A DNA stretch of 64,000 nucleotides from NCBI RefSeq assembly GCF_001610835.1, contig NZ_CP011270.1:2870001-2934000 (forward strand). The letters are read 5' to 3'. Positions 1-64,000 of this stretch are shown piece after piece. Position numbers and translations under genes: made by a program. Numbering within the stretch: the stretch's first letter is position 1; each line of letters begins with the position of its first letter. This DNA comes from Planctomyces sp. SH-PL14. GTDB taxonomy: Bacteria > Planctomycetota > Planctomycetia > Planctomycetales > Planctomycetaceae. The notes beneath the pieces were generated by a model that saw only the letters and a program-made list of their open reading frames with translations, was not told the DNA's origin and ran no database searches.

Positions 1-975
1 ATGAGCGGGTATCTGTCACGGGAACACGAAGTCATCCATCGTCTGACGACGTCGACGGATCTGGCCGTCCGCGACGCATTGCTCCAGGAACTGGAATGCC
101 TGCGGGTCGAGAGGTGCCACTTCCACGAGCGGTGGCGGTGGATCTACGACGTTGGCGAGTTCCACTGCTGGACTGAAACTGGCTACGACCCGTCGCTGTC
201 ACAGTGGCCCCGCGATATCCAACTGCTGGGGGCGATGGCATACGGTGTGTCAGACATCCAGAACGGCGGCCTCCACCAGTTCTTCGGGAACGAGACGGGG
301 ACGATGGCTCCCGAGATGGCGGAGTGGTGCGAACGAAATGATCTGCCGCACATCGCCGACATCCTGCGCGAGGCGATGGCGATCGTCGGTGATCCTTATC
401 CGCGATCGCAGTCGGAACGTCGTCAGATCCTCACCGCCTGGATCACCGAAATGGGTTTCGAGAAAGGTCGCGAGGCTTGGGATCCGTTCCAGTCGCTCGA
501 TTCCCGGTTCTACGAGACCTGGGAGAGTGTCTCGTTCGACGATACCGCGGATCGCTGGTTGCGGGACGTCTGCGGCATTCGAAGCCTTCGGCAACTTCCT
601 CCCGGCGTCGTCGATTTCGGCCCCTTTTCGAACCACTTCGTCCGCGCCTACTGGAACGATCGCGCGACTCATCCAGACGGCGAGCCGATGCCCCTGACGG
701 TCGATCAGGTCCTGGAGAAGATTCGGCACCATACCGCTTCGGCCGATTTCCGGACCTTCCGGATCCAGATGGGCAACCCTTTCGGTGCTCCTCTGGTGAC
801 CACATTTCAGCGAGAGGGGAATGACTGGAGCGTCGTCGGATTTCGGGAGGGTGGCGAGGACTTGTTGCAGGAGCCGAAGGCCGCGGCCGTCCGATCGAGG
901 CTGAATCGCGTTTTCGAAACCTGCCGGCAGCTTCTGGCGCTCCCAACGGACCGACCAGACGGCGTGTCTCCTTGA
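1..975 (+). CDS. DUF4375 (DMP19-like) domain protein
   Basis: A 324-residue soluble protein. The stretch around residues 84-110 (IQNGGLHQFFGNETG) is the kind of NGG-hQFF-N-G signature seen in DUF4375/DMP19 proteins, a family that includes a DNA-mimic protein but is mostly of unknown function. No signal peptide or membrane segment is visible. The ATG is at base 1 of the window, so a start further upstream cannot be excluded. The C-terminal third (residues 220-324) is not recognised and may be a second domain. The family call is from the motif only; function is unknown. Confidence 0.7.
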   Translation: MSGYLSREHEVIHRLTTSTDLAVRDALLQELECLRVERCHFHERWRWIYDVGEFHCWTETGYDPSLSQWPRDIQLLGAMAYGVSDIQNGGLHQFFGNETGTMAPEMAEWCERNDLPHIADILREAMAIVGDPYPRSQSERRQILTAWITEMGFEKGREAWDPFQSLDSRFYETWESVSFDDTADRWLRDVCGIRSLRQLPPGVVDFGPFSNHFVRAYWNDRATHPDGEPMPLTVDQVLEKIRHHTASADFRTFRIQMGNPFGAPLVTTFQREGNDWSVVGFREGGEDLLQEPKAAAVRSRLNRVFETCRQLLALPTDRPDGVSP

Positions 976-1070
976 AACGCGCGGCGGCGTCCCGTTCCGA
1001 TCCCTGACGAACGCCGAGGCTGCGGTTACACTCCCCGCGTCGCGAAAACCCATCTCATTCGCCAATCCCC

Positions 1071-1523
1071 ATGATCTCGGCCGTCGTCACCAAGATGAAA
1101 AAGGAAGACCTTCCCGCCGGGGAGGTCCTCTGCAGCTACTGCAGCGGGAAGTGCTGCCGGTACTTCGCGCTGCCGATCGACAAGCCGGAGGAGCGGAAAG
1201 AGTACGAGAACATCCGCTGGTTCATGCTCCACGGGCGGGTCGGGCTCTTCGTCGAAGGGGAGACGTGGTACCTGATGGTCTTTAACGACTGTCGCCACCT
1301 GCTGCCCGACAACCGCTGCGGAATCTACGAGACCCGGCCGACGATCTGTCGCACGTACTCCACCGACAACTGCGAGTACGACGACGACGGGATCTACGAC
1401 CAGTATTTTGAGGCTCCCGAGCAGATGTGGGAGTACATGCAGGCGATGCTTCCGGCCGAGCGGCCGCGGAAGTTTTCGGTCGAGCCGCCTCATCCGGCGG
1501 AGATTTCGCTGCCGGTGATCTGA
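1071..1523 (+). CDS. YkgJ-family Cys-cluster (zinc/iron-chelating) protein
   Basis: A 150-residue protein with the YkgJ/UPF0153 cysteine cluster (PF03692). C21 and C24 are followed by the pair C28-C29, and a distal half reads NDCRHL, then RCGIYETRP, then TICRTY and a final Cys. Proteins of this family are thought to bind Zn or an Fe-S cluster, but no reaction is established. A second Met at codon 9 could also be the start. The gene stands alone, with about 95 bp to the preceding gene and an opposite-strand neighbour downstream. Confidence 0.82.
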   Translation: MISAVVTKMKKEDLPAGEVLCSYCSGKCCRYFALPIDKPEERKEYENIRWFMLHGRVGLFVEGETWYLMVFNDCRHLLPDNRCGIYETRPTICRTYSTDNCEYDDDGIYDQYFEAPEQMWEYMQAMLPAERPRKFSVEPPHPAEISLPVI

Positions 1524-1589
1524 TCAGGGCCGGCGGCCGGGTGATCGCCAGGAGAGCGGACAGCCGAGCCGGTTCCATCAGACCGGCTT

Positions 1590-1826
1590 CTAGAGATTGC
1601 GTCTCAGCGGACAGCTTCCGCAGGCGCCGATGATGTCGTTGATCCGCCGATGGCAGCAGGTGCAGCCGTCTCCGGCTCCCGTCATCGACCGGACATCTTT
1701 CCAGGTCTCCGCGCCGCAAGCCGAGACGGCATTGACGATTTCGGACTGACGAACGGCGAGACACCGGCAGACGATCGGGTCGTCTTGCGCGGGAAGAGAA
1801 GCCGTCAGATCAGTTTGCCGAACCAT
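1590..1826 (-). CDS. BFD-like [2Fe-2S]-binding small protein
   Basis: A 78-residue protein with the bacterioferritin-associated ferredoxin (BFD) fold signature: C20-R-C22 near the N-terminus and C55 to C58 about 33 residues later, four cysteines spaced to ligate a 2Fe-2S cluster. In known family members the cluster mediates electron transfer to bacterioferritin or serves as a domain of larger redox enzymes. Two more cysteines, CGSC, lie near the C-terminus. No bacterioferritin gene is in the window, so the partner is unknown. Confidence 0.75.
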   Translation of the reverse strand: MVRQTDLTASLPAQDDPIVCRCLAVRQSEIVNAVSACGAETWKDVRSMTGAGDGCTCCHRRINDIIGACGSCPLRRNL

Positions 1827-1965
1827 TGTCGCCGCCAGAGCAGTCGCAATTGAGACGCTGTCTCAGTAAGCGTATCGGCGATCAGAATGACCGTCAAACT
1901 CTGGAAGTTGAATTTCCAGTAATGAGGAGGGGGCACGGTTACAGAATGCGGCGCCCGTCCGGCCT

Positions 1966-2889
1966 CTACGGGGCGGGCGGGGTCAGCCCCATGTCGGCGA
2001 GCAGGAACTTCATGTCGTCCCACACCGGTTTTTTTGCCTCCGGGTTCCGCAGGAGGTACGACGGGTGGTAGGTGCAGAGGACCTTCGCCTCCCCGTGGCG
2101 GTAGAATCGCCCGCGCATCTTTCCGATCGAATCTGTAACGCCCATCAGGTTTTGCGCCGCGACGGAGCCCCAGCACACGATGTACTCGGGGCGGACGGTC
2201 TCGATCTGCCCGTCGAGGTATTCGCGGCAGTTGGCCGCCTCGGTCGGCAGCGGCGTCCGGTTCCCCGGCGGGCGGCAGCGGAGGATGTTGCAGATATAGA
2301 GGTCTTCCCGCTTCCAGCCGCAGGCGGTGATGATCCGGTTGAGAAGCTGCCCGGCCCGCCCCACGAACGGCTCTCCCTGGGCATCCTCGTCCGCCCCCGG
2401 GGCCTCGCCGATGAACATCACCGTGGCATTGGGGTTGCCGACGCCAAAGACTGTCTGAGTCCGGGTTTGCGCCAGTTCCTGACAGCGGACGCACTGCGCG
2501 ACGCGGGCCGCCAGCGCGGCGAGGCGGTCCTGTCGGCTCTGGAGGGAGTCGGCGCGAGCGGGCGGCATGTCGTCCGGTTCGGTGAGACTGGCCGCAGCGG
2601 CCGGCGGAGGAGCAGGGGAAGCGGCGGCCGCCCGTTCAACTGCGAGGATTTCCCGCGGCGGGGGGCCGACTTCGGGCTCGATTTCGACCGGAGGAGCGGG
2701 GGCAGCAGGGACCGGCGCGGCCGCCACGGGAGGAGTGGGGGAAGCCGGCGGAACCGGAACCTCCGCCTCAGGAACGGCCGCCGCGTCCGCGGCTGACGCC
2801 GGCGGGCTGTTGGGAACGTGCGTCAGCCCTGCGAACTTCCAGCTGTCGAGCCACTGGCGGCGTGCAATCTGTTCGTTCGGCATGGTCAA
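1966..2889 (-). CDS. Uracil-DNA glycosylase, family 4 (Fe-S type)
   Basis: Removes uracil from DNA to start base-excision repair. The catalytic core lies in residues 130-307. The Fe-S ligand cysteines are probably C133, C136, C205 and C221. The active-site motif GEAPGADED is at residues 161-169, and the HPSYLLRNP loop is near the C-terminus. Residues 28-115 are a Pro/Ala-rich linker, longer than in compact family members of about 200 residues. An alternative start is Met3. The gene is transcribed away from the TerC gene at 3243. The enzyme family is clear; substrate range (family 4 versus 5) cannot be fully settled by eye. Confidence 0.9.
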
Positions 2890-3242
2890 ACCTGTCCACG
2901 GCTCCGGCAGGAGGCGGACTGCGTTTTAGAGGCGGAAATCCGAAAGTCCAAGCCTGAAGGGCCCGTAGCCGGATCCAGCCGCGAGGTGATTCCGGCGCCG
3001 GCCGATCGGCGGGCGGGCCCCGGTTTTCCTCACAAGCGGCATTCCGGCAGCCCGCGCCGCGAAATCGCCGTGAAACGGAAGCGTTTTGAGCGGTCCGGGG
3101 CAACTCGCCAGCCGTTCCCGCTTTCTGCGTGAATCTCTGCGGAATGCGATTCGCGAGAGCGGGGGTACGGATGTCGCATCCCCCTCGGCACGCGGCTAGA
3201 ATCCGCGGTCTTGTGGATCCGTAGGACCTTTGAGGAGTGGCG

Positions 3243-4184
3243 GTGGACGCGTTGTTTGGCGGCTCGATGACGAATCTGCTCGCATTCTCGGGTCCGTGGG
3301 GCCAGGAGTTCGAATGGGGCCACCTCGGTCTCATCGGGCTGCTGATCGTCCTCGAAGGGGTTCTGTCGATCGACAATGCGCTCGTCCTGGGGCTGCTGGC
3401 GAAGCGGCTTCCCAAGGCGCAGCAGCCCCGGGCGCTGACCTACGGACTCGTCGGGGCGTTCGTCTTCCGGTTCATCGCCATCGCCACCGCCAGCTACCTG
3501 CTGCGGTGGTGGGTCGTGAAGCTCCTTGGCGGCGGGTACCTGCTGTACGTCGCGCTCAAGCACTTCTTCTTCGAGACGCAGGAAGAAGTGGATGAGACGA
3601 TCACCTCCGACGCCGCCGGCCAGCCGCGCATCGTCGAGCGGACGACCGGCCGCGAACTGACCGACACCGAAGAAGAGGTCGAGATCGCCGAGCGCGTTCC
3701 CGTCCCGGTCTCCGAAGAGGTCATGCGGAAGGAAGAAGCGGCCGCGCGGGTCTCGGCCCGCAAGTTCTGGTCGACGGTACTCGTGATCGAGCTGACCGAC
3801 ATCGCCTTCGCGATCGACTCGATCCTGGCGGCGATCGCGCTCGTCGGGACCCCGCCGAAGGGCCATCCCGAGACCGCGCCGCACCCGCAGCTGTGGGTCG
3901 TCATCGCCGGCGGCATCCTGGGCGTGATCCTGATGCGGTTCGCCGCCGTCCTGTTCATCAAGCTCCTCGAGAAGTTCCCGCGGTTCGAAACCGCCGCGTA
4001 TCTCCTGGTCTGCGTGATCGGCGGCAAGCTGCTGGCGGACTGGTGGTTCAACTCGACGACGAAGACGGTCCTGGACTTCCACAGCCCGCATTCGCCGGCC
4101 TTCTGGACCTTCTGGATCGCGATGCTGGTCTCGTTCTGCGTCGGCTTCATCCGCAGCAAGCCGAAGCCCGAGGCGGCCGCCTGA
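3243..4184 (+). CDS. TerC-family integral membrane protein
   Basis: A polytopic inner-membrane protein of about 313 residues with the TerC/YkoY signatures: SIDNALVLG in the first hydrophobic pair and ELTDIAFAIDS in the second half, carrying the conserved membrane acidic residues. TerC proteins are linked to tellurite resistance and, in better-studied members, to manganese export or metalation of secreted proteins. A charged cytoplasmic loop of about 70 residues, rich in Glu, separates the two halves. The start is taken as GTG 3243 because GAGGAG at 3232-3237 then has normal spacing; GTG 3237 in the same frame would overlap that site. Confidence 0.88.
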   Translation: MDALFGGSMTNLLAFSGPWGQEFEWGHLGLIGLLIVLEGVLSIDNALVLGLLAKRLPKAQQPRALTYGLVGAFVFRFIAIATASYLLRWWVVKLLGGGYLLYVALKHFFFETQEEVDETITSDAAGQPRIVERTTGRELTDTEEEVEIAERVPVPVSEEVMRKEEAAARVSARKFWSTVLVIELTDIAFAIDSILAAIALVGTPPKGHPETAPHPQLWVVIAGGILGVILMRFAAVLFIKLLEKFPRFETAAYLLVCVIGGKLLADWWFNSTTKTVLDFHSPHSPAFWTFWIAMLVSFCVGFIRSKPKPEAAA

Positions 4185-4257
4185 CGCGGCCTCGGACCGA
4201 TTTCGCCGGTTGATGACCAAAGACGGCCCCAACCTTCTCGGGCTCTCCCGTCTCTGG

Positions 4258-4291
4258 CTGAGAACTGACCACTGAGAACCGAGAACTCTCC
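4258..4291. repeat. Short dispersed repeat, family J (ACTGACnACTGAGAAC type)
   Basis: A run of CTGAGAACTGACCACTGAGA followed by related units, just before trpC. Very similar strings occur at 13733-13766 and 27732-27760, each within a few bases of a gene end. No hairpin is obvious. Confidence 0.5.
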
Positions 4292-4304
4292 CCAAGCCAG
4301 TCGC

Positions 4305-5105
4305 ATGTCAGACGTGTTGGCCCGGATCGTCGAGCACAAGCGGACCGAGATCGCGGAGGCGAAGCGCCGCGTTCCGGTGACCGATCTCCTGGAGCAGTTG
4401 CCGGCCTCGCCGCCGGTCCGGGACTTCATCGGCTCGATCCGCGCGCGCGGCCCGATCGGTCTGATCGCCGAGGTCAAGAAGGCGAGTCCTTCGGCCGGGC
4501 TGATCCGCGACGACTTCGATCCGGTGAAGATCGCCAGCGTTTACGCCGGGAGCGGCGCGGCGTGCATCAGCGTGCTGACCGATGAAAAATTCTTTCAGGG
4601 GCATCTCGAGTTCCTGCGGCAGATCCGGGCGGCGGTTTCGATTCCGCTGCTGCGGAAGGATTTCATCCTCGACCGTTACCAGATCCTCGAAGGCCGCATC
4701 GCCGGCGCGGACGCCGTCCTGCTCATCGCCGAGTGCCTCAGCGACGACGAACTGACGGACCTGTACGCCTACACCCGCGAGCTCGGGATGGAGGCCCTGA
4801 TCGAGCTGTACGAGCCGGAGAATCTTGAACGGGTCCTGAAGGTCGAGCCGCGGCTCGTCGGCGTGAACAACCGCGACCTGCGGTCGTTCAAGACGGATCT
4901 CGGCCACTCCGCGACGATTCGGGCTCAGGTTCCCCGTTCGGTCTGTTTCGTTAGCGAGAGCGGGATCGAGACCCGTCAGCACGTCGAGTCCTTGATCGCT
5001 TCGGATGTCGATGCCATTCTCGTCGGGGAGACGCTGATGCGGTCGGCCGACATCGGCGGCAAGGTTCGCGAGCTCCTTGGTCTTTCGACGCCGCAATCCG
5101 TATGA
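4305..5105 (+). CDS. trpC: Indole-3-glycerol-phosphate synthase
   Basis: Catalyses ring closure of 1-(2-carboxyphenylamino)-1-deoxyribulose-5-phosphate to indole-3-glycerol phosphate in tryptophan synthesis. The 266-residue length is normal for a monofunctional enzyme. The TIM-barrel landmarks are in order: IAEVKKASPSAG near residues 60-70 (catalytic Lys), LRKDFI near 120, the acidic strand VLLIAECL, GVNNRDL near 185, and VSESGI near 212. No other trp gene is in the window, so the pathway is dispersed. The DUF4149 gene follows 13 bp later and is probably cotranscribed. Confidence 0.96.
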   Translation: MSDVLARIVEHKRTEIAEAKRRVPVTDLLEQLPASPPVRDFIGSIRARGPIGLIAEVKKASPSAGLIRDDFDPVKIASVYAGSGAACISVLTDEKFFQGHLEFLRQIRAAVSIPLLRKDFILDRYQILEGRIAGADAVLLIAECLSDDELTDLYAYTRELGMEALIELYEPENLERVLKVEPRLVGVNNRDLRSFKTDLGHSATIRAQVPRSVCFVSESGIETRQHVESLIASDVDAILVGETLMRSADIGGKVRELLGLSTPQSV

Positions 5106-5118
5106 CTCGGCGAGTAGC

Positions 5119-5604
5119 ATGACTCGACTGGCACTTTGTCTGGCCCGCCTCTGTGCCTCCGCGTGGGTCGGAGCCGCAGTTCTGTTCGTGATTGTTTCGG
5201 TGGGGCAGGTTCTTTCGCGGCAGTTCACGTCGGAAGTGACGGACCGGCTCGTTGCGCTGCGGTTTCCGCCGTATTACCTGTTCGGGTTCGGGCTCGTGGG
5301 GGCGGCGCTGCTGGGGACGCTGCTTGGGTGGCGGCACGTGGGAAGCGGGCGCCGGGCCGGGGTGGTGAGCGTTCTTCTGGTGTTGGCTCTGGTTCTGATG
5401 GCGGGGGACTATCTGGCGATTTACCGGCCGCTGATTGCGATGATCACGCCGCCTGGGCAGACCCGGACCACGGACTTTGAGCGGTATCATCATGCGTCGG
5501 AGCTGGCGAATACGGTACACCTCGGGCTTGTGATGCTGGCGGCTCTGCTGTTGAACTGGCCGCCGGCATCCCGTGACGACGCATCACCACGCAGCCGCAC
5601 CTGA
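5119..5604 (+). CDS. DUF4149-type small integral membrane protein
   Basis: About 161 residues with four predicted transmembrane helices: residues roughly 8-28, 49-68, 78-100 and 132-150. The central arginines and the HH-x-SELAN segment before the last helix fit the DUF4149 (TMEM205-like) family. Its function is not known. ATG 5119 is chosen because it directly follows trpC and begins a normal membrane N-terminus; the reading frame is open upstream but there overlaps trpC. Confidence 0.7.
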   Translation: MTRLALCLARLCASAWVGAAVLFVIVSVGQVLSRQFTSEVTDRLVALRFPPYYLFGFGLVGAALLGTLLGWRHVGSGRRAGVVSVLLVLALVLMAGDYLAIYRPLIAMITPPGQTRTTDFERYHHASELANTVHLGLVMLAALLLNWPPASRDDASPRSRT

Positions 5605-5610
5605 CCTCAT

Positions 5611-5927
5611 CCGGGTCCAGGGGCACCCTGGTGGGGAGTGCAGAGGGGCAACGCCCCTTTGCCCGCCGGAGGCCTGGCCGTCGAGAGATGTCTGAAGGAG
5701 ATCGTGTCCAGACGCGGACGACGTGCCGGATGCCCCCTCACCAACCCGCGGGGAGTTCAAAGCGAGCGATGAGTTCTCAGCGCCGGTACCACAAAGGGGA
5801 CATCCGTTTCGTCCCATAGTTCCTCATAGAAGAGGCCTCCGGCGGCAAGGGGGCGAGGCCCCCTTGACCCCAGCGGCCATGGCACAATGGGTTTGAGCTA
5901 TGGATGTCGCGCCGGCAAGAACGCGGA
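5611..5927 (+). repeat. Family A multi-hairpin repeat, copy 1 (full length)
   Basis: Reference copy. In this orientation the element starts at CCGGGTCCAGGGGCACCCTGG (an end hairpin). It continues with hairpin AGGGGCAACGCCCCT and the arm TTGCCCGCCGGAGGC, a central hairpin of the form TGTCC-loop-GGACA, a CACAAAGGGGACATCCG segment, and the opposite arm GCCTCCGGCGGCAA. It ends with hairpin AAGGGGGCGAGGCCCCCTT and a CCGGCAAGAACGCGG tail. It fills the gap between two convergent genes exactly, ending at the stop codon of the gene at 5928. Confidence 0.9.
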
Positions 5928-8900
5928 TCAGTCGATGTAGACGAACTCGTTCAGACTAAAGATCGCCTGCGCCAGATCCGTCCGCGCCACCACCTCTCCA
6001 TCACTCCGCCCCGCGTCCGCATACCGCCGGCTCTGCGACTCAAAGAACCCCACCGCCGCCCGCCGCTCCGCCTCATTCGGCTCCCGACCAAACGCCAGCC
6101 GGTATCCCGCAGTTACCGTCGCCTCCGGACTCTCCCGCTGCATCTGCCTCGCAAACGCCTCCGAATACTCCCGCCCCTGCGGACTGTTGAGGAACATCAG
6201 CGCCTGCGGAGCAATCGTCGTCGTCGGCCGCTGCCCAATGCTGACCAGGTGCTCCGGCCAGTCGAAGAGCATCATCACGGGGATCAGCCCGCTCCGCTTG
6301 ATCTGGAAATACACGCTCCGCCGCCGCATCCCCTGATCGAGCGTCCCCGCCGCATACATCGTCGGATCCAAGAGCCCCGAGACCGCCAGCATCGCATCCC
6401 GGATCGGCTCCGCCTCCAGCCGCTGCGGCGCCCGCCGCCAGTGCAGAACGTTCTCCCGGTCCACGCTCGCCCGCGCCTCGTCGAACGCGCCGTCCTGCAT
6501 GTAAACCTGACTCGTCATCATCAGCTTGTGCAGCCGCTTCAGCGTCCAGCCGTTCCGGACCAGATCGCCCGCCAGCCACTCCAGCAGCTCGGGATGCGAC
6601 GGCTTCTCCCCCTGGATCCCAAAGTCGTTCGGTGTCGCCACCAGCCCCCGGCCAAAGTGATGCTGCCACAACCGGTTGACCACAACCCGCGCGGCCAGGT
6701 TCCCCGCTCCGCGGTCCGGATCCGTGATCCAGTGCGCGAGCGACGCCCGGCGGAACGACGTCTGCTTCCAACCTTCCGGCGGTGAGACGGCCCACGCCGC
6801 CGGCTCCGCCCCCTGCGGCATCAAGACCTGCAGGAAGCCCAGCGAAGCCGCGTCCCCCTTCTGATTCACATCCCCACGCTTGAGGACGTAGGTCTCCGGA
6901 TAGAAGTGCGGGAACCCGCGGCCGTCGGCATGGTGCGGCAGGTGCGGCCGCCCCTCAGTCGTCACGAGAACCTTCGTGAGCTGAACTCCGGAACCCTTGT
7001 CGGTGAGCTCCTTGACAGCGGCGGTCCGCTTCGCCCACTCGGGGCTCTTCGCCCGGAACCACGCCAGCCCGGTCGGCCACGCGCCACTGGCCGGGTCCGG
7101 ATTCGCTTTCAATGCAACGAGGGCCTCCCGGATCGCCGGATCGAGCGTCGTCCCGCCGACCACCAGATCCGGGCTCGCCTGCGAGGACACCGACAAACGG
7201 AACCGTCCGAGCGAGTGCTTCGGATTGGGATGCGTCATCTTGAGGACGACGGTCAGCCGCGCTCCTTCGGCAAGGGCGACCGGCGTCTCGAACTCGAACA
7301 CGGCCGCCTGATCCCTCCCGATCCCGCCAGCATCGACCGCCCACCCTGTTCCGTCCGCGGGATCGAGCGATGCCGCGACCGACAGGTCTCCCATGTTCTG
7401 CTGATGCGTCGCCCGGGCGCTCTTGAGCCGGACCGGCACCGGTTCCCCGGTCCCCGAGAGCGGAGCGGCGGTGACCGTGATTTCGCTCAGGACAAAGTTC
7501 CCGTTCCCGGCCCTGCCCGGCCCCTTCTGCGGAAGCGAGTCGTGCGTCAGGGCCTCCAGACGGAGAGCCGTCACGTTCGGCAGCCGCGTCTCCCCGGTGA
7601 TGGTGACCGTCTCGGTCGCGGGGGCGTTCCCGGAAGCGAGGAACGCCCCATCCCCCTGGAGGGCGTAGGCGCTCTTCTTCGCGGCCGAGACCTGCGGAGC
7701 GGCCAGCAGGTCCCACGGACCGAGCGCCTGCTGCGGATCAAACGTCGTCAGCCACTGCCGGAACTCGTCCGGCAGCTTCGCCGCCTCGTAGTCCCGGACC
7801 TCCTTCTCGAGCTCCTCCCTGCGGAGCGTGAACTGCCGCAGCCGCTCCGCGTTGGCGGCCGGTTCGAGGTCCATGTCGACCTCGCTCCGGATCGCGGTCG
7901 TGAAGGCCGAAGCCAGCCGGTAGTAGTCGCGGGCGGGGATCGGATCAAACTTGTGGTCGTGGCACCGGGCACAGCCGATTGACAGCCCCAGGAACGCAAC
8001 GCCGGTCGTGGCCACGATGTCGTCCAGCTCGTCGTAGCGGGCGGACTCAAACTCCGCCTCGGTCAGCTGCGTCGGGAATGCCCCCGCCCCGATGAATCCC
8101 GTCGCCATCATCGCCAGCTGGTCGTTCGGCGCCAGTTCGTCTCCCGCCAGCTGCCACTTCACGAACTGCGGGTACGGCATGTCCTGATTGAAGGCTTTGA
8201 TCAAGAAGTTGCGGTAGTGGTAAGCCGTGTTGCGGTCGTAGTCCTGCTCATACCCGTGCGACTCCGCATAGCGGGCCACGTCCATCCAGTGCCGCGCCCA
8301 GCGTTCGCCGTAGTGCTCTGATTCCAGCAGCCGGTCGACGAGTTTTTCATACGCCGCCGGATCGGGATCGTTCACGAACCGGTCGACCTGATCCGGCGTC
8401 GGCGGAAGCCCGAGGAGGTCGAAGTACGCCCGGCGGATCAGGACGCGGCGCGAAGCGGCTGCGTTTCCGTGAAGCCCCTTCGCCTCCTGCGCCGCGGCAA
8501 TAAACCGGTCGATCGGCGTCCGGCACCAGGTCTCATTCCGCACCGCGGGGATTGCCGGTGCCGCGAGCGGACGGAACGACCAGAACTGGCGGTCCGCATC
8601 GGTGACGACCATCTCCTTCGGTGCCGCGACCGGCCCGTCGGTCAGCGGCTTGTCATAAGGCGCCCCGAGCTCGATCCACTTCTTGAGGGCCTTCAGCTGC
8701 TCCTCCGGCAGCTTGTCTTTCTGCAGGGGCATGAAGGGCTCAGCCGTCCGGGCGACAACCGCGTAGAGATGGCTGTCCTCAGCGGTCTCGCCCAGCATCC
8801 CGCTCTCTTCGAGTTTCTCCCGTGTCGAGAGATCGAAGTCCGCTTTGACCGACTTCCCGCCGTGGCAGTCGAGGCATTCCTTGACCAGGATCGCCCGGAC

Positions 8901-9056
8901 CGTGCTCTTGAAGAGGGCCGTCCCCTGCTTGACCCGCTCAACATGATCCGGCGCGACGGCTCCCTTCGGCTCCGCGGCCAGAAGCGAACTGGCCACGAGG
9001 AGGAGGGCGACTAGGGACAACAGGAGCCCGGGCACAGGCAAGCGGGATCGCGGCAT
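5928..9056 (-). CDS. Planctomycete cytochrome-type DUF1549/DUF1553 protein
   Basis: A 1042-residue exported protein of the architecture typical of Planctomycetes. It has an N-terminal signal sequence (residues 1-28), then a PSCyt1-type heme c domain with CLDCHGG at 61-67, then DUF1549 (about 190-400) with the internal IGCARCHDHKFDPIP motif. A beta-rich spacer of about 300 residues follows, then DUF1553 (about 760-1010). The heme motif implies c-type cytochrome maturation outside the cytoplasm. Members are plentiful in this phylum and are often suggested to act on polysaccharides, but no reaction is proven. Its last codon abuts repeat copy 1. Confidence 0.93.
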   Translation of the reverse strand: MPRSRLPVPGLLLSLVALLLVASSLLAAEPKGAVAPDHVERVKQGTALFKSTVRAILVKECLDCHGGKSVKADFDLSTREKLEESGMLGETAEDSHLYAVVARTAEPFMPLQKDKLPEEQLKALKKWIELGAPYDKPLTDGPVAAPKEMVVTDADRQFWSFRPLAAPAIPAVRNETWCRTPIDRFIAAAQEAKGLHGNAAASRRVLIRRAYFDLLGLPPTPDQVDRFVNDPDPAAYEKLVDRLLESEHYGERWARHWMDVARYAESHGYEQDYDRNTAYHYRNFLIKAFNQDMPYPQFVKWQLAGDELAPNDQLAMMATGFIGAGAFPTQLTEAEFESARYDELDDIVATTGVAFLGLSIGCARCHDHKFDPIPARDYYRLASAFTTAIRSEVDMDLEPAANAERLRQFTLRREELEKEVRDYEAAKLPDEFRQWLTTFDPQQALGPWDLLAAPQVSAAKKSAYALQGDGAFLASGNAPATETVTITGETRLPNVTALRLEALTHDSLPQKGPGRAGNGNFVLSEITVTAAPLSGTGEPVPVRLKSARATHQQNMGDLSVAASLDPADGTGWAVDAGGIGRDQAAVFEFETPVALAEGARLTVVLKMTHPNPKHSLGRFRLSVSSQASPDLVVGGTTLDPAIREALVALKANPDPASGAWPTGLAWFRAKSPEWAKRTAAVKELTDKGSGVQLTKVLVTTEGRPHLPHHADGRGFPHFYPETYVLKRGDVNQKGDAASLGFLQVLMPQGAEPAAWAVSPPEGWKQTSFRRASLAHWITDPDRGAGNLAARVVVNRLWQHHFGRGLVATPNDFGIQGEKPSHPELLEWLAGDLVRNGWTLKRLHKLMMTSQVYMQDGAFDEARASVDRENVLHWRRAPQRLEAEPIRDAMLAVSGLLDPTMYAAGTLDQGMRRRSVYFQIKRSGLIPVMMLFDWPEHLVSIGQRPTTTIAPQALMFLNSPQGREYSEAFARQMQRESPEATVTAGYRLAFGREPNEAERRAAVGFFESQSRRYADAGRSDGEVVARTDLAQAIFSLNEFVYID

Positions 9057-9190
9057 GGCGTTCGTTCGGAGGCGGGAAGAACGGCAGGAGAATCCATCGG
9101 CGGGAACCGATTCATCCTATCGGCGTCCAGGGCGCGGCGATAGCGGAGCGTCGCCGGTTTCCGGCGGTGTGAGGGCGGAGAGCGACGTGT

Positions 9191-9290
9191 GGGAGGGCGA
9201 GGCTCCGGCCGAGCCGCGGCGATGCAAAGGAACTCTCGAACTGCACATCGCTGAGAACCTTCGCGGCTCAGCAGGAGCTTCGCCCTCCCG
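9191..9290. repeat. Family B palindromic element (complete)
   Basis: About 100 bp with inverted arms of about 29 nt. The left arm begins GGGAGGGCGAGGCTCC and ends GAGCCGCGG; the right arm runs CGCGGCTCAGCAGGAGCTTC to CCTCCC. The spacer has an inner GCGATGCA / TGCACATCGC pair, so the whole could fold into one long hairpin. Another complete copy is at 54696-54869 and a single arm at 28049-28079. The element lies between the start of the cytochrome gene and the end of mgtE. Confidence 0.85.
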
Positions 9291-9332
9291 CGGCTGCGAT
9301 CACGTTGCGCGTTGGTCAAGTATGCCCGCCAC

Positions 9333-10736
9333 TCAAAGCCATCCCGTGACGGTCGCCAGGTCCAGCGGTACGCCGGCCACCTTCACCGCCGCGCCGACCA
9401 GGCTGCGGGCGATGTTGTAGTAGATCACCACCCCGCCGATATCGCTCAGCGAGGCAATCAGCGGGTTCGACATGATCGCCGGATCGGCGCCCATCTTCCG
9501 CAGTCCGAGCGGCAGCATCGATCCGGTCAGCGTCCCCATCGTGACGACCATCAGCACGGTCATCCCGATCACGCTCGACTGCTTGATGCTCCCCAGAAGC
9601 AGCATCCCCGCCAGGAAGGCAATCGAGGCCAGCGTGCTCCCCAGCAGGAGTCCGATGCGGAACTCCCGCCAGGCGATCTGCTGGATGTGACCTTCCGTCT
9701 CGTTCTGGCTGATGGCCCGCACGACGAGCGTTGCCGACTGCGACCCGGCGTTCCCCCCGCTGGCGAGGACGAGGGGCAGGAACAGCACCATCCAGTTCCC
9801 GTGCGCCCCGGGCTCGAACAGGTTGATGACGTGCGCCGTCAGGCACGACGCGAACATCAGGATCACCAGCCAGATCCCCCGTTTCCAGGCGAGCGTGAAG
9901 AACGGCGTATCGAGGTAGCTGTCTTCGAGAGGCGCCACGGCCCCGAGTCGGTGGGCGTCCTCGGTCGCCTCTTCGACGGTGACCTCCGTCGCGTCGTCGT
10001 GGGTCACGATCCCGACGAGCTTGTTGTGGTTGTCGACGACCGGGATGGCGATGAAGCCGTACTTCGACATCTCCTGGGCGACGAACTCCTGGTCGTCGTC
10101 GACCCGGACGGAGATGACCCGCGTGTCCATGATGTCCGACAGGATCGCCCCCGCCTTGGCCTGGAGCAGGCGGCGGAGCGTCAGGAAGCCGATGAGGTGG
10201 CGTTCCTTGTCGGTGATGTAGATGTAGTAGATGGTTTCGCTGTGCGGTGCCTGTTCGCGGAGGAGGTCCATCGCCTCGATGACCGTGATGTTGGCGGGGA
10301 GCGAGGCGTAGTCGGTCGTCATGATCGACCCCGCGCTTCCTTCCGGGTAGGAGAGGAGGCGGCGGATGTCGTTGCGGGCGGGCTGGGCGACGAGCGGCAG
10401 GAGTGTTTCGACGAAGGCGTCGTCGAGGCGGTCGAGAAGGTCGACGCGGTCGTCCGCCGACATCTGCTCAATGACTTTGGAGAGGTGTTCCTGGTCGACG
10501 GATTTGACGAGGTCTTCCTGGTAGGGGAGCGAGAAGAACTCGAAGATCTCGGCTTCGCGTACGGGGGTGGAGTGTTTGAGGACGTCCCAGGTTTTGGCGG
10601 GGTCCCAGCCTTCCATGACTTCGGCGATGACGCCGGGGTGGAGGGCGTTGCAGAACTCCGCCATGCCGAAGTCGTCGTGCTCCTCGATCATCATCACGAG
10701 TTCGGGGAGGAACAGGGAGTTGTAGATCGAGGGCAT
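9333..10736 (-). CDS. mgtE: MgtE-type magnesium transporter
   Basis: A Mg2+ channel/transporter of the inner membrane, 467 residues, a normal family length. The N-terminal MgtE_N helical domain covers residues about 10-130, two CBS domains cover about 135-260 (including LVGIVTHDD), and the membrane domain follows from about 285. Pore signatures are PLVLASGGNAGSQSATL and GADPAIMSNP at 416-425, with the conserved Asp at 432 in SLSD. In known MgtE proteins the cytosolic domains gate the pore on Mg2+ binding. The gene diverges from the SGNH-DUF1080 gene; repeat copy 2 sits between them. Confidence 0.96.
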   Translation of the reverse strand: MPSIYNSLFLPELVMMIEEHDDFGMAEFCNALHPGVIAEVMEGWDPAKTWDVLKHSTPVREAEIFEFFSLPYQEDLVKSVDQEHLSKVIEQMSADDRVDLLDRLDDAFVETLLPLVAQPARNDIRRLLSYPEGSAGSIMTTDYASLPANITVIEAMDLLREQAPHSETIYYIYITDKERHLIGFLTLRRLLQAKAGAILSDIMDTRVISVRVDDDQEFVAQEMSKYGFIAIPVVDNHNKLVGIVTHDDATEVTVEEATEDAHRLGAVAPLEDSYLDTPFFTLAWKRGIWLVILMFASCLTAHVINLFEPGAHGNWMVLFLPLVLASGGNAGSQSATLVVRAISQNETEGHIQQIAWREFRIGLLLGSTLASIAFLAGMLLLGSIKQSSVIGMTVLMVVTMGTLTGSMLPLGLRKMGADPAIMSNPLIASLSDIGGVVIYYNIARSLVGAAVKVAGVPLDLATVTGWL

Positions 10737-10872
10737 GGCCGGCGGTCTGAGCGGGTCGGTCGGATTCGGGGAATAGTAGCGCGTCGCGGTGGGTGGGATG
10801 AGTCTCCAAGCGGGGGAATCGGGAAGAACGGTCGATCTTGCGGAGGGGCGGGAGACTTCGAGATTCCGTCTC

Positions 10873-11201
10873 TTGCCGCGCCCAATGCGTCTTCTCGCCG
10901 GCGCGGCTGTGCCACCTCAAACCCAACTTGCTACGGCAGCCTGGGGTCAAGGGGTTTCGACCCCTTGCCGCCGGAGGCGCTTCCATGAGGAACCGTGGTA
11001 AGCAACGGACGACCACTTTGTGGAACCGACGTTGAGGACTCCCCGCTCGCTCTGGAATCTCCGCGGGTTGGTGAGGGGGTATCCGGCACAGTGTTCGCGT
11101 TTGGACACGATCTCCTTCAGACATCTCTCGACGAGAAGGCCTCCGGCGGGCAAAGGGGCGTTGCCCCTCTGCACTCCCCACCAGGGTGCCCCTGGACCCG
11201 G
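10873..11201 (-). repeat. Family A repeat, copy 2 (full length)
   Basis: Inverted relative to copy 1. The arm hairpin here is AAGGGGTTTCGACCCCTT (10940-10957) instead of the usual GGGGGC/GCCCCC form: both sides of the stem changed together to GGGGT/ACCCC. The central hairpin reads TGTTCGCG. It lies between divergent genes, so the promoters of mgtE and of the gene at 11265 must flank or overlap it. Confidence 0.88.
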
Positions 11202-11264
11202 TATTGGCTGACTGCCACTTTGCACACTGGTAACTTCCGATGCGATCGGCCACGATCGCCCACC

Positions 11265-12566
11265 ATGAACAGAACATCTCGCTTCGGCCGCACTCTCCTC
11301 CTCTCTCTCTCCCTCACTTGCGCGTCGTTCCCGGCTGCTTACGCCCAGGACAAACCCGCAACCAAAATCGAACTCCCCGCCACGGACGACGGACTCCCCG
11401 GCGAAGGTCCCATCCGCCGCTACGACTGGTTTAAAAACCTCTGGACCCAGAAACGCACCGCCTGGGCCAAACGAGTCCAGGAAGACCAGAAAGCCCTCGT
11501 CTTCCTCGGCGACTCCATCACCCAGGGCTGGGGCGACAACCTCGGCAACAGCTTCCCCGGCGTCAAAGTCGCCAACCGCGGCATCAGCGGCGACACCACC
11601 CGCGGCATGCTCATCCGCCTGAAGGACGACGTCCTCTCCCTCAACCCCACCGGCGTCGTCATGCTGATGGGAACAAACGACCTCGAAGAACAGGCCACCC
11701 CCGAACAGATCGCCGGCAACCTCAAGCGGATCGTGGCCGAACTCAAGAGCCACAACGACAAGATGCCGATCGTTCTCTGCCTCGTCTTCCCCAGTTCGGA
11801 AACAAAGAAACGCCCCGCCGACAAGATCAAGGCGATCAACACCCTCTACGCCGCCGCCGTGAAGGGGGACCCCCAGGTCACGGTCATCGACACCTACGCC
11901 CTCTTTGCCGACGACAAAGGAGACGCCAAGAAGGAAGAGTTCCCGGACCTGCTCCACCCGAATGCCGCCGGCTACGCCAAGTGGGCTGCCTCCCTCCGCC
12001 CGATCCTCGCGACCCTCGACTTCCTCGAAACGACCGACGACGACTTCGAGTACGAGCCGGGCGCGATCCGGCTGTTCAACGGCAAGGATCTCACCGGCTG
12101 GGGCTTCCGCGAACCGAAGACCCTCGCCGCCGGCGAAACGTTCGACGGCAAGACCGCCAGCTCCGACGGCCGATACGTCGCCAAGCACGGCCGGCTGATC
12201 GTCACGACCCCGCCGGAAGGCCGCCGCATCCAGCAGCTCTGGACCAAGCAGGAGTTCCCCAAAGACTTCACGCTCAAGCTCGAGTTCCGCGCCACGCCGA
12301 ACGCCGATAGCGGCGTCTTCATCCGCAAGCCGCAGCTCCAGTGCCGCGACTACCCGCTGGCCGGCCCCTACAAGATGCTGACGAAGTACCGGCCGCAGGA
12401 CTGGAACGAGCTTGTGGTTGTGGTGAAGGACAAGACCGCTCACTGCACCTGCAACGGCGAAGTCTTGGAAGCGGCCTACGCGCTTCCGGAGACCGGCCCG
12501 ATCGGCCTCGAAGGGGATCGCGGCCAGATGGAATACCGCCGGATCCGCCTCGTCGAAACGCCGTGA
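11265..12566 (+). CDS. Secreted SGNH/GDSL hydrolase fused to DUF1080
   Basis: A 433-residue exported protein with a signal peptide at residues 1-27 (cleavage near AYA-Q). The SGNH hydrolase half has block I GDSI with nucleophile S84, the Gly of NRGISGD, GTND at 136-139, and the catalytic D228-x-x-H231. From about residue 263 (RLFNGKDLTGW) it continues as a DUF1080 / 3-keto-disaccharide hydrolase-like jelly-roll. This suggests de-esterification coupled to carbohydrate binding or cleavage, probably of polysaccharides; the substrate is unknown. ATG 11265 is chosen because it starts a proper signal peptide, whereas the open frame upstream lies inside repeat copy 2. Confidence 0.9.
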   Translation: MNRTSRFGRTLLLSLSLTCASFPAAYAQDKPATKIELPATDDGLPGEGPIRRYDWFKNLWTQKRTAWAKRVQEDQKALVFLGDSITQGWGDNLGNSFPGVKVANRGISGDTTRGMLIRLKDDVLSLNPTGVVMLMGTNDLEEQATPEQIAGNLKRIVAELKSHNDKMPIVLCLVFPSSETKKRPADKIKAINTLYAAAVKGDPQVTVIDTYALFADDKGDAKKEEFPDLLHPNAAGYAKWAASLRPILATLDFLETTDDDFEYEPGAIRLFNGKDLTGWGFREPKTLAAGETFDGKTASSDGRYVAKHGRLIVTTPPEGRRIQQLWTKQEFPKDFTLKLEFRATPNADSGVFIRKPQLQCRDYPLAGPYKMLTKYRPQDWNELVVVVKDKTAHCTCNGEVLEAAYALPETGPIGLEGDRGQMEYRRIRLVETP

Positions 12567-12607
12567 CAAGTCGGAGGCCACTGACCGTTCTGCCTTGATC
12601 TGTGTGC

Positions 12608-12658
12608 ATCTGTGTTCATCTGTGGCTTAAGAGTTTTCAGCCACAGATGAACACAGAT
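12608..12658. repeat. Family E perfect 20-bp inverted repeat
   Basis: ATCTGTGTTCATCTGTGGCT at 12608-12627 is followed, after 11 nt, by its exact reverse complement at 12639-12658. It sits between the 3' ends of two convergent genes. It has no T-run, so it is not a standard intrinsic terminator. The string resembles one I recall as widespread in planctomycete and verrucomicrobial genomes. Confidence 0.85.
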
Positions 12659-12699
12659 AAACACGGATAGGAGGGAGAGCAGAGTCAGGCTTCATCAAA

Positions 12700-13680
12700 T
12701 CACGCAGTCACATCGAGGACCGGCGTGGCCCCCGCTTCGACGTTTCTCCGCATCTCGTCCATCCCCTCCCGGAAGGACTCGCGAACGGCGGCGAGGTCGA
12801 CCGTCCGGCAGTAGTGCGTGTAGATGATCGCTTCCCGCAGGATCAGGAACTGCCGCAGGAGATCGGCGTCGATTTCGACGTGCGGCCGAACGCCGCGATA
12901 GCCGGCCAGGAAGGCGTCCCAGCGCTCTCCGATCCGCGCAGCGAGCTCGTCGGCCGGGACCCGGTTCAGGAGCCGGCAGTAGATGGAGTCGTACAGGATC
13001 GTGGCGAAATCCTGCTCGATCGGCCCGTGCTCGCAGTTGTCGAAGTCGAAGAGGGTCAGCCGTCCGTCGTCGACGAAGACGTTCGAGAACGAGATGTCGG
13101 CGTGCAGCAGCCCCAGCCGGTGCTCAACCTGCGGCGCCAACCTCGCCACGAGGGAGCGAGCCGCTGCGCGAAAGCCTCCGACGGACGCGGCTGTGTACCG
13201 CTCGATATCGCCGTTCAGCAGCCGCGACGCGTGCCACGGTGCGCGGGCCGAAGTGGAGTCCGCCGCCGCCGTCCGGTCGTCGAACACCGCCGCGTGCAGC
13301 CGCGCGGTCACTTCTCCGAGGCGGGCGTGGAACTCCGGAGTGAGATCCGCGATCTCGACCGCTCGGCCGGGAGCCCTGTCGAAGCAGACGACGAGATAGT
13401 CTTTGCCGTCGATCGAAACGACGTGACAGCGTTGGCCCTCGCTCGAGAGTCGAGCCCGGCAGACCGGCACGTCCTGGCGGGCCAGGTTCTCGATCCAATC
13501 CAGCTCCGCTTCGACCTCCGCCAGCGTCCGGCTGCGGCCGGAGGACACCCGCAGCACCGCGGGATCGTCCGGAGAACCGCATTCATAAACGTGGTTCTGC
13601 GACGAACGGATCCACCGCAGTTCGTCGGCCTGAAAGCCGAACGGCCGGCCAAGTCGAGTCAGCAGGCTGCGGTCCAGCAT
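12700..13680 (-). CDS. Aminoglycoside/choline-kinase-like phosphotransferase
   Basis: A 326-residue soluble protein of the APH phosphotransferase fold (protein-kinase-like). The catalytic loop HADISFSN (H193, D195, N200) and the metal-binding DFD at 212-214 are intact, so it should be active. Members phosphorylate small molecules such as homoserine, choline or aminoglycosides; the substrate cannot be deduced here. The gene converges on the SGNH-DUF1080 gene and lies downstream of the metallopeptidase gene start, without a clear operon. Confidence 0.82.
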   Translation of the reverse strand: MLDRSLLTRLGRPFGFQADELRWIRSSQNHVYECGSPDDPAVLRVSSGRSRTLAEVEAELDWIENLARQDVPVCRARLSSEGQRCHVVSIDGKDYLVVCFDRAPGRAVEIADLTPEFHARLGEVTARLHAAVFDDRTAAADSTSARAPWHASRLLNGDIERYTAASVGGFRAAARSLVARLAPQVEHRLGLLHADISFSNVFVDDGRLTLFDFDNCEHGPIEQDFATILYDSIYCRLLNRVPADELAARIGERWDAFLAGYRGVRPHVEIDADLLRQFLILREAIIYTHYCRTVDLAAVRESFREGMDEMRRNVEAGATPVLDVTA

Positions 13681-13732
13681 AAGACGACTTCGGAATCAGC
13701 CCGCAGCCGCCAGTCGGCCGGATGTTCTCCGG

Positions 13733-13766
13733 CTGAAAACTGACGACTGACAACTAAGAACTCCCC
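13733..13766. repeat. Short dispersed repeat, family J
   Basis: CTGAAAACTGACGACTGACA followed by ACTAAGAAC, ending one base before the stop codon of the peptidase gene. It is a second copy of the string seen at 4258. Confidence 0.5.
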
Positions 13767-13767
13767 A

Positions 13768-14745
13768 CTACTCCGCCTGCATCGCCACGCGGGCTCGGCC
13801 AGCCGGCTCCGGAGCGTCGAGGCCTCCGAGCAGCGATTCCCGGACGCGGCGGGGAATCATCGGGAGTGGCGGAAGCTCGAGCGGGGTCTGGCCGCGGACG
13901 ATCGCGTCCGGCTCGCTCATGAGCGGCTGGGCCCGGCGGGCCGGCACCGAGATCGCGAGCTGCGGATCCTCCTGCGTCCGGATCGGCGGGCTTCCCGCCA
14001 TGACCCAGCCCTGCCACTTCCCTTCGAGCTCAGCGACGCCGCGGTAGCCGTAGTGCTGCCGGGTCGCCTGTTCCCAGCCGTGCTGATGGGCGTCTTGTAG
14101 GAATTGCAAATAGGTCGCCCGGCCCGTCTTCCCCTTCTGCTGCACCAGGAACTCGGCCAGCGAGTACCCCTCGGCGTAGAGAGTCAGCGTCTTCCGCATG
14201 TCCTTGGGATACTCGGCGATGTCGAACAGCTCGGCGAGCGGGATCCGCTGGTTCTTCTGGATCACGTCGTTGAGAAGGGCGATCTGCCGCATCCGCTCCG
14301 ACTCATGCTCGCACAGGCTCGCCGCTCCTTCGTCCGCCCAGCGGGGAAGCGGGCGGCGGAAATGCGTCGCGAAGATCGTGTGGTTGACCTCGTGAGGGAT
14401 GACGGAGTCGAGGACCCGCTCGAGCGTCCCCTGCACGTTCATGTTCCAGCCGAAGACTTCGCCCCGGTCGAACGTGAACGTCGTGGCCCCGCCGGCGCCG
14501 AGCTGCCCCACCTTGACCGAGATCCGGCACGATTCCCGCCAGGGCGGAAACTCCTGGCCGAGCCACTCGATGGCAAGGGACTTGCGGTAGTACTCGGCTG
14601 TCTTGGCCACCTTCTCGGCGATCTCGTCCGTCGGTGCGGTGACGACGAAATTGCGAGTGGAATAGGTTCCCCCCCACACGGAGGTGGCGAACCCGAACAC
14701 CAAGAGTACAGACAGCCAGCTGCGGGCGGTCGCATCCATGCGCAT
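13768..14745 (-). CDS. Exported HExxH (peptidase MA-like) metallopeptidase
   Basis: About 325 residues with a signal peptide at 1-25 (LSVLLVFGFATSVWG). The zinc motif HEVNH is at 118-122 and the probable third ligand is E139 in WADEGAA, the gluzincin arrangement of peptidase-MA-like proteins. The C-terminal 80 residues are Pro-rich and probably disordered. ATG 14745 gives a clean signal peptide; the frame stays open upstream but the encoded sequence there is not protein-like. It probably acts in the periplasm; the target is unknown. It diverges from the TPR lipoprotein gene. Confidence 0.78.
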   Translation of the reverse strand: MRMDATARSWLSVLLVFGFATSVWGGTYSTRNFVVTAPTDEIAEKVAKTAEYYRKSLAIEWLGQEFPPWRESCRISVKVGQLGAGGATTFTFDRGEVFGWNMNVQGTLERVLDSVIPHEVNHTIFATHFRRPLPRWADEGAASLCEHESERMRQIALLNDVIQKNQRIPLAELFDIAEYPKDMRKTLTLYAEGYSLAEFLVQQKGKTGRATYLQFLQDAHQHGWEQATRQHYGYRGVAELEGKWQGWVMAGSPPIRTQEDPQLAISVPARRAQPLMSEPDAIVRGQTPLELPPLPMIPRRVRESLLGGLDAPEPAGRARVAMQAE

Positions 14746-15254
14746 CGAATCGCGTTCCAGTAAGAGCCAAAGGGGGGAGTGGCGGCGATCCCCAGGACCA
14801 GTTCGAGTCGATTCGAACCGCTGCAACCGGGTGATCGTTCGGCGCGCCGCGTTCCGTGCGGAGGGCCGATCCGGCGATTTGCGAACGCTATGCCGCAATT
14901 TCTGCCGGTTCGTGTGCGGGGGGACTCTACCGCAACAGATGCTGACGCCGCAAGAAGATACGGCAATTCCCCGCTTCGTGATCGTTTCTCCAGACGCCGC
15001 AAGGATTTGTAAAAGTTGCAGGAATTCGGCAATTCCGCCTGCTTTCAATGCAGGGGCCGGGAGGCCGTCTCGACAGCGCGCAAATCGTCGCCCTATAAAG
15101 CCGCACCCTTCGTCGGCCGTTCCGTGCCGACCCACGTTTGGTCACGTCCGGTTCCTCCCCCCCTCCAGCGTCCTTCCGTCCCGCCCTCCCGGCGGGTCCG
15201 AGCGACACCCCTCCTTGTCCCCTCCGAACCGCGACGCCCTCCCCCAGGTGTGCC
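14746..15254. other. Divergent intergenic region, 509 bp
   Basis: No gene seen. It separates the start of the peptidase gene from the start of the TPR lipoprotein gene and must hold both promoters. It contains the inverted repeat GGAATT-CGGC-AATTCC at 15021-15036, with a related CGGCAATTCC at 14970, and a C-rich, A-poor stretch from 15140 to the lipoprotein start. No convincing -35/-10 pair was found. Confidence 0.5.
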
Positions 15255-18059
15255 ATGTTGAAAGCGTTCCCGCGAGTTGCGATCGGAACGGCTCTCCTGC
15301 TGACTGGATGCCAGAGCTCCGGCTGGATGCTCGGCATGCGGAAGCCGCCCGGCGCGGAAGCGATGGCGGATGCGTCTGCGGGTAAAGGACTGATCCCCTT
15401 CAACAAGAAGGGAGACGCCGCTGCCGGTGTGGAGACCTTCACCAAGAAGGGGCGGGAGCAGCTTCAGGCGTACTACAAGGACTCGAGCAGGCCGTCTCAT
15501 CTGCAGGAGGCGGAAAAGAGCTTCGAGCGGGCCCTGCTGGTCGACCAGAAGAGCGCGGAAGCCCATCACGGACTGGCGGTCTGCCTCGATCTCCAGAAGC
15601 GATATCCCGCCGCCGAGGAACACTACAAGAAGGCGATGGCGGCCGACCCCGGCAATGGGACCTACGTCGCCGACCTGGGGTACTCGTACTACCTCCAGAA
15701 CCGCTACCCCGAAAGCGAAAAGCTCCTGCAGCAGGCGCTGTCGATCGATCCCTCCAATTCGCTGGCGACCCGCAACCTGGGGATGACGTACGCCAGGCAG
15801 GGGAAGACGGAACTCGCCGAAAGCACGTTCCGCCGCGTCATGAACGACGGCGAAATCCGGCAGGCGATGGCCCAGGCATCCACCCCCTCGTCCGACATCG
15901 CCCTGGCGAGCGCCGAGCAGAAGAAACCGGCGGGCGCGTCCGCCGCTCCTCCGGGAAGTTGGGAAGAGGTCCAGGCCCGGATGGAAGAGGCGCGGCAGAC
16001 CGCGGTCCGCGACCGCGACACCCGCAACCGGCAGCAGCAGATCCGCCAGACCGGCGTCGATCCGCGGGACTACCGCGGCCGCGATCCCTACGCCGACGTC
16101 AAGCAGAACCTGGCCGACCTCGAACGCTCCGGCTCCGCGACCGCCCGTCCGAACGGTCCGGTCTATCTCGATGCCAACGGCATCCAGCCGGTGCCGCACC
16201 AGGCGACCGTCTACCCGGAATCGCAGCAGACCTATCATCCGGGTGGAGCGATCCAGCAGCTCGGCCATCTCGAAGTCCCGGCGAACGCCCAGAGCTGGAC
16301 CCCCGGTGCCGGCTCACCCCACGCCGCTCCCTCGCAGCCGACGAGCTACGCCGCCGGCTACCCCGCGCAGCCGTCCGCTCCCCATGGGGCAGCGGGTCAA
16401 CCGCCGCAGGGCCGACCGTCGCAGCCGCCGTACTATGACGCCGGCGCGGGATTCCAGCAGACGCCCCAGTTCCCGCAGCAGGGACAGCCGGCGGTCAACG
16501 CCTATGGGGCCCGCACGCCCCAGGGGGCCCAGTCGGCGGCCGCGCCCGCCGGCGGGATGAACGCCTATCCCGGCCCCGAAGGCTTCGGCAGCGGCGTTCC
16601 GATGCCGGGGCAGAACATCCAGCAGGCCTCGGCTCAGGGAGCGGCCTATGCTGCCGCCCAGGGAGGAGCCAATGCTCCGTGGGGACAGGATGCCCCTCTG
16701 GTTCCGAACACGCTCAACCCGGCGATGTCCGCCGGGCCGCAGATGCCCGCTTTCCCGCAGGGTTCGCCGCCGCCGGGCGTGAGCCCGTACGCCGCGAATG
16801 TGCCCGGGGCCGTCCCTCCCGGTGTCGGTCCGGCTTCGTTCAACCCGCCGCAGTTCGGCGCCACCCCGCCCGGTCCGGTCGGGCCGGGTTCCAATCTCGG
16901 GGCGGCTCCCGCCCTCTTCGCGCCGAATCCGAACGGCGCGGCGGCCGCGGCGATGATGATGCAGCAGGGGGGCAACATGGCTCCCCAGGCCGGATTGCAG
17001 TCGGCCGGCGACCTCGAGCAGGCCAAGAGGCAGGCCGCCATGACCGGTCTCGGGGTGGGCCCCGGCCCGCTGTTCCAGTCCCCGTCCCATCCGGGCAGTG
17101 AAGCCGCCGCCGCGCGGGGCGCCGCCTTGAACGCTCCCCCGAACGCCGGCTCGATGACCTGGCCCACGATGCCGGGCGCTGCCATGCCCGGGGCCGCCAT
17201 GCCGGGCGGTATGATGTCCGGCACCGATCCTCGTGGACAGGGTTTTGGGGCTCCTCCCGCCGCTCCCCTGACGATGCCCGCCTCGCCTCCACCGGCGATG
17301 AACGGAGCTCCCGATGGACTCCAGGCACCGCAGCAGCTCTGGAACGGCGCTCAGGCGTCCGCTCCCGGGCGGATCCTTCCGACGAATCTCCAGGTTCCGG
17401 ACCTCCGGCAGGCGGGCCATCCGGACGTCGAGTCGACGTGGGACCTCTACCGCCAGCAGACGAACCAGCTCGGACAGCAGACCCCGGCGCCCTCGGCAAA
17501 CTACCGGACTACGAACCAGTTCGCCGCCGGCTCGCCGTTCAATGGTGTGAACCCCGCCGGCGCACCGCCGTCCGGTGCGGCCGCCCCCACGTCGCTCCCG
17601 CCGGTCGATTCCCTCCAGACCTACGAGGCCGAGCGGGCCCGCGCCTTCCGGATGGAGCAGCAGAACCAGCAGATCATCAGCCGCACTCCCTCGAATGCCG
17701 TTCCGTCCCCGGCGTCGCAGCAGCGGATGCTCGACCCCAACATGGCGGCTCCGGCCGATCAGATGATTCAGACGTGGGGGAACCAGTCGATCGTCCCGCC
17801 GGCGTACCCTTCGCGGATGGCGGATGAGTCGTCGTACCGGGCCAAGGACTACGACCGTGGCGTCGAAGCTCCTTCGCAGTATCAGCCGCTCCAGAACGAG
17901 TACCAGGCGGGGACGGTGATTCCGGAACGCTATCCCGGTTCCAATCCGCCGCCGTCGAACTACAGCTCCTCGTCGAGCCGGTCGTCTGGAGCCACCACCC
18001 CGGGCAGCTACCGCAGCTCGGCTCTTCCGGCGATCGTTCCCGCGGGAAGCGGTCGGTAG
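15255..18059 (+). CDS. TPR-repeat lipoprotein with long low-complexity tail
   Basis: About 934 residues. The signal ends in lipobox LLLTGC (Cys19), so it should be a lipid-anchored envelope protein. Residues about 60-200 hold tandem TPR units (for example AEAHHGLAVCLDLQKRYPAA and GTYVADLGYSYYLQNRYPES), a protein-binding scaffold. From about residue 300 to the end the sequence is Pro/Gln/Ala/Gly/Met-rich without predicted fold, with short repeats of the GAAMPGAAMPGG type near 640-660. ATG 15255 is chosen because only this start gives the lipoprotein signal. Function unknown; a scaffold at the cell surface is an inference. Confidence 0.82.
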   Translation: MLKAFPRVAIGTALLLTGCQSSGWMLGMRKPPGAEAMADASAGKGLIPFNKKGDAAAGVETFTKKGREQLQAYYKDSSRPSHLQEAEKSFERALLVDQKSAEAHHGLAVCLDLQKRYPAAEEHYKKAMAADPGNGTYVADLGYSYYLQNRYPESEKLLQQALSIDPSNSLATRNLGMTYARQGKTELAESTFRRVMNDGEIRQAMAQASTPSSDIALASAEQKKPAGASAAPPGSWEEVQARMEEARQTAVRDRDTRNRQQQIRQTGVDPRDYRGRDPYADVKQNLADLERSGSATARPNGPVYLDANGIQPVPHQATVYPESQQTYHPGGAIQQLGHLEVPANAQSWTPGAGSPHAAPSQPTSYAAGYPAQPSAPHGAAGQPPQGRPSQPPYYDAGAGFQQTPQFPQQGQPAVNAYGARTPQGAQSAAAPAGGMNAYPGPEGFGSGVPMPGQNIQQASAQGAAYAAAQGGANAPWGQDAPLVPNTLNPAMSAGPQMPAFPQGSPPPGVSPYAANVPGAVPPGVGPASFNPPQFGATPPGPVGPGSNLGAAPALFAPNPNGAAAAAMMMQQGGNMAPQAGLQSAGDLEQAKRQAAMTGLGVGPGPLFQSPSHPGSEAAAARGAALNAPPNAGSMTWPTMPGAAMPGAAMPGGMMSGTDPRGQGFGAPPAAPLTMPASPPPAMNGAPDGLQAPQQLWNGAQASAPGRILPTNLQVPDLRQAGHPDVESTWDLYRQQTNQLGQQTPAPSANYRTTNQFAAGSPFNGVNPAGAPPSGAAAPTSLPPVDSLQTYEAERARAFRMEQQNQQIISRTPSNAVPSPASQQRMLDPNMAAPADQMIQTWGNQSIVPPAYPSRMADESSYRAKDYDRGVEAPSQYQPLQNEYQAGTVIPERYPGSNPPPSNYSSSSSRSSGATTPGSYRSSALPAIVPAGSGR

Positions 18060-18280
18060 GCGGAACTGACCGGGGACGTGGGAACAGGGGATCGAGAACG
18101 TCACGTTGCCTGCTGGCGACGTGACGGTTCCTCTTGAGGTCCGCGGATTTCCGGCCCATTCGCTCGGGATTTGCGAGAGTCACGCTTCGACTCGGTATCG
18201 CAGGACAGTACGCTCTCGGCTTTGTGGAGCTCTCCAGCCGGCCTGAGGGTGACCGCCGCGCGGTCCCTGGAGGCCGGTCG

Positions 18281-19318
18281 ATGTCGGCCAAGGAGCTCCG
18301 TGATTCCGCCTCGTTCCCGCAGTCATTCGATCCCGACCCGCTCATGTTCGACGTCTACGCCATCGGCAACGCTCTTCTGGACATTCAGGCCCACGTCAGC
18401 GACTCCGTGTTGGAAGAGCTGAAGTTCGCCAAGGGGATGATGACCCTCGTCGAGCTGGAGACGCAGAAGAAGGTCCTGCACCACATTCTCGGTGCGAAGA
18501 TCAGCCGGTGCGCCGGGGGCTCGGCGGCGAACACGATCATCGGCCTGGCGCAGTTCGGCGGGAAGGGGGCCTTCGGCGGTAAGGTCGCCCGCGACGAGAT
18601 CGGTCAGTTCTATCTGAAGGATATGGATGCGGTCGGCGTGGCGACGGCGGTGGAGCCGGTCGACGGCCAGACCGGGACGAGCGTGATCCTCATCACCGAG
18701 GACGCGCAGCGGACGATGCTGACGAACCTGTCGGTCGCTTCGACGCTCACTCCGGACGACGTTTCCGAGAAGCAGATCCAGTCGTCCAAGTACGTCTATG
18801 TGGAAGGCTATCTCTTTGCGGGGGAGCCGACCCGGCAGGCGGCGTATCGGACGATCGAGCTCGCGAAGCGGCATGGCGTGAAGGTGGCGCTGACGGTGTC
18901 GGATCCGTTCCTGATTCAGTATCACCGGGACGAGTTCTGGAAGCTGATCGAGGGTCCGGTCGATCTGCTCTTCTGCAACCTGGAAGAGGCGCGGGCGCTG
19001 ACGGGGAAGCTGGATCCGGTGGATTGTGCTCAGGAGATTCACCGGCATGCGGAGAATGTGGCACTGACGCTGGGTGGTGACGGTTCGATCCTGATGCATG
19101 AGCGGCAGGTGATTCCGATTGAAGGGGTGTCCTGCAAGGCGGTGGATACGACGGGTGCGGGGGACATGTATGCCGGGGCGATTCTGTACGGCATTACGAA
19201 TGGGTTGAGCTGGAAGCAGGCGGGTCATCTGGCGTCGCGTGCGGCGGCGCGGGTGGTTTCGCAGCTGGGAGCTCGTCTGGCGAAGCCGATGACGGCGGAA
19301 GAGATCCGTCAGGGGTAA
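18281..19318 (+). CDS. PfkB-family sugar/nucleoside kinase (adenosine kinase-like)
   Basis: About 345 residues, cytoplasmic. PfkB signatures are present: [16 protein letters not shown] in the N-terminal half and [12 protein letters not shown] from residue 289, with catalytic Asp295. The overall sequence resembles bacterial adenosine kinases, which convert adenosine to AMP for purine salvage; ribokinase-type substrates remain possible. ATG 18281 has a good ribosome site, GGAGG at 18269-18273. A second candidate is ATG 18344 ([12 protein letters not shown]), where homology of the family normally begins. Confidence 0.88.
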
Positions 19319-19346
19319 GTGGCGATTCAAGCGAGGCGCACTCCAA

Positions 19347-19662
19347 CCGGGTCCAGGGGGACCCTGGTGGGGGATGCAAGGGGGCAACGCCCTCTTGCCC
19401 GCCGGAGGCCTGGCCGTCGAGAGATGTCTGAAGGAGAGCGTGTCCAGGCGCGGACAGCGTGCCGGATGCCCCCACATCAACCCGCGGGGATTCCAGAGCG
19501 GGCGGTGAGTCTTCAACGCCGGTACCACAAAGGGGACATCCGCTGTGTCCCACGGTTCCTCATTGAAGTGCCTCCGGCGGCAAGGGGGCGAGGCCCCCTT
19601 GACCCCAGGCTGCCGTCGCACATTGGTCTTGAGGTGGCACAGCCGCGCCGGCCAGGACGCGG
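19347..19662 (+). repeat. Family A repeat, copy 3 (full length)
   Basis: Same orientation as copy 1. The end hairpin is CCAGGG-GGA-CCCTGG and the first inner hairpin is the AAGGGGGCAACGCCCTCTT variant. It lies between two genes in the same direction, 28 bp after the kinase stop and 212 bp before the next start. Confidence 0.88.
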
Positions 19663-19874
19663 TTCGAGCTTCAGGCCGTTCTCGCTGACATTCTTCGCAG
19701 ATCGCGACGCAATCGCTTAACGCGGCCGCGACAAACTGACCCCCGCAGAGCGGAGTGATTGTCTGAACGGTGGCGTACCGCCCCGCGGGCCCGGTCTTTC
19801 CCCTCGTGAAAGAGATCCGGCGGGACTCGCGGCAGAGCAGGACGCTCTCGTCTTCATCAGGAAGAGTCCGAGCG

Positions 19875-20690
19875 ATGTGGTGGACCTTGCTGACGGCGGT
19901 GGCCGTGCCGACGACAGGGTGCCTGGCCTGGCATCGATGGAACCGCGTCCAACTCTATCGCCGCCTCGCCAGCGAGCGAACCTCCCTCATCGCCCGCCAA
20001 CACGTCGGCTTCGACCTCCCCTCCCCGGCCGAGTCCACGCGCGAAGCCTTCGCCCGCGAACCGATTGCCCGGATCGACCGAGTCCTGACCGAAGAGACCC
20101 GTCAGGCCGCCCTGGCCGAGTGTGCGCAGCATCGCTCCCTGATCGAACGCAGCTACGTCCCCGGCCACAAGAAGGGGGGAACGATCTGCTACGAGCGGGT
20201 CCACCGCCACCTGCCGATCTGCCTCTCGATCTACCACTCCCGCGTCCTGCAGGACTACCTGTCAGACCTCATCGGTTCGGAAGTCCGCCCGACCGGGGAC
20301 CATGATCAGAGCTCCTGCTCGGTCCTGATGTACACGGAAGCGGGCGACCACATCGGCTGGCACTACGACCACAACTTCTACCGCGGCCGACACTTCACGG
20401 TCCTGATCCCGCTCATCAACCGGAGCGCCGCGGGAGACGGCGTCTCGCAGAGCCTCCTCAAGCAGCAGCGTCCGGGGAACGAGGACGCCGTGTTCAGTAC
20501 CGCCGCCAACTCCCTGATCCTGTTCGAAGGGGCCCGCATCCGGCACTGCGCGACGCCGTTGGGAGACGGCGAACTTCGGATCATGCTGAGCATGACCTAC
20601 GCCACGGACTCGCGAATCCGCCTCTCGCACGAGATCGCCCGCCGGATCAAAGACACGGCGTTCTTTGGCGTCCGAGCCCTCTGGGACTGA
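19875..20690 (+). CDS. 2-oxoglutarate/Fe(II) dioxygenase-like protein
   Basis: About 271 residues. The double-stranded beta-helix iron site is visible: H163-x-D165 in GWHYDHNFYRG, distal H224 in RIRHCATPL, and R235 in GELRIML for 2-oxoglutarate binding. An N-terminal hydrophobic segment (residues 2-19, containing TTGC) suggests membrane anchoring or a lipoprotein-like signal. Prolyl/lysyl hydroxylases and small-molecule oxygenases share this pattern; the substrate is not deducible. ATG 19875 is chosen for the hydrophobic N-terminus; the frame is open further upstream. Confidence 0.8.
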   Translation: MWWTLLTAVAVPTTGCLAWHRWNRVQLYRRLASERTSLIARQHVGFDLPSPAESTREAFAREPIARIDRVLTEETRQAALAECAQHRSLIERSYVPGHKKGGTICYERVHRHLPICLSIYHSRVLQDYLSDLIGSEVRPTGDHDQSSCSVLMYTEAGDHIGWHYDHNFYRGRHFTVLIPLINRSAAGDGVSQSLLKQQRPGNEDAVFSTAANSLILFEGARIRHCATPLGDGELRIMLSMTYATDSRIRLSHEIARRIKDTAFFGVRALWD

Positions 20691-20700
20691 GCCGACCATG

Positions 20701-20784
20701 ACCGGCGAGCGGTGGGCGTCAGCCCACTGATCACATCGTCGTTGTCGTGCGGAATCAGCGGGCTGACGCCTGCCGCTCGCCGGT
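20701..20784. repeat. Family C palindromic element (complete)
   Basis: Two inverted arms of about 31 nt, left from ACCGGCGAGCGG to CAGCCCACTGAT and right from ATCAGCGGGCTGACG to CTCGCCGGT, matching at 28 of 31 positions around a 22-nt spacer. The right arm supplies the last codons and the stop of the membrane protein gene at 20755. A single arm recurs at 42385-42414. Confidence 0.85.
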
Positions 20785-22143
20785 CCTGATGAGGCTCACC
20801 AATCCGGCGAAGACCGGCGCCCCCAGAAACACCCCCGCGGCATCCGTGAACCGCCCCAGGGGCGGGCAGACGGGAATGACGACTGCGAGGTTGAGAAGGG
20901 CGTACAGCAGCGCGAGCCCGACGAGCAGTCTCAGTCCGGGCTCGAACGCTGGCCACGAGTCCGCCGCAAACAGAAGCCGACACAGAACCGCTCCCACCAG
21001 AAGCCCCACGACGAGCAGCGCCATGGGGTTGTCGAGAATGTCCCACGCCAGCTTCTTGGCCCCCTGCCGCGTCGCTTTCACCACCCAGACCGCGTAGTCG
21101 CGGGGGTGCTGGAACAGGAGAGCCGTCCCGAGCCGCCGCAGCGGCCCGTTGATCGGCTGTCCGTCGCCGGCGACATGCTCGGCAGCGGGGACGAAGTCGG
21201 ACCAGATCGTCGGGTCGTAGTCGTTCTCCATCCGCAGGTAGTGCAGCCGCGGCTCCGCGGCGTACGGGCCGCGGGGGGCTTCGTTGACGCGGTGCTCCAG
21301 CGCCGCGGCCGCGATCGGCCGCAGGTCCTCCGGCAGCCGGGGCATGTCCCCCTCCTCCAGAAACTGCCCGGTGATCCCGACGAGGTTGTACCCCCCGAAC
21401 GACACGATCCCGAACTGCCCCACGACCACCTGCCGCAAGCCGCAGTACGCCAGGAGCGGAAGCACAACCATCAGCCCGACACGAATCAGCAATCCCCATC
21501 GCGACCGCCTCGTCGCGGGCGTTACCACCGACGACGCCAGCACGGCGAGAACAGGACAGAGCACGATGACAAAAAGATAGGCCGGTCGAACCAGCCACGC
21601 GGCCGTCGCCGACAGGATCAGCAGAAGCCCGGACAAGACGCCGCCTCGGACCGAAAACGAAATCGTGGCGGCGCAGGCCAGGATCCCCAGCGCCGCCGCG
21701 AGCGTGTCGGTCGCGACCGTTTCCACGTAACCGTGGAGGATGTTGGCGTAGAGCAGCGAACTCGCCGCCGCGAGCGCGATCCCCGTGGAGGCAGCAGCAC
21801 GGCGAAGGGCCGCCAGGAACACCGCCGCGGCCCCGAAGTAAGCCAGCATCTGGAGCGTCGGCACCACGGCATGGTCCCCGCCGAACAGCGAGGCGAGCTT
21901 CAGGAACGCCGGGTAGCCGGGAGTCCGGATGCTTGTCAGTGCCCCGCGAAGCGAGTCCCAGGGAAAGTTCGCGTAACCGACCGTGTCCCGAACGACTTGC
22001 GGCGCCAGCTTTCCCGTTCGCCACAGCACGCCCGCCACGGCCAGCATCTGCAGTCCCAGGAGGGCCCATGCCGAAAGCGGCGGCCGCCCCGGAACTTCGG
22101 TCGGCGTGGAAACCGCGGCGGCGGCACTTGAGACGACAGCCAT
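20755..22143 (-). CDS. Polytopic membrane protein of unknown function
   Basis: A 462-residue protein with about nine to eleven hydrophobic helices and short loops. A soluble-looking region around residues 250-330 contains EEGDMPRLPEDLRP. The overall look is that of GT-C type glycosyltransferases or O-antigen-processing membrane enzymes, but no catalytic motif could be recognised, so no function is assigned. The final residues (TGERQASAR and stop) are encoded inside a palindromic repeat arm. It diverges from the Lhr helicase gene, with 43 bp between starts. Confidence 0.7.
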   Translation of the reverse strand: MAVVSSAAAAVSTPTEVPGRPPLSAWALLGLQMLAVAGVLWRTGKLAPQVVRDTVGYANFPWDSLRGALTSIRTPGYPAFLKLASLFGGDHAVVPTLQMLAYFGAAAVFLAALRRAAASTGIALAAASSLLYANILHGYVETVATDTLAAALGILACAATISFSVRGGVLSGLLLILSATAAWLVRPAYLFVIVLCPVLAVLASSVVTPATRRSRWGLLIRVGLMVVLPLLAYCGLRQVVVGQFGIVSFGGYNLVGITGQFLEEGDMPRLPEDLRPIAAAALEHRVNEAPRGPYAAEPRLHYLRMENDYDPTIWSDFVPAAEHVAGDGQPINGPLRRLGTALLFQHPRDYAVWVVKATRQGAKKLAWDILDNPMALLVVGLLVGAVLCRLLFAADSWPAFEPGLRLLVGLALLYALLNLAVVIPVCPPLGRFTDAAGVFLGAPVFAGLVSLIRTGERQASAR

Positions 22144-22186
22144 TTGAAGGGGACGCAGGGGCGCGGGCGAAGGGGGGGACTACGCG

Positions 22187-25100
22187 GTGGGAAACGGGGC
22201 GGGTATCATAAGCGGCATGATCAGCTCTCGCATGGACGGATTCTCCTTTCATCCCGTGATCCGGGAGTGGTTTCAGCGGCGGTTCCGGAATCCGACAGAC
22301 CCGCAGGCCCAGGGCTGGCCGCACATCGCCGCGGGAAAGCACACGCTGATCGCCGCCCCGACCGGGAGCGGCAAGACCCTGACGGCGTTCCTGGCGGTCA
22401 TCGACCGCCTCTTCCGCGAAGCTGCCGAGGGGAATCCCGCGGATGAAGTCGAGGACGACGAAGCCGAGGAGAGCCTCGCCGCGGAACCGAAGCCCGGCAT
22501 CCGGGTCATCTACGTCTCCCCTCTCCGGGCTCTCTCGAACGACATGCAGAAGAACCTGGAGCAACCGCTCCAGGAGATCTATGCCGAAGCGGCCGCGCAA
22601 GGCCTGAATGTCCCTCCGATCCGGGTCGGCTTGCGGACCGGCGATACCCCCTCGCACAAGCGGGCGGCGATCGTCAAGAACCCGCCGCAGATCCTGGTGA
22701 CGACTCCCGAGTCGCTGTACCTGATGCTCACCAGCGAGCGGGCGCGAGAGGTCCTGCGGAGCGTCGACACCCTGATCGTCGACGAAATCCACGCCCTTGT
22801 CCGCGACAAACGGGGCTCGCACCTCTCGCTGTCGGTGGAGCGCCTCGCGGCCCTGACGAACAGACCGCTCCAGCGGATCGGCCTCTCGGCGACGCAGAAG
22901 CCGATCGAGCGGATGGCGGAGTTCCTCATCGGCGCCCGGCCGGCCGAGACGCCGCCGACCGAGCCTCTGCCTTGTGCGATCGTCGATGTCGGCCATCAGC
23001 GGGAGCTGGATCTGGCGATCGAGGTCCCGCCGTCGGAGCTCAGCGCCGTCTGCTCGCACGAGCAGTGGGCGGAGGTCAACGCCCGGATCGTCGAGCTCAT
23101 CAACACCCACCGCAGCACTCTGATCTTCGTCAACACGCGGCGGATGGCGGAGCGGGTCACCTATCAGCTCACGCAGCTTCTGGGTGACGAAGCGGTCGGC
23201 AGCCACCACGGCTCGCTGGCGGCGGACATCCGGCTCTCGACGGAACAGAAACTCAAGAACGGCGAGCTCAAGGCGGTCGTGGCGACGGCGTCCCTCGAGC
23301 TCGGGATCGACGTCGGCTACATCGACCTCGTGATCCAGCTCGGCTCTCCGCGTTCGATCGCCACCTTCCTGCAGCGGATCGGCCGCTCCGGGCACGCCCT
23401 CGGCCTCGTCCCCAAGGGGCGGCTGTTCGCTCTGACGCGCGACGAAGTCCTGGAGTGCATGGGGCTGATCCGCGCCATCCGCGCCGGCCGGCTCGACGTC
23501 ATCCCGATCCCGGAATCCCCGGCCGATGTCCTGGCCCAGCAGATCGTCGCCGAAGTCGCGGCCCGGGAGTGGTCCACCGACGAACTGTTCGACCTCACCC
23601 GCCGGGCGTACCCCTATCGCGATCTCCCCCGCGAGCAGTTCGACAAGATCCTGACGTTCCTCAGCGAAGGGCTCACGACCGGAGCCGGCCGCGGAACGAC
23701 GCTGCTGCATCACGATCAGGTCAATCGCCGCCTCCGATCGCGGGCCGGATCCCGGATCAACGCCACCACGAACGGCGGGGCGATTCCGGAAGTCGACCAG
23801 ATCCGCGTCGTCCTCGACCAGGAGCAGACAGTCGTCGGCTCGGTCGACGAAGAGTTCGGCATCGAGAGCCAGGCCGGCGACATCTTTCTGCTCGGGAACA
23901 CGTCGTGGCGGATCCTCGCTCTGCGGGGGAATGACCTGATCGTCGGCGACGCCCAAGGCGCCCCGCCGACGATCCCGTTCTGGCGCGGCGAAGCTCCCGG
24001 CCGGACGATCGAGCTCTCGGAGGAGATTTCCGCGCTCCGAGAGCAGTTGGAGACGCGGATTCGCGAAGCCCTCCCCGCCGCCGGGCTGCCGAGCTCAGAC
24101 GACGAAACCGCCGCCCCCTGGGCGCCCCCCGCCGCTCTCGTGCGGTGGCTGGTCGACGAAACGCACTGCACCCCGCACGCCGCGGGACAGATGGTCGAGT
24201 ATGTTGCGGCCCAGCAGGCGGCGGTCGGACTCGTCCCGACGCAGACGCGGGTGATCTTCGAGCGGTTCTTTGACGAGTCCGGCGGGATGCAGCTCGTCGT
24301 TCATGCCCCGTTCGGCAGCCGGATCAACCGCGCGTGGGGCCTCGCGATGCGGAAGCGGTTCTGCCGCTCGTTCGACTTCGAGCTCCAGGCGACCGCGGAC
24401 GACGACGGCTTCATCCTCTCGCTCGGCCCGCAGCACAGTTTTCCGATCGAGAGCCTCTTCCCGATGATGCGGACCGACAACGCCCGCAACCTCCTCGAGC
24501 AGGCGATCCTGGCGGTCCCGATGTTCCAGTTGCGGTGGCGGTGGAACGCAACCCGGGCCCTGCAGGTGTCCCGGATGCGGAACGGCAAGAAGGTTCCGCC
24601 CGCTCTGCAGCGGTTCCGCTCAGACGACCTGCTGACGGCGGTCTTCCCCAAGCTGACCGGCTGCCAGGAGAACATCGTCGGCGACCACGAGATCCCCGAC
24701 CACCCGCTCGTCCAGCAGACCATGGAGGACTGCCTCCACGAGGCGCTCGATCTCGACGGTCTCCTCGATGTTCTCGGGAAAGTCGAAAGCGGCGCGATCA
24801 CGTTCGTCGCCCGCGACACGCGCGAGCCTTCGCCGTTCGCCTACGAGCTGCTGAACTCGAACCCCTACGCCTTCCTCGACGGGGGCGAAGTCCAGGAGCG
24901 GCGGGCCCGCACCGCGCAGACGCGGCGGTCGGTCTCGGTCGAGAGCGCCCGCGACCTGGGCCGCCTCGATCCGGCCGCCATCGCCCAGGTGATCGAGGAA
25001 GCCCGGCCGCTCATCCGCAACGCGGACGACCTGCACGACGTCCTGCAGAGCCGGATCTTCGTTCCGCTTCCGGAGCTCGTCTCGACGCTCCGCAGTCCCC

Positions 25101-26959
25101 CGCAGCTTCTCGCCCCCATCGAGTGGGTCCCGCTGGCGGACCGCCTGATCGAAGACGGACGGGCGGCCAGGGTCACGCTCCCCTCGGGCCTGCAAGGGTG
25201 GACCTGCGCCGAGCGCTGGCCGGCGCTGCGGGCGATCTTCCCGGAGGCGCTCGCGGAACCGCCGCTCACCGCACCGGCCTCGGTCCGGCACGACTGGACC
25301 GACGTCGAAGCGAGGCTGACGCTCATCCGCGGGGCGATGGAGATCGCCGGACCGGTCACGGCGCACGAGCTCGCCGGCGTCATGGGGCTCGCGGAGAACG
25401 AGGTCTTCGCCTGCCTCGAAGCGCTCGAAGGAGAAGGGATCGTCCTGCGGGGCCGGTTCCGCAACGGCTCCGCCTATGATCCCGCCGGCGATCCGCGGGC
25501 GACGGATGTCGAGTGGTGCCATCGCCGGCTCCTTTCCCGCATCCACCGCAAGACCGTCGCGGGGCTCCGCCGCGAGATCGAGCCGGTGGACGTCCCGACC
25601 TTTATGCGGTTCCTGTTCCAGCACCAGTGCGTGCTGCCGGGGGCGCGGAGGAAGGAATCGACGGGGGCTTTTGACGCGATCGTCCAGCTTCAGGGGATGG
25701 ATATCCCGGCGGTCGCCTGGGAGCGGGACATCCTTCCCGCGCGAGTCGAGAACTACCGCCGCGAATGGCTCGACGAACTATGTCTCACGGGGGAAGTCGG
25801 CTGGACCCGGCTCCACCCGCCGGGCCGCGATCCGGAGAAGGCCCGGCCGATGGCGAGCCTGACCCGGGTCGCCCCGATCTCGCTCTTCCTCCGCGAAGAC
25901 CTCGGCTGGCTGATGACCGGCGCGGAGCCTTGCCCCCGCGACTCGCTCAGCACCCCCGCTCAAGAGCTCGTCGAGCACCTGGAGCGCGGCGGAGCGATGT
26001 TCGCCACCGATCTTCTTTCGGCGACCCGGATGCTCCCCGCTCAGCTCGACGACGCGCTCGGCGAGCTCGTGGCCCGCGGCGTCGTCACCTCCGACGGTTT
26101 CTCGGGACTCCGCGCGCTTGTGCGGGAAGGCTCGTCCGAGTCCGGGGCCGCCAGGACCGGCCCCAAGGTCGTGCGGCACCGCCGCGCTTCCTCGACCGGC
26201 CGCTGGACGCTCGTCCCGACCCGCCTCGCGACCGAGATGCCGGAGCCAACGCCCGATGAGCGGCGGACCTTTGTCGAAGAGTGGGCCTGGCAGCTTCTCC
26301 GCCGCTGGGGCGTGGTCTTCAAGGACCTACTCACCCGGGAGCAGGGAACCCCTGCATGGTGGGAGCTGGTGCAGCACTTCCGCCGCCTTGAGGCCCGCGG
26401 GGAGATCCGCGGCGGGCGGTTCATTCAGGGGGTGGCGGGCGAGCAGTTCGCGCTCTCGGATACGGTCCGGACGCTCCGCGACCTGCGCGAGGCCCCGGCC
26501 AAAGGGGATGCCGTCTCTCCCGCGGTTGCGATCTCGGCCGCCGATCCGCTCAATCTCGTCGGGATCCTGACCGACCACGCTCGGGTTCCCAGCACGGCTG
26601 GGAACCGGATTCTCTATTGGCACGGCAGGCCGGTGGCTCATCTCATCGGCGGCGAGTGCACGATCTACCCGGACTGTCCGCCGGAAGCGATTCCGATCGT
26701 CCGGCAGCGGTTCGAGCTCCGCGTCGCCGGGCCGGCACCCTCGCCGGTGCCACTGCGGGAGGACGTTCCGACGCCGAGTCCGGCCAGCGATTCTGCGGCC
26801 CCGGCTCAGAAACCGCCAGCCGCCGAAGATCAGAAGGATCAGAAGGATCAGAAGAATCAGAAGAATCAGAAGAAGCGCGCCCCGGCCCGCGTCCTCCTGC
26901 GGCCGGCCTCCAATCAGCGAATGTTTCCCTCGGGAGCGCCGCGGCCACGGTTCTCGTAG
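22187..26959 (+). CDS. lhr: Lhr-type ATP-dependent helicase (long form)
   Basis: A superfamily 2 DNA helicase of the Lhr family, linked to DNA repair. Walker A is APTGSGKT (residues 57-64), motif II is VDEIHAL near 200, SATQKP is motif III, and VATASLELGIDVG with QRIGRSGH forms motifs V-VI. The length of 1590 residues fits the long Lhr form, whose C-terminal half has winged-helix and DNA-glycosylase-associated domains. The tail holds a micro-repeat (QKDQKDQKNQKNQKK, about 1547-1561) and basic residues. The start is uncertain: GTG 22187 has a G-rich ribosome site, while ATG 22217 or 22232 is closer to where family homology begins. Confidence 0.93.
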   Translation: MGNGAGIISGMISSRMDGFSFHPVIREWFQRRFRNPTDPQAQGWPHIAAGKHTLIAAPTGSGKTLTAFLAVIDRLFREAAEGNPADEVEDDEAEESLAAEPKPGIRVIYVSPLRALSNDMQKNLEQPLQEIYAEAAAQGLNVPPIRVGLRTGDTPSHKRAAIVKNPPQILVTTPESLYLMLTSERAREVLRSVDTLIVDEIHALVRDKRGSHLSLSVERLAALTNRPLQRIGLSATQKPIERMAEFLIGARPAETPPTEPLPCAIVDVGHQRELDLAIEVPPSELSAVCSHEQWAEVNARIVELINTHRSTLIFVNTRRMAERVTYQLTQLLGDEAVGSHHGSLAADIRLSTEQKLKNGELKAVVATASLELGIDVGYIDLVIQLGSPRSIATFLQRIGRSGHALGLVPKGRLFALTRDEVLECMGLIRAIRAGRLDVIPIPESPADVLAQQIVAEVAAREWSTDELFDLTRRAYPYRDLPREQFDKILTFLSEGLTTGAGRGTTLLHHDQVNRRLRSRAGSRINATTNGGAIPEVDQIRVVLDQEQTVVGSVDEEFGIESQAGDIFLLGNTSWRILALRGNDLIVGDAQGAPPTIPFWRGEAPGRTIELSEEISALREQLETRIREALPAAGLPSSDDETAAPWAPPAALVRWLVDETHCTPHAAGQMVEYVAAQQAAVGLVPTQTRVIFERFFDESGGMQLVVHAPFGSRINRAWGLAMRKRFCRSFDFELQATADDDGFILSLGPQHSFPIESLFPMMRTDNARNLLEQAILAVPMFQLRWRWNATRALQVSRMRNGKKVPPALQRFRSDDLLTAVFPKLTGCQENIVGDHEIPDHPLVQQTMEDCLHEALDLDGLLDVLGKVESGAITFVARDTREPSPFAYELLNSNPYAFLDGGEVQERRARTAQTRRSVSVESARDLGRLDPAAIAQVIEEARPLIRNADDLHDVLQSRIFVPLPELVSTLRSPPQLLAPIEWVPLADRLIEDGRAARVTLPSGLQGWTCAERWPALRAIFPEALAEPPLTAPASVRHDWTDVEARLTLIRGAMEIAGPVTAHELAGVMGLAENEVFACLEALEGEGIVLRGRFRNGSAYDPAGDPRATDVEWCHRRLLSRIHRKTVAGLRREIEPVDVPTFMRFLFQHQCVLPGARRKESTGAFDAIVQLQGMDIPAVAWERDILPARVENYRREWLDELCLTGEVGWTRLHPPGRDPEKARPMASLTRVAPISLFLREDLGWLMTGAEPCPRDSLSTPAQELVEHLERGGAMFATDLLSATRMLPAQLDDALGELVARGVVTSDGFSGLRALVREGSSESGAARTGPKVVRHRRASSTGRWTLVPTRLATEMPEPTPDERRTFVEEWAWQLLRRWGVVFKDLLTREQGTPAWWELVQHFRRLEARGEIRGGRFIQGVAGEQFALSDTVRTLRDLREAPAKGDAVSPAVAISAADPLNLVGILTDHARVPSTAGNRILYWHGRPVAHLIGGECTIYPDCPPEAIPIVRQRFELRVAGPAPSPVPLREDVPTPSPASDSAAPAQKPPAAEDQKDQKDQKNQKNQKKRAPARVLLRPASNQRMFPSGAPRPRFS

Positions 26960-26990
26960 GGGGGATGCGCGACTCAAAGTGCCCAGTCAT

Positions 26991-27313
26991 CGGGTCCAGG
27001 GGCACCCTGGTGGGGAGTGCAGAGGGGCAACGCCCCTTTGCCCGCCGGAGGCCCTCTCGTCGAGAGATGTCTGAAGGAGCACGTGTCCAAGCGCGGACAG
27101 CGTGTCGTATGCCCCCACACCAACCCGCGGGGAATCCAAAGCGGGCGTTGAGTCCTCAACGCCGGCTCCACAAAGCGGACATCCGTTGTGTCCCACGGTT
27201 CCTCAGGGAAGTGCCTCCGGCGGCAAGGGGGCCTGTGTTGTTTTTTGGCCCCTTGACCCCAGGCTGCCGTGGCACGTTGGGTTTGAGCTATCGAGTCGTC
27301 CCGGCAAGGACAC
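26991..27313 (+). repeat. Family A repeat, copy 4 (full length, swapped loop)
   Basis: Orientation as copy 1. Its right-hand hairpin (27225-27254) has the usual stem, but the short GCGAGGC loop is replaced by a longer cassette: GGGGGCC-TGTGTTGTTTTTT-GGCCCC. It lies between the convergent lhr gene and the small lipoprotein gene at 27364. Confidence 0.88.
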
Positions 27314-27363
27314 TGTTTGAGCCAGCGGGATGAACCATTCCGCTCGCCCCGCTTACCGTCCGT

Positions 27364-27603
27364 CTACCGCACCCTGGCATACTCCAGCGCCCGGGTGCCG
27401 TCGGTCGCGAGCTGAATCGACTTCTGGTCCTCGGCCCGCTGCTTCATCGAAGTCGAACGGCGCGGAATCAGATCGAACCCGAAGAACGGCGTCGGCGAGT
27501 TGCTGTCCATGTGGAAATACTGGTTCCCCATCTCGCATCCCGAAGAGGAGGCGAGCAGGACGAACGGCCCCAGCAGGGCCAGGGCAGAACGAAACCGGGA
27601 CAT
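27364..27603 (-). CDS. Small putative lipoprotein
   Basis: 79 residues. The hydrophobic N-terminus ends in LASSSGC (Cys23), a weak lipobox because position -3 is Ser rather than Leu. The mature part has SPTPFFGFDLIPRR and is otherwise polar. It is not recognised, though a Pro-Phe-Phe-Gly core of this kind suggests a conserved planctomycete family. No strong ribosome site is visible before ATG 27603. It lies 163 bp downstream of the even smaller lipoprotein gene at 27767 and may be cotranscribed with it. Confidence 0.6.
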   Translation of the reverse strand: MSRFRSALALLGPFVLLASSSGCEMGNQYFHMDSNSPTPFFGFDLIPRRSTSMKQRAEDQKSIQLATDGTRALEYARVR

Positions 27604-27731
27604 GATCGAACCCGCTGATCGTGCGTTAGGCCCTTGCGGGCGGGTTTTCAGTTTTTCAGTCGTCCGCTTTCAGTCATCAGCCAGGCGCTGCAGCCGCAGG
27701 TCGACGTCGAACGTCCGCCTTCCCGGTCCTG

Positions 27732-27760
27732 ACTGAAAACTGACAACTGAGAACTCACAA
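27732..27760. repeat. Short dispersed repeat, family J
   Basis: CTGAAAACTGACAACTGAGA followed by ACTCACAAC, ending seven bases from the stop of the 39-residue lipoprotein gene. It is the third copy of the string at 4258 and 13733. A related inverted string (TTTTTCAGTCGTCC) is at 27653. Confidence 0.5.
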
Positions 27761-27766
27761 CTTCCC

Positions 27767-27886
27767 TCACTTCGCCGAAGTCGGTTCCCACTGCTCCGGA
27801 ACGCTGAACGGACTGATGGCGGAGATCGCCGCGCATCCATTGAAGCTGACGAGAATCAGGAGGAGTCCCAGGGTCAATCGCGTCAT
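27767..27886 (-). CDS. Very small lipoprotein, 39 residues
   Basis: Translating from ATG 27886 gives 39 residues: a charged start (MTR), a hydrophobic run (LTLGLLLILVSF) and a lipobox-like SFNGC (Cys18). A short mature peptide ending EQWEPTSAK and a stop at 27767-27769 follow. A ribosome site GGAGAG lies five bases before the ATG. The signal, lipobox and ribosome site together argue that it is real despite its size. Function unknown. It precedes another small lipoprotein gene on the same strand. Confidence 0.65.
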   Translation of the reverse strand: MTRLTLGLLLILVSFNGCAAISAISPFSVPEQWEPTSAK

Positions 27887-28048
27887 GTTGCTCTCCGGGG
27901 CAAGTCGTGGGGATCGGGTGATATCAGCTCGGCCGGAGAGGGGGGAACGGGATTTGGTCGTTTAGCGCGCTTTCTAATCACCGCGAGCCCGTCCGTCGGC
28001 AGCTTTTGCCACAAGAAGAGGAAAGCCGCCTGGCGCGACCCGTCCCCT

Positions 28049-28079
28049 GGGAGGGCGAGGCTCCAGCCGAGCCGCGGCG
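28049..28079. repeat. Family B single arm (remnant)
   Basis: GGGAGGGCGAGGCTCC followed by AGCCGAGCCGCGG, the left arm of the elements at 9191 and 54696. No matching right arm follows within 300 bp, so this is a solo or decayed copy. Confidence 0.75.
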
Positions 28080-28157
28080 ATGGCTCCCGCGGCCGATCAA
28101 TCCTCGACGCCGCGCAGCGAGCGACCGCGTCATTCCCCTCGCCGTCTTCTCTGCGTC

Positions 28158-28214
28158 CTCCGTTTCTCTGTGTTTCAAAACTCTTCCGGAAGAGGGAAAC
28201 ACAGAGGCATAGAG
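28158..28214. repeat. Family F palindromic repeat
   Basis: A nested inverted repeat: outer arms CTCTGTGTTTC (28166-28176) and GAAACACAGAG (28196-28206) enclose the perfect palindrome CTCTTCCGGAAGAG (28181-28194). Flanking bases CTCCG and CACGGAG extend the symmetry. It lies upstream of the ECF sigma operon. Confidence 0.75.
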
Positions 28215-28385
28215 ATCACGGAGAAAGAAGGAGATACCGCGCTCCGACCAACGGGCCAGCGGCAACGACCCCGCCTCGCCACGGACCCGCAAACCTGACA
28301 ATCGAAGGATTTTGGGGACGCACTTCGCGAACGCCCTCACAGAAAACCTCGCCCAACCACTGTTCGCACCCCTGGCCGGCGAAGA

Positions 28386-28532
28386 GGTGAGGGGGCATCC
28401 GGCACGTTGTCCGCGCTTGGACACGCCCTCCTTCAGACATCTCTCGACGGCCAAGCCTCCGGCGGGCAAAGGGGGGCCAAGAAAACAACACAGGCCCCTC
28501 TGCACTCCCCACCAGGGTCCCCCTGGACCCGG
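28386..28532 (-). repeat. Family A repeat, copy 5 (half element)
   Basis: Inverted orientation; only the end carrying the GGGTCC hairpin is present, from the central hairpin (TGTCCGCGCTTGGACA) outward. Its inner hairpin at 28471-28499 has the long loop cassette GGCCAAGAAAACAACACAGG. The other half is absent. It lies 101 bp before the ECF sigma gene. Confidence 0.85.
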
Positions 28533-28633
28533 TGGATGGGGGTCGTCCATTTGCCGCGAACACTTTCTTACGACCACCACATTCTCCCAAACGACCCTTG
28601 CCCCAACCGTCCACCACCCGCTGAAATACCTGC

Positions 28634-29206
28634 ATGGCCCCCAACGACCGGGAACTCATGCTGCGCGTCCAGGCGGGCGAACATAATCTGTTCGCCCAGC
28701 TCGTGGACCGCTTCCGGCCCCGGCTCCTCCGCTTTGCCGCCAACAAACTCGGCGACCGCACCGCCGCCGAAGACGCCGTCCAGGAAACCTTCCTCGCCGT
28801 CTTCGTTTCACGAGCGTCCTACGACTCCCGGTTCGCCCTCAGCACCTGGATCTGGACCATCCTCCTCAACGCGTGCCGCAAGGCCCACGCCAAACGCTCC
28901 CGACCCCTCGTCGCCTCCACGGCCTCCCTGGGGACATCGCCGACTCCCGCCGAGTCCGAACGATCCGAAGACCGCGAAGAACTCCACGCCTGGCTCGCCC
29001 ACCTTCCTGAAGTGGAAGCGGACGCCCTCCGGCTGCGGTTCTTCGGCGAACTGAGTTTTGAAGAGATCGCCGCGGCCATGAACAGCAGCGTCAGCGGAGC
29101 GAAAGTCCGGGTCCGCCGTGGACTCGAACGCCTCGCCGAACTGGCCCGCCAGGGCCGCGTGGAACCTGTCCGAGATCCGGACCCCGTCCCGGGGAGTGGA
29201 ACATGA
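28634..29206 (+). CDS. ECF-type RNA polymerase sigma factor
   Basis: 190 residues with sigma region 2 (about 8-60: ELMLRVQAGEHNLFAQLVD and AAEDAVQETFLAVF) and region 4 (about 125-170: LRLRFFGELSFEEIAAAM, then VRVRRGLERL, a helix-turn-helix). Regions 1 and 3 are absent, as in group 4 sigma factors. Its stop overlaps the anti-sigma start by 4 nt (ATGA at 29203), which implies translational coupling. It should direct an envelope or redox stress regulon, judged from its partner. ECF operons are often autoregulated, but the promoter was not found. Confidence 0.93.
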   Translation: MAPNDRELMLRVQAGEHNLFAQLVDRFRPRLLRFAANKLGDRTAAEDAVQETFLAVFVSRASYDSRFALSTWIWTILLNACRKAHAKRSRPLVASTASLGTSPTPAESERSEDREELHAWLAHLPEVEADALRLRFFGELSFEEIAAAMNSSVSGAKVRVRRGLERLAELARQGRVEPVRDPDPVPGSGT

Positions 29207-29673
29207 TCACCTGCGATCAAGCCTTCGACTGCATGACCGACGCCCGGCGGAAGGACAGCCCCGAGCTCGCCGCCCACCTTGCGGACTGCCCCCGCTGCCG
29301 CCAGATGGCCGAGACCCTCGCGCCCGCCGTCGACCTTCTCACGGGACCCGTCCCCCCCTGGATGAGCGGCGAAGCGGTCGCCACCCGGACCGCCGCCGAC
29401 ACCGAGACCGTCGCGCTCGCCGTTCGCTCCGCCCAGCGGCTCGGCCGGCCCCGCACGCTCCTCGGCACTCCGCTGCGGCGCAGCCTCCTCGCCTCGATGG
29501 GGGGCGCCCTCGTCGGCGCCCTGGCGATGGCGCTCCTGCTGCCCGCTCAGAAACCGTCCCGGCCCGCGGCGGGCGAAGTCTGCACCTGGCAGAACCGCAG
29601 CGCCGCCATGGTCAACGACGCCAAAACCCTCGCCCTCTCCTGCGTGGTCTGCCACATCCAGGACACCAAGTAG
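29203..29673 (+). CDS. Anti-sigma factor with C-terminal CxxCH motif
   Basis: 156 residues. The N-terminal zinc-finger (zf-HC2-like) has H25-x3-C29-x2-C32 in HLADCPRC. One transmembrane helix lies near residues 102-122 (LLASMGGALVGALAMALLLP). The outer part, about 30 residues, contains one Cys in GEVCTW and a CVVCH motif at 147-151, the consensus for covalent heme c. The cytoplasmic zinc domain should hold the sigma factor encoded by the overlapping upstream gene. The outer CxxCH suggests a heme or redox sensor; that is an inference. dusB follows 16 bp later. Confidence 0.85.
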   Translation: MITCDQAFDCMTDARRKDSPELAAHLADCPRCRQMAETLAPAVDLLTGPVPPWMSGEAVATRTAADTETVALAVRSAQRLGRPRTLLGTPLRRSLLASMGGALVGALAMALLLPAQKPSRPAAGEVCTWQNRSAAMVNDAKTLALSCVVCHIQDTK

Positions 29674-29689
29674 CTTCCCGAAGTTTCGC

Positions 29690-30748
29690 GTGAGTCCTCA
29701 GCCTCTCTTCTACGGTCCGCTTCGTCTTCCGACGCGGTATCTCCTCTCGCCGCTCGCCGGGTTCACGAACCTGCCGTTCCGACGGATCTGCCACGAGATC
29801 GGCGGACTCGGTCTCGGCACGACGGACCTCGTCAGCGCCCGCGGCCTGATCGAGGGGAGTCAGAAGACTCTCCAGCTCATCGCCACCTGCGCGGAGGACA
29901 AGCCGTTCGCCGTCCAGATCTTCGGCGGCGAGCCCGAGGTCATGCGCGACGCGGCCCAGCTCCTGGAAGGCAAGGGGGTCGACTCGGTCGACATCAATAT
30001 GGGCTGCCCGGTCCAGCGGATCACGGGGGGCGGCGCGGGCTCGGCCATGATGTGCCGCCCCACCGACACGATCGATCTCGTCCGGACCGTCGTTGAGTCG
30101 GTCCGGATCCCCGTCACCGTCAAGATGCGGCTCGGCTGGGACGAGCAGCAGATCACCGCCCCGTTCTTCGCCCGCGAGTTCGAACAGACCGGCGTCGCCG
30201 CCATCGCGATCCACGGCCGCACGCGGGCCCAGGGGTTCTCAGGCTCGGTCAGCCGGCCGGGAATCCGGCAGGTGGTCGAAGCGGTCCAGCGGATCCCGGT
30301 GATCGGCAACGGTGACATCCGGACGGTCGCGCAGGCGGCCGAGATGTTCCGCGAGACCGGCTGTCACGGGATCTCGATCGGCCGCGGCGCCCTCGCCAAC
30401 CCCTGGATCTTCCGCCAGCTCGTCGAGCAGGAGATGACGGGGACTTTTTCGCCCGCGGGCTCGTTCGAAGACCGCCTCGAGCTGATGTCGCGGCAGTTCC
30501 GCTACCTCGTCGATCTCGTCGGCGAATACCGGGCGCTTCCTGCCTTCCGGAAGATGGCCCACTGGTATCTCAAGTCGATGCACGTCCGGGCTCACCTGCG
30601 GAACGCCTTCCAGGTCGCCCAGACCTGCGGCGAGGTGGCCGACGTTCTGACGGGGATCCGGGAAGAGGGCCCTTCCCGCGGCAACCGGACGGGCGAGCTT
30701 CCTGACATGCACATCCCCGTCCCGGCGGGACCGGTTGAACGCTGGTGA
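29690..30748 (+). CDS. dusB: tRNA-dihydrouridine synthase
   Basis: An FMN enzyme that reduces uridine to dihydrouridine in tRNA. 352 residues, normal for DusB/Nifr3. SPLAGFTNLPFR opens the barrel, the active-site Cys106 is in NMGCPVQR, GGGAGSAMM follows, and IHGRTR and GNGDI are the FMN/phosphate loops. The start is GTG 29690, 16 bp after the anti-sigma gene; no better start exists nearby. Placement in a sigma/anti-sigma operon is unusual but may only reflect read-through. Confidence 0.94.
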   Translation: MSPQPLFYGPLRLPTRYLLSPLAGFTNLPFRRICHEIGGLGLGTTDLVSARGLIEGSQKTLQLIATCAEDKPFAVQIFGGEPEVMRDAAQLLEGKGVDSVDINMGCPVQRITGGGAGSAMMCRPTDTIDLVRTVVESVRIPVTVKMRLGWDEQQITAPFFAREFEQTGVAAIAIHGRTRAQGFSGSVSRPGIRQVVEAVQRIPVIGNGDIRTVAQAAEMFRETGCHGISIGRGALANPWIFRQLVEQEMTGTFSPAGSFEDRLELMSRQFRYLVDLVGEYRALPAFRKMAHWYLKSMHVRAHLRNAFQVAQTCGEVADVLTGIREEGPSRGNRTGELPDMHIPVPAGPVERW

Positions 30749-30757
30749 AGTCAATTA

Positions 30758-30914
30758 CCGGGTCCAGGGGGCACCCTGGTGGGGGATGCAAGGGGGCAAC
30801 GCCCTCTTGCCCGCCGGAGGCCTGGCCGTCGGACGCTGTCTGAAGGAGTGAGTGTCCAAACGCGGACAACGTGCCGTATGCCCCCTCACCAACCCGCGGG
30901 GAGTGCAAAGCCAG
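30758..30914 (+). repeat. Family A repeat, copy 6 (left half)
   Basis: Orientation as copy 1. The end hairpin is CCAGGG-GGCA-CCCTGG. The sequence follows family A through the central hairpin and the CACCAACCCGCGGGGAG segment. It then breaks off at 30914, where a different inverted repeat (family K) begins. It starts 9 bp after the dusB stop. Confidence 0.85.
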
Positions 30915-31016
30915 CGGTGCGGTGTGACGGAGTCCTCAGCGTGGATGCGGTTTGAGCGAGCATAGCTAAGGCGCAAGACCCACTCTCGACTCACGAATCC
31001 GAAGGACACCGCACCG
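30915..31016. repeat. Family K inverted repeat replacing the right half of copy 6
   Basis: Perfect 11-nt inverted ends: CGGTGCGGTGT (30915-30925) and ACACCGCACCG (31006-31016), 80 nt apart. The interior starts with a family A-like TCCTCAGCG and otherwise is unrelated. The right end lies 8 bp from the murJ stop. Confidence 0.7.
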
Positions 31017-31023
31017 TGGGAGC

Positions 31024-32697
31024 TCAAACCATCTCGACGGGAACGTCTTCGTCGTCCGTGTCCTGGTTTCCACGGCGGCGGCGCGGATACAGGAGTTCGG
31101 CCGGATGCGTGAGGCCGATCAGGTGCGCGATCGCCAGATACGTTCCCCCGCCGGCGACGCAGACCGTCGCCAGCCCCGCCGCGCTCATGCGGCTGGGGCC
31201 TGTGAATGCCCCGCTCAACAGGTAGCAGACCACGACCATCCCTGCCGACGCTGCGAGCGTCTTTCCGACCGTCCGGCCGATCGAGGCGGCGTCGAATGCT
31301 CCGAACCGGGTTGTTGCGGCCCAGACGCACAGACCCAGTTGAACGATCGCGGAGATCGAGCTGGCCCACGCGAGGCCGTCCCCTCCGACGAGGAACACGA
31401 GCGACAGGCTCAGCACCAGGTTGAGCGCGACGGCGATCGAAGCCATCCGGACCGGAGTCAGCCGGTCCTCGACCGCATAGAAGCCGCGGTTCACGATCAG
31501 CACCGCGATCGAGGCCCAGACGCTCACGCCGTAGCCGACGACCATCCGCGCCGTCAGGGCTGAGTCGTGGCGGTCGAAGTTCCCCCGCTCGAACAGCACC
31601 TGCGTCAGCGGCGCCGCGAGTTGCACGAGCGCCACGCTGGCCGGGATCCCGATCGCCAGCGCCATCTCGAGGCCATGCCCGTAGTCGCGGCGGAAGAGCG
31701 TCCAGTCCTCCCGCTTGGCTGACCGCGTCAGGACCGGAAAGAGGACGGTCCCGAGGGCCACGCCGAAGACCCCCATCGGGAACTGCAGCAACCGGTAGGC
31801 GTAGTACAGGGCCGCGGCGGTTCCTGTGGTGACCGTCGAGGTCGATCCGATGGCGGTTCGCTCTCCATCGGCCAGCCACCACGCCAGCGAGGTGTCCATT
31901 AGGGTGCTGGCCTGACTCAACAGCACTCCCGCCAGGACCGGCGTCATGGCGGCAAACACCGCCCGCACCTGCGGCCAGACCCCTCGCCAGTCCGACGTGA
32001 GACCATAACCGCGACCCGCCAGCACGACGTACGGAATGAGCAACTGCACCACCCCCCCGACGACGACTCCCCCCGCGACGAGCTGGATCCGATGGGCCGA
32101 GTCCGCCGAGGCCCAGGGAGCGACGAACGTGGACGCGATCCAGGCGATGTTGAGCAGCACCGGGATCATCGCCGGCCAGAAGAAGCTCCGCAGCGACTGC
32201 AGCACGGCGCACAGCTGCGCCGAAAGACAGATGACCAGCAGGTAAGGAAGCAGGATCGCGATCAACTGCAGCAGCAGCGTCGTCCGCTCGCTCCACGTTC
32301 CCAGGAGAAAGGCGAGGCCGATCGCTCCTTCGGCCATGAGAACGAAGACGACCAAGAGCGCCGCCAGCGTGAACAGGACGCCCGACGAGAGCCGGCGGGC
32401 TTCCGCAGGGCCGCGCTGCTCCAGCTCCTGAACGAACCGGGGGAGGAACGCCGTCGTCAGCGCCCCTTCGCCGAGGAGCTGCCGAAAGACGTTCGGGATC
32501 CGGAACGCGAGCGTGAAGGCATCCGACACCGTTCCGGCGCCGAACAGCCACGCCATGGCCATCTCCCGCCCCAGGCCGAGAACACGGCTGAGGAGCGTGC
32601 AGATGCTGACCAGCCGCACGCTGGCGAGCGTCGAACGGGTCGACGCGGGGGACGCGTCGGCCGTAGCCGGGGCTGTCGAACTGGGAGGACCGTCCAT
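31024..32697 (-). CDS. murJ: Lipid II flippase MurJ
   Basis: Flips the peptidoglycan precursor lipid II across the inner membrane. 557 residues with about 14 hydrophobic helices; the MVF/MOP family N-terminus is visible (TLLSRVLGLGREMAMAWLFG, then ANVFRQLLGEGAL-like AIPNVFRQLLGEGAL with F). The Arg-rich central cavity residues lie in the first helices as expected. The first 24 residues are polar and precede helix 1. It is probably cotranscribed with the small membrane protein gene that ends 52 bp upstream of it. Its presence supports a peptidoglycan wall in this organism. Confidence 0.93.
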   Translation of the reverse strand: MDGPPSSTAPATADASPASTRSTLASVRLVSICTLLSRVLGLGREMAMAWLFGAGTVSDAFTLAFRIPNVFRQLLGEGALTTAFLPRFVQELEQRGPAEARRLSSGVLFTLAALLVVFVLMAEGAIGLAFLLGTWSERTTLLLQLIAILLPYLLVICLSAQLCAVLQSLRSFFWPAMIPVLLNIAWIASTFVAPWASADSAHRIQLVAGGVVVGGVVQLLIPYVVLAGRGYGLTSDWRGVWPQVRAVFAAMTPVLAGVLLSQASTLMDTSLAWWLADGERTAIGSTSTVTTGTAAALYYAYRLLQFPMGVFGVALGTVLFPVLTRSAKREDWTLFRRDYGHGLEMALAIGIPASVALVQLAAPLTQVLFERGNFDRHDSALTARMVVGYGVSVWASIAVLIVNRGFYAVEDRLTPVRMASIAVALNLVLSLSLVFLVGGDGLAWASSISAIVQLGLCVWAATTRFGAFDAASIGRTVGKTLAASAGMVVVCYLLSGAFTGPSRMSAAGLATVCVAGGGTYLAIAHLIGLTHPAELLYPRRRRGNQDTDDEDVPVEMV

Positions 32698-32749
32698 GTC
32701 GGACGGGGTTATAGAGTTCCGTCGAACTCCGCGACCAGCCCGTTGGAGT

Positions 32750-33250
32750 TCACGCTTCGGCGTGCTCCTCTCCGCCTTGCGGATTCGCCGTCGTCCCCTC
32801 CGGGGGCAACGGCTCCCCTCGACCCGTCCGCCAGATGCCGCGCCACAGTCTCTGCCCCGTCAGGGCCAGAAGCCCCGCCACAACCGCCACGATGATCCAT
32901 CCGGCGGCGGGGATCGTCTCGCCCGTCCGGTCCTGGAAGTCGCTCGCGACTGTCGCCAGGTACACGAACAATGCGATCCACCCAGCCCACGGTCCCCCGC
33001 GGCCGGCGACCCCTTCGGCCAAAAGGACCGTCGCCCCGCACAGTCCCAGAACGGCCTGCGGTAGCGGGTATCCCGACTCCAGAGTAGCCGGCCCCAGCAG
33101 CGCTCCGGTCGAGCCCCCTACAAGTACCGCGGCGAGGAGCCGAACCCATCGCCCGCTTCCGGCCCGCCCCGGTCCGAGGATCCATCCCGGCAGCAGCGCC
33201 ACCGCCACATAGAGGATGAGTGTCAGGGAATTCACCGGGACGCTGGGCAT
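32750..33250 (-). CDS. Small integral membrane protein, unknown
   Basis: About 166 residues from ATG 33250 (MPSVPVNSLTLILYVAVALL) with four to five hydrophobic helices and a polar C-terminal tail ending GEEHAEA. No family is recognised. The frame remains open far upstream into repeat copy 7, but only the start at 33250 gives a membrane-like N-terminus. It precedes murJ on the same strand, which suggests a shared transcript and an envelope role; this is context only. Confidence 0.65.
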   Translation of the reverse strand: MPSVPVNSLTLILYVAVALLPGWILGPGRAGSGRWVRLLAAVLVGGSTGALLGPATLESGYPLPQAVLGLCGATVLLAEGVAGRGGPWAGWIALFVYLATVASDFQDRTGETIPAAGWIIVAVVAGLLALTGQRLWRGIWRTGRGEPLPPEGTTANPQGGEEHAEA

Positions 33251-33368
33251 GCGAGACCACTGCGAAGGGAAACAAGAACGTGCCGATGGATGGTAGCCGG
33301 AGAGCCGCAAGTCCTCGTCTGTCCGGGGCATTGAGGAGGTGAAATGCCTTATGCCGTTGGCTCGCACG

Positions 33369-33683
33369 ATGTTCTTGCCGACACGACTGTGCTCGCTCAA
33401 ACCCAACGTGCTACGGCAGCCTGGGGTCAAGGGGGCCATGCCCCCTTGCCGCCGGAGGCGCTTCCATGAGGAACCGTGGGACACAACGGATGTCCCCTTT
33501 GTGGTACCGGCGTTGAGGACTCACCGCTCGCTTTGCAATCCCCGCGGGTTGGTGAGGAGGCATACGGCACGTTGTCCGCGCTTGGACACTGCGCGCTTCA
33601 GACAACTTTCGATGGCCAGGCCTCCGGCGGGCAAAGGGGCGTTGCCCCTCTGCACTCCCCACCAGGGTGCCCCTGGACCCGGT
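33369..33683 (-). repeat. Family A repeat, copy 7 (full length)
   Basis: Inverted. The arm hairpin is AAGGGGGCCATGCCCCCTT. It lies between divergent genes, 118 bp from the small membrane protein start and 112 bp from the acetyltransferase start. Confidence 0.88.
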
Positions 33684-33795
33684 TGGGGAGCAATGCCTGA
33701 CCAACATTGAGCAAACGCACCTTCTCCCTTCAGCCTTCCGCACCCTTTCGGGACGGCGGTACGATGCCAAGTACATCGCACCAGGAACACCCTCT

Positions 33796-34413
33796 GTGAC
33801 GGTTGCCACCTATCGCCGGTATCAGATGGAGCTGGAGGTCCGGCGAAAGGCTCTCGCCGAGCCCGAGCTCCCCCCCGGCTACCAGTGGCAGTGCTGGCTC
33901 CCCGGCCGCTGCCTCGTCCACGCGCGGGTCAAGTACGAGAGCTTCGTCAACGACCTCGACGGACGCGTCTTCCCCTGCCTCGGCGACCGCGCCGGTTGCC
34001 GCCGGTTGATGTTCGACATCTCCCAGCACTCCGGTTTCCTGCCCGGCGCGACATGGCTCGTGGCGGTCGCCGGCCACGCCTCGCAGGACGCGGCCATCCC
34101 GTGCGGCGGCGTGCAGGGGATTCTCGTCTCCCGCCACTGCGGCAACATCCAGAACGTCGGCGTCATCCCCGAGCATCGCCGCCGCGGCCTCGGCCGGGCC
34201 CTCGTCCTGAAAGCGATGCAGGGCTTTCGGGCGGCCGGCGCACGGCGGGTTTCGCTCGAGGTCACGGCCGAGAACGAACAGGCGGTCGCTCTCTATCTGG
34301 ACATGGGCTTTCAGGTCGTCAAAACGTGGCAGCGGTTCGTCGACGACGCCTCTGCCGATGAAGCGGAAGTGGAGGCGATCGTCTCCGGGAGCCTCAGCTC
34401 CGAGCGGACATGA
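33796..34413 (+). CDS. GNAT-family N-acetyltransferase
   Basis: About 205 residues. The acetyl-CoA pyrophosphate loop R129-R-G-L-G133 follows the beta-strand IQNVGVIPEH, and SLEVTAENEQAVALYLDMGF is the usual C-terminal half. The N-terminal half (YRRYQMEL and VFPCLGDRAGCRRLM) is specific and looks conserved. The acceptor substrate is unknown. GTG 33796 is chosen because the family-like sequence begins there; upstream in-frame codons run into repeat copy 7. Confidence 0.85.
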   Translation: MTVATYRRYQMELEVRRKALAEPELPPGYQWQCWLPGRCLVHARVKYESFVNDLDGRVFPCLGDRAGCRRLMFDISQHSGFLPGATWLVAVAGHASQDAAIPCGGVQGILVSRHCGNIQNVGVIPEHRRRGLGRALVLKAMQGFRAAGARRVSLEVTAENEQAVALYLDMGFQVVKTWQRFVDDASADEAEVEAIVSGSLSSERT

Positions 34414-34828
34414 CGGCGGCAAACCCGTTCCCGCCATCGGGATCGGCGCGAGCCTCAGCATGATTCGTTTTGCCGCACAAGCCCGCTGTCGCGAAACGGC
34501 GCATTCGTCTTGACCTGAATCACACAGACCTGCAATTCTTGCCGGTGTTGGCAGAACGCCAGCCGATCTGGTGCGACAGCGTCCACGCCGTCCACCCTAC
34601 AGCACCCCTTCACGGCCCTCCGCGGCTGTCGACCCCTTCAGGCATGGAGGCCTGACCGGATGCTTCTTCGCAATCTCGCTGCGCCTCCTCAAGCCCTCCT
34701 CACTTCCTCGTCTCGCCTCTCCGCTCCTCTCGTCTCGCCCCCGTCCCTGCCTCGTTCCGTCCGTCGGTAGTCCCCACCACCGATCTCACGTTCTCTCCAC
34801 GACTCGACCCCTCACCGGGAGTGTCCGC
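34414..34828. other. Gene-free leader region, 415 bp
   Basis: No gene seen. From about 34660 to 34828 the + strand is strikingly pyrimidine-rich (CTCCTCAAGCCCTCCTCACT and similar) up to the start of the thioredoxin-protease gene. A weak TTGACC-N17-CAATTC string begins at 34511. The gap holds no palindromic repeat. Confidence 0.45.
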
Positions 34829-36571
34829 ATGGTCAGTTCATCGACCTTCGTCGCGATCGTTCTGTCGATTCTCGGCGCCCAGGCCCGGGGCGAAGTCCTG
34901 GACTTCGGCCTCACGTACTGCGGCCCGTGCCAGCAGATGAACCCGATCGTGGAGAAGCTGGCCCGCGAGGGGCACCCGATCCGCAAGGTGGATGGGGAGC
35001 GCGATCAGGCCCAGGCGAGCCGATTCAACGTCACCCGTTTTCCGACCTTCATCCTCGTGGTGGATGGCCGGGAAGTGCAGCGGGTCTCGGGACTCCAGAG
35101 CGAAGAGCAGCTGCGGATGATGCTCGCCCGCATTCCGACCGCGACCCCCACGGCCTCGGCGGGCCAGGGTCAGGCGGGCAGCGTGGCCGCGGCGCCGCCA
35201 ACCCGTCCCGTCAACGTCATCAATCCTCCCGGTCCCTTCCGCTCGAGCCTGGGCGAGGCGGCTCCCCTGCCGCGTCCTGCCAGCCACGATGCCCCGGTCG
35301 CCGCTCCGCCGCGCGTCGCCCAGGTGGAGGAGAAGGAGCGGATGTGGCCCTTTGGAAAGAAGAAGGACGCTCCGCCGGCCGTCCGCGCCAGCGGGCATGA
35401 ACTCGAAGGCGCCGCCCCCGCAGTAGCGTCGATCGACGACATCCTGTTCCGCGTCAGCGTCCGGATCCGCGTTCAGGTTGGTGACAAGATCAACCGCGGC
35501 TCGGGGACGATCATCGAAAGCAAGCCGGGCCGCACGCTCATCATGACCTGCGGCCACATCTTCCGCGGGATCGACGAGACGGCGAAGATCGAAGTCGACG
35601 TCGCCCCCTGGGAGCAGCCCAGGAAGTTCGTCGCCCGGCTGGTGAAGCACGATCTCGAATCCGACGTCGGTGTGATTTCGATTCCGACGACCGAACCGCT
35701 GCCGGTCGCCCCGGTCGCCCGCCGCAGCCAGAACCCGAAGGTCGGCGATCCGATGGTCTGCATCGGCTGCAGCGGCGGCGCGAACCCGACGCGGGAGCAG
35801 ATCCGCGTCACCGCCCTCGACAAGTACGAAGGCCCCTCGACGATCGAATGCGGCGGACTCCCGGTCCAGGGCCGTTCGGGAGGCGGACTCTTCGACGCCG
35901 CCGGCCGCCTCACCGGGATCTGCATTAATGCCGATCCGCAGGGACAGCGGGGCATCTACGCTGGCCTCTCGGCCGTGCAGGATCTGCTGACCGCTTCCAA
36001 CCTGGCCTACCTCCACACCGAGCCCGAGACGCGGGTCGCCGAAGCGGAAGCCGCTCCGGCCGCGAACTCGCGGGATGCCGGCATCGCCTTCGGTGGCGAC
36101 TCGGGCAACCCGTTCGGCCGGTCCTCGGCGAACGATCGGGCCGACGCCGCTCCGGCGGTGGATCCCCGGAGCCTTCCGGAATCGATGCGCGGCAGTGTCG
36201 CGATCAGCCCGGCCGTCGTTCCGGCCTCGGCTCCGGCGGCTGTCTCCGCTCCGCTCGATATTCCGGCCGATGAGGCGGAGGTCGTGGTCGTGATCCGCAA
36301 GAAGAACCAGCCGCAGAACGCTCCGCGGGTGATCGTGATCCACGAAGCGAGCGCGAAGTTCCAGCAGTACCTCGAAGGGGAACTCGGCCCGGCGGGTGCT
36401 CCTGCGATGTCGACCGCCGGCTTGGATCAGGGGGATCGTCCGCTGGTTGCTCGGCGGCCGGCTGCTCCCGCGGACTATGCTGGGGAATCGAAGGCCTCGC
36501 GGATCGGTCTGCCGCAGACGACTCTTTCGGAAGAGGTCCCGGCCCGGCCGTACGTGCGCCGGAAGAAGTGA
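34829..36571 (+). CDS. Exported thioredoxin-trypsin-like protease fusion
   Basis: About 580 residues. A signal sequence (1-19) leads directly into a thioredoxin domain with CGPC at 31-34 and VTRFPTFILV (cis-Pro) near 70. A Pro-rich linker (about 110-205) is followed by a trypsin-fold protease domain with a complete triad: H243 in TCGHIF, D279 in LESDVGV and S350 in GRSGGG. No PDZ domain follows; the last 180 residues are low-complexity. It should act in the periplasm, perhaps cutting or repairing oxidised proteins; that role is an inference. The start at 34829 gives the signal peptide. Confidence 0.85.
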   Translation: MVSSSTFVAIVLSILGAQARGEVLDFGLTYCGPCQQMNPIVEKLAREGHPIRKVDGERDQAQASRFNVTRFPTFILVVDGREVQRVSGLQSEEQLRMMLARIPTATPTASAGQGQAGSVAAAPPTRPVNVINPPGPFRSSLGEAAPLPRPASHDAPVAAPPRVAQVEEKERMWPFGKKKDAPPAVRASGHELEGAAPAVASIDDILFRVSVRIRVQVGDKINRGSGTIIESKPGRTLIMTCGHIFRGIDETAKIEVDVAPWEQPRKFVARLVKHDLESDVGVISIPTTEPLPVAPVARRSQNPKVGDPMVCIGCSGGANPTREQIRVTALDKYEGPSTIECGGLPVQGRSGGGLFDAAGRLTGICINADPQGQRGIYAGLSAVQDLLTASNLAYLHTEPETRVAEAEAAPAANSRDAGIAFGGDSGNPFGRSSANDRADAAPAVDPRSLPESMRGSVAISPAVVPASAPAAVSAPLDIPADEAEVVVVIRKKNQPQNAPRVIVIHEASAKFQQYLEGELGPAGAPAMSTAGLDQGDRPLVARRPAAPADYAGESKASRIGLPQTTLSEEVPARPYVRRKK

Positions 36572-36584
36572 TTCGAAGGTTCGT

Positions 36585-36901
36585 CCGCGTTCTTGCCGGA
36601 CGGACGCCTTAGCTCAAACCCAATGTGCCACGGCGGGCTGGGGTCAAGGGGGCCATGCCCCCTTGCCGCCGGAGGCACTTCTGTGAGGAACCGTGGTACG
36701 TAACGGATGTCCGTTTTGTGGAACCGGCGTTGAGGATTCCACGCCCGCTTAGTAATCCTCGCGGGATAGGTGAGGGGGTATCCGGCACGGTGTCCGCGAT
36801 TGGACACGCGCTCCTTCAGACATCTTTCGACGGCCAGGCCTCCGGCGGGCAAGGGGGATTCTCCCCCTTGCATCCCCTGACCAGGGTGCCCCTGGACCCG
36901 G
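36585..36901 (-). repeat. Family A repeat, copy 8 (full length)
   Basis: Inverted. The outer hairpin near its 3' side has an unusual loop: AAGGGGGATTCTCCCCCTT (36851-36869), a perfect 8-bp stem that differs from the GCAACGC form of other copies. It lies between the convergent thioredoxin-protease and adaptor genes. Confidence 0.88.
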
Positions 36902-36927
36902 TTGATGAGCCACGTTGGGCTTGCCCC

Positions 36928-38922
36928 TCACAGCTTCGGGGCGGCCGGTGCTGCATTCGCCGGACGATTGCGGGCAAAACGGGCCATGCTCTCTGTGAAC
37001 TCGGCTTCCGAAATCGTCCCGTTCCCGTCAGTGTCGATCTGAGTCAGCCGGTCCTTCATCGGCCCCTGCAACTCATCACCCGTCAACTGCCCGTCGCCGT
37101 TCGTGTCGAGCGCAGTGAACCGCTCCTTGGGCGACTTCCGCTCGCCAGGGCTTCCATTCGGTCCCGGCCCGCTTGAACCCCCTGGACCTGCCGGGGCTCC
37201 CGGTCCCCCGGGCGCGCCTCCCGGACCTGGCTTGGCCTGACCTTCGCCAGGGCCGCCCGCGGGAGTCGCCCCGGCCGGAATCTTGATCTCCGACGCCGTC
37301 TTTCCGAGCTCGCGGGCCACTTCCCCTTCAATCACGGCGATCTCGGGCGCAAACCGCGTGCGGGGATTCAACACCACCCGCTCTCCGGCCTGGACGCCAT
37401 CCTTGACCTCGACATGGCTCTGGTTGGAAGACCCGACCATGAGGTCCCGCCGGACCGGACCGTTCTCCGTCAGGACGAACGCGAAGGTCCGTCCGCCGAT
37501 GGCGACCACCGACTGCACCGGGATCTGCAGGACGTTGTCGCGGTTGTCGACCAGGATCTCCACCTGGGCGGTCAGCCCGGGGCGAAGGGTCTTGAGGATC
37601 TCGACGCCGTCGGTCAGCTTGATCTCGGTCTCGTACTCGCGGAGGTCCATCTGCGGCCAGCGGCCCGACATCGGGACGGAGGAGACCTCGGTCACGACGC
37701 CGTTGAAGAACGTGTCCGGGAAGGCCTCGATCCGGATCCGGGTCGGGAGGTCGCGGCGGACGGCGGCGATCTGCGACTCGTGGATCCGGCAGTCGACCTT
37801 CATGCGGGTGATGTCGGGCAGGTTGATGATTGCCTGCCGCTCGCGGACCTGGGCCCCCTCGGTGATCGTCTCCGGGTTGCTGCCGCCGCGGTTGCTGTTC
37901 TGGAGGTTCGCGTAAACCACTTCCCCGTCCTGCGGGGCCCGCATCGTGCAGACGTCGATCTGCCGCTTCCAGCGTTCGAGGGTGGACTTTTCGGCCTCCG
38001 CGGTCAGCGTCTTGGCCTTGATGTCTTCCTTCGCCTGGACGACCGCCGCGTCGCACTTGATCTGCGTCCGCTCCAGCTCCCGCTTGAACTCCTGGGCGTT
38101 CGCCTTGAGCTCTTCGATGCGGCGGTTGTAGTCGTACTCCTTGAGGACCTTGAGCTCCTCGACCGCCGTGGCGAGCTTCAGCTCCGCCTGCTTCACGCCG
38201 ATCCGTTCCGCCTCGAGGTCGTTCTGCGTCCGGGCTCCCTTGCGGACCTGGAGCTTGGTGAACTCGTAGGTCTCCTTGATCCGCAGCAGGTCTTCTTCGG
38301 CGATCGCCACATTGCCGGCGAGCTGATTGACCGACTTGGGATATTCGCCGTTCTCGAACTTGTCGAGGTCCAGGTCCGCCAGCCGGAGCTTCAGCTTGAC
38401 CGCCTCGATGTCGGTTTCGTTCTGGCGAAGCAGAATCTCCAGGCTCTTCTCGGCCGTGACCGCGGCGGCGGCCGCCTGCGAGGCCTTGATCTCCTGGAGG
38501 GTGTACTTCTCGCGCAGGGCCGAGGAGTCGAGTTCGCAGACGACGTCGCCGGTCTTGACCGCGGTCCCCTCGGCGACGATCGAGATGATCGTCGTCGAGC
38601 CTTCGACGAGGCTCGTCAGCGTGGCGTTGCCGGAGCTGTCGACGTGCCCGGCCACGTTGACCGAAATCAGGAACGGCTTCTTCTCGGCCACTTCCGTGAT
38701 GAGGTGGCTGTAGTCGTTCCGCTTCGACCCCGAGAGCCCCAGGTTCTCAGTCAGCGAGTTCCAGCGGCTGACGACGCTCGCGCTCCAGTCCGGCCGCGTC
38801 GTCACCGCGTAGGCCGTCGCCCCGGCGCCCGTCAAGCCAATCCCCAACAGAGACAGTGTCATCCAGCGCCGACGCCCCGACGGGGTCAAGGGTTGGTACG
38901 ACAAGTCCAGGTTCTGGCTCAT
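36928..38922 (-). CDS. HlyD/RND-type periplasmic adaptor with C-terminal EF hands
   Basis: About 664 residues. An N-terminal membrane anchor (about 21-40) precedes the biotinyl-lipoyl half (VDSSGNATL), a long coiled-coil hairpin (about 140-290), the second lipoyl half with MRAPQDGEVVYANL, and beta-barrel and membrane-proximal domains. A Gly/Pro linker (about 540-598) leads to two canonical EF-hand loops, DTNGDGQLTGDE (606-617) and DTDGNGTISEAE (630-641). It links an inner-membrane pump to the outer-membrane factor encoded upstream. No pump gene is in the operon. Its first 58 codons overlap the upstream gene in another frame; Met21 (38862) is an alternative start. Confidence 0.9.
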   Translation of the reverse strand: MSQNLDLSYQPLTPSGRRRWMTLSLLGIGLTGAGATAYAVTTRPDWSASVVSRWNSLTENLGLSGSKRNDYSHLITEVAEKKPFLISVNVAGHVDSSGNATLTSLVEGSTTIISIVAEGTAVKTGDVVCELDSSALREKYTLQEIKASQAAAAAVTAEKSLEILLRQNETDIEAVKLKLRLADLDLDKFENGEYPKSVNQLAGNVAIAEEDLLRIKETYEFTKLQVRKGARTQNDLEAERIGVKQAELKLATAVEELKVLKEYDYNRRIEELKANAQEFKRELERTQIKCDAAVVQAKEDIKAKTLTAEAEKSTLERWKRQIDVCTMRAPQDGEVVYANLQNSNRGGSNPETITEGAQVRERQAIINLPDITRMKVDCRIHESQIAAVRRDLPTRIRIEAFPDTFFNGVVTEVSSVPMSGRWPQMDLREYETEIKLTDGVEILKTLRPGLTAQVEILVDNRDNVLQIPVQSVVAIGGRTFAFVLTENGPVRRDLMVGSSNQSHVEVKDGVQAGERVVLNPRTRFAPEIAVIEGEVARELGKTASEIKIPAGATPAGGPGEGQAKPGPGGAPGGPGAPAGPGGSSGPGPNGSPGERKSPKERFTALDTNGDGQLTGDELQGPMKDRLTQIDTDGNGTISEAEFTESMARFARNRPANAAPAAPKL

Positions 38923-41569
38923 TATTGAAGATCCTCGGATCACGGTAGAACGGATCGTTCCACACCCCATCTTCGCCCAGATCCATGATACCCATGTCCC
39001 GGTAGATATTGAGCCGGTTCCGCTCGTAATCGACCCAGTTCTGGATCAGGGAATTCTGACCGTTCAAAATCGCGTTCAACGCACCGAGCAGGTTGTTCCC
39101 CTGCAGACCGGTTCCGCGGGTGCTCGTCTGGCCGGGGGCCTTGGGACGGAGCGCCTCATCGACTGCCAGATCGTACTGAGTCGCCCCCAGGCGGATCGCT
39201 TGCTTCGACGTCTCCAGATTCTCGCGGAGAACCTGCATCTGACGCCAGTCTCGGCGGATCTGTTGCTTCACCGTGTCTTCAGCCAGCATGTAATTTCGCT
39301 TGGCCCGCTCATAGGCAATGAGGGCCGCGCGGTACGTGTTCCGTTCCGAAATCTGGTCGAGCGGGGCGGTGAATCGCATCCCGAAGCGGTAGCTGCTCCG
39401 GTCCCGCCGGAAGTCGAACGGCCGGTTCCCGCCGGAAGTCCCGATGTCCCCTTCGACCACGATGTCCGCCTGGGACCGCAGGCGGTTGGCGACCACCTCG
39501 ACGAAGCGGCGGGCGTCCATCACGAGCGCCCGGGAGTTCATCAGGTCGAGCCGGTTCTCGACCCCGGCCGCGACGCTGTCTTCCAGACTCACCGCATAGG
39601 GGCGGACCCGGATCATCTCGGCCCGGACGCCGACGAGCGTTCCCGCCAGGTTCCGGGTGTCGCGCAGCAGCTTTTCGTGACGATCCAGGATCTCCAGCCG
39701 CATCGCATCGCGGGCCTCCTTGGAGAGATCGGGATCCTCGAGCTCCTTCCGCCACAGGACAATCTCGTCCTGCCGCTGCTGGAGCTGGGCGGAGGTCAGG
39801 TCGAAGATCCGCTGGTCGCGGTCGAAGTCGTTCGTCAGCCGGTCGCGGTTCTCCTCCGCCAGCAGCGATTCCAGGATGGCGGGAACCTCGCCGCGGAGCC
39901 GCTCAATATCCTGCCGGACGATCTGGATTCCCTCGGCCGACACCATCCGCACGACTCGCTCGTACTCGTCGATCACCTTCTTGAGCTGTTCGACGGTCGG
40001 AACGTGTTCCTGTCCCGGCGGGAGAGCCTGCCCGTCCGGCGGGACTTCTAGCTGCGCCCAGCTCTGGGGGACGAAGTCCGTGACGATCAGCTCCAACTCG
40101 CGAAGCCGCTGCTCGATGAGTTCGAACTGGGAGAGGGATGTCTGGTCGATCGAGAAATCGATGTCCGGCGGCAGGCCGAGCTGCACCTTGTAGTTGTCGA
40201 GGGCGTCCTGGTACTGCCGCTGCAGGTTGCGGAGTCGCTGCAGCGAGCCGGTGTAGCTCGACTTGAGCTGCACGACGTCGAGGGTCGAGGCCTCGGCCCG
40301 CAGCGGGACGATGATCGTCAGGATCGCGTCCTGGTAGGCGGGATCCTTCGAGATCGCCTTCAGCTGGATCTCGTCCTCTTCGGACATCGGCCCCAGCCAG
40401 GTCAGCAGTTTGCGGTCGGGGTCATAGGAGAGCCGTCCCTTGAAGTTCTCCGGAATCGCGAAGTCGGCGGGGAGGGTCTCCAGGTCGATCCGCGACGCGA
40501 TGTTGGCGGGGCGGTCGCCCGTCGAGGCTTCGAGCAGGTCGACCTGACGGCGGATCCGGTCGAGGTTCCCCTCTTCGTTGAGGATGCTCTGCGCGAGCTG
40601 CAGCAGTCCCAGGTAACCGCCGCCGCCGCCGGGTCCGCCGACGACATCGGTGAACAGGATCTGCCGGTAGCGGGCGAGGTCGCGGGTCTCATACAGGAGG
40701 TCGCGTTCCGACTGCGTCAGGTTCTCGAGGACGACCTTGCGGCCGGCATTGATCAGCAGCGGCTGCACGAGTGAATACGAGAGCACCGAGGCCGAATTCG
40801 TCTGGTTTCCGCCCGAGAAGAGCCAGACGGTGTTGTTGGCCAGTTCCACCGCGAGCTGTCCGCCGGCGGGGAGGAGCTGGCTGACGCCGAAACGGCTGTC
40901 GGCCGTGGCTCTCCCGATCCGTCCGGGACGGGCGTCCGACACGATGTCGGCCCCCGGTTCGCGGCCGCCGATCCCGAGGTAGCGGACGCCGAACTGGAAC
41001 CGTTCGAAGGTCACGTTGAGGGCGGCGAGGTACAGGTCCTCGATGTTGAACTGGTAGTCCCGGCTGTGGATCTGGGCCAGGTTGACGGCGTCCTGGACCT
41101 TGACCTGCTCGATCTTGGGGGGACCGGCGAGGTAGCGGCCGTTCTGCGGGTCGATCATCTCCGGGCTGATGCCGTAGCGGAGCAGCCACTGCGGGTTCTC
41201 GACGCGGAGCGTGTCGCCGAACTTGTGCCAGCCCTTGTATCCCTGCCAGCCGTCGACCCAGTGCATGTACTGGTGGGCGGCGGGATCGTCTGGCGGCAGC
41301 GGGGCGCAGTCTGGGTCGTGCGGGTCGAAGAACCGGCTTTCGGGATCGGGGGTGACGTTCAGCCGGGGGAGCGACCAGCGGGGATCGGTGAACCGCTCCA
41401 TCTCCGCCTGGTAGACGTCCATGTCCGCCTGCTTCCGCCAGAACGGGCGCGAGCAGCCGGTATGGGCCAGACCGAGCAGCGCGGCGCAGCAGACCGCGGC
41501 CAGCCGGCGGCGGGTGCGTCGGCGGGAGGGCTTCGTTCCTCGGGCGGGCGTGAGGACGGAAGAGAACAT
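38747..41569 (-). CDS. TolC-like outer-membrane efflux lipoprotein
   Basis: About 940 residues, roughly twice the usual TolC size. Lipobox LAHTGC (Cys39) predicts a lipid anchor. Long heptad-rich helices (for example ERDLLYETRDLARYRQILF and the region 480-650) and repeated outer-membrane-factor-type segments fit the OEP family; a large extra domain occupies the middle. It starts at ATG 41569, sharing one base with the marR stop (TGATG), so the two are coupled. The last 58 codons run out of frame through the start of the adaptor gene and look unlike the rest of the protein, perhaps a lost stop. Confidence 0.85.
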   Translation of the reverse strand: MFSSVLTPARGTKPSRRRTRRRLAAVCCAALLGLAHTGCSRPFWRKQADMDVYQAEMERFTDPRWSLPRLNVTPDPESRFFDPHDPDCAPLPPDDPAAHQYMHWVDGWQGYKGWHKFGDTLRVENPQWLLRYGISPEMIDPQNGRYLAGPPKIEQVKVQDAVNLAQIHSRDYQFNIEDLYLAALNVTFERFQFGVRYLGIGGREPGADIVSDARPGRIGRATADSRFGVSQLLPAGGQLAVELANNTVWLFSGGNQTNSASVLSYSLVQPLLINAGRKVVLENLTQSERDLLYETRDLARYRQILFTDVVGGPGGGGGYLGLLQLAQSILNEEGNLDRIRRQVDLLEASTGDRPANIASRIDLETLPADFAIPENFKGRLSYDPDRKLLTWLGPMSEEDEIQLKAISKDPAYQDAILTIIVPLRAEASTLDVVQLKSSYTGSLQRLRNLQRQYQDALDNYKVQLGLPPDIDFSIDQTSLSQFELIEQRLRELELIVTDFVPQSWAQLEVPPDGQALPPGQEHVPTVEQLKKVIDEYERVVRMVSAEGIQIVRQDIERLRGEVPAILESLLAEENRDRLTNDFDRDQRIFDLTSAQLQQRQDEIVLWRKELEDPDLSKEARDAMRLEILDRHEKLLRDTRNLAGTLVGVRAEMIRVRPYAVSLEDSVAAGVENRLDLMNSRALVMDARRFVEVVANRLRSQADIVVEGDIGTSGGNRPFDFRRDRSSYRFGMRFTAPLDQISERNTYRAALIAYERAKRNYMLAEDTVKQQIRRDWRQMQVLRENLETSKQAIRLGATQYDLAVDEALRPKAPGQTSTRGTGLQGNNLLGALNAILNGQNSLIQNWVDYERNRLNIYRDMGIMDLGEDGVWNDPFYRDPRIFNNEPEPGLVVPTLDPVGASALDDTVSVGDWLDGRRGDGLRGDDAAGLERERRQPLELAD

Positions 41570-42054
41570 CAGGCGGCGCGCTCCACCACGCGTGACGGTT
41601 CGAGGCTTTCGTCGGTGAGGGCCGAGACCAGCGTCGAGACGAGGCCGGCCAGCGACTCCGAGACCCGCAGCGATTCTTCCGGCGTCCACTCGGCAAAGGT
41701 CTGGCGGAGGCGGACATCGCGGCGGTCGCGGGCAATCTGGAGGAGGGCCTGGCCGTGACCGCTCATCGCCAGGACGCTGCGGCGGCGGTCGGTGGCGGAC
41801 CGCTGGCGGACCAGGAGGCCGTCCGCCTGCATCCGTTCAATGAGGGTGCAGACGGTCGACTCGGAGAGGCCGAGGGCCCGGGCGACGTCGGTTTGGGAGC
41901 TGCACGAGAGGGAGTCTTCGAGGAGTTCGAGAACGTCGACGCGGGTCGAGCTGATTCCCGTGGGGCCGTAGCACTGGGAGAGGAGTTCTTCGAGCAGGCG
42001 GTTCGCCTGCCGGAGCCGGAGGACGATCTCCGCGCCGTGGGACATGTCGGGCAT
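41569..42054 (-). CDS. MarR-family transcriptional regulator
   Basis: About 161 residues with a winged helix (residues about 45-105: QTDVARALGLSESTVCTLIE recognition region and the wing RQRSATDRRRSVLAMS). MarR proteins usually repress a neighbouring efflux operon and lose DNA affinity on ligand or oxidant binding. It is the first gene of the marR / outer-membrane factor / adaptor operon. ATG 42054 is preferred because an AAAGGA-type site precedes it; an upstream ATG at 42114 is possible. A candidate operator lies 123 bp upstream. Confidence 0.9.
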   Translation of the reverse strand: MPDMSHGAEIVLRLRQANRLLEELLSQCYGPTGISSTRVDVLELLEDSLSCSSQTDVARALGLSESTVCTLIERMQADGLLVRQRSATDRRRSVLAMSGHGQALLQIARDRRDVRLRQTFAEWTPEESLRVSESLAGLVSTLVSALTDESLEPSRVVERAA

Positions 42055-42176
42055 CTGGGGAATCCTTTCCACGGTCCGGCGGCAACTCGACCGGCAGCCA
42101 TGGCCGATCAACACATTTGGCAGATCCTTCGCTTTCCAATGATTCGGTTTGGAATGGTTCGAAACTGAAGGAGTTC

Positions 42177-42194
42177 AAAGGTTGCGCAAACTTT
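42177..42194. promoter_or_regulatory. Candidate MarR operator
   Basis: AAAGGTTGCGCAAACTTT, an 18-bp inverted repeat with 16 of 18 symmetric positions around TGCGCA, located upstream of marR. Its size and symmetry suit a MarR dimer. A second pair, TTCCAA and TTGGAA separated by 9 nt, is at 42134-42154. The assignment rests on position and symmetry only. Confidence 0.4.
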
Positions 42195-42323
42195 TATGGG
42201 AGATCGGCGGGGAATCGGGACCGATTTCGTGGTCGCTGTGATTCCCCTTCAAGAACCGTTTCGCGTCCCCAGGCGAACGCGGACGGCGTTCCACGCCCCG
42301 GGCTCGTTTGGGGAACACACACC

Positions 42324-42375
42324 AGCCCGAAGCGCCGGCGAGGGACGAAGCGGAAATTCGCTCGCGCTTCGGGCT
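42324..42375. repeat. Family D palindromic repeat
   Basis: AGCCCGAAGCGC at the left and GCGCTTCGGGCT at the right, 28 nt apart, forming a 12-bp stem. This type of string is one I recall as common in planctomycete genomes. It is the first of three different repeats packed in 42300-42560. Confidence 0.75.
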
Positions 42376-42384
42376 AGGGTAGGC

Positions 42385-42414
42385 AGGCGAGCGGGGGGCG
42401 TCAGCCCCCTGATT
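42385..42414. repeat. Family C single arm
   Basis: GGCGAGCGGGGGGCGTCAGC followed by CCCCTGATT: one arm of the element at 20701-20784, here with G changes in the middle. No second arm is seen nearby. Confidence 0.7.
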
Positions 42415-42488
42415 CCGCGTTCAAACAGCCCGGTTTCCTGAAGGATGCAGCAGAGCAATCCGGAAACGCGAGGTTGTCGGAAACAGGC

Positions 42489-42550
42489 TCACGCGGAGAT
42501 GCGGAGAACGCGGCGAGAAAACGGGGGATGCCTGTCTCTTCTCCGCGTGA
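42489..42550. repeat. Family H inverted repeat
   Basis: TCACGCGGAGA (42489-42499) and TCTCCGCGTGA (42540-42550) are perfect reverse complements. The left arm continues with a partial duplicate, TGCGGAGAACGCGG. It lies upstream of the 3' end of sixA. Confidence 0.75.
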
Positions 42551-42618
42551 ACCCCCTCTTCTCTCTCGCACGACGGCGAAGAGGGGTGGGCACGTCCGGC
42601 CGCTCGGTTTCCGACAGC

Positions 42619-43134
42619 TCAGTCCAGGCCGAAATCCTGGGCGATGTCCCGGACCCGGGTCACCTTGGCCTGACCCTGCAGGGGCGCCTGCCTCTCGTCC
42701 CACTCTTCCCAGTGGGGAAGATCGAGGTCGAGCTGGGCGATCGAAGCGGTCTTCATCTCCTGAAGCCGTCCGGTTGCCTCGTGCAGCAGTTCCTCGAGGC
42801 CCGGGTTGTGACCGATGCAGAGGACGCGGTGTGCGGTTCCGGGGAGGGAGCGGAGGACTTTCCGCCACGTCGGGACTGTTGCCAGGTAGAGTTCCGGGGT
42901 GATGACGACCTTGTCCCGGAAACCGCACGCTGGAGCGAGGAGGTCCGCTGTTTCGCGGGTTCGCCGGGCGTCCGAGCAGACGATCAGGTCGGGAACGAGT
43001 TTCTGTGCGCGGAGCCATTCGCCCATGAGGGGGGCGGAGAGCTGGCCTCGGTCGTTGAGGGGCCGCTCGTGGTCGGACATGGCGGGATTGTCCCAGCTCG
43101 ACTTGGCGTGCCGCATCAGCAGGAGTGTGCGCAT
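42619..43134 (-). CDS. sixA: SixA-type phosphohistidine phosphatase
   Basis: 171 residues of the histidine phosphatase (phosphoglycerate mutase-like) superfamily. The catalytic RHAKSSW is at the N-terminus (H9), SDARRTRETAD carries the conserved Arg, and CIGHNPGLEE holds the second catalytic His. SixA removes phosphate from histidine in phosphorelay or phosphotransferase proteins. Full length and all core residues are present. It diverges from obg with repeat copy 9 between. Confidence 0.9.
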   Translation of the reverse strand: MRTLLLMRHAKSSWDNPAMSDHERPLNDRGQLSAPLMGEWLRAQKLVPDLIVCSDARRTRETADLLAPACGFRDKVVITPELYLATVPTWRKVLRSLPGTAHRVLCIGHNPGLEELLHEATGRLQEMKTASIAQLDLDLPHWEEWDERQAPLQGQAKVTRVRDIAQDFGLD

Positions 43135-43206
43135 GTGGATTCTCCTTGGCGGGTGCCGTTCTATCAGACCGGGGGAGGGGAATGTAGTGGGAACCGCCGT
43201 TCGAAG

Positions 43207-43520
43207 CGTGTCTTGCCGGCACGGCTATGCCACCTCAAACCCAACGTGCGACGGCAGCCTGGGGTCAAGGGGGCCACGCCCCCTTGCCGCCGGAGGCACT
43301 CCTGTGAGGAACCGTGGTACGCAACGGACGTCCCCTTTGTGGTACCGGCGGTGAGAACTCCCCGCTCGCTTTGGACGCCCCGTGGGTTGGTGTGGGGGCA
43401 TACGACACCTTGTTCGCGTTCGGACACCCCCCCTTTCAGGCATCTCTCGACGGCCAGGCCTCCGGCGGGCAAGAGGGCGTTGCCCCCTTGCATCCCCCAC
43501 CAGGGTGCCCCTGGACCCGG
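43207..43520 (-). repeat. Family A repeat, copy 9 (full length)
   Basis: Inverted. The arm hairpin is AAGGGGGCCACGCCCCCTT. The central hairpin has decayed on one side (TGTTCGCGTTCGGACA). It lies between divergent sixA and obg. Confidence 0.88.
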
Positions 43521-43648
43521 CTGGTTTGAGACGCACCCGACTCCCGCGCTTTCCTCGACCGCAACCGGTATGATTTCGCGTTGCTCCGTGCGCCCCTCCC
43601 CACGGACCAACCCACTTTCACCCCCGTTTCCCACCAGACTGACCGAGA

Positions 43649-44773
43649 ATGTTCGTCGATCGCGTTGAAATTCGTTGCAAAGCCGGAGACGGAGGGGACG
43701 GCTGCTCCAGCTTTCGCCGCGAAGCCCACGTCCCCCGCGGCGGACCCGACGGCGGCGACGGCGGCCGCGGCGGCAGCATCATCGTCCGCGCCGACACCAA
43801 CCAGGGAAACCTCGCCGGCCACGTCGGTCACCGCCAGTGGAACGCCCAGGACGGCCAGAACGGCATGGGCTCCCTCTGCACCGGCCGCTCCGGCGAAGAC
43901 GAAGTCATCCTCGTCCCGACCGGCACGCTCGTGAAGGACGCGGACCACGACTTTGTCCTCAAGGACCTCAAACACCACGGCGAGGAATTCATCGTCGCCC
44001 GCGGCGGCAAGGGAGGCCGGGGAAACAAGTACTTCGCCAACGCCATCAACCGGACCCCCAAAGAGTTCGAAGAGGGCGAAGAAGGCGAACTGCGGAACGT
44101 CATCCTTGAACTCAAACTGATCGCCGACGTCGGCGTCATCGGCAAACCGAACGCCGGCAAGTCGACCCTCCTCAGCCGCCTCTCCCGCGCGACTCCCGAG
44201 ATCGCCAACTACCCGTTCACGACCAAGTACCCGAACCTCGGCGTCGTCAGCGTCGGCTCCGACCACCAGTTCGTGATGGCCGATATCCCCGGACTCATCG
44301 AAGGGGCCCACGCCGGCGTCGGCCTCGGCCATGAGTTCCTGAAGCACGTCCAGCGGACCAAGGTCCTCGTCCACCTCGTCGAGCCCGATCCGGACGACCA
44401 GACGAACCCGGTCGACAACTACCACCAGATCCGCAAGGAAATCGGCCTCTACGACCCGGCCCTGCTCGAGCGGCCGGAGTTCATCGCCATCTCGAAGAGC
44501 GAGCTCGCGGACGCCGAGGCGGCCGCGGAACTCCTGGAAGAGGCCCTCGGCGCCCCGGTCCGGCGGATCTCCGCAGCGACGGGCCATGGACTCCCGGAGC
44601 TGATCCGCGACGTCAACAACCTCCTGATGCGGATCGCCGAAGAGGAAGCCGCCACCGAAGCGGAAGCGGCCCGGGCGGCCGCGGCCGCCGAAAAGGCTCC
44701 GGCCCCGCCGGAGGCGGTCGAGAGTGAGCCGATGGATCTCGACAATCCCGCTCCCGCGGAATCGACCCCATGA
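43649..44773 (+). CDS. obg: Obg/CgtA GTPase
   Basis: An essential GTPase of large-subunit ribosome assembly and stress control. The Gly-rich Obg fold covers residues 1-158 (RGGPDGGDGGRGG and RGGKGGRGN). The G domain has GKPNAGKS (G1) near 165, TTKYPNLG (switch I), DIPGLIEGA (G3), an SKSE sequence in place of NKxD-type G4, and SAATGHG (G5). The tail after about 330 is Ala/Glu-rich. G4 reads ISKSEL where NKID is usual, as noted for some Obg proteins. Its stop overlaps the next gene by 4 nt. Confidence 0.95.
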   Translation: MFVDRVEIRCKAGDGGDGCSSFRREAHVPRGGPDGGDGGRGGSIIVRADTNQGNLAGHVGHRQWNAQDGQNGMGSLCTGRSGEDEVILVPTGTLVKDADHDFVLKDLKHHGEEFIVARGGKGGRGNKYFANAINRTPKEFEEGEEGELRNVILELKLIADVGVIGKPNAGKSTLLSRLSRATPEIANYPFTTKYPNLGVVSVGSDHQFVMADIPGLIEGAHAGVGLGHEFLKHVQRTKVLVHLVEPDPDDQTNPVDNYHQIRKEIGLYDPALLERPEFIAISKSELADAEAAAELLEEALGAPVRRISAATGHGLPELIRDVNNLLMRIAEEEAATEAEAARAAAAAEKAPAPPEAVESEPMDLDNPAPAESTP

Positions 44774-45525
44774 ATCTGGCGGAAATGACCTGGAAGGCGG
44801 TGGCCAACCTCGACCGCGACACGCCGGTCGTGATCCCGGTCGCGGCCCTGGAACAGCACGGGCACCATCTCCCGGTCTTCACCGACAGCATGCTGCTCGG
44901 CGAAGTCGTCCGCCGCGTCGAACCGGAGCTGGCGGAACAGGTCCTCTTCGCCCCCCTGCAGTGGCTCGGGAACTCCGACCACCACCTCGACTTTCCGGGG
45001 ACCATGACCGCCGCCCCGCGGACCTATATCGATCTCCTGGGGCGGATGGCGGAGAATTTCCTCCATCACGGCTTCCGCCGGATCGTGTTCCTCAACGGCC
45101 ACGGGGGAAACGAGGTCCCCGGCCGCCAGGCGATCTTCGAGCTGCGGCAGGCCCATCGGAAACGGGCCGATCTGTTGCTCCTGTTCTCGACCTACTGGGA
45201 CTTCGGCGATCCGACGCGGGGGGCCATCCCGCTCGTCCAGCGGCAGATGGGGCACGCCTGCGAGTGGGAAACATCGATGATCCTCCGGATCGCCCCCGAC
45301 CTCGTCGGGCCGATCGAGGACCTCGACGACGTCTCCTTCGAGTTCGGCTTCGGCAAGGCCTACCGCGGCTGGGTCACGCAGGACCGGACCGAGACCGGCC
45401 ACATCGGAGCCCCCCGGTCAGCCACCCCCGAGAAGGGGGAACAACTCTTCCAGACGTACGCCGTCGGAGTCACGCGGTTCCTCCGTGAGGTGGCCGAGTG
45501 GGACGGGCAGGGTTGGAAGACGTAG
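44770..45525 (+). CDS. Creatininase-family amidohydrolase
   Basis: 251 residues with the metal-binding pattern of creatininase/MftE-like proteins: E28-x-H30 and D39 in ALEQHGHHLPVFTD, NGHGGNE near 109-115, and a later acidic ligand in CEWETSM. Members cleave cyclic amides or mature peptide cofactors; the substrate here is unknown. It begins within the last codons of obg (ATGA), so it is translated with it. Spacing and length are normal for the family. Confidence 0.88.
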   Translation: MNLAEMTWKAVANLDRDTPVVIPVAALEQHGHHLPVFTDSMLLGEVVRRVEPELAEQVLFAPLQWLGNSDHHLDFPGTMTAAPRTYIDLLGRMAENFLHHGFRRIVFLNGHGGNEVPGRQAIFELRQAHRKRADLLLLFSTYWDFGDPTRGAIPLVQRQMGHACEWETSMILRIAPDLVGPIEDLDDVSFEFGFGKAYRGWVTQDRTETGHIGAPRSATPEKGEQLFQTYAVGVTRFLREVAEWDGQGWKT

Positions 45526-45580
45526 GTGGTTGAGAGCCAGAAGGCTTTCTGAACGCTGAAGGCGTTGCACAACCTTATAG

Positions 45581-45599
45581 CCTGGGGCAACGCCCCAGG
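45581..45599. repeat. Short hairpin CCTGGGGC-AAC-GCCCCAGG
   Basis: A perfect 8-bp stem with AAC loop, 56 bp after the creatininase stop. Its core GGGGCAACGCCCC is the same as the inner hairpin of family A, and a sister CCTGGGGCGCTGCCCCGGG is at 45697-45715. There is no T-run. Confidence 0.65.
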
Positions 45600-45622
45600 A
45601 ACCATGACGGCGCTCGACCTCA

Positions 45623-45672
45623 AGCCCTGAAGGGGCGTTACAACCTGGACGTTGTGTCGCCCCTTCAGGGCT
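45623..45672. repeat. Family G palindromic repeat
   Basis: AGCCCTGAAGGGGCG (45623-45637) and its exact reverse complement (45658-45672) flank an inner ACAAC / GTTGT pair, giving a 15+5 bp hairpin of 50 nt. The unit is one I recall as widespread in repeat-rich bacteria. Confidence 0.8.
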
Positions 45673-45868
45673 CATCGATCACCGCTGCCCGCAAACCTGG
45701 GGCGCTGCCCCGGGCTGGATTGTTTCACGCCGTTGGCGTGGCCGGCTCTGAACATCCCGTCTCTCCGGGGCTCTTGCGTTGGTCCCGCCCGCCGCTGCGG
45801 GTCAGAAGGAACCCGCATGCTCTGCCAAACAAGACCTGCATCTCACCGTCGCGATCTCCCATCCCGCG

Positions 45869-45916
45869 TGAAACTCCTTGGTCCCCTTCGTGCCTCCTTG
45901 GTGTCCTGGTGTTTAA
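45869..45916. repeat. Family I dispersed repeat
   Basis: GTGAAACTCCTTGGTCCCCT then TCCTTGGTGTCCTGGTGTTT: degenerate 8-10 nt units of CCTTGG/GGTGT. The inverse (AAACACCAAGACACGAAG) is at 52277-52320. The rest of 45673-46079 shows no gene. Confidence 0.6.
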
Positions 45917-46079
45917 CTCCCTCTCGGGATTCCTTCACGGACTCTTCCGATTACGTCAACGGAATGCGCCGCGTTGACTTCTCTCAACACGTCGACCTCG
46001 CGCGTGGTTCCCCGTAATAAGGTGGTGCCGAAATTGAAGTTGCGCCGCCTCGAGATCCCTCCGAGTTTCCAGGCATTTC

Positions 46080-46107
46080 TTGACCGTCCCCTAACACCCT
46101 GTAGAAT
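46080..46107 (+). promoter_or_regulatory. Sigma-70-type promoter for dnaG
   Basis: TTGACC at 46080-46085 and TAGAAT at 46102-46107, spacer 16 nt. Transcription would begin near 46114, giving a leader of about 210 nt to the dnaG start. Confidence 0.6.
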
Positions 46108-46326
46108 CTCAATGCAACGCTTGTTCGCCACGACACACTCGCAAGTGCTCTTGCGGCCGCTGTTTGGGCCTCAACGTTGCAAGATGCCCACGGACCGGTG
46201 AAGACCGCTTCACCGGCAACTCCCCGGAGGGGACGCAGGGACTGAGATCGAACGCTCCGATGGATGCCCATCCGAAGTGTCAGACTCGTTGCAACGGCCT
46301 GCTTTTCACGAACATGCGAGGGACCC

Positions 46327-48219
46327 GTGTCGGAAGATTTCACGAACGATTTTCGTGAGATCGTGCGCGACCGGACCGACATCGTCCAACTCATCGGCGA
46401 ATCCGTCGCGCTCATCCCCGCCCACGGGGGACGCGAATACAAGGGGCTGTGCCCGTTTCATGACGACCACAACCCCAGCATGATGGTCTACCCGCAGCGG
46501 CAGAGTTTCCGCTGCTGGTCCTGTCAGACCGGGGGGGACGTCTTCACGTTCGTCATGGAACGGGAGAAGGTCACCTTTCCGGAAGCGATGGAAATCCTGG
46601 CGCGGCGGGCGAACCTCGCACTGCCGGAACGATCGAAGCGATCCAACTCAACCTCCGGTCCGGACAAACCGGCACTGTACGAGGCCCTGCTGTGGGCTCA
46701 GGAAGTTTTCCACAGCACTTTTTTGAAAGACCCCTCCGCCGAGAAGGCACGGGACTATGTTCGTTCACGCGGCCTCACGGACGAGACCGTTCGGCAGTGG
46801 AAAATTGGTTACCACCCCAACAGCTGGGACTGGCTGCTACTGCAGGCCAAGGGCAAGTTCGCCCCGCCGCAGCTGCTCGCCGCCCGCCTGATCGGGGAAC
46901 GGGAGAACGGACAGGGACACTACGACAACTTCGTCGACCGGGTTCTGTTTCCGATTCACAACGAACGGGGACAGCCCGTCGCCTTCGGGGGACGCGTCTA
47001 CCCCGGCGGAGTCGACACGGGACGCGGTAAATACTGGAACAGCCCGGAGAGCGAAGTCTTCCTGAAGCGGAAGATGCTCTACGGATTCCATCACGCCCGT
47101 GATGTGATCCAGAAGTCGAATACGGTTCTCGTCACGGAGGGTTACACGGACTGCATCGCGTGCCATCAGCACGGGGTGAAGAACGTGGTTGCCACCCTCG
47201 GGACGGCCCTGACGGATCAGCACGTCACCGTCCTCAAGCGGTTCGCCCAGAAGGTGGTCCTGCTTTATGACGGCGACGAGGCTGGACAGAAAAGCTCGGA
47301 ACGGGTGATCGAAAGCCTCCTGGCGGAGGACGTGGACCTGCGGGTCCTGTCGCTGCCCGGGGAATGCGATCCGGATGAATACCTCCGGGAGGAAGGGGCC
47401 GACGCCCTGCGAGCCCTGGTGGAATCCGCCCCCGAGGCGTGGGAGTTCAAGCTCCGCGTCGTCGAGAGGCGGTACAGCCTCCGCACAATCGACGGCCGGC
47501 AACGGATCCTGGACGAGATGCTCCAGCTCCTTGCCGCCGCACCGAAGATGTCCCGGCACATCCGGGAAGACCTGCTGCTCTCGTCGCTCGCCCATCGGCT
47601 GAATTTGCCCGATGGCCGCGTGCGGGAGCGCTACAATGAGATCAGACAAAAAAAAGCGGACGGCCGCCCCGAGACCCCTGGAACCGTGGCGGCCCCGAAG
47701 ATTTCGGAGGCCGTTAGCCGCCTGTGCAGTCGGGGAACGAACCCGGACAACCGAGCGGAATGTGAGTTGCTTGGGTTCCTGATGATCAGTCCGGAACTCA
47801 GCCCTTTTGTGGAAAAGGCCGTTTCCCCCGAACAGATCCGGCATCCGGCCTTGCAGGCGTTGCTGAAATACGTTGTCGACTTTTCAACCAGTCACCCGGG
47901 AGCCACCTACGAATCGTTGATGACCCAGCTCGATGATCCGGACCTCAAGCGTCTGGTCGTCTGGCTGGATGAGCTTGCCCAGGCTCTTGAACTGGGCCGG
48001 AAGCTCCGCGAAGGCGGAGTCGACCAAACCGACGGCTGTCCCCGTTTCCTCCGGCAGGCCCTTGACGCATTCGTCTGGCGCCAGGAACAACAGTCGTACA
48101 AGCAACGGACGGCATTGCCGTCGTCCTCGACTGGCGAAGGAACGCCGACGCCCGACGAACTTCTTCGTCAGGCGCAACAGTTTCACCAGAGACGTGCCAC
48201 CAAGAAAACTGGCGTGTAG
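46327..48219 (+). CDS. dnaG: DNA primase
   Basis: Makes RNA primers at the replication fork. About 630 residues. The CHC2 zinc-ribbon ligands are C42, H45, C63 and C66 (CPFHDD and FRCWSC). The TOPRIM core has TEGYTDC and LLYDGDEAG, and the C-terminal part binds helicase. The start is GTG 46327 (VSEDFTNDF), with GAGGGA just upstream; a longer in-frame extension is less natural. With rpoD it forms the dnaG-rpoD half of the classical macromolecular synthesis operon; rpsU is not present here. Confidence 0.96.
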   Translation: MSEDFTNDFREIVRDRTDIVQLIGESVALIPAHGGREYKGLCPFHDDHNPSMMVYPQRQSFRCWSCQTGGDVFTFVMEREKVTFPEAMEILARRANLALPERSKRSNSTSGPDKPALYEALLWAQEVFHSTFLKDPSAEKARDYVRSRGLTDETVRQWKIGYHPNSWDWLLLQAKGKFAPPQLLAARLIGERENGQGHYDNFVDRVLFPIHNERGQPVAFGGRVYPGGVDTGRGKYWNSPESEVFLKRKMLYGFHHARDVIQKSNTVLVTEGYTDCIACHQHGVKNVVATLGTALTDQHVTVLKRFAQKVVLLYDGDEAGQKSSERVIESLLAEDVDLRVLSLPGECDPDEYLREEGADALRALVESAPEAWEFKLRVVERRYSLRTIDGRQRILDEMLQLLAAAPKMSRHIREDLLLSSLAHRLNLPDGRVRERYNEIRQKKADGRPETPGTVAAPKISEAVSRLCSRGTNPDNRAECELLGFLMISPELSPFVEKAVSPEQIRHPALQALLKYVVDFSTSHPGATYESLMTQLDDPDLKRLVVWLDELAQALELGRKLREGGVDQTDGCPRFLRQALDAFVWRQEQQSYKQRTALPSSSTGEGTPTPDELLRQAQQFHQRRATKKTGV

Positions 48220-48474
48220 CTGATTCTCACAAGGACCCTTCCGCCCGAAACCGCAAACCGACACGACACCGCCGGCCTCCCCGTGGACGCCCGTTGTTCG
48301 TTCCCCACGTCTGCTGTCGCCGGAGCTTCTCAGCCCGGCCGCTCCTGGACGTCCCGGAACCAACGCTGCCCATCGCCACCCGGAACGCTCGCTCCCTCGC
48401 GATCGATTTGCTTTTCAGCGGAATTCCCGAGACAACTCACGATCGGTGCTGGTCAGCCGGAGGATTCATTCGCC

Positions 48475-50127
<1,653 letters not shown>

Positions 50128-50152
50128 GCCCCTGACCAGCGACGACACCCGA

Positions 50153-50185
50153 GCCCCGCAGGATCACCTGCGGGGCTTTTCGTTT
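50153..50185 (+). terminator. Intrinsic terminator after rpoD
   Basis: A perfect 10-bp stem GCCCCGCAGG / CCTGCGGGGC with an ATCA loop (50153-50176) followed by TTTTCGTTT. It ends the dnaG-rpoD transcript 25 nt after the stop. Confidence 0.92.
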
Positions 50186-50243
50186 GGGCTTCGAGCGAAG
50201 ACGCGATACCGTCCGGCTTTCCCCGCCGGCTGCCGGATGACCT

Positions 50244-50963
50244 ATGGACCGCTTCTTTCACCGCGACATCACCCCCGCGGAGCTCACGCTGGAGGAGTCC
50301 GAGGGGCGGCACCTGGCCCAGGTCCTCCGCAAGGAGCCCGGCGAGCTGGTCGAGGTCTTCGACGGCCAGGGGGCTTCCGCGACGACCCGCATCGCCTCGA
50401 TCGGAAAGAAGGGGGGCAACGTCGTCCTGGTCCGCACGACGGAGGTCGCGGTCGATCCCGCACCGACCCCGGCCGTCTGTGTCGCCGCGGCCGTTCCAAA
50501 GGGGGAGCGGTTCAAGTGGATGATCGAGAAGCTGACGGAGATCGGAGTCGACGAACTCCAGCTCCTTTCGACCCGCCGGTCGGTGGCCGAACCGGGGGCC
50601 GACCGTGTCGATAAACTGACGGCCCTCGTGATCGCCGCCTGCAAGCAGTCCCGCCGGAACCGCCTCCTGCGAATTCACCCCGTCGTCTCCTTGAGCCAGT
50701 TTCTGAAGTCACCGGAGGGCGACCTCTTCCTCTGCAACGCCGACGGTTCCTCTCCCATTGCAACGCCGGTTTCCGCTGACGCCTCCCACCTCATCGTGGC
50801 GGTCGGTCCGGAAGGGGGCTGGACCGCGGACGAAATCGACGAGTGTTCCCGCTCCAGCGGTTTTCGTGGGGCGATTGCCTTGTCTTCGCACATTCTTCGC
50901 GTCGAGACTGCCGCCATTCTGGGCGGCGCATGGGCTGTGCAGCGGCGAGGTCCTTTCGGATAA
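50244..50963 (+). CDS. rsmE: 16S rRNA (uracil-1498-N3)-methyltransferase
   Basis: A SPOUT-class methyltransferase of the small ribosomal subunit. 239 residues, normal length. An N-terminal PUA-like part (RHLAQVLRKEPGE) precedes the trefoil-knot domain with KGERFKWMIEKLTEIGV, the SAM-binding AVGPEGGWT near 192-200, and LSSHILRVETAAI at the end. It follows the rpoD terminator, so it probably has its own promoter. Confidence 0.94.
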   Translation: MDRFFHRDITPAELTLEESEGRHLAQVLRKEPGELVEVFDGQGASATTRIASIGKKGGNVVLVRTTEVAVDPAPTPAVCVAAAVPKGERFKWMIEKLTEIGVDELQLLSTRRSVAEPGADRVDKLTALVIAACKQSRRNRLLRIHPVVSLSQFLKSPEGDLFLCNADGSSPIATPVSADASHLIVAVGPEGGWTADEIDECSRSSGFRGAIALSSHILRVETAAILGGAWAVQRRGPFG

Positions 50964-51222
50964 CCGAATCGCCAAGTGGCTGCGGACCGGTAGTGATTGA
51001 CGACTGAGCAGTGATGGCTGTCAGTGCAAACATTTTGAGCATCTTCGCTACCGCTCTCCCGAATCGAGGGGTATACTTCGCCTGATCCGGCGCCTCGCGT
51101 CGGAGAAAACAGCGGTTTCGTCTGCGACGGTCCGGTCTGCTGCGCCCGCAGGCTGATGGCGTGGGGGAGTCTGCCAGACTCGCCTCCGCTCGACCCGGTC
51201 AGACGATGGTTTGCAGGTCACG

Positions 51223-52266
51223 ATGCCCACGGTTGCCGATCCCCTCTCCAGTCCTCTGCCGGGGCTCATTGGACATTGCGCGGCGATGCAGGAGGTCTAC
51301 CGGCTGACCCGCCGAGTCGCCGAAAGCTCGGCCACGGTCCTGCTCCTCGGTGAGACCGGGACGGGCAAAGAACTCATCGCCCGCTCGATCCACGACCTCA
51401 GCTCCCGCGCAACGGGCCCGTTCGTCCGCGTGAACTGCGGGGCCCTCAGCGAAAGCCTGCTCGAAAGCGAGCTCTTCGGCCACGTCAAAGGGGCCTTCAC
51501 GAGCGCCCACGAGAACCGGACCGGCCGGTTCGAGGCGGCCCACGGCGGGACGATCTTCCTCGATGAGATCAACTCCGTCAGCTACACGATGCAGGTCAAG
51601 CTCCTGCGGGTCCTTCAGGAGCACGAGTTCGAGCGGGTCGGGGACTCGCGGACGATCTCGGTCGACTGCCGCATCGTGGCGGCGACGAACCGCGACCTTC
51701 AGGAAATGGTCGACCGCGGCGTCTTCCGGGAAGACCTTTATTACCGCCTGAACGTCCTCCCGATCTATCTCCCCCCGCTCCGCGACCGCTCGGACGACGT
51801 CCCCGCGCTGACCGAGTTCTTTCTCGAGAAGTACGCCGCTGCGAACCGCCGCCCGGCCCTGTCGCTCAACAACGATGCGGTCGGGTTCCTCAAGAATTAC
51901 TCCTGGCCGGGGAATGTCCGGGAGCTGCAGAACTACATCGAGCGGGCGGTCGTCCTGGCGACGAACGGCATCCTCTCGGCCGACATCCTTCCTCCCCACG
52001 TCCGCGGCCTCGCTCCGCAGCGCCTGGGCCGGGCGGGGAAGGGAAGCATCGATACGCTCTGCTCGGAACTCGTCTCACTGGGGCTGGGGCAGTCCGACGG
52101 GGACGGCACGGCCTACAACCACGTGATGGGCCTGGTCGAGAAGGAGCTGATTCAGCAGGTCCTGCGGCAGTGCCAGGGGACTCAGACCAAGACGGCCACG
52201 CGGCTGGGAATCAACCGCAACACGCTGCACAAGAAGATCGAAGAGTACGGGCTGGAGTCGGACTGA
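51223..52266 (+). CDS. Sigma-54-dependent transcriptional activator (no receiver domain)
   Basis: About 347 residues: an AAA+ domain from the start, Walker A GETGTGKE (43-50), a sigma-54-contact loop GAFTSA (90-95) where GAFTGA is standard, Walker B IFLDEI (111-116), and [14 protein letters not shown] Fis-type helix-turn-helix ([18 protein letters not shown]) is at the C-terminus. It lacks a receiver or sensor domain, so activity would be controlled by expression or a partner. It should activate promoters such as the GG-N10-GC site at 62078. ATG 51223 directly begins the AAA+ domain. Confidence 0.92.
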
Positions 52267-52276
52267 GAGGCGGTGT

Positions 52277-52320
52277 GGTTAAACACCAAGACACGAAGAA
52301 GGCACCAAGGGCACAAAGGA
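52277..52320. repeat. Family I dispersed repeat (inverse copy)
   Basis: TTAAACACCAAGACACGAAG followed by AAGGCACCAAGGGCACAAAG. It is the reverse-complement partner of the string at 45869 and starts 11 bp after the sigma-54 activator stop. Confidence 0.6.
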
Positions 52321-52334
52321 TGGCGTTGGGTCGA

Positions 52335-52541
52335 GGGATGCCTTTGTGGAACCGGCGGTGAGGACTCCCTTACATCTGACCGCCGGCTTTGCGGTCCCTG
52401 CGGGGTGGCGAGGGGGCATACGGCACGGTGTCCGCGCTTGGACACGCGCTCCTTCAGACAGTTCTCGACGGCCAGGCCTCCGGCGGGCAAGAGGGCGTTG
52501 CCCCCTTGCATCCCCCACCAGGGGTTACCCCCTGGACCCCG
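52335..52541 (-). repeat. Family A repeat, copy 10 (truncated)
   Basis: Inverted. The CCGGCAAG-tail half is missing; the copy begins at the TTTGTGGAACCGGCGGTGAG segment and has a 14-nt insert-like stretch near 52370. The end hairpin is the 7-bp version CCAGGGG-TTAC-CCCCTGG. It lies between the convergent activator and yqgE genes. Confidence 0.85.
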
Positions 52542-52571
52542 ACTTAGGGGGCGCGATGGCGGCCTTGGCCG

Positions 52572-53132
52572 TCAGTTCCATTCTGGATGGTCGGTTGGAT
52601 GCGGGAGGATGCGGTTCGACTGCTGGACCGCCATCACGAGGGTTTCCCAAACGACGTACGGGTCATCGTGGAAGACGATCTCCTCCGAGCCCGGGTAGGT
52701 GAACCAGTCGCCGCGCGAGATCTCTCCTTCGAGCTGTCCCGGGCCCCAGCCGGCGCAGCCGGAGTAGATCCGGAACTGGATGGCTCCCTTGTCCTCGGCG
52801 GTCTGCACGACCTGCTCGAAGACTTCGGCACTGCTGCCGACGAGGATGTCGGAGACGACCGCCTCTTCGCCCGGGTCGAGGAAGCTGGCGTTGTGGAGGA
52901 TGAAGAGGGCCGCCGGTTCGACCGGTCCGCCGAGGTAGACGAAACTGTCGTCGTCCACTTCCATGTGGCCGGAGAGGGCGGACGAGACCGTCATGGACGA
53001 TGGCCGATTGACCACCAGTCCCATCGAGCCTTCGTCGTTGTGTTCGACGAGGAGGACGGCGGTTTTGAAGAAGTTGCTGTCCCGCAGGTGCGGTTTGGCG
53101 ATGAGAAACTGTCCCCGCAGCGAGTCCGACAT
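52572..53132 (-). CDS. YqgE/AlgH family protein
   Basis: About 186 residues of the conserved DUF179 fold. The N-terminal RGQFLIAKPHL, NDEGSMGLVVNRP, YLGGPVE and GCAGWGPGQLEGEI segments are characteristic. AlgH was named for a regulatory effect on alginate, but the biochemical role of the family is not established. ATG 53132 is used since family members begin close to this sequence; an in-frame longer start exists but encodes a non-conserved extension. Confidence 0.9.
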   Translation of the reverse strand: MSDSLRGQFLIAKPHLRDSNFFKTAVLLVEHNDEGSMGLVVNRPSSMTVSSALSGHMEVDDDSFVYLGGPVEPAALFILHNASFLDPGEEAVVSDILVGSSAEVFEQVVQTAEDKGAIQFRIYSGCAGWGPGQLEGEISRGDWFTYPGSEEIVFHDDPYVVWETLVMAVQQSNRILPHPTDHPEWN

Positions 53133-53258
53133 GCACGCGATCCTGGTCTGGTCAGCACGCATCAGGAAGGACGAACAGGGTCGACGGTGATGACGTGGCA
53201 ATCTTAGGCGAGTGTGCGACCAAGATGTAGTGGCACCCCAACATCGCTGACCCTGACA

Positions 53259-53577
53259 GGGGTCCAGGGGGCCACCCCTGGTGGGGGATGCAAGGGGGCA
53301 ACGCCCCTTTGCCCGCCGGAGGCCTGGCCGTCGAGAGATGTCTGAAGGAGAGCGTGTCCAAACGCGGACGACGTGCCGTATGCCCCCTCACCAACCCGCT
53401 ATGGCTTCAAAGCGAGTCGTGGAATCCTCAACGCCGGTCCCACAAAGGGGACGTCCGTTGCCTACCACGGTTCCTCACAGGAGTGCCTCCGGCGGCAAGG
53501 GGGCGTGGCCCCCTTGACCCCAGCCTGCCGTGGCACGTTGGGTTTGAGCTGTGCACGTCGTGCCGGCAAGGACGCGG
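53259..53577 (+). repeat. Family A repeat, copy 11 (full length)
   Basis: Orientation as copy 1. The end hairpin is CCAGGGG-GCCA-CCCCTGG, and the arm hairpin is AAGGGGGCGTGGCCCCCTT. It lies between divergent yqgE and the CDF gene, about 100 bp before the latter. Confidence 0.88.
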
Positions 53578-53679
53578 GTTGAGCATTCCACCAATGAAAG
53601 CACTGGCCGGCGCGGGAGTCGACTCGCTACGCTCAAATGTGTCGTCAATGTCCCACCCGAACTGTCGCGACGCCTGCCA

Positions 53680-54681
53680 ATGTCCGAGTCCGCACACGCC
53701 CCCGAAGGCTCTCCCGTGCGGATCGATCCGGTCGGCGCGGCATCGGAGTCTCACCATCACGCCGGGAAAGACCACTGCTGCCACGACCACGGGCCGCTCC
53801 CTGATGCAGCCGACGACCGAGCCCGGCGGCGGCTCGCGATAACGCTCGTCCTGATCGCCCTCTTCATGGTGGCGGAGTTCGTCGGCGGATGGTGGACCGG
53901 CTCGCTGGCTCTCATCGCCGACGCCGGCCACATGCTCTCCGACGCCGCGGCCCTCGCCATGAGCCTCTTCGCTGCCTGGATCGTCCGCCGCTCGCCCACG
54001 GAGCAGCGGACCTTCGGCTATCACCGCGCGGAAGTCCTCGTGGCCCTCGCCAACGGGGCGACGCTCTTCGCGGTCGCCGGCGGGATCTCGTTCGAGGCCT
54101 GGGAACGGTTCTCCGCCCCGCCGTCGCTCAACACGACCGGGATGCTGGTCATCGCGGTTCTGGGACTCGTCGTGAACCTCCTCGCTCTCGGGACGCTCCA
54201 CGGCAGCCACACTCACGACATGAACACCCGAGGGGCGTGGTTGCATGTCATCGGAGACACCCTCGGCAGCGTGGCCGTCATCGCCGCCGCGATCCTGATC
54301 GGGATGACCGGTCAGAACTGGATCGACCCCGCAGTGTCGGTCGCCGTCAGCCTGCTGGTGCTGTTTTCCGCATGGCGGCTCGTCCGCGACGCCCTGCACG
54401 TCCTGATGGAATACGCCCCCTCGGAAGTCGAAGTCGCCGCGCTCCGCCGCGCGATCCTTTCCGAGCCGGGGATCATCGATCTTCACTGCCTCCACGTCTG
54501 GACGCTCGGCAGCGGGAAGCACGCTCTCTCGGCCCACGTCGTGGTGGAGTCGGGGACCGATTCCATGGCGAGCCTCGCGGCCCTCCAGAAACGGATCGAG
54601 CACGATTTCCCGATCGGGCACGTGACGATCCAGATCGAGCCCGAGGGGAGCGCGTGCGGCGGACACGCCCCGTGTATCTGA
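53680..54681 (+). CDS. Cation diffusion facilitator (Zn/Co/Cd-type) transporter
   Basis: A proton-coupled metal exporter of the inner membrane, about 333 residues. A His-rich N-terminus (SHHHAGKDHCCHDHG) is followed by six transmembrane helices with the paired metal site HMLSD in TM2 and HVIGD in TM5. The C-terminal cytoplasmic ferredoxin-like domain contains HCLHVWTLGSGKHALSAH, and the tail is GGHAPC. The His/Asp arrangement fits the CzcD zinc group. ATG 53680 opens the His-rich segment; the frame upstream runs into repeat copy 11. Confidence 0.92.
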   Translation: MSESAHAPEGSPVRIDPVGAASESHHHAGKDHCCHDHGPLPDAADDRARRRLAITLVLIALFMVAEFVGGWWTGSLALIADAGHMLSDAAALAMSLFAAWIVRRSPTEQRTFGYHRAEVLVALANGATLFAVAGGISFEAWERFSAPPSLNTTGMLVIAVLGLVVNLLALGTLHGSHTHDMNTRGAWLHVIGDTLGSVAVIAAAILIGMTGQNWIDPAVSVAVSLLVLFSAWRLVRDALHVLMEYAPSEVEVAALRRAILSEPGIIDLHCLHVWTLGSGKHALSAHVVVESGTDSMASLAALQKRIEHDFPIGHVTIQIEPEGSACGGHAPCI

Positions 54682-54695
54682 ACGGACAACGCCAC

Positions 54696-54869
54696 GGGAG
54701 GGCGAGGCTCCTGCCGAGCCGCGGCGGTGGCAAAAGCGGTCAAGTACCCCCTTTGCACCGCCTCGAACTTGTCTCGGATAGCCGACTCTCGAAAGCTCAC
54801 GGGGGAGTCCCTCGCAGTTATTGGGCGCGTCTGGACCCTTCGCGGCTCAGCAGGAGCTTCGCCCTCCCG
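54696..54869. repeat. Family B palindromic element (complete, long spacer)
   Basis: Arms as at 9191: GGGAGGGCGAGGCTCC at 54696 onward and the reverse complement ending CGCCCTCCC at 54869. Spacer about 116 nt. Outside the arms, AACGCCAC and GTGGCGTT extend the symmetry, possibly parts of the same element. It begins 14 bp after the CDF stop. Confidence 0.85.
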
Positions 54870-54948
54870 AGTTGTGGCGTTCACCTTTCCCGTACTCTGA
54901 GAGGCACGACCGACTTGCCCGACTTAGAGACTCGACCGCCGGGCCGGG

Positions 54949-55863
54949 CTACTCGCCGAACAGGCCGCCGTAGATGAAGTTCAGGATGAACGGCCCCAGG
55001 ATCACGATGACGGTCGAGCCCATCACGAGGATCGCCGGCAGGAGCATCTTCACTCCCGCCTCGCCCGCGATCGTTTCGGCCCGCTGGGTCCGCTTGATCC
55101 GCAGCACGTCCGCCTGAGCGCGGAAGATGTGTGCCAGGGGGGAGCCGAGTTGTTCTCCCTGGATCATCGCCCCGATGATCGAAGTCAGCTCGTCGTCCTG
55201 CAGCCGCTCCCGCAGCCCTTCGAGGGCGGTGATGCGGCTCTTGCCCATGTTCATTTCGCCGAGGACGCGGCCGAACTCGACGCCGATCGGCTGCTGCCGG
55301 AACTCATGGACCGCTTCCTTGAGGCCGTTCAGGAAGGTCGAGCCGGCTTCCATCAGGAGCGTGAGCAGGTCGAGGAAGTAGGGGAGCTTCACCTTGATCC
55401 GCCACAGCCGGAGGGCCGCCTGTCGCGCCAGCCGTCGGCGAAGGAGAAACGCGATGACGATGGTCTGCATGACCCCGAGGAAGAGGCCGTAGCCGCCCAT
55501 GAGGTTCCACCAGACGAAGGTCAGGGGGACCGAAATCAGGATTGACTGGATCTCGATGACTGCCAGCCATTCTTCCGCGGTCCAGGCTCGCGAGTGTCCC
55601 GCGGCCAGGAGTTCACGGCGGATGGCGGGGAACTGGTCGGCGAACCAGTTGGCGTTGAGTCGGCCGAGAGCGGAGACGAGCGGTTCGAAGAGGCGGAACC
55701 AAACGCTCTGGGCGCGGAGTTCCTCCAGGCGGGCAAGGCTGTAACGCCACTCCTGTGGTCCTTCTTCGGCCGCGGCGGTGCGGAAGGCGAGGGCGAGGAT
55801 GGCGGCGGCTGCCCCGAAGCAGAGGCAGCCGAAGAGCATCAGTTCGATGGAGGATGTCGGCAT
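54949..55863 (-). CDS. TadC-like type II secretion F-domain protein
   Basis: A 304-residue membrane protein with an N-terminal helix, a cytoplasmic F domain (GSTFLNGLKEAVHEFRQQP and a second GEMNMGKSRI segment) and C-terminal helices, the T2SSF/TadC arrangement. In Tad systems TadB and TadC form the platform for Flp pilus assembly. No TadA, TadB, pilin or secretin gene is nearby, so this gene is separated from the rest of a Tad locus or works with genes elsewhere. Confidence 0.85.
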   Translation of the reverse strand: MPTSSIELMLFGCLCFGAAAAILALAFRTAAAEEGPQEWRYSLARLEELRAQSVWFRLFEPLVSALGRLNANWFADQFPAIRRELLAAGHSRAWTAEEWLAVIEIQSILISVPLTFVWWNLMGGYGLFLGVMQTIVIAFLLRRRLARQAALRLWRIKVKLPYFLDLLTLLMEAGSTFLNGLKEAVHEFRQQPIGVEFGRVLGEMNMGKSRITALEGLRERLQDDELTSIIGAMIQGEQLGSPLAHIFRAQADVLRIKRTQRAETIAGEAGVKMLLPAILVMGSTVIVILGPFILNFIYGGLFGE

Positions 55864-55946
55864 CGGATCCGGCGGCGCGAGAGAGAGCCGTGACGTGGCT
55901 GCATCTTCGGGCTCGCGGCGCTGGAGTCAATTGAGCAGACGAACAA

Positions 55947-56258
55947 CGTCCTTGCCGGCACGGCGATGCTACGTCAAACCCAATGTGCTACGGCAGCTGG
56001 GGTCAAGGGGGCGACCCCTTGCCGCCGGAGGCATTCCGGTGAGGAACCGTGGTAAGCAACGGATGTCCCCTTTGTGGTACCAGCGTTGAGGACTCACCGC
56101 TCGCCCTGGAATCCCCGGCGGGTTGGAGAGGGGGCATCCGGCACGGTGTCCGCGCTTGGACACGCGATCCTTCAGACATCTCTCGACGGCCAAGCCTCCG
56201 GCGGGCAAAGGGGCGTTGCCCCTCTGCACTCCCCACCAGGGGTTACCCCTGGACCCCG
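55947..56258 (-). repeat. Family A repeat, copy 12 (full length)
   Basis: Inverted. The arm hairpin is shortened to AAGGGGGCGACCCCTT, and the end hairpin is CCAGGGG-TTA-CCCCTGG. It lies between two same-strand genes, upstream of tadC and just after the ABC transporter stop. Confidence 0.88.
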
Positions 56259-56273
56259 GTACTTGGGTAGCCG

Positions 56274-58184
56274 CTAACAGGGTTGGAGTTCAGCCTGCGC
56301 TTCTTGCGGTTCCAACGGATCGTCAATCCCGATCTCGCCCGAACGCACCAGACAACTGAACACACCACCCGCCCGAACCAGATCGTCGTACTGACCTTCC
56401 TCCACAATCCGACCCCGGTCAAACACCAGGATCCGGTCACAATCCTTCAACGTCGAAAGCCGGTGGGCAATGATGATCGTCGTCCGGTCCGCACCCGTAA
56501 TCCCCAGCGACCGTTGCACAAAACGCTCGCTGATGTTGTCGAGCGCACTCGTCGCCTCATCCAGAATCAACAGCGGGTAGTGACGAAGAAGGATGCGGGC
56601 CAGAGCCAGTCGCTGACGCTGCCCACCCGAGAGGTTGTTCCCCCGCTCGACAACCGTCGCGTTGTAGCCCCCCGGCATCGCCATGATCTCGTCATGCAGG
56701 TTGGCCATTTTGGCCGCCCGCTGGATGTGCTCGTCATCCACCTCGCCGTTGCCGTAAACAATGTTCTCCCGGATCGTGCCGGAAAACACGAACGGGTTCT
56801 GCCCGACATACCCGGCGATCCGCGCCAACTCCGCGCGGGAGACCCGCTCCAGAGGCTGACCGTCCAGGAACACCTGTCCCCCCGCCGGCGGAATGAGACG
56901 GAGCAGGACCTTGATCCACGTCGACTTGCCGGAGCCCGAAGGACCTGCGACGCCGATCGTTTCCCCGTGATTGATGTTGAGCGAGACGCCGCTGAGCGCC
57001 CGCTTGATCGAGCCGTCCGAGGCCCGGTAGTCGCAAACGAGATTGTTGACCCGGATGGCCGGCCGCCCCGGTGTGAACCGGACGATGGCGTTGTTGCGGG
57101 CCTCGACGAACGACGGATCGACCGGCTCGCGAAGCATCTCCACCAGGTCGCCGACCCGCAGGCTCGCCTCGTGCCCTTCATCCATCACGCGGTGAATTTC
57201 GTTCAGCGGAGCCATCACGCTCAGGAACAGGACGGAGAACGCCAGAACGTCCCCCATGCTGATCGACCCGTTGATCGCCAGGAACGTCGCCACCGCCAGG
57301 ATGACGATGTGGAAGAACCCTTCATTGAGCGCCTTGCCGCTCCCGAAGAGCGACATCTCGAAGTGATGGCGGACTTCGCGGCGACGGCGCTTTTCGGTGG
57401 CGACAGCGAGCCGCTGAACTTCGAGCGGGACGGTGTTCGCGACCCGGATGTACTCGGCACCGCCGAGCTGTTCGACGATGGTGCCGTCGATCTCTTCGGC
57501 GTCCCGCATCAGGGTCAGGCGGACCCCCTTCTGGGAGGCGAGCTGCCGCATCGTGAGCCACACCGCGAGGGGGGCCACGCCCAGCATCACGAAACCGATG
57601 AGCGGATGCTTCGTGACCGCGGCCAGGAGCGCGAACATCCCGGTGAACAGCGCCGGGAGACAGTCGAGGAACATCAGCCGCAGGTAACGGACGAGTCCGT
57701 CGACACTGCGGAAGATGCGGCCGTGGAGCGCGCCGATCTTCTCGGAGGAGAAGGTCGTCATCGGAATCCGGAGCAGGTGCCCGACGACGCGGGTCTGCAT
57801 GTCGCGGTTGATGGCGGCCGCCGTCCCTTCGACAAGGCGGCGGCGGAGGACGTTGAACGCTTCGCGAAGGACATAAATGATGGCAATCGCGCCCAGAATT
57901 CGCGCAGCGTTGAGCCACATTTCGTGCTTCGGGAGCGACGTTTGCAGACCGCGCTGCGCGCTGTCCATCAGGGCTCCGAGCAGGATGGCTGTCCCAGCGT
58001 TGGCGGCGCTGGTGAGCATCATGAGCAGGCCGGCAGCCCCGAGGGCGGCTTTCCGGGAGACGGGGACGAGTTTCCAGACCTGCTGCCCCCGTTGGGCGAG
58101 TAGCTGCATCTCCTTTGCCAGTCCACGCTTCTTGTCGGCCGCTTCCATTGGAGTCTGATGTTGAGGAGGGACAAACTCTCGCAT
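56274..58184 (-). CDS. ABC exporter (fused permease and ATPase)
   Basis: 636 residues. A six-helix permease (about 45-330) is joined to one ATP-binding domain: Walker A GPSGSGKST near 415, Q-loop GYVGQNPFVF, signature NLSGGQRQRLALARI, Walker B LLILDEATSAL, and H-loop IIIAHRLSTL. It forms a homo- or heterodimeric exporter for lipids, peptides or drugs; the substrate is unknown. Met13 (58148) is an alternative start. The C-terminal 20 residues are acidic. It is not adjacent to the HlyD/TolC-like genes. Confidence 0.95.
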   Translation of the reverse strand: MREFVPPQHQTPMEAADKKRGLAKEMQLLAQRGQQVWKLVPVSRKAALGAAGLLMMLTSAANAGTAILLGALMDSAQRGLQTSLPKHEMWLNAARILGAIAIIYVLREAFNVLRRRLVEGTAAAINRDMQTRVVGHLLRIPMTTFSSEKIGALHGRIFRSVDGLVRYLRLMFLDCLPALFTGMFALLAAVTKHPLIGFVMLGVAPLAVWLTMRQLASQKGVRLTLMRDAEEIDGTIVEQLGGAEYIRVANTVPLEVQRLAVATEKRRRREVRHHFEMSLFGSGKALNEGFFHIVILAVATFLAINGSISMGDVLAFSVLFLSVMAPLNEIHRVMDEGHEASLRVGDLVEMLREPVDPSFVEARNNAIVRFTPGRPAIRVNNLVCDYRASDGSIKRALSGVSLNINHGETIGVAGPSGSGKSTWIKVLLRLIPPAGGQVFLDGQPLERVSRAELARIAGYVGQNPFVFSGTIRENIVYGNGEVDDEHIQRAAKMANLHDEIMAMPGGYNATVVERGNNLSGGQRQRLALARILLRHYPLLILDEATSALDNISERFVQRSLGITGADRTTIIIAHRLSTLKDCDRILVFDRGRIVEEGQYDDLVRAGGVFSCLVRSGEIGIDDPLEPQEAQAELQPC

Positions 58185-58681
58185 CGTCCCGAGGCGCCGC
58201 TATCGAACCGCCGGCTGGTGGCCACCGCGCTCTTGGGGCGGTGTGCCAAGGAAGGACGGGCAATCAGGTTGATGGACCTGTGACCGTGATCTCCGCATCT
58301 CGGCGGAAGTGTAATCAGGAGATGCGGCGTGCCGGGGGGATGCAAACGTGATGCCGACCATTTTCCCACCGGTGGATGCCGACGGTAAGGGGCAGAGTGC
58401 GAAACGGGGCAGTGTTTTGCTGCGGCGAATACGGCACCCAGAAACGTCAGTTGATGGGAGGGGGCCCGGATGGGGGAAATGGCGAAGAAGTTGCGGTGTC
58501 TTGAATGACAAAGGTGGATTGTGAAGTTGGGAAGAAGCGTCGTTGGATCACGCCTGGGGAGCAGTGAGAGCGATTGGCATCCAGGGGCGCGCCTTGGTTT
58601 GCGGGAGCGTGCCGATAGAGAGTTGTCGGGACAACAAAGGGGGATATTCACGGAATGGTAGTCAGACATCGCCCCTTTCAA
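58185..58681. other. Gene-free region upstream of the ABC gene
   Basis: About 497 bp with no gene that looks real. It contains imperfect inverted strings such as CTCCGCATCTCGGCG and CAGGAGATGCGG (58289 and 58317) and a G-rich tract near 58457-58480. The ABC promoter must lie here; none is clear. Confidence 0.45.
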
Positions 58682-59037
58682 CCGGGGTCCAGGGGGTAAC
58701 CCCTGGTGGGGAGTGCAGAGGGGCCTGTGTTGTTTTCTTGGCCCTTTGCCCGCCGGAGGCCTGGCCGTCGGGAGATACCTGAAGGAGAACGTGTCCAAGC
58801 GCGGACAACGTGCCGGATGCCCCCTCACCTAAAACGCGGGGATTGCAAAGCGAGCGATGTCGATTGAGAGAGTCCTCAACGCGGGTCCCGCAAAGGGGAC
58901 ATCCGTTGTGTCCCACGGTTCCTCATGGAAGTACCTCCGGCGGCAAGGGGGCCAAAAGACAACGCAGCCCCCCTTGACCCCAGGCTGCCGTCGCACAATG
59001 GGTTTGAGCAAGCACAGCCGTGCCGGCGAGGAGGCGG
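58682..59037 (+). repeat. Family A repeat, copy 13 (longest; loop cassettes in both arms)
   Basis: Orientation as copy 1, about 356 bp. The left hairpin (58719-58746) is AGGGGCC-TGTGTTGTTTTCTT-GGCCCTT. The right one (58945-58974) is AAGGGGGCC-AAAAGACAACGCA-GCCCCCCTT. The two loop cassettes are near reverse complements of each other. The end hairpin is CCAGGGG-GTAA-CCCCTGG. It lies between the divergent ABC and aroA genes. Confidence 0.9.
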
Positions 59038-59192
59038 GAGGGCAAAGCCTTTCGCCACTTTCACCTTCAACGACCACAATTCAGCAAATGCGCCCCACTG
59101 GAGGTTCGTTCCCGGCCGCGCGTCGTCATCCGCGACTCCGACCGGTATGATCCGCGATTCGCCATCGGACTCACGGAAAGCTTCACTTCGTC

Positions 59193-60476
59193 ATGTCGGA
59201 ATCGCTGGAAATCCTGCCAGTCTCAAAACCTGTGACGGGAAGGATTCGTCCACCGGGATCCAAAAGTCTGACCAATCGCGCGCTGATCCTCGCGGCGCTG
59301 GCGGAAGGGCCGTCGCATCTCTCCGGAGTTCTCGACAGCCGCGACACGCAGGTCATGGTCGAGAGCCTGCGGCGCCTGGGGATTGCGGTCGAGCAGGACC
59401 TCACGGCACGGACGATCGACGTCGCGGGATGCGGCGGGCGGATTCCGGCCGCAGGAGCGGACCTGTATCTGGAAAACAGCGGAACGAGCATCCGGTTCCT
59501 GACGGCCCTCTGCAGTCTCGGCGAGGGACGGTTCCGCCTCGATGGCAATGCCCGGATGCGGGAGCGACCGATCGCCCCCCTCGTCGAAGCGCTCCGGGGC
59601 GCGGGGGTCGAGGCCCGGTGTGAACTCGGCGGCGACTGTCCGCCGGTGGTGATCGAGGCGCACGGGCTGAAGGGGGGCGACGTCCGGGTCTCCGGGAACC
59701 TGTCGAGCCAGTATCTCAGCGCCCTCCTGATGTCCGCACCGGGTGCCCGGTCGGACGTCCGCCTGACAGTCGAGGGCGAATTGGTGTCGCGTCCCTACGT
59801 GGACATGACCATCCGCAACATGGAGCAGTTCGGCGCCGAAGTGACCGAGCCGACCGAGAACGTGTTTGTGATCCGTTCCCGACCTTACAGTGGCTGCCGC
59901 TACGACATCGAACCCGATGCATCGGCGGCGAGCTACTTCTTCGGACTGGCGGCGGTGACGGGCGGAACGATCACGGTCGAGGGGCTGTCGAAGGAGGCGC
60001 TCCAGGGGGACGTCGCCTTCGTCGAGGCACTCGCCCGGATGGGCTGTCAGGTCGAGTACGGCACCAGCGAGATCACGGTTCGCGGCGGGAAGCTCAAGGG
60101 CGTCGATATCGACATGAACGCGATTTCCGACACGGCCCAGACCCTGGCGTGCGTTGCTGTCTTCGCAGACGGTCCGACCCGGATCCGGAACGTCGCCCAC
60201 ATGCGGCTCAAGGAGACGGACCGCGTTGTGGCGGTCGTGATCGAACTCCGCCGCCTCGGCCTGACAGTGGAGGAGTTTCCGGACGGCCTGGAGATTCATC
60301 CGGGCCCCATCCAGCCCGCGACGGTCCATACCTACGACGATCACCGCATGGCCATGAGCTTCTCGCTCATCGGGACCCGCGTCCCGGGAGTCCGGATCGC
60401 GGACCCCGGCTGCACGGCCAAGACCTACCCGGACTACTTCGTCGATCTCGAACGTCTTTGCCGGGGGGCTCGCTGA
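59193..60476 (+). CDS. aroA: 3-phosphoshikimate 1-carboxyvinyltransferase (EPSP synthase)
   Basis: Joins shikimate-3-phosphate and phosphoenolpyruvate in the aromatic amino-acid pathway. 427 residues, normal length. Key parts: [10 protein letters not shown] (K24, S25, R29), [13 protein letters not shown] (95-106), [20 protein letters not shown], the catalytic Asp in [16 protein letters not shown] and YDDHRMAM. At the position of Pro101 in the E. coli enzyme there is Phe102. The stop overlaps the rsmB start by one base (TGATG). Confidence 0.96.
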
Positions 60477-61969
60477 TGCGCGATCCTCGATGGCGACCCG
60501 CTCGTTCCGGATCTGACGACTCGCCGACTCGGCCGCCTGAACTCTGGACGGGCCGCCGGCTCGCGCTCAATGCCCTCGTCGAGTTCGAGCGAAACCGGAC
60601 ATTCGTGGCCGATGCGCTGGAAGAACTCTTCGACGAGACGGGAGCGAGCGGCCAGGAGCGCGGCTTCGCGACCGAACTCGCCAACGGCTGTGTCCGGCGG
60701 ATGATCACCCTCGATCTGCTGATTGAGCCGTGCGTCAGCCGGCCGCGGGAGAACATCGAGGACGGGCTCTGGATCCTCCTGCGGCTGGGGGTGTACCAGC
60801 TCCTGTTCATGCGCGGCCTCGCGCCGCACGCCGCCGTCCACGAGACGGTCGAACTGGCGAACATCATCGGCATGCCCCGCTGGCAGGGGATGGTGAACGC
60901 CGTCCTGCGCCAGGTGCAGCGGACCTTCATTCCGGAGGGGGGCCTCGATGAGCGGCAGATCGCCGGAGTCGAAAACCTGACACCCGACCTGTTGGTAACC
61001 GGCTTCCGCGAGGTCTCGTCGGGGGCCGAGGGGGGCGAGTCCCGGATCGTCTACGACGCGCTGCGGCTCCGCGAGCCGCTGGGGGGAGATCCGCGTCGGG
61101 ACCTCGTGGCGTATCTCGCGCGAACTCTCAGCTATCCCGAGTGGCTCGTCGGCCGGTGGCGGACCGCTCATGGGGAGGAAGAGGCGCTTCGGCTCGGCGC
61201 GTGGTTCAATACGCCGGGCATCATGAGCCTGCGGGTCAACCTGCTGCGGACCGATCGCGAGACGGTTCTCCAGGAACTCGCTTCAAGGGCGATCGCGGCG
61301 CGGGCTGGCGACCTCCCCGAGTCGATCGTCCTCGAGAGTTCGATCCCGCTGGCGGGGTTCGGTCCGTTCCAGCGCGGCGAGGTGACCGTTCAGGACGTCT
61401 CGGCGATGGGAGCCGCGCGGCTCCTCGATCCTCAACCGGGTGAGAGGGTGTGGGACGTTTGTGCCGCCCCTGGCGGAAAGACGACGCACCTGGCCGAACG
61501 GATGCGGAACGAGGGGAGCGTCCTGGCGACCGACATCAATCCCCCGCGGGTCTGGCAGGTGAGTTCGGCCGCCGAACGGCTGGGGCTGACGAACGTCGCG
61601 AGCCGTCTGATGTCCCCGGAGTCCTATGACGCGCCGACCGAGCAGTTCGACGCGATCCTCCTGGACGTCCCCTGCTCCAATACCGGAGTTCTGGGGAAGC
61701 GCCCCGAAGTCCGCTGGCGGCTCTCTCCCTCCGAATTCAGCGAGCTGACGGTTTTACAGCGGCGGCTGCTGGACCTGGGGATCTCGCGCCTTCGCCCGGG
61801 GGGGCGCCTCCTCTATTCGACCTGTAGCATCGAGCCGGAAGAAGACGGGCTGCTCATCCGGAACGCTCTCGGGGCTCACCCCGATCTGTCGCTGCGGACC
61901 GAGCAATTCCACCGCCCCGGTCGCCCCGGAGACGGCGGATATCAGGCGTTGATCGTTCGGGCAGGTTAG
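60476..61969 (+). CDS. rsmB: 16S rRNA (cytosine-967-C5)-methyltransferase
   Basis: About 497 residues. The N-terminal NusB-like domain (GRRLALNALVEFER and AVHETVELANIIG) is followed by the Rossmann methyltransferase. It has the SAM site DVCAAPGGKTTHLAE, the first Cys of DVPCSNTGVLGKRP and the catalytic YSTCSIEPEED, the two-cysteine arrangement of RsmB/Sun enzymes. There is an Arg/Pro-rich N-terminal extension of about 20 residues. Coupled to aroA by TGATG. Confidence 0.95.
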   Translation: MRDPRWRPARSGSDDSPTRPPELWTGRRLALNALVEFERNRTFVADALEELFDETGASGQERGFATELANGCVRRMITLDLLIEPCVSRPRENIEDGLWILLRLGVYQLLFMRGLAPHAAVHETVELANIIGMPRWQGMVNAVLRQVQRTFIPEGGLDERQIAGVENLTPDLLVTGFREVSSGAEGGESRIVYDALRLREPLGGDPRRDLVAYLARTLSYPEWLVGRWRTAHGEEEALRLGAWFNTPGIMSLRVNLLRTDRETVLQELASRAIAARAGDLPESIVLESSIPLAGFGPFQRGEVTVQDVSAMGAARLLDPQPGERVWDVCAAPGGKTTHLAERMRNEGSVLATDINPPRVWQVSSAAERLGLTNVASRLMSPESYDAPTEQFDAILLDVPCSNTGVLGKRPEVRWRLSPSEFSELTVLQRRLLDLGISRLRPGGRLLYSTCSIEPEEDGLLIRNALGAHPDLSLRTEQFHRPGRPGDGGYQALIVRAG

Positions 61970-62077
61970 GGCTCGTTTAGTTGAGTACGGCGGATTATTG
62001 GCCGGACAAGGCGATTTTGCGTCCTTTCTGGGTCGTCCTGCGCGGCAAATGATTACGGAAATGCAAGCAAAAGTGGC

Positions 62078-62093
62078 CGGCACGGTGGATGCA
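62078..62093 (+). promoter_or_regulatory. Predicted sigma-54 promoter for the DUF1559 gene
   Basis: CGGCACGGTGGATGCA: GG at 62079-62080, ten bases, GC at 62091-62092, matching the -24/-12 consensus TGGCAC-N5-TTGC at the invariant positions. The start site would be near 62104, 60 nt before the ATG. Confidence 0.6.
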
Positions 62094-62163
62094 TAACGGT
62101 TTCGTCAGCTAGTGGGTCATCGTGACCAGCGGCCATTTGCTTCCCTCCGGCTCCCCCCCTGCC

Positions 62164-63198
<1,035 letters not shown>

Positions 63199-63387
63199 GT
63201 TCGATCCGCACCGGGCCGGCGGGGCCGATTGCGAACCCTTCAGGAAGGTCTCGCGAAATCGCTCGTGGCCGTGGAAGGCTGTCGGGAGGGAGAGGGGCCG
63301 CCACGGAAAACGCGGTGAAACCCTCCCGGCCCCGATCCCTCCGGACGCAAAATGGAGGTGTCGCTCTCCGCCATCGGGTCCAGCTGA

Positions 63388-63415
63388 TTGACATAAGTCT
63401 TGGCGCGAGTAGCAT
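63388..63415 (+). promoter_or_regulatory. Sigma-70-type promoter for the STAS gene
   Basis: TTGACA (63388-63393), 16-nt spacer, TAGCAT (63410-63415). The start site would be near 63422, about 29 nt before the ATG. Confidence 0.6.
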
Positions 63416-63450
63416 TGACGTCACGAGTTCCGCACTCGCGAGATGACGAA

Positions 63451-63819
63451 ATGGCCCCCACGAAGAAGCCGGACATTCTCACCCAGGACGGCGTGACCAT
63501 CGTCGAGTTTGGCCCGACCTTCGAGCGGATTTCTGAAGATTCCATCCCCGCGGCATCGGAAGCGCTCATTCAGGCCGCCGGCGGCGAGAACTCCAAGGTC
63601 GTCATCGACCTCTCTCAGACGCAGTTCTTCGGCTCCTCGTTCATCGAGGCCCTGTTCCGCGGCTGGAACAAGCTCAAGACCCGCCCGGATGCGGCCTTTG
63701 TCCTGTGCGGCCTGACGGATTACTGCCGGGAGGTTCTTGAGGTCACGAACCTCAACCGGCTCTGGCCGACCTATCCGGACCGGGCCACGGCAATCAACGC
63801 GCTGGCAAAGCCGACGTAG
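63451..63819 (+). CDS. STAS-domain protein (anti-sigma-factor antagonist-like)
   Basis: About 122 residues. STAS fold: VTIVEFGPTF strand, VVIDLSQTQFFGSSFIEALF (the phosphorylatable-Ser loop; FGSS where FDSS is typical) and a C-terminal LWPTYPDRATAINAL helix. Such proteins bind anti-sigma factors or act in partner-switching signalling. No kinase or anti-sigma gene is adjacent. ATG 63451 follows GAGATGACGA; upstream in-frame codons are not family-like. Confidence 0.8.
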   Translation: MAPTKKPDILTQDGVTIVEFGPTFERISEDSIPAASEALIQAAGGENSKVVIDLSQTQFFGSSFIEALFRGWNKLKTRPDAAFVLCGLTDYCREVLEVTNLNRLWPTYPDRATAINALAKPT

Positions 63820-63844
63820 CGGCCCTCTCCAAATTTGCCGTTCG

Positions 63845-63869
63845 ACCGCTCCGATGACTGAGGAGCGGT
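63845..63869. terminator. Hairpin after the STAS gene (terminator-like, no U-run)
   Basis: ACCGCTCC and GGAGCGGT flank a 9-nt loop, a perfect 8-bp stem 25 nt after the stop. Without a T-run it may be only a transcript-end hairpin. No gene is seen from 63820 to the window end. Confidence 0.4.
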
Positions 63870-64000
63870 ACGGACGCGGCAGGATGAAGGGAACCCGGCG
63901 ATCCCGCATAAGACGGAGCGCGCGGTCGAATCACTGCGGATTCGCACTTCCCCTTCGGCTCGAATGTCCGTTTAGGACTTGGCGGAGGCGGACTGCGGGA

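Follow-up and report, generated by a model that had tools for sequence, protein, structure and literature searches.

Probably exchangeable hairpin-tip alleles and linkage equilibrium among the REPIN-like repeats of Planctomyces sp. SH-PL14

Introduction

Whether the REP-type repeats of bacteria evolve by gene conversion has been a question since the 1980s. In 1988, Higgins et al. reportedly presented gene conversion as a force in the evolution of REP sequences, to go by the title of their paper. The genome of Planctomyces sp. SH-PL14 offers a countable system in which the question can be approached.

Several described systems bear on hairpins whose tips change while their stems stay the same. 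In REP families, alternative loops with GC-rich complementary ends are carried on a common stem, according to the available part of one study (PMC3733652). In rRNA hairpins, template switching inverts loops, and 69 clusters consistent with loop-only inversion are reported in the accessible portion of that work (PMC8794818). In the spacer between the chloroplast genes trnH and psbA, a region of 25-27 bp with inverted repeats of at least 18 bp on either side occurs in both orientations, as stated in the excerpted text of PMC2903610.

Here, we analyse a stretch of 64,000 bases of contig NZ_CP011270.1 (66% G+C; hereafter the window), in which a first-pass annotation had pointed to a cassette at the tips of some hairpin arms of a repeat, family A, together with further copies of this repeat elsewhere in the genome.

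Results

Family A is an intergenic repeat of ~320 nt, and 13 copies of it are present in the window. In the 2.8 Mb of sequence read (141 sources, including the window), 471 copies were collected; these stretches are enriched in the cassette. A sample of 33 stretches (660 kb) that were not picked by cassette contained 68 copies, 48 of them full length, and extrapolation from these 68 copies gives ~870 copies per genome of 8.44 Mb (a single contig of 8,442,773 bases). An independent, genome-wide count revealed 788 right arms with the exact flank pattern. A full copy opens with a sharp left end (ACCGGGTCC...) and the left hairpin arm; a body of ~160 nt comes next, and behind it lie the right hairpin arm and a right end that is ragged. 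The two arms, which have the same tag and stem-loop, form inverted repeats. Followed outwards from the body, an arm begins with CCTCCGGCGG and continues through a G-rich stem strand, the tip, and a C-rich stem strand, the sequence being G-CCTCCGGCGG-CAAGGGG...CCCCTTG-ACCCC; the C-rich strand is mostly followed by TGCACTCCCC, TGCATCCCC or TGCACCCCC in left arms and by TTGACCCC in right arms. The left end, ACCGGGTCC, resembles the reverse complement of the right end, AACCGCGTCC, a possible sign of terminal inverted repeats like those of classical MITEs, but the right end is ragged. No target-site duplication was obvious by eye in an informal look at the flank composition of 224 copies, 70 of which were inspected. 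At the gathering score, Rfam gave no matches in the 64-kb window.

Among the first 332 copies collected, both ends of 263 lay within the profile limits used, 53 copies were right-truncated, and 15 were left-truncated, at least three of the latter being cut by the ends of stretches. In the first 101 stretches, the sharp left and ragged right ends, together with the 53:15 ratio of right to left truncation, were reminiscent of copying from a fixed end. An overlap of more than 100 nt with a called gene was found for only one of 257 placed full copies (a home-made gene caller was used, and six copies at stretch edges were dropped). In the genome stretches, genes whose 3′ end faced a copy had their stop codon at a median of 22-23 nt from it, and genes whose 5′ end faced one had their start codon at a median of 130-140 nt. 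The larger distance gives the impression that copies avoid promoter regions or are cleared from them.

Most of the window's copies carry short tips in both arms. Such copies lie at 5610-5928 (+ strand), 10888-11203 (-), 19345-19667 (+; the query for the search of relatives described below), 33363-33684 (-), 36585-36902 (-), 43203-43520 (-), 53260-53582 (+), and 55940-56257 (-), while those at 30756-30945 (+) and 52341-52540 (-) are right-truncated and have a short left tip. The first-pass annotation had reported four cassettes in the hairpin arms of three further copies, and reading of the sequence found all four in place. The copy at 26988-27320 (+) has a short left tip and a T-type cassette (in the arm frame defined below) in its right arm (27214-27260, +), the tip of which reads CC-TGTGTTGTTTTTT-GG, with the cassette, TGTGTTGTTTTTT, at 27234-27246. 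The right-truncated copy at 28377-28534 (-) has a left arm only, with the A-type cassette AAGAAAACAACACA at 28479-28492. In the copy at 58684-59035 (+), both arms carry a cassette: the left arm (58708-58759, arm frame on the - strand) has it at 58726-58739, TGTGTTGTTTTCTT on the + strand, and the right arm (58934-58981, +) has a variant A-type cassette, AAAAGACAACGCA, at 58954-58966. When five of the window's arms (47-58 nt) were folded as DNA, the four cassette arms gave -7.3 to -11.1 kcal/mol and one short-tip arm gave -15.5 kcal/mol. Elsewhere in the genome, the basal stem in the right arms of copies 8119266 and 8323477 is perfectly complementary to the outer strand over 10 nt (GGGGTCAAGG/CCTTGACCCC); these two perfected basal stems look like quasi-palindrome correction, a known product of template switching.

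A search of the 8.44-Mb genome with the cassette 14-mer revealed 46 exact places and 42 places with one mismatch, whereas the reversed control gave none, so that chance is far from accounting for them. Eighty-four of these 88 places are inside parsed arms; by reading, three more are in arms that the parser had missed, and one is in an unrelated repeat. Thus, the cassette is specific to family A, with 87 of 88 genomic matches at arm tips. The sole match outside the family (position 3988944) belongs to another repeat family (GGGAGGGCGAGGCTCC... GCTTCGCCCTCCCG), which encloses a CTCTGTGTTTC...GAAACACAGAG palindrome and is also present in the window at 9190-9290, 28048-28240, and 54695-54869. In the unselected stretches, the cassette was carried by six of 61 parsed left arms and four of 49 parsed right arms. 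We conclude that the cassette (CC-14 nt-GG) is an allele of the family A arm tip that a minority of arms, roughly a tenth, carry. A scan of genome contigs, in which the window's own record was possibly not included, gave no match to the cassette with GGCC ends.

To compare orientations, arms were read in their own frame, from CCTCCGGCGG outwards; a tip that reads like AAGAAAACAACACA was called A, and its reverse complement was called T. The two tips of the copy at 58.7 kb, whose opposite orientations had been taken as a sign of arm-to-arm copying or inversion, are opposite on the + strand only, and in the arm frame both are A-type. Because the arms are inverted repeats, opposite orientation within this copy is trivial and is no evidence of inversion. 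The single window arm of differing orientation is the right arm at 27214-27260. The first-pass annotation had proposed that all arms of the family be listed and classified; when this was done over the whole genome with exact patterns, both orientations were found, but their distribution was not random, with 107 A and 2 T tips in left arms and 19 A and 65 T tips in right arms (Fisher p ~2.5e-31). In the stretches read, 90 A, 2 T, and 346 short tips were counted in left arms (438 parsed of 441 eligible), and 80 T, 23 A, and 279 short tips in right arms (382 parsed of 389 eligible). A fixed orientation, which had been named as a mark of a chance variant confined to one line of descent, is therefore nearly the case in left arms and is not the case in right arms. 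Frequent flipping of left-arm tips is strongly disfavoured. In an invertible switch, both orientations would be common at all equivalent sites, which is not so in left arms; because of this 107 to 2 imbalance, we consider orientation to be an inherited allele and not the position of a flip switch.

The tips of the two arms differ also in their variants. Length and G-position variants of the R-T type (T tips of right arms) were present in 54 of 75 R-T tips and in seven of 90 L-A tips (A tips of left arms), a comparison that is biased because the first 67 cassette stretches had been picked for their likeness to the 14-mer; in a less selected listing, which covers 100 of the 107 L-A arms, 13 had R-T-type variants by eye, four of these being AAAGAAAC. 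The C-run after the tip has four C's in 51 of 75 R-T arms and five to six C's in 20 of 23 R-A arms. A left-arm variant, AAGAAGAC, was found in six of 90 L-A, three of 23 R-A, and none of 75 R-T tips (all variant counts use 75 R-T arms, five further arms of the total of 80 being outside them). The copies at 4920559 and 4925886 have AAGAAGAC in both arms of each; since they are neighbours, they were counted as one event. The two L-T arms have one tip variant in common on different inner stems, and the right arm of one of these copies is also T. We conclude that the L-A, R-T and R-A tips belong to pools that are in part separate, with only infrequent transfer from one to another. Copying from arm to arm, as the first-pass annotation had it, is plausible, given the R-A tips with left-arm variants and the one neighbouring pair of copies with an uncommon variant in both arms.

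An exactly inverted tip between unchanged stems, as expected of loop inversion by template switching, was observed in three of 23 R-A arms, each of which corresponds to an existing R-T arm with its tip exactly inverted; the comparison is between copies, not at one orthologous locus. The R-A arm of copy 6568594 is an exact inversion with five partner copies and has kept the four-C run typical of R-T arms, and those of copies 1641453 and 1615780 are exact inversions with one partner copy each. When up to one mismatch was allowed, nine of the 23 R-A arms had an inversion partner; A-run slippage could imitate some of these partners. For the two L-T arms, the sample contained no L-A arm that was an exact inversion partner. 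Since three R-A tips are T arms exactly inverted, tip inversion has probably occurred, though not as frequent flipping. Inversion at the palindrome tip, as originally suggested, is thus retained as an infrequent event, but not on the strength of the copy with two cassettes. In the simplest history, a small number of founder tips would have been inverted now and then and sometimes copied from arm to arm, while their spread from copy to copy would have been extensive.

The association between tips and the sequences around them was then determined, the five further R-T arms being treated as short in the linkage figures. All nine pairings of three inner with three outer stem backgrounds carried left-arm cassettes, and a single pairing accounted for 38 of the 78. 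Association of the left cassette with its flanks (expectation, 1) had a mean chi-square of 8.3 at 13-20 nt and 1.3 at 21-30 nt; with tips removed, the mean was 11 at 0-7 nt. For R-T tips, the mean chi-square was 0.42 at 13-20 nt (three sites; expectation, 1). Residual distant association amounted, in a first analysis, to 5.1 for left and 3.7 for R-A cassettes at 31-50 nt and to 2.1 for R-T cassettes at 101-300 nt, and, in an analysis of 362 copies, to 2.8 for left and 2.3 for R-A cassettes at 26-50 nt and to 2.2 at 16-25 nt and 1.95 at 101-350 nt for R-T cassettes. Beyond ~20 nt, hardly any linkage remains between tip state and flanking variants. The idea that tips are copied between repeats, also put forward in the first-pass annotation, is borne out by the many flanking backgrounds and by the little linkage that is left beyond this distance.

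Nearest neighbours by body sequence predicted the left tip weakly (agreement of 0.710 versus 0.641 in shuffles, sd 0.036) and did not predict the right tip (0.668 versus 0.663). The tip-state changes on the body tree, 52 for left and 47 for right arms, were within the shuffled range (49-58 and 45-50, respectively). Body sites themselves were hardly predicted by this tree (mean kappa 0.055, 40 sites); because body trees are uninformative, the low clustering of tip states on them is no independent evidence. Pairing of tips loop to loop within a copy was considered and is unsupported, the states of the two tips being independent (15/58/81/211, p = 0.24) in a table that is biased to single-cassette copies, since the presence of a cassette was the reason for selecting most of the stretches. 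The unselected stretches gave 39 copies with two short tips, four with short and T tips, and three with A and short tips, too few to be used alone.

The weakness of the body tree led to a test for linkage equilibrium, conducted with 362 copies and 61 common two-allele sites, with tips removed. Mean n*r2 was 71 at 1 nt, 31 at 3-5 nt, 19 at 6-10 nt, and 4.4 at 11-20 nt; it decreased to 2.1-2.2 at 21-40 nt and 1.35 at 41-60 nt, and was 0.98-1.05 beyond. The permuted control gave 0.33-1.17, and 60 families simulated without recombination gave 81-299. All four allele combinations occurred at least five times each in 1284 of the 1358 pairs of sites more than 40 nt apart. The same decay was observed in 259 copies and in a 55-copy subset composed of the unselected stretches and the window. 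Thus, family A as sampled is in linkage equilibrium beyond ~60 nt. Common alleles whose linkage is strong at 1-10 nt and absent beyond 60 nt require that tracts of tens of nt be exchanged, whether between resident copies or at the birth of copies.

Among the variable sites, 48 of 77 are transitions, and third alleles are rare (median 4.7%). Median nearest-neighbour divergence of the body was 13%, and the closest pair differed by 4.7% over the element. Mean divergence was 16.5% for copies less than 2 kb apart (11 pairs), 17.1% at 5-100 kb, and 17.4% above 100 kb, so that proximity drives conversion to a small extent at best, although three of the ten copy pairs that are most alike lie within 10 kb.

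One gene for a REP-associated tyrosine transposase (RAYT) is present in the genome, at 2097753-2098121 (NF047646 REP_Tyr_transpos, 183 bits, cut-off 80). A search of the surrounding 3.4 kb with a 15-nt tag-plus-stem pattern, at up to three mismatches, gave no match, and the family A element was not found there either. By reading, the GTAG/CGTC tag beside the stem is absent from family A arms, the tag of which is G-CCTCCGGCGG. Transposase and reverse transcriptase genes were considered as neighbours of the repeats, and two of seven loci had a copy in 3.3-3.6 kb, which was judged to be about the expectation from copy density. Family A can be described as REPIN-like, being an inverted palindromic doublet that is extragenic and has many copies in a genome with a RAYT gene.

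A search of 58 relatives, none of the same genus and with up to 12 candidates scored per genome, gave no full family A match and one match of 35 nt. With the loop left free, the arm core CCTCCGGCGGCAAGGGG-loop-CCCCTTG was found in at least 119 stretches from distant bacterial phyla, and some genomes contain many of these arms; among the matches listed are Desulfoluna, Bilophila, Candidatus Aminicenantes, Sandarakinorhabdus, Asaia, and Oscillospiraceae, and 17 of 80 matches listed come from one D. limicola chromosome. In these distant arms, G precedes the core in 118 of 120 and ACCC follows it in 110 of 121, neither being part of the search pattern. Their loops differ by taxon, as with the AT-rich tips of 16-18 nt in Aminicenantes. 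Of five arm-carrying genomes, two had no match to a Y1 transposase. Judged from these sequences, the arm core may represent an undescribed superfamily of tagged palindromes. No cassette-like loop was present among the 121 distant arms listed, and on this evidence the cassette is therefore local to the present genome.

Discussion

The cassette is confined, one match aside, to family A arms, is found there on many backgrounds, and is nearly unlinked to its surroundings beyond ~20 nt; it has therefore passed from one dispersed repeat to another by copying of short tracts, tens of nt long. We consider it rather probable that short-tract ectopic gene conversion or template switching operates in this population of REPIN-like repeats, with the tips as exchangeable alleles; the putative conversion events are read from copies within one genome. 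Template switching would be the molecular route. A hairpin would stall replication, and the nascent 3′ end would depart within the GC-rich stem. It could then anneal to a stem elsewhere, in the opposite arm or in a different copy, the GC-rich stem ends providing micro-homology, copy the foreign tip, and return, the outcome being a short patch of gene conversion. Because the stem ends, GGCC...GGCC, are palindromic, a tip could be copied in either sense; an inverted tip would occasionally arise, and its orientation would then be inherited and would spread with the tip.

The same decay of linkage would be obtained if copies were mosaic at birth, through template switching between donors during transposition (by a REP-associated tyrosine transposase acting on single-stranded DNA, or by reverse transcription), and old copies were not converted afterwards. 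The genome does contain one such transposase gene and five reverse transcriptase matches, and the sharp left end, the ragged right end, and the excess of right over left truncation (53 versus 15 of 332 copies) are what one-ended copying would leave. Young copies are few, however, as the median nearest-neighbour divergence of 13% in the body and the 4.7% divergence of the closest pair over the element indicate, the transposase gene is without flanking arms, and an autonomous partner was not recognised, though not by a systematic search; we regard birth as the sole occasion of exchange as unlikely. Much less probable is plain descent, in which one cassette-bearing subfamily was multiplied by transposition and the orientation variants are its markers. 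Founder pools of this kind would explain why R-T tips have a common four-C run and variants of their own, why left cassettes are nearly fixed in orientation, and why these show weak agreement between nearest neighbours, but they would not be expected to leave cassettes on all nine inner and outer left-arm combinations, with little flank linkage and with state changes on the body tree within the shuffled range.

Copies could also look shuffled without any exchange if the same mutations recurred or if selection permitted only a few sequence states, and the many transitions (48 of 77 variable sites) and rare third alleles (median 4.7%) are such as constraint could give; yet an 18-nt cassette is implausible as a product of repeated point mutation, and strong linkage at 1-10 nt that decays with distance is not a product of independent mutation, which makes this account highly improbable. 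We attach the least probability, very little indeed, to a programmed or enzymatic inversion of tips, a flip switch similar to phase-variable promoters: both orientations do occur in right arms, where three of 23 R-A arms equal existing R-T arms with the tip exactly inverted, but left arms with comparable GGCC stems are A by 107 to 2, and the R-T and R-A pools differ in the flanking C-run and in their variants.

Exchange of short tracts between repeats, which we prefer to these accounts, can be taken further. The ~870 dispersed repeats might constitute a freely recombining ('sexual') population with tracts of tens of nt, little dependence on genomic distance, and tips swapped between copies and arms in either sense. 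Behind it could be a dedicated activity, for example that of the genome's only REP-associated transposase, if this enzyme nicks hairpins and thereby primes template switching; this extension is tentative, and we think it possible but doubtful. In this genome, the tip cassette marks exchange and the curve of linkage decay sets its scale at tens of nt. If strain data agree, the repeats would serve as a naturally occurring assay of template switching at hairpins and would show how hundreds of scattered repeats can stay alike without recent transposition.

The idea that repeat copies are rewritten by gene conversion is, to go by the title of their paper, the same as that of Higgins et al. in 1988, to which family A adds a population-genetic signal at tens of nt and a marked tip cassette. 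A direct precedent was not found in a literature search, partly judged by title, and linkage equilibrium among REP copies was not found in the available parts of PMC3733652, PMC3116915, PMC8049555, and PMC12306157. The rRNA hairpins, as described in the accessible portion of PMC8794818, are alike in that loops are inverted between intact stems and one mechanism can turn or replace a tip; the rRNA events are rare and typically involve loops of four nucleotides, up to 7-8 nt, whereas in family A a 14-nt loop has moved between copies. The trnH-psbA inversion, from what is given in the excerpts of PMC2903610, concerns one orthologous locus in many plants, while family A involves hundreds of paralogous loci of one genome, with the left arm nearly fixed. 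Compared with REPINs, insofar as they are covered in the obtainable text of PMC3116915 and PMC3733652, family A is different in its ~320-nt length with a ~160-nt body, in its tag, G-CCTCCGGCGG, and in a transposase gene without flanking arms; it is like the REPIN/REP and RAYT systems of these papers in its hundreds of intergenic copies, its two inverted palindromic units, and the presence of a RAYT gene in the genome.
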